From: an uncultured Clostridia bacterium | GTDB taxonomy: Bacteria; Bacillota; Clostridia; TANB77; CAG-508 | NCBI GenBank assembly: GCA_947591055.1 | Contig: CANQCW010000007.1 | Location: 1 to 32,060, forward strand | DNA length: 32,060 nucleotides | Direction: 5' to 3' | Part shown: positions 1 to 32,060 of the stretch, piece by piece | Position numbering within the stretch: position 1 is the stretch's first letter | How the letters are laid out: the number at the start of each line of letters is the position of its first letter | Notes under the pieces: model-generated | What the model was told of the DNA's origin: nothing | Databases searched by the model: none | What the model saw: the letters and a program-made list of their open reading frames with translations, nothing else | Made by a program: the position numbers and the translations under genes

Positions 1-7
1 AAAAAAT

Positions 8-50
8 AAAGTTTACATTAACATAATAATATTATGTTAATGTAAACTTT
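8..50 (-). terminator. Rho-independent terminator of tex (perfect 20-bp inverted repeat, 3-nt loop)
   Basis: aaagtttacattaacataat-aat-attatgttaatgtaaacttt; on the minus strand it is followed by ATTTTTT just after the tex stop. Confidence 0.8.
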
Positions 51-59
51 GCAAACTTT

Positions 60-2216
60 CTATATATTTTTCATTGATAATTTAACCTTTTGCTTTTCAA
101 AATCTATACCTATAACTTTAACTTTTACAATATCTCCAATTGAAACTATATCTGTTGGTTTCTTTACGAATTTATCACTCATTTCTGATATGTGTACTAA
201 TCCATCATGTTTTACACCAACATCAACAAATGCACCAAAATCAGTTATATTTCTTACAGTACCAGTTAGTATCATATTTTCTTTTAAATCTTCAAACTTT
301 AAAACATCACTACGAAGTATTGGTTTTGGCATATCCTCTCTTGGGTCTCTTCCTGGTTTAGACAACTCTTTTATAATATCTACTAAAGTAATTTCTCCAA
401 CTTCTAATTCATCTGCTGTTTTTGATGTATTAAGTGCAGAAAGTTTAGTTTTAATTTCTTGTAATTTTTCTTTATCTAAAATATCTTCTTTTTTATATCC
501 AATACTATTTAAAAGCTTTTCTGTAACATTGTAACTTTCAGGGTGAACAGCAGTTATTTCAAGAGGATTTTTACCATCAGGAATTCTTACAAAACCTGCA
601 CATTGTTCAAAGGCTGACTTTCCTAATTTAGGAACTTTTAGTAATTCTTTTCTTTCTTTAAACTTACCATTTTCATCTCTATATTTTACAATATTTTTAG
701 CAACACTAGAGTTTATTCCAGCAACATAAGATAAAAGAGATGATGTTGCAGTATTTAAGTCTACTCCTACCTCATTAACAGCATCTTCAACAACACCTGA
801 TAAACTCTCAGATAATTGTTTTTGGTCAACATCATGTTGATATTGTCCTATACCAATTGCTTTTGGATCAATCTTTACAAATTCAGCTAGTGGATCTTGA
901 AGTCTTCTAGCAATTGAAATTGCACCTCTTAACGATACATTTAAGTCTGGATATTCTTCTGTTGCTAATTTAGAAGCAGAATAAACAGACGCACCAGCTT
1001 CACTTACTATTGTATAATATACATCTATTCCAGTCTCCTCTTTTAGCTCTTTGATTGTGTCTGATACAAATATTTCAGACTCTCTTGAAGCTGTTCCATT
1101 TCCAATTGCAATCATATTAATATTGTCTTTTTTAATTAATCTAATTAACTCTTTTTTAGAGCCTTCAATATCATTTTGTGGTTCTGTTGGATAAACAACA
1201 CCTGTATCTAAAACTTTTCCAGTTTCATCTATTACAGCAAGCTTGCAACCAGTTCTATAAGCTGGGTCAAAACCAAGTACAGTAAGACCTTTTAAAGGAG
1301 CTCCTAATAAAAGTTGTTTAGCATTTTTTCCAAATACACTAATAGCTTGCTTATCTGCTTTTTCTGTTAAATCAGCTCTAATTTCTCTATCAATTGAAGG
1401 TTCAATTAATCTTTCGAAACTATCTTCAATCGATTCTTTAATTAATTGTGCTCTATCTCCATTAGTTTTTATCATTTTATTAGAAATTAGTTCTATAATT
1501 TTATCTTCATTTTTATTAATTTTAACTTTTAAAAACTCTTCCTTTTCTCCCCTATTAATTGCTAATATTCTATGGCTAGGAATAGTTGATATTTTCTCAC
1601 TAAATTCATAATACATCTCGTAAGGAGATTTCTCATCTTTTTTAGATGCTGAAGTTTCAATTATTCCTTCTCTGTAATAAATACTTTTTATCTTCCTTCT
1701 AAAATCAGGATCATCAGAAATAATTTCTGCTATTATATCTTTGGCACCTGAAATTGCAGAATCTGTATCAGGAACTTCATCTGTAATAAAATCTTTAGCA
1801 ACATCAAATATAGAACTATTATCTTTTTGTTCTAAAATATTTTGTGCTAAAGGTTCTAATCCTTTTTGTTTTGCAATAATTGCTCTTGTTTTCTTCTTTT
1901 GCTTGTATGGTCTATATATATCTTCAACTTCAGCAAGTGTCAAGGCATTTTCAAGACTTACTCCAATTTCATCAGTCCACTTTTCTTGATTTACTATTGA
2001 ATTTTTAACTTCTTCTTTTCTTTTTTCTAAGTTTCTTAAATATGTAAGTCTATCATTTAAGTTACGCAAAACTTCATCACTTAAGTTTCCTGTAACTTCT
2101 TTTCTATATCTTGCAATAAATGGTATAGTATTACCTTCATCAATAAGTGAAATAGTTTTTTCTACTTGATATTCCTTAATATTTAGTTCCTCTGCAATTA
2201 TATTTGTAATGTTCAT
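60..2216 (-). CDS. tex: Tex-family transcription accessory protein (YqgF-like fold, HhH, C-terminal S1 RNA-binding domain)
   Basis: 718-aa ORF; IPFIARYRKEVTGNLSDE near the N-terminus, GFDPAYRTGCKLAVID, C-terminal S1 motif GTVRNITDFGAFVDVGVKHDGLVHISEMSD. Confidence 0.97.
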   Translation of the reverse strand: MNITNIIAEELNIKEYQVEKTISLIDEGNTIPFIARYRKEVTGNLSDEVLRNLNDRLTYLRNLEKRKEEVKNSIVNQEKWTDEIGVSLENALTLAEVEDIYRPYKQKKKTRAIIAKQKGLEPLAQNILEQKDNSSIFDVAKDFITDEVPDTDSAISGAKDIIAEIISDDPDFRRKIKSIYYREGIIETSASKKDEKSPYEMYYEFSEKISTIPSHRILAINRGEKEEFLKVKINKNEDKIIELISNKMIKTNGDRAQLIKESIEDSFERLIEPSIDREIRADLTEKADKQAISVFGKNAKQLLLGAPLKGLTVLGFDPAYRTGCKLAVIDETGKVLDTGVVYPTEPQNDIEGSKKELIRLIKKDNINMIAIGNGTASRESEIFVSDTIKELKEETGIDVYYTIVSEAGASVYSASKLATEEYPDLNVSLRGAISIARRLQDPLAEFVKIDPKAIGIGQYQHDVDQKQLSESLSGVVEDAVNEVGVDLNTATSSLLSYVAGINSSVAKNIVKYRDENGKFKERKELLKVPKLGKSAFEQCAGFVRIPDGKNPLEITAVHPESYNVTEKLLNSIGYKKEDILDKEKLQEIKTKLSALNTSKTADELEVGEITLVDIIKELSKPGRDPREDMPKPILRSDVLKFEDLKENMILTGTVRNITDFGAFVDVGVKHDGLVHISEMSDKFVKKPTDIVSIGDIVKVKVIGIDFEKQKVKLSMKNI

Positions 2217-2240
2217 AAAATTATCCTTTCTTACTTAAAA

Positions 2241-2385
2241 TGTGATAAAAATTTTGAGCTATGTTTCCATAGCTCTTTTAGACTCTTGGTTATTTGGCAG
2301 GTGTGCCAAATCCTGCATCTCTTTTGACCTATTAGGTGTGTGGATGGCACTATTGTCCACCTCAAATATCCTACTTATATTGTAT
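2241..2385 (-). ncRNA. Candidate structured RNA / tex leader RNA of unknown family
   Basis: Non-coding interval between a promoter (2390-2418) and tex with several hairpins: 2340-2344/2356-2360, 2293-2299/2304-2310 and a GAAA-tetraloop hairpin 2256-2275 followed by AAAATTTTT. Confidence 0.5.
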
Positions 2386-2389
2386 TTTT

Positions 2390-2418
2390 ATTATAAAACT
2401 TTTCTTCATTTTTGTCTA
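2390..2418 (-). promoter_or_regulatory. Sigma-A-type promoter upstream of the tex leader
   Basis: minus strand TAGACA-17 nt-TATAAT. Confidence 0.65.
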
Positions 2419-2463
2419 GTATTTTTTCTATTTTTCCAAATAATTTACTCATATATGTAGCAA

Positions 2464-3171
2464 TTATCTGCATATTAATAGTCTTTTAATTATTTTTTCT
2501 TTTGAAGTAAAATAACTTATTAATATTATTAATTTTTGAACTGGATTTAAGAATTTACGTAATAAGAAAATATCTTTAATTCTAAATTTAATCTTTTTAT
2601 TTTTGACAATATAATTACAAGTAAACATTTTGCAGGTTATACATTTAGTAGAACATCTTTTATTAATTAGATATTTACATTGTACTATTTCATTTGAAAA
2701 TATGCTTTTAAAATGTCTGCAACAACCACAAGTACAATTAAAATCTCTTTTAGCAATACATTTATCATCTTTAAATTCGCAAATATTTTTATATGCAAAC
2801 TCATTATCCAAATAGTCGCACACAGTATCATATATGTAATTATATTTTTCTAAAATAGTTGGCAATAGCATAACTTTAATAGATTTTATTAAATCAAAAA
2901 TATGTAATTCATTATTTTTATTATAATTAAAAACAACCACTTGAAAACTATTTATATTGTTATTTTTTATATGTTTTATTTTCTTAAAAATTTTATTTTT
3001 TTCTTTTACTATGTTATTGCAATCTAATGAAAATGTTAATATTTCATCATTATCATATTGAAAATTACTTTTTATATTAGATAAATTATAAACATTTGAT
3101 TTTTTAATACTTTCAACTTTTTCTATATCATTTATTTTTTCATCTAATTTTACTTTATAATATACTTCCAT
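2464..3171 (-). CDS. Uncharacterised Cys-rich protein
   Basis: 235-aa ORF with dense Cys motifs (CNFx-like ... CTCGCCRHF ... CKYLINKRCSTKCITCKMFTCNY); RBS-like GGAAATAAAAATG. Confidence 0.8.
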   Translation of the reverse strand: MEVYYKVKLDEKINDIEKVESIKKSNVYNLSNIKSNFQYDNDEILTFSLDCNNIVKEKNKIFKKIKHIKNNNINSFQVVVFNYNKNNELHIFDLIKSIKVMLLPTILEKYNYIYDTVCDYLDNEFAYKNICEFKDDKCIAKRDFNCTCGCCRHFKSIFSNEIVQCKYLINKRCSTKCITCKMFTCNYIVKNKKIKFRIKDIFLLRKFLNPVQKLIILISYFTSKEKIIKRLLICR

Positions 3172-3196
3172 TTTTATTTCCTTTACTATAATTTAC

Positions 3197-3232
3197 AAGG
3201 AAATAGGAAGCAAATTTGCTCCCTATTTCCTT
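3197..3232. repeat. 36-nt near-perfect palindrome between two minus-strand genes
   Basis: AAGGAAATAGGAAGCAAA|TTTGCTCCCTATTTCCTT, one mismatch in 18 bp. Confidence 0.85.
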
Positions 3233-3252
3233 ACATAGAATATCTCAAAACT

Positions 3253-3849
3253 TCAGCTTGCTTTAATACTAAAATTCCACGTATTACTTTCTGCATCAAT
3301 GCCGAGAAGTGTAAAGTTTTTCTTTTCAAAAAAACTTGCTACTTCATCTCTAAATTCCTTGTTATCCTCTGAATAGCTCACTTTTACTTTTATGTCATAA
3401 TTGTACTCAAGACGTGATGATTCAAAATCACCATTTTTGATTTTTTCTAATGCTTCCTTACATATTTTTCTAGCCGCATCTTTTCGAGATTTAATATTTC
3501 TTTTAATCTCCATATTAGACCAATAAAGCATTTTCTGAGCTTGAGTCCGTTTCTGACCTTTAACCAATTTTGGAATAGAAAGACAAGTTCCTGCATAAGA
3601 ATCAATCATTAATAAAAATCCTAATTCATCACATACTTTTATAAGGTCTTCAACATTAATACCATTAAAAGCACTTCCATATCGATAATATTTATCGCCA
3701 TCCAGTGCTTCCCAAGGTTCACAAGAAATTATTCGCTTCTCAAAATATTTCCGCATTATATCGAGAAACTCTTCCTTAACAGCTTCAAGACGTTCTTCCT
3801 CTCTTTTTTCGGCAATTGCCAATGCTATGCTTGCGATACTTTTACTCAT
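3253..3849 (-). CDS. Hypothetical protein
   Basis: 198-aa ORF; RBS AAGGAGG upstream of ATG; promoter at 3927-3955. Confidence 0.85.
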   Translation of the reverse strand: MSKSIASIALAIAEKREEERLEAVKEEFLDIMRKYFEKRIISCEPWEALDGDKYYRYGSAFNGINVEDLIKVCDELGFLLMIDSYAGTCLSIPKLVKGQKRTQAQKMLYWSNMEIKRNIKSRKDAARKICKEALEKIKNGDFESSRLEYNYDIKVKVSYSEDNKEFRDEVASFFEKKNFTLLGIDAESNTWNFSIKAS

Positions 3850-3926
3850 AGTTGTATTCCTCCTTATTTTTTAATCGCATATTCAAACTTATTTTGTGAT
3901 AGGTTCTTGACCTTCAAAGTATATAA

Positions 3927-3955
3927 ATCATACCATAATTATGTTAAATTGTCAA
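3927..3955 (-). promoter_or_regulatory. Sigma-A-type promoter for the 198-aa ORF
   Basis: minus strand TTGACA-17 nt-TATGAT. Confidence 0.75.
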
Positions 3956-3975
3956 AATATAATTAGAAATTCCCT

Positions 3976-4968
3976 TTACATAGTTTCTAGTGCTTGCATA
4001 ATATTTTTATAACCCATATAAAATATATCTTTATCATTAATTTGAGCTATTCTTTCTAAATCCTCAATTAGCACATAAGTTTTTTGTAAAGAGTTCTTTT
4101 TATCTTCATTGTTATTTTCAGATGAAATTATACTAGAAAAATAGCTTTTGGCAGATGTTATACTTGATATAGCATTATTCCAGTTATCATCTGTACTTAC
4201 TAAAGTATAAGCATTTAATATATTTAATTTAGTATTATATAAGTTTAGTTTATTATTATCTGAAGTTATACTTGATGCATATTTTGGTATATTTATATAC
4301 ATATTAAATAGATTAATTAAAGTATTTTTCTTATCTTTATTTTTTATAGATTGAATTACTCCGTCCATAGATAATGAAAAACTATTTATTATTTCTGCAC
4401 TAATTCCTTGTTTTTGAAAATCTAAATTTATTGTTGGCCAAGTTGAATATATTTTTTCTACTGAATATGATATTTCCTTCCAATCTGTTTCTTGATTATT
4501 ATTTTCCAATGTTGTATCTGGAACTAGCTCTGACACAGTTGTAGAATTATTTTGTGTTTGACTTTCTCCTTGTCCTTGAGAAGAACTTTGATTAGAGCTT
4601 CCCTGTTCTTGGCCTTGACTAGAACTACTACCTCCTTGTCCTCCTTCTTGTCCACTTTGGCTTTGAGAACTGCCTTGAGATTCTTCGCTTGAACTTCCTG
4701 ATGAGCTTTGAGAAGATGAATTATTAATATCATTTATTTCTCTTGTATACACTTTATATTTTATTACAGTAATGTTATTTATTTTATTCATTACATCTGT
4801 TATATTTGAATCTAAAAAAGATATTTCTTCTTCTATTTTTTCTCTTAAATCATTATCTGCTGTTTGTGCATTTACGCTTGAAATTTTTATATAAAATAAT
4901 GCAATAGCAAGTATTATACAAACTATTCCTAAGAAAATTGCAATATACTTTCCAATTTCTTTTTTCAT
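3976..4968 (-). CDS. Membrane-anchored protein with Ser/Gln/Gly-rich low-complexity linker and helical C-terminal domain
   Basis: 330-aa ORF; N-terminal TM segment (IAIFLGIVCIILAIALFYI), SSQSSSGSSSEESQGSSQSQSGQEGGQGG linker. Confidence 0.8.
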   Translation of the reverse strand: MKKEIGKYIAIFLGIVCIILAIALFYIKISSVNAQTADNDLREKIEEEISFLDSNITDVMNKINNITVIKYKVYTREINDINNSSSQSSSGSSSEESQGSSQSQSGQEGGQGGSSSSQGQEQGSSNQSSSQGQGESQTQNNSTTVSELVPDTTLENNNQETDWKEISYSVEKIYSTWPTINLDFQKQGISAEIINSFSLSMDGVIQSIKNKDKKNTLINLFNMYINIPKYASSITSDNNKLNLYNTKLNILNAYTLVSTDDNWNNAISSITSAKSYFSSIISSENNNEDKKNSLQKTYVLIEDLERIAQINDKDIFYMGYKNIMQALETM

Positions 4969-5004
4969 AAAATAAATCCTTTCTTATGTTTTGAAGTTAA
5001 AAAT

Positions 5005-5063
5005 AAAAAAACACTTTTTAACTATTATCAAAACTGATTTTTAGTTATTATTAGTGTTTTTTT
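5005..5063. terminator. Probable terminator downstream of gpsA
   Basis: AAAAAAACACT (5005-5015) ... AGTGTTTTTTT (5053-5063) with an inner TAACTA/TAGTTA pairing. Confidence 0.6.
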
Positions 5064-5158
5064 CAAGTTTTATACTTTATAATTTCTTAAGTTTAAAAAT
5101 TTTTATCTTAATCAAATATTTTCAACTTTGGCAATTATTTATTCATTTTAACAATAAT

Positions 5159-6151
5159 TTACTCATTTTCAAATTTTAGCTCTCTTGTCATCAAAGTTTT
5201 AATAGCTTCTTTAACTGTTAGCTTGTTATCAAGTACATCATAAGCAGCATTAACTATTGGCATTTCTACATTATATTTTGCAAGCAATTTTTTTGCAACT
5301 TCAATATTATCAATACTTTCAATTGTCATCCCAATTTCTTTTTGTGCTTCTTCTTTTGACATACCTTTTCCTATTAATCTTCCTGCTCTTCTATTTCTTG
5401 ATTCATCACTTGAACAAGTTAAAATTAAATCTCCTAAACCTGATAAACCATAAAATGTTGATAGCTCTGCTCCCATTTTTGTTCCCAATCTTGCTATTTC
5501 AGCTAATCCTCTTGTAATTAGAGCTGATTGTGCATTTGTTCCTAATTTAAGCTCAGCACATATACCTGCGCAAAAAGCTATTATATTTTTAAAAGCTCCC
5601 CCTATTTCAACTCCTTTTATATCAGTTGATTTATATACTCTCATATATTCATTTGAAAATAGCTCTGGAATATTTTTTAAAATTTCTTCATCTTTTGATG
5701 CTAAAATTATTGCTGTTGGGATATGATTTATTACTTCTGTTGCATAAGATGGTCCTGATAAAGCTGCTACTCTTGCATCAGGCTTTTCACTTAATATAAC
5801 ATCATCTAAAGTTGTTAGTGTATCATTTTCCAAACCTTTAGAGCATATTATAATTGGTTTATTTCCTACATAGTCTTTATATAATTTAAATGTACTTCTT
5901 GTAAATTTTGATGGTGTTACATGTAAAATAAAATCACTATTTTCTACAACTTCTTTAATATCATTAGAGCATACAATATTTTCATTTATTACCATGTCAG
6001 GAATAAACATACAAGTTTTCTTATTATTAATATAATCTTTTTCTTCTTCACTAAAAGACCATATTTTGACTTTATTTTGCATTTCTCCTAAATGATTTCC
6101 GAGTGCTACTCCCCAGCTACCGCTTCCAATTATAGCAACAGTTTTATTCAT
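5159..6151 (-). CDS. gpsA: NAD(P)H-dependent glycerol-3-phosphate dehydrogenase
   Basis: N-terminal Rossmann motif VAIIGSGSWGVALGNHL; GGAFKNIIAFCAGI; LSGLGDLILTCSSDESRNRRAG. Confidence 0.97.
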   Translation of the reverse strand: MNKTVAIIGSGSWGVALGNHLGEMQNKVKIWSFSEEEKDYINNKKTCMFIPDMVINENIVCSNDIKEVVENSDFILHVTPSKFTRSTFKLYKDYVGNKPIIICSKGLENDTLTTLDDVILSEKPDARVAALSGPSYATEVINHIPTAIILASKDEEILKNIPELFSNEYMRVYKSTDIKGVEIGGAFKNIIAFCAGICAELKLGTNAQSALITRGLAEIARLGTKMGAELSTFYGLSGLGDLILTCSSDESRNRRAGRLIGKGMSKEEAQKEIGMTIESIDNIEVAKKLLAKYNVEMPIVNAAYDVLDNKLTVKEAIKTLMTRELKFENE

Positions 6152-6215
6152 AAAAAACTCCTTTTTTAAATTAAAAATTTTACATTATATATTTTTAACT
6201 CATTTTATAATAATA

Positions 6216-6866
6216 TTATTTTTTCTTAAAACTTAATTTATTTTCTGTTCCATCAGCTAATCTTTTAATATTTTCTCTATGATTAAATATAACTATAACA
6301 GCCATAATTATTCCAAAAATTATATAAGCAAAATGAGCTTCTTGGCCACCAATGATGTAATGCTCAGCTGTAAACATACAAAGTATAGGATATAAGATTG
6401 CTGCTGCAAGTGAGCCTAGAGATACCATCCTTGATAAAGCCATTAAAATAAGAGCAAATACAAGACAGATTAAACCTATTTCCCAGTTAACCATTAAGAT
6501 TACGCCAAGAGATGTTGCAACACCTTTTCCTCCTTTGAATTTGAAGAATATTGGAAATGTATGACCTATAACAACAAAAACTCCTGCAATTTGAACTAAT
6601 AAAGCTCTTGTTTTTGCATCTCCATTTATCATTTGTCCTACTAAAAGAGCAATTAAAATTGCAACTACTCCTTTAAAAACATCACAAATTAGAGTCATTA
6701 ATGCTGGAAATTTACCTGCTGTTCTTAATACATTTGTTGTACCTGCATTTCCGCTTCCTTTTTCTCTAACATCAAAACCTGCAAATTTTTTTGTAAAAAT
6801 TATAGAAAAACTTATACTTCCTATTAAATAACTTAATATTGCTACTACTACATAATTAATCATCAT
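6216..6866 (-). CDS. plsY: Acyl-phosphate:glycerol-3-phosphate acyltransferase PlsY
   Basis: GSISFSIIFTKKF, REKGSGNAGTTNVLRTAGK, FKGGKGVATSLG motifs; overlaps der. Confidence 0.97.
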   Translation of the reverse strand: MMINYVVVAILSYLIGSISFSIIFTKKFAGFDVREKGSGNAGTTNVLRTAGKFPALMTLICDVFKGVVAILIALLVGQMINGDAKTRALLVQIAGVFVVIGHTFPIFFKFKGGKGVATSLGVILMVNWEIGLICLVFALILMALSRMVSLGSLAAAILYPILCMFTAEHYIIGGQEAHFAYIIFGIIMAVIVIFNHRENIKRLADGTENKLSFKKK

Positions 6867-8196
6867 CTTTTTCCTTCCTCTCTCTAATTAATATTCTTAT
6901 TGGAGTACCTTTAAAAGTAAATTCTTGTCTTAGTTTATTTACTAAATATCTTTCATACGAAAAATGGAACAATTTTTTACTATTAACAAATACTGTAAAA
7001 GTTGGTGGTTTTGTACTTACCTGTGTCATATAATATATTTTAAGCCTTTTTCCTTTATCTGTTGGTGGTTGAACAATACTGATTGCTTCTTCTAATAAAG
7101 AATTTAGATTTGAAGTAGAAATTCTCATTGAATTGTAATTAGATACTGTATTTATTAAATCAAATATTTTATCAACTCTTTGTCCTGTTTTTGCTGATAT
7201 AAATAGTATCGGAGCATAAGACAAATAAGATAATTTATTATATACATTTTTTGTATATTCCTCTAATGTTCCGTTTTCTTTATCATACTCGTCCCATTTA
7301 TTTATTACAATTATAATGCCTTTTCCTTCTTCATGAGCTAATCCAGCAATTTTAGCATCTTGCTCCGTAACACCGTCATTTGCATCAATCATTAAAATAC
7401 ATACATCAGATCTTTCAATCGCTAAGTTTGTTCTAAGAATACTATATTTTTCAATGTCTTCTTCTATTTTGTTATGTCTTCTTAAACCTGCTGTATCAAT
7501 AAAAATGTATTTTCCATGTTCGTTTTCAAATTCAGAATCAATAGCATCTCTAGTTGTACCTGCAATGTTACTTACTATTAATCTATTTTCACCTAAAATT
7601 TTATTAATAAGTGAAGATTTACCAACATTAGGTTTTCCAATTATTGCAACTTTAATTTTATCATCTTCAGCATCATTTTCATCTTCATCAGGAAGATAAT
7701 CATATATAACATCTAATATATCACCAATTCCTTTTGCATTTGCAGATGATATTGCATGAGGTTCACCTAAACCTAAATTATAAAATTCGTATATTTCATT
7801 TTCAAACTTTTTAAAATCATCAACTTTATTACAAACTAGAATAACATCTTTTTTTGTCTTTTTAAGCATTAAAGCAATTTCTTTATCAGCAGAAGTTACT
7901 CCTGTTGTTATATCTGTCATAAAAATTATAACATCTGCTAAATCCATTGCTATTTCAGCTTGTATCAACATTTGATTACTTATAACATCATCTTTTTTAT
8001 CTTCAATTCCACCTGTATCAATTACTGTAAAATTTTTTCCTCTCCAGTTTGTTTCACCATAAATTCTATCACGAGTAAGTCCTGGAGTATTTCCTACTAT
8101 AGCTTTTCTTTCACCTATTAAATAATTGAAAAAGGTAGATTTTCCTACATTTGGTTTTCCAATTATAGCTACTGTTTTTTTAGACACTTTTTTCAC
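6856..8196 (-). CDS. der: Ribosome biogenesis GTPase Der (tandem GTPase domains)
   Basis: Two G1 motifs (IGKPNVGKST / IGKPNVGKSS), NKVD and NKWD, KH-like C-terminus. The ORF-track start is GTG; an in-frame GTG three codons later (about 8187) has the better-placed GAGGTG SD. Confidence 0.97.
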   Translation of the reverse strand: MKKVSKKTVAIIGKPNVGKSTFFNYLIGERKAIVGNTPGLTRDRIYGETNWRGKNFTVIDTGGIEDKKDDVISNQMLIQAEIAMDLADVIIFMTDITTGVTSADKEIALMLKKTKKDVILVCNKVDDFKKFENEIYEFYNLGLGEPHAISSANAKGIGDILDVIYDYLPDEDENDAEDDKIKVAIIGKPNVGKSSLINKILGENRLIVSNIAGTTRDAIDSEFENEHGKYIFIDTAGLRRHNKIEEDIEKYSILRTNLAIERSDVCILMIDANDGVTEQDAKIAGLAHEEGKGIIIVINKWDEYDKENGTLEEYTKNVYNKLSYLSYAPILFISAKTGQRVDKIFDLINTVSNYNSMRISTSNLNSLLEEAISIVQPPTDKGKRLKIYYMTQVSTKPPTFTVFVNSKKLFHFSYERYLVNKLRQEFTFKGTPIRILIRERKEKDDD

Positions 8197-8260
8197 CTCT
8201 ATCTTTTATATAAGTATTTTACTACATATGAAAAATTTTTTCAATGAAAATAACTTTTAT

Positions 8261-9016
8261 TTAATTGTTTATACTAAATTCATATGTTTCCTTAAGATTT
8301 GAATAATTTTTAATTTTAAGAGTATCTTTTGTAAATTCTACATCACAATGAAAACGATTTTTTCCTGTACCTTCAATCTGATAAGTTATATCTTTAGAAA
8401 TATCTAAATAATTAATTAATTCGATTGATATGTTTTTTATGTATTCAATTAATTCATCTTCGTTATTATCATCATATTGTATATATACATAAGTGTAAAT
8501 TAATGCCTTTAAATCAATTAATTCATCCATTGTTGGTATATGTCCATAGTTATTTGGAATATAGTGTTCTTCAATTACAAATGCAATATTAAAATTCAAA
8601 TCAAAAATTTTATTCATATATTCATTTATAGTTTCATGATAATATGTATCAACAAAATTTTCATAAGCATCATTTATTGGCCATGGATTTGCTCCATAAA
8701 AAGTCATTTCAAAGTTATATTTTTTTAACTTAGAAGAAAATACAGTTGCTTCATACCCATTATGTTTTCTCGGAGAAAATTCATTATATGAATAAGTTTT
8801 TCCTATTTTTTTTACTCCAAAATTGCCTTTTCCATATTTAGTATCTAGATAATTTACTATATATGTATTTAATTTCATTTTTGTATCTTCATCAATTTCT
8901 TTTGATACTTCTTTTGAATCCATATATGATATATACATTGAATAAATAAATATCATAAAAAATAATATAGCAAAAATCATAAAAACAATTAATAAAAATT
9001 TCTTTATTTTACTCAT
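8261..9016 (-). CDS. Hypothetical membrane-anchored protein
   Basis: 251-aa ORF, N-terminal TM segment; ATG overlaps the stop of the upstream ORF (TAATG). Confidence 0.8.
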   Translation of the reverse strand: MSKIKKFLLIVFMIFAILFFMIFIYSMYISYMDSKEVSKEIDEDTKMKLNTYIVNYLDTKYGKGNFGVKKIGKTYSYNEFSPRKHNGYEATVFSSKLKKYNFEMTFYGANPWPINDAYENFVDTYYHETINEYMNKIFDLNFNIAFVIEEHYIPNNYGHIPTMDELIDLKALIYTYVYIQYDDNNEDELIEYIKNISIELINYLDISKDITYQIEGTGKNRFHCDVEFTKDTLKIKNYSNLKETYEFSINN

Positions 9017-10692
9017 TAATCCACTCCCCTTATTTTTTTCTTACTTAAATATATTAAAATGAATAATAAACTCATTATAGAAACTATAAGTGATATTTTC
9101 ATACTTAAAGTTCCAGTATATGAAACCTCTATTTTTTTATAATCTTCATTATCTATATTTATTTGTACAAAACCATTTTTTGATTCTGTTGTATCTACTT
9201 TTTTGCCATCTACCTTTGCATTATATCCAATATAATAAATATATGGTAATTCTACTGCTCCTGTTCCCTTTGCTTCAAATGTTAAATTTAATCTATTTTT
9301 CTCAAAATTTATTATTTCTATATCATCATTATTTATAGCAATCGGAACATCTTGTCTTGTTGCAATATATTTTTTATTTTCAAAAGCTTTAGATGGGAGA
9401 TATTCAAAACTAGCACAACCTGCATGAACTCTTCCTGTTTTTTCTGTAACCGGAAATCCGCTAATTAACCTTGATTCTTCAAAATAACTTTCCTGAAAAT
9501 TTATATTTTTTACTATTGGTATAACCAAATCTGCCATCACAAAAACTACAATTGCTGTATAAACCATATTAAATTTTTTAAAACTTAAAACTAAATTAAT
9601 ACTTGCAATTACACTTAAAAAGAACGAGCTAAATTCTAATAATCTAAATGAAAATTGCATCATTTTAAATATACTAGGAAATTTTTCAAATGGTATAAAT
9701 TTTAAAGTAAGAAGCGTACTCAATAACCCAGATATCAAGAAAAAGAAGTAATTTTTCTTATCTTCTATTTTCTTTTCAAACATCATTTTAATAGTTAATA
9801 TAAGACCTATTATAACTGGGATTCCTAAAAAGTATGCCATCCTTCCGTTTTCAATAAAGAGCAATTCCTTTAGCTTTACTTTTGCATCTATTAAAACATT
9901 TTCTCTAACCATATGTTCTTGATTAAAAACTTCATAATTACTTGCTAGCTTGCTCTGTAAAAGTGGCACCCAATAAAAGGCTGTTAATAGTAGAGTTATA
10001 ATTCCATTTACTAAAAGTGTAATAAACTCTTTTTTCTTTATTTGTCTTATATTTACAATTATAAAAATTGCACAAAACATTGCAGTATAAAATGCTAATA
10101 ATGTATGCGTAAGTATCAAACCTGCTGCTCCAAATGCTAATGTTAATTTTTTTTCTTTTAAATTAATAATTGAATATAGCCCATTAAATACAATTGGAAT
10201 AAATACAAATGACGCAAGTTCTGCTACTGCTACTCTAATGTACATATCATTTAATCTATATGGTGCTAATATGTAAAAACATGATGCAATAATGCATATA
10301 AGAACTTTTTTATTATCATCAATATTTTTATTTTGTAAAAACTTTTTCATAAAAAAGTACATTGAAAATCCCGAAAATATTGATAAACAATACATAAAAA
10401 GTCTTAAACAATTTTCAAATGAAAATCCAAATATTCTAAAAATCAATGGCAAATAACTTGTAAGTGGACTATAAAACAAATTCCAAGAATATCCAAATCC
10501 ATTACATAAGTTTTGCATTATATATACTATAAAATTTCCATTTCTTAATTCTCTTTCTGTTTCAACTAATCTTGCAACATGTTGAATACCATCATCATAT
10601 TGTATATTAAATTTGAATAATGGTATTGAAACAAATATTGAAGTAAGTAATATAAATAAAACAGCAATAAAATTTTCCTTCTTATTTTTCAA
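9016..10692 (-). CDS. Polytopic membrane protein, PTPS_related/YfhO-like (GT-C-like) family
   Basis: 558-aa multi-TM ORF; APYRLNDMYIRVAVAELASF; C-terminal ELPYIYYIGYNAKVDGKKV. TTG start preceded by AGGAGA. Confidence 0.75.
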   Translation of the reverse strand: MKNKKENFIAVLFILLTSIFVSIPLFKFNIQYDDGIQHVARLVETERELRNGNFIVYIMQNLCNGFGYSWNLFYSPLTSYLPLIFRIFGFSFENCLRLFMYCLSIFSGFSMYFFMKKFLQNKNIDDNKKVLICIIASCFYILAPYRLNDMYIRVAVAELASFVFIPIVFNGLYSIINLKEKKLTLAFGAAGLILTHTLLAFYTAMFCAIFIIVNIRQIKKKEFITLLVNGIITLLLTAFYWVPLLQSKLASNYEVFNQEHMVRENVLIDAKVKLKELLFIENGRMAYFLGIPVIIGLILTIKMMFEKKIEDKKNYFFFLISGLLSTLLTLKFIPFEKFPSIFKMMQFSFRLLEFSSFFLSVIASINLVLSFKKFNMVYTAIVVFVMADLVIPIVKNINFQESYFEESRLISGFPVTEKTGRVHAGCASFEYLPSKAFENKKYIATRQDVPIAINNDDIEIINFEKNRLNLTFEAKGTGAVELPYIYYIGYNAKVDGKKVDTTESKNGFVQINIDNEDYKKIEVSYTGTLSMKISLIVSIMSLLFILIYLSKKKIRGVD

Positions 10693-12352
10693 CGATTTTT
10701 CTCCTATTTTTTACTAAATTATATCCTATTAAAGCAGCTAAAGTTGTGCCAGAAATTGCATATCCTAATTTATCAATAAAAGTTCCTGTATATTCAACTG
10801 TAACATTTCCTTCTTCATTTAGGTCAATGCATAAGAAACCTTTGTCTGACTCATATCCTTTTACTTTTTCGTCATTAATCTTAATTGTATATCCATGATA
10901 AAAAATATATGGAAGTTCTAATTTAGCATTTTTAACATCAGATACCTTAAATTTCATATTTAATTCATCTTTTTCTTCGTTTTCTATTTTGCAATCTCCA
11001 TCTATTATATATACTTTATTTTCTCTATTTTCAATATATTTTATATTATAAAGTGCATTAATAGGTAAATATTCTCTATTAATATTATAAGGTCCAAATT
11101 TCTTGCTTTCTAGAGAAATCTTTTCAAAGCTTTTATCTGATTCAAAGCCATTATTTTCAATATATCTATAAGTTCCAAAAAAGCTACATACTAAAGAAGC
11201 TATTATTACTAGAATTGTAATAATATTTTTTCTATCTGAAAGCATATCAGATGTGCATACAATATTGGTTGCACAAATATATGAAATAAAAAATATAAAA
11301 AATCCTTCTTGCCTCCAAGCAAATTGAATAATTGTAAGTAAATCAGGCATTACAACCCACGGAAAAGCTTTTGTGCACATTATAAAAGATATTAATCCTA
11401 ATATGAAAAATAATATGTAATATTCATTATTTTTCTGATTCTTTATGCAAAATGGCGTAAGAGCCAGTCCAAATATAATTACTAATCCAAATGAAAATAC
11501 TATTTCTTGTGAACCAAACTCTGATTTAAAGAAATCTTTTAATTCAAGACCTGTATTTTGAACATAATTACCTGTTGCACCCATTTCTTCACCATCAAAA
11601 ATAGTATAATTTCCATAAATTTTATGTTCAAGAAGCGGAAATAAATAAAATGCTGACAATAACAAAATCAATATAACATCTATTGCCAAATACTTTATAA
11701 CTTTTTTATCCATTAATTTTTTGAAATTAAAAATAATGTAAATCAAGCTAAATAAAGCAGTATAAATTGTTGTAATAGTATGAGAAAGAATTAAACCTAC
11801 TGCACCAATTAATAAAGAATAATTTCTTTTTTTCTCATATAATAATTTGTGCAAACCTAAAAATACTAAAGGAATAAATATAAAAGCCGTATATTCTCCA
11901 ACAGCATTTCTTGAATATATGTCTGTTAATTTGTATGGAGCAGTAATATATATAATTGCACCTAAAAGAGCAACTATTTTTCTTTTAGAAATTTCAAGTA
12001 AAAATCTATACATAGTTATTCCTGAAAGGAATACTGCAAAAAACGTAAAAATTTTAAGACCAACAATTGATGAATTACAAATAAATGAAAATAAAATTGG
12101 AATATATGTCGTAATAGCCCCATAAAAAATATTTAATGCATACCCAAATCCCATCATATGTTCAGGACTAATAAAACTTGGAAATACTCCGTCTAATAAA
12201 ACTTGCTTAATAGCTATTATTCTGCCAATATGTATTCTTGCTTCATTGTAATCTGAAAGATTCATTGTAAAAAACGCAAAAGATATAATTAATGATGATA
12301 TTAAAATAATTATATATGGTACATATTTATTTTTCTTAAGTTTTTCAAACAT
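10682..12352 (-). CDS. Polytopic membrane protein, paralogue of the adjacent downstream gene (PTPS_related/YfhO-like)
   Basis: APYKLTDIYSRNAVGEYTAF and ELPYIFYHGYTIKINDEKV match the neighbouring ORF. Start placed at ATG 12352 (MFEKLKK) because AAGGAGAACAAA precedes it; the ORF track extends to 12379. Confidence 0.75.
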   Translation of the reverse strand: MFEKLKKNKYVPYIIILISSLIISFAFFTMNLSDYNEARIHIGRIIAIKQVLLDGVFPSFISPEHMMGFGYALNIFYGAITTYIPILFSFICNSSIVGLKIFTFFAVFLSGITMYRFLLEISKRKIVALLGAIIYITAPYKLTDIYSRNAVGEYTAFIFIPLVFLGLHKLLYEKKRNYSLLIGAVGLILSHTITTIYTALFSLIYIIFNFKKLMDKKVIKYLAIDVILILLLSAFYLFPLLEHKIYGNYTIFDGEEMGATGNYVQNTGLELKDFFKSEFGSQEIVFSFGLVIIFGLALTPFCIKNQKNNEYYILFFILGLISFIMCTKAFPWVVMPDLLTIIQFAWRQEGFFIFFISYICATNIVCTSDMLSDRKNIITILVIIASLVCSFFGTYRYIENNGFESDKSFEKISLESKKFGPYNINREYLPINALYNIKYIENRENKVYIIDGDCKIENEEKDELNMKFKVSDVKNAKLELPYIFYHGYTIKINDEKVKGYESDKGFLCIDLNEEGNVTVEYTGTFIDKLGYAISGTTLAALIGYNLVKNRRKIVEK

Positions 12353-12406
12353 TTTGTTCTCCTTAAATTTTTTAATCATAGATTTATTGTGTTTACAATA
12401 AAAAAT

Positions 12407-12437
12407 GAACTGAAGTTTATAAATAAAAAATCAGTCC
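12407..12437 (-). terminator. Terminator of the 55-aa small ORF
   Basis: minus strand GGACTGA-17 nt-TCAGTTC followed by ATTTTTTATT. Confidence 0.55.
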
Positions 12438-12439
12438 AT

Positions 12440-12607
12440 TTAGCTATTTTCATCTTCTTTAACTGTATTAAACTTGCTACTAATATAATTAATAGTTGAT
12501 TGTAATTCTAATTGAAGTGAATTTTTCTTTACTAACTTTGATACTATGTTAAATAAACAAGCTACAATTAAAATTATGAAAAGAATTTTTTTCCATTGCT
12601 TTCCCAT
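12440..12607 (-). CDS. 55-aa membrane microprotein (not in the supplied ORF track)
   Basis: MGKQWKKILFIILIVACLFNIVSKLVKKNSLQLELQSTINYISSKFNTVKEDENS*; AGAGG upstream of ATG; consensus promoter and terminator flank it. Confidence 0.65.
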   Translation of the reverse strand: MGKQWKKILFIILIVACLFNIVSKLVKKNSLQLELQSTINYISSKFNTVKEDENS

Positions 12608-12634
12608 TTATTTTTCCTCTTTTCTATACTAAAT

Positions 12635-12663
12635 ATTATAGATAAATAATCATATTTTGTCAA
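12635..12663 (-). promoter_or_regulatory. Consensus sigma-A promoter for the 55-aa ORF
   Basis: minus strand TTGACA-17 nt-TATAAT. Confidence 0.85.
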
Positions 12664-12749
12664 TATAAATTTTTATTTTAAATGTATATATATTGAGCTT
12701 TTTGAAAAAAATAATATAAATTAAAAATAAAAATAAGGAATTTAAATAT

Positions 12750-13382
12750 ATGAAAAATAATATAATAATTTTTATAATAATAGCTATTATAGCTTTTTTT
12801 GCGTTTTTCTTTTTTATAAACTTAAATTCATCAAATGTAAGTGAAAATGTTACAAATCAAAATAATCAGCAAAGCACATATAAAAAAGCGGTAGAAAATA
12901 TTAATAGTTTTAATAGTACAAATGAACAAATGCAAGAAAAGGAATTATCAGTATTTTCTACTCCTCTTGCTGGTGATGAAAATAGATTAGAAAACATTAG
13001 AATAAGTTGCAATACAATAAATGGCACTGAACTTAAAAATGGCGAAACTTTTTCTTTTAACGATATTGTTGGTCAGCCTACTGAAGAAAAAGGTTATAAA
13101 GAAGCTGATGTAATAGTAGAAACTACTCTTACAAAAGGTTTTGGTGGAGGCAATTGTCAAGTAAGTACTACTTTATATAATGCTTGTTTAAATACTCAAG
13201 GCATTGAAATCGTTGAAAGACATCCACATAAAAGAAAAGTTACCTATGTTGAAGAAGGAAAAGATGCATCTGTATCTTATGGAGTATTAGATTTAAAATT
13301 TACTAATAATACTGGAAAAACAATAAAAATATATATGAATAGCGAAAATGAACAAGTTACAGCAAGAATTGTTACTTTCTAG
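12750..13382 (+). CDS. VanW-like family protein, membrane-anchored
   Basis: NGTELKNGETFSFNDIVGQPTEEKGYKEADVI...GGGNCQVSTTLYNACLNTQGIEIVERHPH. Confidence 0.92.
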   Translation: MKNNIIIFIIIAIIAFFAFFFFINLNSSNVSENVTNQNNQQSTYKKAVENINSFNSTNEQMQEKELSVFSTPLAGDENRLENIRISCNTINGTELKNGETFSFNDIVGQPTEEKGYKEADVIVETTLTKGFGGGNCQVSTTLYNACLNTQGIEIVERHPHKRKVTYVEEGKDASVSYGVLDLKFTNNTGKTIKIYMNSENEQVTARIVTF

Positions 13383-13451
13383 TTGTAACTTTAAATTAAT
13401 TATCATAAATATTTTATTTTCTCATAGTATTTATTAATTAGGAGGACAATT

Positions 13452-14918
13452 ATGAGAAAAAAATTATTTGTAATAAGTATAATCGTAATTTTATTATTTT
13501 CTTGTTTATCTATAAGCTTTGCTTCAGATGAGCTTCAAGCTTGGGCAGAAGTATCTAGTGATGCAATCATTGAAGAAGACCCAAATGTATCACAAAATAT
13601 GATTGATGCATCTGCAAGTATTAATTCAAAATTAAATGAAACAACCAATAATGAAATAAAATCTAATACAGAAAATACAGTAGAAACATCAGAAGACTTA
13701 AATGTATCTCAAAATATGGTAGATGCTTCAAAAGTAATTAATGAAAAACTAAAAGAAACTAATGAAAAGGAAACATCTGCTTTATATCAAAATAGATTAG
13801 AAAATACTGAACTTGTTGAAACAAGTGCTACAGTTAAAGAAAACCCATTAAAATTAACTTGTGGTGGTGCAATATTAATAGAACAAAATTCAGGAGAAAT
13901 TTTATATGATTATAATGCACACGAAAAATTAAGACCAGCATCTGTTACTAAAGTAATGACAATACTTTTAATAATGGAAGCATTAGATTCAGGAAGAATA
14001 AATCTTACAGATAAAATTCCTTGTAGTCAAAATGCATCAAATATGGGAGGCTCACAAATATGGCTTGATACAACAGAAGAGCTTACAGTAGATGAAATGC
14101 TAAAAGCAATATGTGTTGTATCTGCAAATGACTGTACAGTTGCAATGGCAGAATATCTTGAAGGTTCAGAAGACGCTTTTGTAGCCAAAATGAACGAAAA
14201 AGCTAAAGCTTTAGGGATGAACGATACAAACTTCGTAAATTGTCATGGAATTGATGCAGATGGCCATGAAACCTCACCTTATGACATTGCTTTAATGTCA
14301 AGAGAACTTTTAACCAAACATCCATCTATAACAAAATATACAACTATTTATATGGATTCTTTAAGAGATGGTAAGTCAGGATTAGTAAATACTAATAAAT
14401 TAGTTAGAAATTATGATGGTTGTACAGGACTTAAAACAGGTTCTACCTCTATTGCGTTATTCAATTTATCAGCAAGTGCAACAAGAAATGATTTGTCATT
14501 AATAGCTGTTATTATGAAAGCTGAAACAAGTCAAGTGCGTTTTGAAGAAGCAAGAAAGTTATTAGATTATGGATTTGCTAATTATCAATATAAATCATTA
14601 GCTGTCAAAGGTGAAGTTGCTGGAAATGTTAATGTAAATAAGGGATTGAAAAATTCTACAGAAGCGGTATTTAGTGATAATTTTGGTTTGATATTAAAAA
14701 AATCAGATTCACAAGATATTGAACAAAATATACAACTTAATGAAAATGTATCTGCTCCAATAAATATAGGTATGAAACTTGGAGAAGTCCAATTTAAAAG
14801 TAATGGTGAGCTTTTAGGAGTGGTAGATTTAGTCGCAAATGAAGAAATTGAAAAATACGGCTTTGGAACTATGTGTAAAAAGATTTTTACAAGTTGGTAT
14901 ACATTGCTGAGAAATTAA
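13452..14918 (+). CDS. D-alanyl-D-alanine carboxypeptidase (DacF type, peptidase S11)
   Basis: Signal peptide; RPASVTKVMT (SxxK), SAND (SxN), KTGST (KTG) motifs; RBS AGGAGG. Confidence 0.95.
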   Translation: MRKKLFVISIIVILLFSCLSISFASDELQAWAEVSSDAIIEEDPNVSQNMIDASASINSKLNETTNNEIKSNTENTVETSEDLNVSQNMVDASKVINEKLKETNEKETSALYQNRLENTELVETSATVKENPLKLTCGGAILIEQNSGEILYDYNAHEKLRPASVTKVMTILLIMEALDSGRINLTDKIPCSQNASNMGGSQIWLDTTEELTVDEMLKAICVVSANDCTVAMAEYLEGSEDAFVAKMNEKAKALGMNDTNFVNCHGIDADGHETSPYDIALMSRELLTKHPSITKYTTIYMDSLRDGKSGLVNTNKLVRNYDGCTGLKTGSTSIALFNLSASATRNDLSLIAVIMKAETSQVRFEEARKLLDYGFANYQYKSLAVKGEVAGNVNVNKGLKNSTEAVFSDNFGLILKKSDSQDIEQNIQLNENVSAPINIGMKLGEVQFKSNGELLGVVDLVANEEIEKYGFGTMCKKIFTSWYTLLRN

Positions 14919-14964
14919 GTATATCAATATGCTTAATTATGTATCAAAATTATATATGTTAAAA

Positions 14965-14996
14965 AAACTGGCTCAAATGAGTCAGTTTCTTTTTTT
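14965..14996 (+). terminator. Rho-independent terminator downstream of the carboxypeptidase gene
   Basis: AAACTGGCTC-AAAT-GAGTCAGTTT followed by CTTTTTTT. Confidence 0.9.
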
Positions 14997-15100
14997 AAAC
15001 TAAAATATTAAAATAAAAATTTATAATGAAAAATATTTCTAAATATTTTTTATTAATTTGTAAATACTAAATATATATTAATTTAAAAAGGAGAAAAATT

Positions 15101-15538
15101 ATGGAAAATCAAAATTTAAATGTGTTGGATGAAGTCAATAAAGGAGCAACAATGGGTATGGATGCTATTTCAATAGTATCGGAAAAAGTATCTGATCCAG
15201 AATTTAAAAATGTTTTAGACACTGAATATAATAAATATAAAGATATATCTATAAGAGTTAATGATTTGTACTCAAACTATAGTAGTAAAGAACCACATGA
15301 AACAAATGCAATGAATAAAATGATGACTTGGTATGGAGTTCAAATGAAGACAATGGCAGATGACACAACATCTAAGCTTTCAGAACTATTAATGCAAGGT
15401 ACAAATATGGGAATAATTGAAGGTAGACGATTGCTAAATGCAAATCAAAATAACTTAGCAGATGATGTTAGAAGTATTTTAAATGATTTCGTTGTAATGC
15501 AAGAAGATAGTGTTGAAACATTAAAGAAGTATTTATAA
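15101..15538 (+). CDS. Hypothetical all-helical (possibly ferritin-like) protein
   Basis: 145-aa ORF, RBS AAGGAG, amphipathic helical composition. Confidence 0.75.
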   Translation: MENQNLNVLDEVNKGATMGMDAISIVSEKVSDPEFKNVLDTEYNKYKDISIRVNDLYSNYSSKEPHETNAMNKMMTWYGVQMKTMADDTTSKLSELLMQGTNMGIIEGRRLLNANQNNLADDVRSILNDFVVMQEDSVETLKKYL

Positions 15539-15591
15539 ATACATTTTAAATTCTTTATATTATCATACTTAAAAAATTGTATACAGTTAAA

Positions 15592-15630
15592 AAGAATTAA
15601 GACTTTAAAATCTTAATTCTTTTATTTTTT
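15592..15630 (+). terminator. Rho-independent terminator
   Basis: AAGAATTAAGA (15592-15602) / TCTTAATTCTT (15611-15621), then TTATTTTTT. Confidence 0.85.
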
Positions 15631-15698
15631 GTGTACTCAAATTTATAATTTAAAAATGTTTTATAATCAAATATTATTCTTCAATATAAAATCAAATA

Positions 15699-16930
15699 TT
15701 AGTCATAATTAATCATAGAGTAATAAAAAGCATTTGTTCCAATTCCACCCTGCCATGAAATCGAAATTTTTCCTTCATTGCCATTTAATTTTACTTTTAT
15801 TAAATAGCACTGTGAGGTAACTGCGAAGTCTTCCTTTACGGCTCTTATCGCACCACTAGAACCAAGACTCTCACTCGTGTAAGATTCTACGCAATCACCT
15901 GTTACCTTCAAAGTACCCCAACTATATGTCGTTGCACCTGTCGCAATAATATAGCAATAGTCTAATCCGTGCAGGAATATGATAACCGAGAACAACTTGT
16001 ACCAATTTTTGTTGCAGAAAATCTTTTGTTTTTTTCCTGAGTTAATTGCTCCTTCAATTCATTTACTTCATTAGTTTTATCTTGCATTGTTCCTATTAAT
16101 TGTACTCCACCTACCCATGCCTTCCTTCCCGTTAATATTTGTGCTGCAGTAGCATCTCCTGGTGTTTGACTTGCTAAATCTTTGGCTGTTATTTTTCCTC
16201 CACTTGTGTAGCCTGCTGGTATTTCTTTTGTATCTCCTGCACTTAATTCTTCACTTATTGCTCCTATACTTGGCATTGTTCCTGTCTTTACTGAACCATC
16301 TTCTGCTAAATATGTTTTGTCTTTTAATACATCTGATTCTACTGCTGTTATAGAATTACTTAGTGTTACTATATCACTTATTGCTTCTACATACTTTCCA
16401 TCTGTATCATATACTTTTACTCTCACATAATAACTCTTTCCTAAATTTAATTCTTTAAATGTATGTGTATATTCTGTTTTTTCTTCTTCTATTTCTTCAT
16501 CTGAAATCCATATCTTTCCGTTATCTATGCTATATTCTATTTTACTTGCTTGTCCTTCTATTGTTAATTTTACTGTTATTGTTTGTTCCTTTGGATTTCC
16601 TTCTACTGTCAATGTTTTTATCTCTACTGATGCCTTGTCTTCTCCTTCATCTCCACCTACTACAGAGAAATCACTTACATATTGTTCTAACATGCCTATT
16701 TGAATTTGTTCTTCTTCTGCTGCATTTTTATATTTTTCTACGGCTTGTCTTGCCCTATGAAATAATCCATTACTTCCTGCTATTTGTGATATTGTTACTC
16801 CCACTAATATCAATAACAATATTATTGTTACTACCAACGCTATTAATGTTATTCCTTTTTCTTTTAATTTTTGTTTCTTTTTATCTTCAAGTTTTAAATT
16901 AACATTTCTTTGTATATTATTACATTTCAT
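15699..16930 (-). pseudogene. Pilin-like surface protein interrupted by a frameshift (ORF pieces 15962-16930 and 15699-15995)
   Basis: Type IV prepilin-like N-terminus KEKGITLIALVVTIILLLILVGVTISQ; Fn3-like segment; phage-tail-fibre-like repeat VLKDKTYLAEDGSVKTGTMP...AAQILTGRKAWVGGVQLIGTM. The frame stops at 15962-15964 (TAG) and plausible C-terminal coding continues in another frame. Confidence 0.65.
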
Positions 16931-16998
16931 TTGTCTAATCTCCTTCTTTCACATTATGTAATTTTTATTAATGTAAAACATTAATAAAAAAGTAAAAA

Positions 16999-17035
16999 AT
17001 CTTATAATCGGCATTACTCATGCTTTTTATAAGAT
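16999..17035. terminator. Bidirectional terminator-like hairpin inside the inverted-repeat element
   Basis: ATCTTATAA-TCG-GCAT-TACTC-ATGC-TTT-TTATAAGAT flanked by A-run and T-run on both sides. Confidence 0.75.
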
Positions 17036-17087
17036 TTTTATTTTTTATTTTTTACAAATTTGTAATATATATTTAACTTTTATTTTA

Positions 17088-17116
17088 TTGAATTAACCCT
17101 TATACTATGATATATT
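17088..17116 (+). promoter_or_regulatory. Promoter-like motif inside the inverted-repeat element, pointing away from the pilin-like gene
   Basis: TTGAAT-17 nt-TATATT on the plus strand. Confidence 0.4.
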
Positions 17117-17165
17117 TTGAACATAATAAATTTTTATTAAGGTTTTACATTAATAAATAAAAAAA

Positions 17166-17202
17166 ATAAAACACGATTCTTATTTAAAGTCTCGTGTTTT
17201 AT
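17166..17202 (-). terminator. Terminator of the 451-aa ORF
   Basis: ATAAAACACGA (17166-17176) / TCGTGTTTTAT (17192-17202), followed on the minus strand by TTTTTT. Confidence 0.85.
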
Positions 17203-17220
17203 TTAATACAATTTTACATC

Positions 17221-18576
17221 TTACAAAACTACATTGATTTGGTCCACTATAACAGTTCTATTGTGAAAATCTCCTCTGTCATAATAATGAATAAGTGTCT
17301 TTCCTTTAGAATCTTTTACGCAATAGCCATAATTATCCTGAACTACTGAAATATTTGCTGGCAATATAACGTTATAGTAATAATTATCAGCTTCCTTCAA
17401 TATTTTAATGCCTATCTTTCGATAGATTTCGCGTAAATACTCTTCCTTGTCATATTTTTTAGCATATTTAATTGGAACCTTTTGTTCAAAATGAATAGGA
17501 AGCATAGTATTTCGGTTTGTTGATGCTTTCATTATTTGGTTTCCAAAGCTAATTGCCATGTCATTGTCCATCCCTAAGCATGTTCCTACAATAGTCATTA
17601 TTGTAGCTAAATTATTTGCATCATTTCTTATTTCAGGCATTGAGTTTTTTTCGCGAAGGTAGTTCCTGTAACTATTTTTGAAACCATACTCATATTCAGG
17701 AGAATTTTTATCATACAATGATAAGAAGAATTTGATTCTTTCATCATTTAGAGGAATTTTGCTTATTTGATACCCATCAGACATTATTGCAGCTTGCCAA
17801 AACTTCATAGGGCCTTTTTCTTTTATTACTGCTTCTCTTTCCAGAGCCTCATTAGTAAAGCACTGAATATTTTCAATATTATCGTTTAGCAGTTTAACAA
17901 GAAATTCTGTTGTTAATACACTTTCAGGAATATCTTCCATTACTGGTGTATCATTATTAAGGCAAAGAGCAAAATAAAATTCTGATGTTCGGTATTTTTC
18001 AGGTGTAATGTTTAAAAATTCATTTTTTCCATTTTGCTTTCTGGCAAAGCATCTTGCTCCGAGAGTATATAATTCTTGTGTTAATACTTCAGGTTTTCTC
18101 TTATACACAGAATAAAACCAATCTTCGCAATCTCCTCGCCTTTCCGTATATCGCATTTTAATGGATTCAAACATTGCACAATCAACCATTTCCTCATCAA
18201 TGAATTCCAGAGGCATATACTCAAAATCGTTAAATTCAAATGCAAGTCCATAGTGTTCTGTTGCAATATGGTCTTTAAAAAATTGCCTATCAAACTTTTT
18301 TGGATGTTCTTTTACATATTTAACAATTTCATCATCTGCACCTGATAAGGTATGTAGAAAAAATTCTCTTGTACGATATTTTTCAGGAATATCTTTAAGT
18401 TTAATATATCCATAATTCATTGCATAAACATAGTGTCCAGGCGTTAAATTATTAGGAATATATTTAACGTTATTCCAAGAATATATCGGCATATTGTCTT
18501 TTTTACCCCGTGAATAACCTTTTTTTCGAAATGACCATGCGAGTTGTCTATAAGCTTGTAATTCTGTAATTTTCAT
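17221..18576 (-). CDS. Hypothetical repeat-containing protein, possibly a diverged DUF4116-like solenoid
   Basis: 451-aa ORF; RBS AAGGAGG; recurring motif DIPEKYRTREFFLHTL / NITPEKYRTSEFYFAL / DIPESVLTTEFLVKLL. Confidence 0.85.
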   Translation of the reverse strand: MKITELQAYRQLAWSFRKKGYSRGKKDNMPIYSWNNVKYIPNNLTPGHYVYAMNYGYIKLKDIPEKYRTREFFLHTLSGADDEIVKYVKEHPKKFDRQFFKDHIATEHYGLAFEFNDFEYMPLEFIDEEMVDCAMFESIKMRYTERRGDCEDWFYSVYKRKPEVLTQELYTLGARCFARKQNGKNEFLNITPEKYRTSEFYFALCLNNDTPVMEDIPESVLTTEFLVKLLNDNIENIQCFTNEALEREAVIKEKGPMKFWQAAIMSDGYQISKIPLNDERIKFFLSLYDKNSPEYEYGFKNSYRNYLREKNSMPEIRNDANNLATIMTIVGTCLGMDNDMAISFGNQIMKASTNRNTMLPIHFEQKVPIKYAKKYDKEEYLREIYRKIGIKILKEADNYYYNVILPANISVVQDNYGYCVKDSKGKTLIHYYDRGDFHNRTVIVDQINVVL

Positions 18577-18609
18577 TTTTTTGTCCTCCTTCTTTTATTT
18601 TAATTGATA

Positions 18610-18634
18610 AAATTTCGGAGGACATTATGCCCTC
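18610..18634 (-). promoter_or_regulatory. Palindromic leader hairpin upstream of the 451-aa ORF
   Basis: minus strand GGAGGGCATAATGTCCTCCG; GTCCTCC is also complementary to the RBS GGAGGAC. Confidence 0.55.
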
Positions 18635-18677
18635 CAAACTTATGAAAGGGCTATATAAATAAAACGTCCTATACTTT

Positions 18678-18706
18678 ATTATAGCATAATCTCATGTTTT
18701 TGTAAA
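18678..18706 (-). promoter_or_regulatory. Promoter of the 451-aa ORF
   Basis: minus strand TTTACA-17 nt-TATAAT. Confidence 0.75.
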
Positions 18707-18782
18707 TAATACATGATATCTTTAACATTAAACGTTGCCTTGGCTGCAGTTCTGTATAAGAACTGGGTTGATAAGCAACTAC

Positions 18783-18873
18783 ATAAATAAAATAAACCAT
18801 TCTGCTTGTGCCGAGCTAATGGTTTATTAAAACTATATCTTGGCAAAACCACGTTTGTGGAATTGTCATTTCC
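18783..18873 (-). ncRNA. Candidate small RNA with its own promoter and terminator-like hairpin
   Basis: Promoter at 18881-18909; hairpins CCAC-AAAC-GTGG (18849-18860) and AATAAACCATT...AATGGTTTATT (18791-18828) followed on minus by TTTATTTATG. Confidence 0.5.
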
Positions 18874-18880
18874 TATATTT

Positions 18881-18909
18881 ATTATACATAGATAATTAAA
18901 AAAAGTCAA
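18881..18909 (-). promoter_or_regulatory. Sigma-A promoter for the candidate small RNA
   Basis: minus strand TTGACT-17 nt-TATAAT. Confidence 0.75.
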
Positions 18910-18928
18910 TAATTTTGCTTGAATAAAA

Positions 18929-19183
18929 TTAATCTATAATTTCTTCAAAACGATATTTTTGAGTAACGTCTGGATACTTTTCATGGTCTACTTCAGATAA
19001 AAACATTTCTAATGGTCTTGCATAAATACCATTTTTATGGTTTGTTTTACCATTGTTATCCATGCAACGATATATAACTAATTTTTCTCCAGTTTCACTA
19101 TGTTCTGCTACTGTAATTACAAGTGATTTTGCTCCTTTAAAGTGTCTCCACATTGTAAAAGGTTTTACTTCTCTTTCTTCCAT
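18929..19183 (-). CDS. DUF1653 domain protein
   Basis: MWRHFKGAKSLVITVAEHSETGEKLVIYRCM...GIYARPLEMFLSEV. Start moved from 19207 to the ATG at 19183 (MEEREV) because of GAAAGGAGTAAAATATATG. Confidence 0.85.
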   Translation of the reverse strand: MEEREVKPFTMWRHFKGAKSLVITVAEHSETGEKLVIYRCMDNNGKTNHKNGIYARPLEMFLSEVDHEKYPDVTQKYRFEEIID

Positions 19184-19248
19184 ATATTTTACTCCTTTCA
19201 TATTCATGAAATTTATTGGTTTTAGAACTTTAAGAATAGGATATTTTT

Positions 19249-19277
19249 ATTATATTTTTTTATATTTAAAGTGTCAA
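19249..19277 (-). promoter_or_regulatory. Consensus sigma-A promoter for the DUF1653 gene
   Basis: minus strand TTGACA-17 nt-TATAAT. Confidence 0.85.
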
Positions 19278-19296
19278 TATTGTATTAATAAAAATT

Positions 19297-19320
19297 ACCC
19301 CTCTGTTCTCACAGAGGGGT
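19297..19320 (-). terminator. Rho-independent terminator of the 193-aa ORF
   Basis: minus strand ACCCCTCTGT-GAGA-ACAGAGGGGT followed by AATTTTTATT. Confidence 0.9.
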
Positions 19321-19329
19321 TGGATGCAA

Positions 19330-19869
19330 TTATGCCGCCCATTCTTCCCATTGTTCCATCTCATTGATAATAACTATCATAAACCACGAAATTACAGCAA
19401 AGATACCAGAAATTAATCCCCACCAAAAATATAAGACATTACTTGGGTGGATTTCAATTCCATCTGGAATTGTAACTGAAACTCCTGAATCTTTTTGATC
19501 TGTCAATGTTTCTCTTAATTTCATAAGAACATTTGTCTTTTCAAGAGAAGTTGCATCTTCAGAAAGATTTTCTAGTTCAGAATATGATTCAGTCATATTT
19601 TTGTACCAGTATCCTATATCATTTTTTGGTTGATTTAGAAATATTGATACAACACCTTCTGTCAAATTATTTTCCTCTGCATAAGCAATAGCTTTTGAAA
19701 GTTCTTCCTTTGCAGTTTCAACAGTATTAGCGTCTGCTGCCCTCTTAATGTACTGGGTGCAATTCATATCAAACTGTGTTTCTTTTATCCACCGTACAGT
19801 CAACCATGTACCAAATACTATTGTAGATATGATAGCTAGAACATAAAAAATTTTTTTTGCGCTTTCCAT
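19330..19869 (-). CDS. Hypothetical protein with N- and C-terminal TM segments
   Basis: ORF-track start at 19911; preferred start 19869 (MESAKK) behind GGAGGAAAACAAA. Confidence 0.8.
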   Translation of the reverse strand: MESAKKIFYVLAIISTIVFGTWLTVRWIKETQFDMNCTQYIKRAADANTVETAKEELSKAIAYAEENNLTEGVVSIFLNQPKNDIGYWYKNMTESYSELENLSEDATSLEKTNVLMKLRETLTDQKDSGVSVTIPDGIEIHPSNVLYFWWGLISGIFAVISWFMIVIINEMEQWEEWAA

Positions 19870-19922
19870 TTTGTTTTCCTCCAATGTAATTTTTAGGGAA
19901 ATATACAACATGTTACAAATTT

Positions 19923-19951
19923 ATTATACCATACTTTACATAATTTTACAA
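19923..19951 (-). promoter_or_regulatory. Promoter of the TM hypothetical gene
   Basis: minus strand TTGTAA-17 nt-TATAAT. Confidence 0.65.
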
Positions 19952-19998
19952 GTATCTATAGTTTTTCGTATGATTCAAAAAATATTATTTTATCAATC

Positions 19999-20027
19999 TT
20001 GCAATTTTATGTAAAACATGATATAAT
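19999..20027 (+). promoter_or_regulatory. Promoter of the 209-aa ORF
   Basis: TTGCAA-17 nt-TATAAT. Confidence 0.65.
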
Positions 20028-20065
20028 TTTCATTGTAATATTTTTTTATTGCCTTTGAAACCACT

Positions 20066-20088
20066 AATTTCGGAGGCATAGCCCTCTG
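20066..20088 (+). promoter_or_regulatory. Palindromic leader hairpin upstream of the 209-aa ORF
   Basis: AATTTCGGAGGCATAGCCCTCTG, similar to the element at 18610-18634. Confidence 0.5.
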
Positions 20089-20112
20089 AACAATTAAAAG
20101 GAGGATAACATC

Positions 20113-20742
20113 ATGAAAAAACAAGTACACTATGCAATATTGCGGGATATGCAAAAGTATATCGAAGGCTTTAATGCTAATGATTACGAGAGTAGCTGTG
20201 AATCCACTGACCCATCGGTAATCAAGTATGTAAGAGACTATTACGACAAGCATTTACCTGTTGATGCATTTGCATGGATGAGGGTAAACGAGCCTGATAA
20301 AAATTTGATTTACGTAGGAGGTTTCTATAATCAATTTCGTTTTGTGATTGATACACTTGGCGATTTGCTTACATCAACCTTCAAAGAATTACTCGACAAT
20401 CTGCCACTTGTAATTTCTACCCACTATTCAAAATCGATAAAATTACCTGTATTTCAGATTAACCTTGAAAAATATGGTATAGAGATGGTACTTCGGTGCA
20501 ATTTTTACGACTGGAAAATTTCAATAAAATCTGACAAACCTTTAGATTTTGATTACATGGGACTTTTCAATCCAACGGAAAATATTTCATCTGTTTACTG
20601 CGAAGGATTTCCTGAAGACAGAGTCTATGGCTGTTATGAACAAAATCACTCACAGTTTACAATCGAAATCGGTTCTGATTATGACTTATACACTTTCATT
20701 TTTTTACTCAAAAACTACTTGGAAAACAAAAAAGAGGATTAA
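20113..20742 (+). CDS. Hypothetical protein
   Basis: 209-aa ORF, RBS AAAAGGAGG, promoter at 19999-20027. Confidence 0.85.
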   Translation: MKKQVHYAILRDMQKYIEGFNANDYESSCESTDPSVIKYVRDYYDKHLPVDAFAWMRVNEPDKNLIYVGGFYNQFRFVIDTLGDLLTSTFKELLDNLPLVISTHYSKSIKLPVFQINLEKYGIEMVLRCNFYDWKISIKSDKPLDFDYMGLFNPTENISSVYCEGFPEDRVYGCYEQNHSQFTIEIGSDYDLYTFIFLLKNYLENKKED

Positions 20743-20781
20743 GATGTACTTGTTGTAAAAAAGTTTGAATAAATTCGTTAT

Positions 20782-20857
20782 TGGAGCCTATGATGGGGAT
20801 CAAACCCATGACCTCAGCCTTACCAAGGCTGCACTCTATCGACTGAGCTACATAGGC
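20782..20857 (-). tRNA. tRNA-Thr (anticodon GGT), CCA encoded
   Basis: GCCTATG/CATAGGC acceptor stem, anticodon arm CAGCC-TTGGTAA-GGCTG, T-arm loop TTTGATC, 3' TCCA. Confidence 0.95.
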
Positions 20858-20904
20858 ATAAATCTAATCAATTTACTAACATTGTATGTTTAAAATTGAT
20901 TATT

Positions 20905-21558
20905 TTAAGTTAAATTTTCTATATTTTTTGCTGTTTTCTTTCTTATTCTTTGTATTGCATTATCTACTGATTTTACTGGTGAATTTAGACTTTCTGCAAT
21001 TTGGACATAACTTTGTCCTTCAATATATTTATTTAGAACTTGTTTTTCAAATGAACTTAATGATTTATTGATTGTTTTTTCAACGCTTTCAATGTATTCA
21101 TTTTTTGTTATTGTGTCTAATGGATCTTCAATTGTGTTTGTGTCTAGAATATCTATAAGTGGATTTTCTACATCCCCTTCTTCATTTTCGTAGCTTGAAT
21201 TATTTAAGGAAACATACGAATTAAGCGGTATATGTTTTTGTCTATTAGAGCCTTTCACAGCAGTAATTAGCTGTCTTTCAATACACATATTTGCAAAGCT
21301 TTTAAAAGAATTATCTTTTTCACCATTATAGCTTTTTACAGCCTTAAATAGTCCTATCAATCCTTCTTGTATAAGATCTTCTTTTTCTGCTCCGTTTATA
21401 TAATATTTGCTTACTTTCATATTTACAGTTTCTTTATATCTTTCGATTAAAGATTCTAATGCTGTTTTATCTTCTTTTTTTGCTAGTTTAATAAGCTCTT
21501 CGTCTGTCATTTTTTCATAGTTAATTCCTTTAGAAAAGAATACATTTCCGCTCATCAT
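20905..21558 (-). CDS. sigH: RNA polymerase sigma factor, SigH-like (sigma-70 family)
   Basis: DLIQEGLIGLFKAVKSYNGEKDNSFKSFANMCIERQLITAVKGSNRQKHIPLNSYVSL; region 4 YVQIAESLNSPVKSVDNAIQRIRKK. Confidence 0.9.
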   Translation of the reverse strand: MMSGNVFFSKGINYEKMTDEELIKLAKKEDKTALESLIERYKETVNMKVSKYYINGAEKEDLIQEGLIGLFKAVKSYNGEKDNSFKSFANMCIERQLITAVKGSNRQKHIPLNSYVSLNNSSYENEEGDVENPLIDILDTNTIEDPLDTITKNEYIESVEKTINKSLSSFEKQVLNKYIEGQSYVQIAESLNSPVKSVDNAIQRIRKKTAKNIENLT

Positions 21559-21691
21559 CTTATATTATGCTCTCCTTATGCTGGTTTTCAGCTTAATTAT
21601 ATTTATAAATATGCTTAATGTCAATATTTTATTGCCATTTTCTTTAAAATATATTATAATATCAATGAAATTTTAATGTTCGAGGTGTAAA

Positions 21692-23440
21692 ATGGCTTTT
21701 GATGGAATTACTTTAAGAAAGATTATTAGTGAATTACAAATTCTAATAAATGGTAAAGTTAATTATATTTATATACCTAATTCAAACAATATTGTTTTAG
21801 GTATTTATAATGGTGCAAATTATGCATTAAATATAGATACATCTGCTAGCAACTACAGAATTAATTTAACAACTAAGTCTAAGCCAAATCCTTTAGTTGC
21901 TCCTAATTTTTGTATGTTACTTAGAAAATTTTTAATTAATAGCAAAATAACTAAAATATATATGGATGGATTAGAAAGAATTTGTTTTATTGACTTTCAG
22001 TGTTTTAATGAAATGAACGATAAAGTAACTAGAACTTTAGTTATTGAGCTTATGGGAAAATATAGCAATGTTACTTTATTAAATGAAAATGAAATAATTA
22101 TAGATGCTCTTAAGAAATTTGATGGTGATGGTATTTCTAGAAGTATTATGCCTGCTAGAAAATATACTATACCTACTTCTGAAAAAAAAGAGTTTACTTC
22201 TATTTCTGAAAAAGATTTTATAGATTTAATTAATAATTCTGAATATAAAACTTTAAATACTGCTATTCCAAATTTAATAAATGGAATTTGCAAACAATTT
22301 GTAAATTCAGCTTTAGAAACTTTAAGTTTATCTAATACAATTTCTACTTCTAGCTTAAGTGCATTATACAAATATATATACTCTATTTTAGATAACAACT
22401 GTGAAAAATCGTATATTGCTAGCTTTAAAGACAATTATTCAGTTTTTCTTGCAAATGATGTAAAGGATAATTTAAGTAGCAATTTTTTTATTGATGATTA
22501 TTATTATGATAAATTATTAAATGAAGAATATATTGCATATAGAAATAATATTTTAAAAGTTCTTAGTGTTACTTTAGATAAAATAGTTAGAAAATTAGAA
22601 AATATAGATGAAAAAATTGCTAAAGCACAGAATATGGATACTTACAAAACTTATGGTGAGCTTTTAATTTCAAACATTTATAGATTTACAGAAGATTATC
22701 AAAAAGCAAAAAATAATCAAAACTTAATATTAATTACTGAAAATACTAAGTTTGTTGAGTTAGAAAATTTCTATGATAATAATAACTTAGTAAAAATTGA
22801 AATAGAGCCAAATATTTCAATTTCTAAAAACGCAGAAAAGTATTTTAAAAAATATAATAAGGCTAAAAATACTATTGAAGTTACAAATATACAAAAAGTC
22901 GAAACTCAAAAAGAGCTAAATTATATTGAATCTTTAGTTTATTCAATTGATAATTGTAAAACTATTGAAGATGTTGATGACATATATAATGAAATATCTG
23001 AAAATATATTATTTACAAACTTAAATTTTAAAAATAAATCTAATAATCATAAAAGAAAAAATAATGATAACACTTTAAATAATTTTATGAAATTTAAAGT
23101 TGATGATTTTGATGTATTTGTTGGAAAAAATAATAAACAAAATGATTATCTAACTTTTAAAGTTGCAAATCCAACTGACCTTTGGTTTCATACTAAAGAT
23201 ATTCATGGTAGCCATACTATTTTAAGATGTAATGGAATAACTCCAAAAATTGAAACAATTACAAAATGTGCTGAACTTGCTGCTTATTATAGTAAAGCAA
23301 AATTTTCTTCACATGTTCCTGTTGATTATACTTTAGTAAAAAATGTTAAAAAGCCTAATGGTTCGGCTCCCGGATTTGTTATATACACTACTAATAAAAC
23401 TGTATATGTTAATCCAAGTTCTGAATTAAATTTAAGCTAA
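21692..23440 (+). CDS. rqcH: Rqc2/RqcH homologue (NFACT family, formerly annotated fibronectin-binding protein)
   Basis: MAFDGITLRKIISEL; NFACT-R motif DLWFHTKDIHGSHTILR; KFSSHVPVDYTLVKNVKKPNGSAPGFVIYT. Confidence 0.95.
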   Translation: MAFDGITLRKIISELQILINGKVNYIYIPNSNNIVLGIYNGANYALNIDTSASNYRINLTTKSKPNPLVAPNFCMLLRKFLINSKITKIYMDGLERICFIDFQCFNEMNDKVTRTLVIELMGKYSNVTLLNENEIIIDALKKFDGDGISRSIMPARKYTIPTSEKKEFTSISEKDFIDLINNSEYKTLNTAIPNLINGICKQFVNSALETLSLSNTISTSSLSALYKYIYSILDNNCEKSYIASFKDNYSVFLANDVKDNLSSNFFIDDYYYDKLLNEEYIAYRNNILKVLSVTLDKIVRKLENIDEKIAKAQNMDTYKTYGELLISNIYRFTEDYQKAKNNQNLILITENTKFVELENFYDNNNLVKIEIEPNISISKNAEKYFKKYNKAKNTIEVTNIQKVETQKELNYIESLVYSIDNCKTIEDVDDIYNEISENILFTNLNFKNKSNNHKRKNNDNTLNNFMKFKVDDFDVFVGKNNKQNDYLTFKVANPTDLWFHTKDIHGSHTILRCNGITPKIETITKCAELAAYYSKAKFSSHVPVDYTLVKNVKKPNGSAPGFVIYTTNKTVYVNPSSELNLS

Positions 23441-23450
23441 ATCGTTGATT

Positions 23451-23477
23451 AAAACGTTGATTTCGCATCAACGTTTT
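23451..23477 (+). terminator. Rho-independent terminator of rqcH
   Basis: AAAACGTTGAT-TTCGC-ATCAACGTTTT then ATT. Confidence 0.8.
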
Positions 23478-23495
23478 ATTAGTTAACTTATTCTT

Positions 23496-23939
23496 TTAAT
23501 TTTGTGCATTATCTTCTTGAGGTGGTGGATTAAGTATTAAATCAATATCTTCATCTTTTAAAATCTCATCTGTTAAATATATTTTAGCATCTTTATTTTG
23601 ATTTATTACCTCTAGAGCTATATCTTTATCTCCTCTTAGTCTTTTACTTGCATATTTTATTATTAGCCATTTATTTTTTACCGCTTCTAAAACAACTTCT
23701 TTATCATCTCTTAATTCTTGTGAAGCGTAGTATAATACTTGCCCATCACTTTTTACTGCTTCTAAAATTAAATCTCTATCAGATAAAAGTTTTTCACTTG
23801 CATAAGCTAGTGCCCAAGTTGCTTTATTTTTAATTGCTTCAAGCATAAATTCTCTATCGTTAAAATGTTCTTCTACTTCTTCTATTTTATATTCTACTTC
23901 ATTATCTTCTTTTTCTTCGTCTGTTTTATTTTCTTCCAT
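23496..23939 (-). CDS. DUF4116 repeat protein
   Basis: Repeats DREFMLEAIKNKATWALAYASEKLLSDRDLILEAVKSDGQVLYYASQELRDDKEVVLEAVKNKWLIIKYASKRLRGDKDIALEVI. Confidence 0.9.
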   Translation of the reverse strand: MEENKTDEEKEDNEVEYKIEEVEEHFNDREFMLEAIKNKATWALAYASEKLLSDRDLILEAVKSDGQVLYYASQELRDDKEVVLEAVKNKWLIIKYASKRLRGDKDIALEVINQNKDAKIYLTDEILKDEDIDLILNPPPQEDNAQN

Positions 23940-23998
23940 TTTTATTCAACCTTTCATCTGCCATCTTTTCCAATTCTTCCATTGTTTTGGTAATGACT

Positions 23999-24238
23999 CT
24001 ATAACTTAACCTTATATTCAATATTTTCTATATAAGGAAACATTTCCTTAACAGCTTTATAAGTTATCATAGCTTTTTCTTGTGCTGGATTTCTACTTTT
24101 CTGTTCAACTAACTCCTGCATATAACAATTTTCATCTACTTTATATAAAGCATATCTATTTCTTACATAATCAAATAAAATCTTATAACCATTGTCTAAA
24201 TCTTTATTTAATCTTTCTAAAGTATAATTTTCTATCAT
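23999..24238 (-). CDS. Hypothetical protein
   Basis: 79-aa ORF tightly packed between the flanking minus-strand ORFs. Confidence 0.65.
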   Translation of the reverse strand: MIENYTLERLNKDLDNGYKILFDYVRNRYALYKVDENCYMQELVEQKSRNPAQEKAMITYKAVKEMFPYIENIEYKVKL

Positions 24239-24241
24239 TTT

Positions 24242-24994
24242 TTACTCCTGAATAATTTCACTTTTTATTTTAAATTGATCTTGAGCATTTTTTATCGCAT
24301 CTTCTTCAGTAGTTGAAGGTGATGTATAAGGATCAATTATAATTTTCTCATATTTAATAAATATATTCCAATATGCAAAATCCTTTTTATTATTACAAAA
24401 TTCACTAAATTCATTAATTGATTTTACTGCACTTATTATTTCATCATAATTGTTTATTTCTATATATGTTTCAAATTTTAAAATAGTATCATTTACATCT
24501 TCTTTTACAATAAATTTTTCTTTTGTTTCACTTTCCCATTTATCAAAATAATATTTTTGACGACGAGCTATATAATCTTCTTTTAAATTTCCTTTATTTT
24601 TTATAGCATTAAATGTAATATCTATATCACTATTTTTTGGTTTTATAACATAATTACCATTTCCTCTATTATCAGTATCTTGAGAAATAATGTCTATTTT
24701 GATATTATACATTGACTCTATTGTATCTACCAAATCTATATCCACTTGTGATTTTATACTCATATATTTTGCATACAAATATATCCCTACAGCTACAAAT
24801 GCTATAATAAAAATAATTGTAGCAAAAACCACATAAGTAATTCCTACTGTTTTCATAAATTTTACTATTTTATCAATCCATTTAATTTTATGTGGTTTTA
24901 TATCTTGTATATTAATACCATATTTTTCTTTTTCTTTTGTTCTTCTATTTTGTTCCCACTCCTCTAGTTCTTTCCAATCATCTTTTTCACTCAT
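24242..24994 (-). CDS. Hypothetical single-TM protein
   Basis: 250-aa ORF, TM segment YVVFATIIFIIAFVAVGIYLYA. Confidence 0.8.
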   Translation of the reverse strand: MSEKDDWKELEEWEQNRRTKEKEKYGINIQDIKPHKIKWIDKIVKFMKTVGITYVVFATIIFIIAFVAVGIYLYAKYMSIKSQVDIDLVDTIESMYNIKIDIISQDTDNRGNGNYVIKPKNSDIDITFNAIKNKGNLKEDYIARRQKYYFDKWESETKEKFIVKEDVNDTILKFETYIEINNYDEIISAVKSINEFSEFCNNKKDFAYWNIFIKYEKIIIDPYTSPSTTEEDAIKNAQDQFKIKSEIIQE

Positions 24995-25005
24995 ATTTTT
25001 TCCTT

Positions 25006-27036
<2,031 letters not shown>

Positions 27037-27678
27037 TTAATCTTTAAGTAAATCTTTTCCACCTTTTAAATATTCATAACCTGAAAAAATTGTTGCTATT
27101 ACACAAATGACCATAAATACTGTCATTGCAATATTAATTATATATTGTGGCATTGTCATAAATATACCAGCAGAACTATAATATGATTCAGCTATACTGT
27201 CAACTCTAAATATAAATTTTCCAAAGCCAAACTTATCTAAAAATGCTAATATTACTGCAATCATTTGTGTTACTGTTTTTATTTTTCCCCATTTATTAGC
27301 TGCTATTACATTTCCTTTCTTTTCTACTGCAATTAATCTATAACCTGATACTACAAATTCTCTAGTTATAATTATAATTGGAATCCATGCTCCTATAATT
27401 CCCATTTCAACTAATATTATCATAGCTGATATTACAAGAATTTTATCAGCTATCGGATCTAAAAATTTTCCAAAAGTTGTGATTTGATTATTTTTTCTTG
27501 CTAAATATCCATCTATTTTATCAGTAATTGAACCTATAATAAATATTATATCTAATATAATTGCATACATTGGTATACCTAGTAATTCTCCTGGTATATA
27601 TGTACTTATTAAATATATTATAACCATAAGAGGCACTAATAAAATTCTAAATACAGTTAATTTATTAGGTGTGTTCAT
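27037..27678 (-). CDS. pgsA: CDP-diacylglycerol-glycerol-3-phosphate 3-phosphatidyltransferase
   Basis: NTPNKLTVFRI; CDP-alcohol phosphatidyltransferase motif SITDKIDGYLARKNNQITTFGKFLDPIADK. ATG at 27678 behind GGAG preferred to the TTG at 27693. Confidence 0.96.
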   Translation of the reverse strand: MNTPNKLTVFRILLVPLMVIIYLISTYIPGELLGIPMYAIILDIIFIIGSITDKIDGYLARKNNQITTFGKFLDPIADKILVISAMIILVEMGIIGAWIPIIIITREFVVSGYRLIAVEKKGNVIAANKWGKIKTVTQMIAVILAFLDKFGFGKFIFRVDSIAESYYSSAGIFMTMPQYIINIAMTVFMVICVIATIFSGYEYLKGGKDLLKD

Positions 27679-27696
27679 AAACTTTTTCTCCAATCT

Positions 27697-30549
27697 TTAA
27701 AAAATAGTATTTTCAACTATGTAGTTATTCACTACATTATTTTCATCTTCAATAGTATTTTCTTTTTGTCTTTGCTCATAAGTCTTTTCAAGTTCATCTA
27801 TTAGATTTGTAAGTTCTTGCATATCTGAGCCAAACAAATTCCAATCATTATTTTTACTAGAATTCTTTATATTTTTATTAGCTTTTATAATAGAATTTAT
27901 TAAATCATCAATATCTTGATTATTCTCAATTTCTATATCAACTGCTTTTGAACCTAAATTTTCGATAGCTTCTTCTAATGTATTACCAATTGCAACTTTA
28001 TTACCAGATGCAACTACAACTCTTTTTAGTGTTGGCTTTTTAGTAGACTCATTTATATATTGTTGATAATATGTTTCAACATAAAGAAGTGTATTTTCTA
28101 CTGGAATAACAATTACATTTTTGCTAATAGTAGTTCCACTAACATTTAAACTTGCTATATCAGATGCAATTGTTTCATCTTGATTAATTTGTGTTTCAAG
28201 TTGTAAAGGAGTTAATACATTTACATCTTCTGAAAATTCATAAATGCTTAATTTATTTTTTCCATTTACAGTTGTTCCAACCATATAAGAAATAAGATTT
28301 TGCTTACCATATCCTGCATAAGGTATAATTAATCCAACTTTTTGACTTCCATTTTCTTCTTTTACCATTGTATAATATGAATTCATTTTTTCTGCTTTAC
28401 CATTATTTTGTGTACTTGCAACTTCCCAGAAATTATTTGCCCTATACATTGTTTCCGGCTGAGCGTTATGGTATTTTTCAATAATTTTAGATTGAATATT
28501 ATATAAGTATTGTGGGTAAATAAAGTGTTTGCTTATATCACTTGGTATTTCTTCACTATTTAAAAATACATTTGGATAAATTTTATTATAAGCCATAATA
28601 ATAGGGTCTGTTCTGTCTGTTATGTAAAATTTCATAGTTCCATCATATGCATTAATTAACACTTTAGCAGAATTTCTTATATAATTAATTTGTTTGTCAG
28701 CGCTAATATCAATTTTTTGTGCAAAAGGATATTCATTAGATACCGTATATGCATCAATTACCCAAACTAAATTTCCTTCATCATCTACTACTAAATATGG
28801 ATTTTCATCATACATTAAATATGGAATAACTGTTTTTACTCTATTTAATATATTTCTATTTGTAATAATTTTGCTATCTCCAGTTACAGTTCCAGAAAAA
28901 GCTAAATTCATATTTCCTTCTTTTATTCCTAAAATAAGTCTATCAAAGAAATTTAAAGAAAGTCCAGCATCTCCTTGATATGTATAACTTGCACTTTCTT
29001 GACCAACAGTTGATGGATAGTCAAGTTCTGGCTTTTTACTATTTATAACAATAGCACTGTCATTTTCTAATCCAAAATAAATTCTTGGCTCTTTTATATT
29101 TATAGCATCTTCTTGTGATTGCTCAAAATCTTTTTGTATGTTAATTAAATTTCCATATTCATCTGTTGTACCAGCCATTGTTACAACAGCCCCGTAACCA
29201 TGTGTATATTGATATGTTTTATTAGAATATGTTGCATTTTTATTTGATATTTCTCTTGGAGTTAAATATACTAATCTTTCTTTTCCCTCTATGTTGTAAG
29301 ATGCAATTTGAGTATCTCTAAATGTATAATAATCTTTTACTGTTTGTGTTGATGATAATTCTTGAATAACTTTATCTTTCGTTACTATTGCAATATTTTC
29401 TAATAAATCGCTATTTTTTCTTATTTCATCTTCTGTTATTGTACCACTATAATTAATGTTTTTCTCATTAACACTATCAGTAGTTATGCTATATGCTTGT
29501 TTTGTCCTTTCAATGTTTTCTCTAATGTACCACTCATTTTTATCTAAGTCATTTGAGCCAATGAAAATTAATTGATATAAAGCTAAAACAATAGCTAAAA
29601 TTATCAAATATATAGGAACCACCATAATATGTCCTAAAACTCTTCTTAGACTTCTTTCTTTCAAGCCTTTATAAGCTTTTAAAATTGAAAAGACTGCTAA
29701 AACTGCAAATATTATGTATCCTACAATTTTAATTGTTATATCTGCGTTACCTGCACCAAATAAAGAAAATTCCGTTCCATCTTCTAAGTGTATGTCCATA
29801 AATTTTTCATTTCCAATGTTAAGAACCATAAATGTAATTATAATTAGTCCTAATAAAAATGCTATTATTTTTACTCTAGAACCAACTTTACCAACTAAAT
29901 CACATTTAGTAATAGATTCCCTAGATACACCATCAAAACTTATATTTAAAACAATAAGTGCATACGAAACTGCATAAATAAGAGTCGCTATTACTACTAC
30001 TAAAAGATATACAAGTACAAATTGAATTAAAGGTTTTATAAATACAAAAAAGCTTATATCTATATTAAATACAGGATCTGTAATTCCAAATTTCGAACCA
30101 CTAAAACATAATAAAATATTATTTAAAAGCATCCTTGAGCTCAATATACTTCCTATCAAAGCAATTATAAAAGATACTGATTTATTAGGAAACTTTGGCA
30201 TTTCCTTTTTTTCATCATCAAAAAATACTTTTAAACCTTTTTTTAAAGTTTTATTTGTAAAATAAAATGACAAAAATAAGAAAATGAAATTTATAATAAA
30301 TGTTATTGCTGTATATATAAAGTCTGTTTTAAATATAGATAAATAATTTTCTCCAATACCTTTTATTTCTATATAATTTCCTCTAAAATATATGTATCCA
30401 ACAATTAAGACAATTAAGCTAATTAACAATACAATTTTAGTTCTTAATCTCTTAGTCTTTTTTACTTTCTTTGTTTCGACTTCTTGCACATTAGAATCTT
30501 TATCAATAACTTCTTCAGAGTTAGATTCTTTATTAATTTTTTCGCTCAT
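27697..30549 (-). CDS. UPF0182 family large membrane protein
   Basis: 950-aa ORF; N-terminal multi-TM region; extracytoplasmic motifs YIRENIERTKQAY, TYQYTHGYGAV, PRIYFGLENDS. Confidence 0.93.
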   Translation of the reverse strand: MSEKINKESNSEEVIDKDSNVQEVETKKVKKTKRLRTKIVLLISLIVLIVGYIYFRGNYIEIKGIGENYLSIFKTDFIYTAITFIINFIFLFLSFYFTNKTLKKGLKVFFDDEKKEMPKFPNKSVSFIIALIGSILSSRMLLNNILLCFSGSKFGITDPVFNIDISFFVFIKPLIQFVLVYLLVVVIATLIYAVSYALIVLNISFDGVSRESITKCDLVGKVGSRVKIIAFLLGLIIITFMVLNIGNEKFMDIHLEDGTEFSLFGAGNADITIKIVGYIIFAVLAVFSILKAYKGLKERSLRRVLGHIMVVPIYLIILAIVLALYQLIFIGSNDLDKNEWYIRENIERTKQAYSITTDSVNEKNINYSGTITEDEIRKNSDLLENIAIVTKDKVIQELSSTQTVKDYYTFRDTQIASYNIEGKERLVYLTPREISNKNATYSNKTYQYTHGYGAVVTMAGTTDEYGNLINIQKDFEQSQEDAINIKEPRIYFGLENDSAIVINSKKPELDYPSTVGQESASYTYQGDAGLSLNFFDRLILGIKEGNMNLAFSGTVTGDSKIITNRNILNRVKTVIPYLMYDENPYLVVDDEGNLVWVIDAYTVSNEYPFAQKIDISADKQINYIRNSAKVLINAYDGTMKFYITDRTDPIIMAYNKIYPNVFLNSEEIPSDISKHFIYPQYLYNIQSKIIEKYHNAQPETMYRANNFWEVASTQNNGKAEKMNSYYTMVKEENGSQKVGLIIPYAGYGKQNLISYMVGTTVNGKNKLSIYEFSEDVNVLTPLQLETQINQDETIASDIASLNVSGTTISKNVIVIPVENTLLYVETYYQQYINESTKKPTLKRVVVASGNKVAIGNTLEEAIENLGSKAVDIEIENNQDIDDLINSIIKANKNIKNSSKNNDWNLFGSDMQELTNLIDELEKTYEQRQKENTIEDENNVVNNYIVENTIF

Positions 30550-30564
30550 TAAACTCTTTCCTTC

Positions 30565-31443
30565 CTATATAATAGCATTTATAAAATCTTTGCTATCAAA
30601 AGCTTCCATATCATCAATCTTTTCACCAACACCAATAAATTTAACTGGTATTTTTTCTTCTTTAGCAAGTCTTATAACAATTCCACCTTTTGCAGTTCCA
30701 TCAAGTTTAGTTAAAACTAAACCTGTTATACCTGTAGTTTCTTTAAAAGACTTTAATTGTGATATTGCATTTTGGCCAGTTGAGCCATCAATTACTAGTA
30801 AAATTTCTTTAGAAGAGTTTGGTAATTCTCTATCAATTACCTTTTTCATTTTTTCTAATTCATCCATTAAATATTTTTTATTTTGTAATCTTCCAGCTGT
30901 ATCGCAAATTAAAATATCTGCATTAATCTCTTTTGCTCTTCTACAACTATCAAATATAACAGAAGAAGGATCTTGATTTTCTTTTCCTTTCACAATTTCA
31001 GCATTTGCCCTATTTGCCCAAACTTCTAATTGCTCTGTTGCTGCTGCTCTAAAAGTATCTCCAGCTGCAATTAATACCTTTTTTCCTTCTCTTATATATT
31101 TATTAGCAATTTTACCAATTGATGTAGTTTTTCCAGAACCATTTACTCCTACCATCAGAATAACAGCTGGAGTATTAGATATATCTAAGCTTTGGTCTAA
31201 GTCTTTAAATATATTAGTAAGCTCATCTCTTAACGCATTTTTTACATCTTCTTGATCTTCTATTTTTTCTTTTTTAATTTTTTCTCTTAAATTAGAAATA
31301 ATTTCCTCTGTTGTCTCAAACCCTACATCTGCCATTATTAAATTTTCTTCAAGTTCTTCTAATAATTCTTCATCAACTTTCTTAAATCCAAAATTGATTT
31401 TTGATTTTATTAGTCCTTGTTTTAATTTATCAAAAAAGCCCAT
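30565..31443 (-). CDS. ftsY: Signal recognition particle receptor FtsY
   Basis: GVNGSGKTTSIGKIA, AAGDTFRAAATEQLEVWA, DTAGRLQNK, LTKLDGTAKGG. Confidence 0.98.
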   Translation of the reverse strand: MGFFDKLKQGLIKSKINFGFKKVDEELLEELEENLIMADVGFETTEEIISNLREKIKKEKIEDQEDVKNALRDELTNIFKDLDQSLDISNTPAVILMVGVNGSGKTTSIGKIANKYIREGKKVLIAAGDTFRAAATEQLEVWANRANAEIVKGKENQDPSSVIFDSCRRAKEINADILICDTAGRLQNKKYLMDELEKMKKVIDRELPNSSKEILLVIDGSTGQNAISQLKSFKETTGITGLVLTKLDGTAKGGIVIRLAKEEKIPVKFIGVGEKIDDMEAFDSKDFINAII

Positions 31444-31615
31444 ATTAAAATTCTTTCCTTTCTAAATTAGCTTGAAATGAAAGTTTTTTCATTTACACAT
31501 TTTAATACATAGAGTATAACATACTTTTTATTAAATGTGTAGATTTTTTACTTTTTTTATTTTATCATTTTAAGGAATATTTCTTTGTTAAATTGTAAAA
31601 TTTAACATAAAAAAA

Positions 31616-31635
31616 CCAGTTGTGCAAGCAACTGG
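31616..31635 (-). terminator. Rho-independent terminator of the 70-aa ORF
   Basis: minus strand CCAGTTG-CTTGCA-CAACTGG followed by TTTTTTT. Confidence 0.9.
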
Positions 31636-31645
31636 CCAATTTAAA

Positions 31646-31858
31646 TTATATTGTTTTTTTACTATCTTTATCATCTTCCTTTATCATTGCTTGTGCAAAT
31701 ATATATCTTGTATCACTTATTGATACTGATATACCTCCAATTGGTTTCCATCCCATTTTAATTCTTTCATTAACTTCCCTTTGAAGATTTTTTGCAGAAT
31801 TTTCATATCTATATTTGAAAGAATCATCATCATATCTAGTAACTACACAGTATTTCAT
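31646..31858 (-). CDS. Small DUF1737-like protein
   Basis: 70-aa ORF; LQREVNERIKMGWKPIGGISVS; RBS AAAGGAG. Confidence 0.65.
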   Translation of the reverse strand: MKYCVVTRYDDDSFKYRYENSAKNLQREVNERIKMGWKPIGGISVSISDTRYIFAQAMIKEDDKDSKKTI

Positions 31859-31936
31859 ATCTTCACAACTCCTTTAATAATTATTAGCAGAGTCTTTTCA
31901 TCTTGCACTGAAAAAACAATAAACAGTTCCAATAAA

Positions 31937-31965
31937 ATTATACTACATTTTATGTAAATTGTAAA
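31937..31965 (-). promoter_or_regulatory. Promoter of the DUF1737-like gene
   Basis: minus strand TTTACA-17 nt-TATAAT. Confidence 0.7.
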
Positions 31966-31986
31966 GTTAAATTTTAACTGCATAAA

Positions 31987-32024
31987 AAGAAGTGCAATCC
32001 ATATTTATTTTGGATACACTTCTT
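31987..32024 (-). terminator. Terminator of a minus-strand gene lying beyond the window
   Basis: AAGAAGTG (31987-31994) / CACTTCTT (32017-32024) with inner ATCCA/TGGAT; minus strand followed by TTTTTATG. Confidence 0.65.
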
Positions 32025-32060
32025 ATTTTCTCAATTGTTAAAATTCTTGCAATAATCTAT

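Follow-up and report, generated by a model that had tools for sequence, protein, structure and literature searches.

A probable invertible promoter upstream of a prepilin-like gene, one of a large family of such units in an uncultured Clostridia bacterium

Can the short intergenic segment that precedes a pilin-like surface gene in an uncultured Clostridia bacterium be turned around, so that its promoter faces the gene in some cells and away from it in others? The question is raised by a DNA stretch of 32,060 nucleotides (the window), in which two inverted repeats flank a promoter-like motif directed away from a gene for a prepilin-like, membrane-anchored surface protein of 322 aa (15962..16930, minus strand) with a constant N-terminus and a stalk. 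A sequence-only reading had placed the ATG of this gene at 16930, correctly, and had proposed a phase-variable promoter caught in its OFF state. Our analysis supports that proposal with four inverted sister units, 7-bp cores shared by the two sites of a unit, promoter conservation and a co-occurring recombinase. Segment 16962-17159 is very probably an ON/OFF invertible promoter of the prepilin-like gene and part of a network of at least 27 switches flipped by a tyrosine recombinase.

The anatomy of the unit can be read directly from the window. The two 29-bp repeats, the gene-proximal site at 16962..16990 and the gene-distal site at 17131..17159, match at 27 of 29 positions as inverted copies, as first described, and no such pair arose in 1000 first-order or in 1000 second-order Markov shuffles of the intergenic region. 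The caveats attached to that description were also borne out: the repeats match at 24 of 29 positions as direct copies, and each is nearly palindromic (26/29 self-complementary in the left copy, 22/29 in the right). Each site consists of two 10-bp arms around a 9-bp centre, an architecture conserved across 118 units. Within the centres lie 7-bp overlap (crossover) cores, GTAAAAC on the plus strand at 16973..16979 and its reverse complement, GTTTTAC, at 17142..17148. Between the sites is the invertible inner segment (16991..17130), which contains a terminator-like hairpin with T-runs on both sides (16998..17036; stems 16998-17007/17027-17036 and 17011-17014/17020-17023) and, on the plus strand, a -35 box TTGAAT (17088..17093) followed after a 17-bp spacer by an extended -10 element TG-A-TATATT (17108..17116) that at present points away from the gene. 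The conserved unit measures about 211 bp (query positions 3-213) and on the left side runs past the repeat as far as about 16947. A flank on the gene side, with an ACATAAT tract and the Shine-Dalgarno sequence AAGGAG (16940..16959, minus strand), stays with the gene in either orientation. Just beyond the distal site is a second hairpin (17164..17204; inverted repeat I4, 89% complementary), which would stop transcription running outward from the OFF promoter as well as that of the converging neighbour gene.

A genome search for further copies, which the sequence-only reading had recommended, showed that the unit is far from unique. The assembly to which the window belongs (G000; 1.245 Mb in 100 contigs, 69% complete) carries the unit many times at 79-91% identity, and 27 full units were tallied in it. 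Within the genus the unit was found in 6 of 31 genomes (G000 and 5 of the 30 others), and these six provided the set of 118 units with both sites that is used throughout. Since loci were retrieved in contig orientation, each was re-oriented by its gene. In nearly all cases the first gene beyond the unit is prepilin-like, and the distance from unit to start codon is nearly fixed. Outside the repeat, the flank on the gene side (ACATAAT, Shine-Dalgarno, ATG) does not vary, in contrast to the opposite flank. At L002, L003 and probably L099 the unit precedes a gene for a small membrane protein (MKKSEI... in L002 and L003) and not a prepilin-like gene. At L028 (1470-1585) only a decayed half unit remains, one site missing.

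The constant flank makes it possible to assign an orientation to individual units, and the comparison among relatives that had been suggested as a check revealed both states. A total of 115 units could be classified, 111 of them OFF, like the window unit, and 4 ON (L018 in G000, L129 and L139 in G024, and L154 in G025); in the latter the inner segment is inverted relative to the gene. One of these, L129, is embedded in more than 700 bp of sequence on both sides and is therefore not an artefact of a contig end. Two further loci flagged automatically as ON were set aside as chance matches, L020 (position 1470), which is a decayed half unit, and L171, which lacks the gene-side flank; L161 was left unclassified. 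Two defining features of an inverton, inverted repeats that flank a promoter upstream of a regulated gene and the occurrence of both orientations among homologous units, are present, and orientation-dependent expression is predicted without transcript data. Note however that both orientations were seen across units and not at one locus in reads.

The many natural copies also reveal where strands are probably exchanged. Counting outward from the inner segment at each site, each of core positions 1-7 has the same base at both sites in 117-118 of the 118 units, though several of these positions vary among units, and many distinct core types exist, each matching within its own unit. Positions 0-6 are jointly identical within units in 113 of 118 cases, whereas 2000 within-genome permutations averaged 54 and never exceeded 68, a contrast whose significance is overstated because the permutation takes units as independent. 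The next base outward, position 8, matches in 57 of 118 units (53.6 expected), which is chance level, and stays with the flank in the inverted unit L018. Given that positions 1-7 are matched within units and position 8 is not, sequence comparison places strand exchange in a 7-bp core, the footprint of a tyrosine recombinase; with 10-bp inverted arms around this core, the sites satisfy the criterion for such an enzyme (inverted arms around a matched overlap of 6-8 bp). Neighbouring units show no significant tendency to differ in core (both members have the same core in 5 of 22 pairs, 7.4 expected, P = 0.17). In the window unit both sites carry GTTTTAC, and position 0 is the only core mismatch.

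Contig junctions provide indirect evidence that both orientations coexist. The overlap between contigs C44 and C14 is exactly 77 bp long and ends where the two orientations of L018 diverge. The ON unit L154 likewise ends 77 bp from its inversion boundary, and two OFF units end 78 and 76 bp from theirs. Overall, 4 of 23 fall at 76-78 bp (P = 3e-5 under a uniform model, an optimistic value because the range was picked after seeing the data). Contig names in the relatives follow the NODE scheme of SPAdes, and we infer an assembly k of 77. A branch at this distance suggests, in the absence of the reads themselves, that both orientations were present in them, and ongoing inversion remains an inference. 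A search for the OFF form of L018 on a third contig gave only the two places already known.

The promoter, unlike the repeats, could not be established from the window alone. The plus-strand TTGAAT-17-TATATT motif noted in the original reading is present, but a motif scan of this AT-rich region gave 5 sites against 4.0 expected by shuffling, so that the single sequence is indistinguishable from chance. Conservation across the 118 units is what identifies it: the TTG of the -35 box and the extended -10 element TATGcTATATTTT are conserved at 98-100% at nearly all positions and are the most conserved inner bases of the unit, and the spacer is variable. These patterns are those of a putative sigma-A-type promoter, the activity of which is inferred without expression data. 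No conserved gene-facing promoter was detected in the inner segment of the 118 units. The claim of a bidirectional terminator-like hairpin was upheld both thermodynamically (MFE -16.6 kcal/mol, z -6.6) and by covariation, with compensatory changes and 87% of cells paired across the 118 units. In about ten units of G024, G025 and G029 (L091, L119, L129, L126, L157 and others), the interval between unit and gene holds a second promoter-like sequence, TTGACT-17-TAAAAT, which is fixed, and control there may not rest on the switch alone.

The genes downstream of the units form a family with a constant base and a variable tip. Paralogues have in common an N-terminal helix and a stalk, with column identities of 0.73-0.98 up to residue 270, and they diverge after residue 300, where column identity falls to about 0.35. 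This combination of a constant stalk with a differing C-terminus suggests that the switch set probably varies the exposed cell surface. The assignment to prepilins is one of resemblance. The type IV prepilin model PF07963 (N_methyl) scored 13.5 bits against a cut-off of 21.2 and was not met, the N-terminus of the target (GITLIALVVTI) lacks the Glu at +5, and the structure model of the protein is of low confidence (pTM 0.31). Homologues of PilB and PilT are encoded in G000, where L304 (111-3778, contig C22) has minor pilin-like genes followed by the PilB and PilT homologues. Prepilin-like genes are common across the genus and occur also where units are absent, and the units therefore add a level of regulation in some species. 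In the window, the hypervariable C-terminus is frameshifted and seems to go on in another frame to 15699; its continuation past the stop at 15962 (15699-15995) is either a real frameshift or an assembly error. Taken with the mismatch at core position 0, the frameshift indicates that the window's own copy may be decaying. At L277, in G031, the product of the gene past a diverged unit appears, on reading alone, to have a C-terminus resembling the formylglycine-generating enzyme / C-type lectin fold. A diversity-generating retroelement was considered and rejected, with no match to the reverse transcriptase family PF00078 in the assembled 69% of the genome.

Which enzyme flips the units? No recombinase gene had been noticed in the window, and a search for a site-specific recombinase had been proposed. 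The search identified a tyrosine recombinase of 302-306 aa that tracks the units: 5 of the 6 unit-bearing genomes encode a protein of at least 73% identity, and the 25 others encode none (Fisher P = 3.5e-5), a test uncorrected for shared ancestry and not independent if the unit-bearing genomes are close kin. The candidate matches PF00589 at 93.1 bits (cut-off 27.1), and all six catalytic residues (R-K-H-R-H-Y) are invariant. In all five carrier genomes, and likewise in L274, the gene lies downstream of tex. The window itself contains tex (60..2216, minus strand; domains Tex_N, Tex_YqgF and S1), which encodes an S1 RNA-binding protein; in relatives this gene marks the locus by synteny, with the candidate invertase gene directly downstream of it. 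Between tex and the contig edge remain only positions 1..59, identical to the matching sequence of G026, in which the ATG of the recombinase lies about 118 bp past the end of the match. The tex-linked recombinase was not found in the G000 assembly, which is 69% complete, and this absence is what an assembly gap 59 bp from the end of tex would give. We infer that the recombinase locus of this genome sits in the gap at the left edge of the window, and that the flipping enzyme is probably this tyrosine recombinase of 302-306 aa, whose gene closely follows tex, an identification made without enzyme data. The 59-bp stretch also holds a palindrome, GTTTACATTAACATAATATTATTATGTTAATGTAAAC, which has TTAATGTAAA in common with the repeat and is possibly a terminator or a recombinase binding site.

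More distant relatives extend the association. Genome G031 encodes a 63% relative and has diverged units whose different cores match internally. Among genomes lacking the unit, the closest relative (52%, G023) is accompanied by similarly spaced inverted repeats upstream of 2 of 6 tested prepilin-like genes; such repeats preceded none of 14 prepilin-like genes in three other genomes. A scan of the collection returned seven relatives, all from MAGs labelled Lapin, which we read as rabbit gut. Other recombinases of G000 are XerC- and XerD-like proteins, an element-type integrase, a 158-aa tyrosine recombinase fragment and two large serine recombinases. The fragment (L034, 1519-1995) is a broken relative of a 331-aa protein in G026 (contig C49). 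Serine recombinases (PF00239) were rejected as the enzyme, being missing from the unit-bearing G025 and present in 16 unit-less genomes, and XerC and XerD were rejected as unit-specific enzymes.

Other explanations must account for the same patterns. The sequence-only reading had itself offered a MITE, a mobile element with terminal inverted repeats that spread through the genome as a 198-bp unit, and one part of that alternative held: the whole unit does occur in at least 27 copies with terminal repeats and a hairpin. The target-site duplications and diverse insertion sites expected of such an element are lacking, since the constant flank of ACATAAT and Shine-Dalgarno sequence leaves no room for duplications. 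Furthermore, a MITE would hardly settle at a near-fixed distance from the start codons of one gene family and a few other membrane-protein genes, keep its promoter boxes better conserved than the rest of its interior, or covary in 7 bp between its two ends, and we consider this origin very improbable. Even less credible is a hairpin that serves a gene-facing promoter as attenuator or riboswitch, with incidental repeats. The hairpin is indeed followed by T-runs on the gene strand, but the conserved promoter faces away, four units are inverted, and an Rfam search returned no family above its own cut-off.

Two further alternatives accept that inversion took place. The switches could once have worked and now be fixed, their regulatory regions copied along with prepilin duplicates and the four inversions old, as the single orientation of 111 of 115 units, the frameshifted window gene and the missing recombinase in G000 would allow. 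We find this improbable, because cores that remain identical within units and diverge between them, in all genomes, need continued exchange; the exact 77-bp junction and the intact recombinase of five relatives also speak against it. Alternatively, inversion may be real and be catalyzed by another enzyme, XerC- or XerD-like or lost in assembly gaps, a possibility left standing by the presence of such proteins in G000, the unassembled candidate and the chance that the co-occurring genomes are one clade. It nevertheless seems unlikely, given that relatives of XerC and XerD are present in unit-less genomes too, while the tex-linked candidate follows the distribution of the units, and diverged units go with its relatives of 63% and 52%.

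Under the preferred reading, an invertible promoter flipped by the tex-linked recombinase, the enzyme would bind the 10-bp arms of both sites and exchange strands inside their common 7-bp core, so that the segment between them flips. When ON, the sigma-A-type promoter would read across one site into the gene, with the hairpin behind it; when OFF, as assembled, the promoter would be directed away and the hairpin would block transcription coming from outside. The cell can probably swap its surface protein by flipping short segments with one recombinase. Whether this amounts to antigenic variation is a speculative extension that we doubt more than we believe: under one tex-linked recombinase, each cell would have roughly one of at least 27 pilin-like genes ON, with most kept OFF, the repertoire of surface-protein tips would shift in the population, and unit-specific 7-bp cores would partly limit cross-talk.

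Promoter inversion is a known mechanism; the scale, the target and the probable master enzyme are unusual here. The finding suggests that uncultured rabbit-gut Clostridia possess a large surface-variation system, for which it names a probable enzyme, and the many natural copies allowed a 7-bp crossover to be mapped by comparison alone, a read-free approach that could suit other switch families. Systems for comparison include the serine recombinase Mpi of Bacteroides fragilis with its invertible promoter network of 13 regions (PMC4747536, PMC5903667), the RecV switches of Clostridioides difficile at cwpV and the flagellar switch (PMC5903667, PMC7446863), the fimA switch of E. coli with FimB and FimE (PMC11868660), the Vpma family of Mycoplasma agalactiae, in which the Xer-type recombinase Xer1 switches surface proteins (PMC2268961), and inverton group 139 of Clostridia with tyrosine invertase group 35, an enzyme encoded near its inverton, in a survey that gave a median of 3 invertons per Clostridia-like gut genome (PMC11892184). 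As in the Mpi network, one master enzyme probably flips many scattered surface-gene promoters by way of short inverted repeats, but Mpi is a serine recombinase of a different phylum acting on capsule loci, and the 27 near-identical switches in front of one pilin-like family, counted in a 69% complete genome, are about twice its 13 regions. RecV resembles the candidate in its proposed role as a clostridial tyrosine recombinase that acts in trans on more than one switch; it differs in serving few loci of unlike sequence, with no family of near-identical promoter units, and its flagellar switch acts after initiation through Rho. At fimA, a single locus, a tyrosine recombinase inverts the promoter of a pilus-type gene, and FimB-type enzymes have about 200 aa. 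The likeness lies in control by promoter inversion, whereas the candidate has 302-306 aa and reached only 24.8 bits against a cut-off of 221 with the FimB/FimE-type invertase model PRK09870. Vpma and Xer1 also represent a surface-protein family switched by a Xer-type recombinase, yet there genes are rearranged in one vpma locus beside xer1, while here scattered genes each have their own invertible promoter. Finally, inverton group 139 shares with the present units the tie between clostridial invertons and a tyrosine recombinase family, a likeness drawn without sequence comparison; its enzyme lies near the inverton, unlike the tex-linked candidate, and the 27 units found here far exceed the median of 3.
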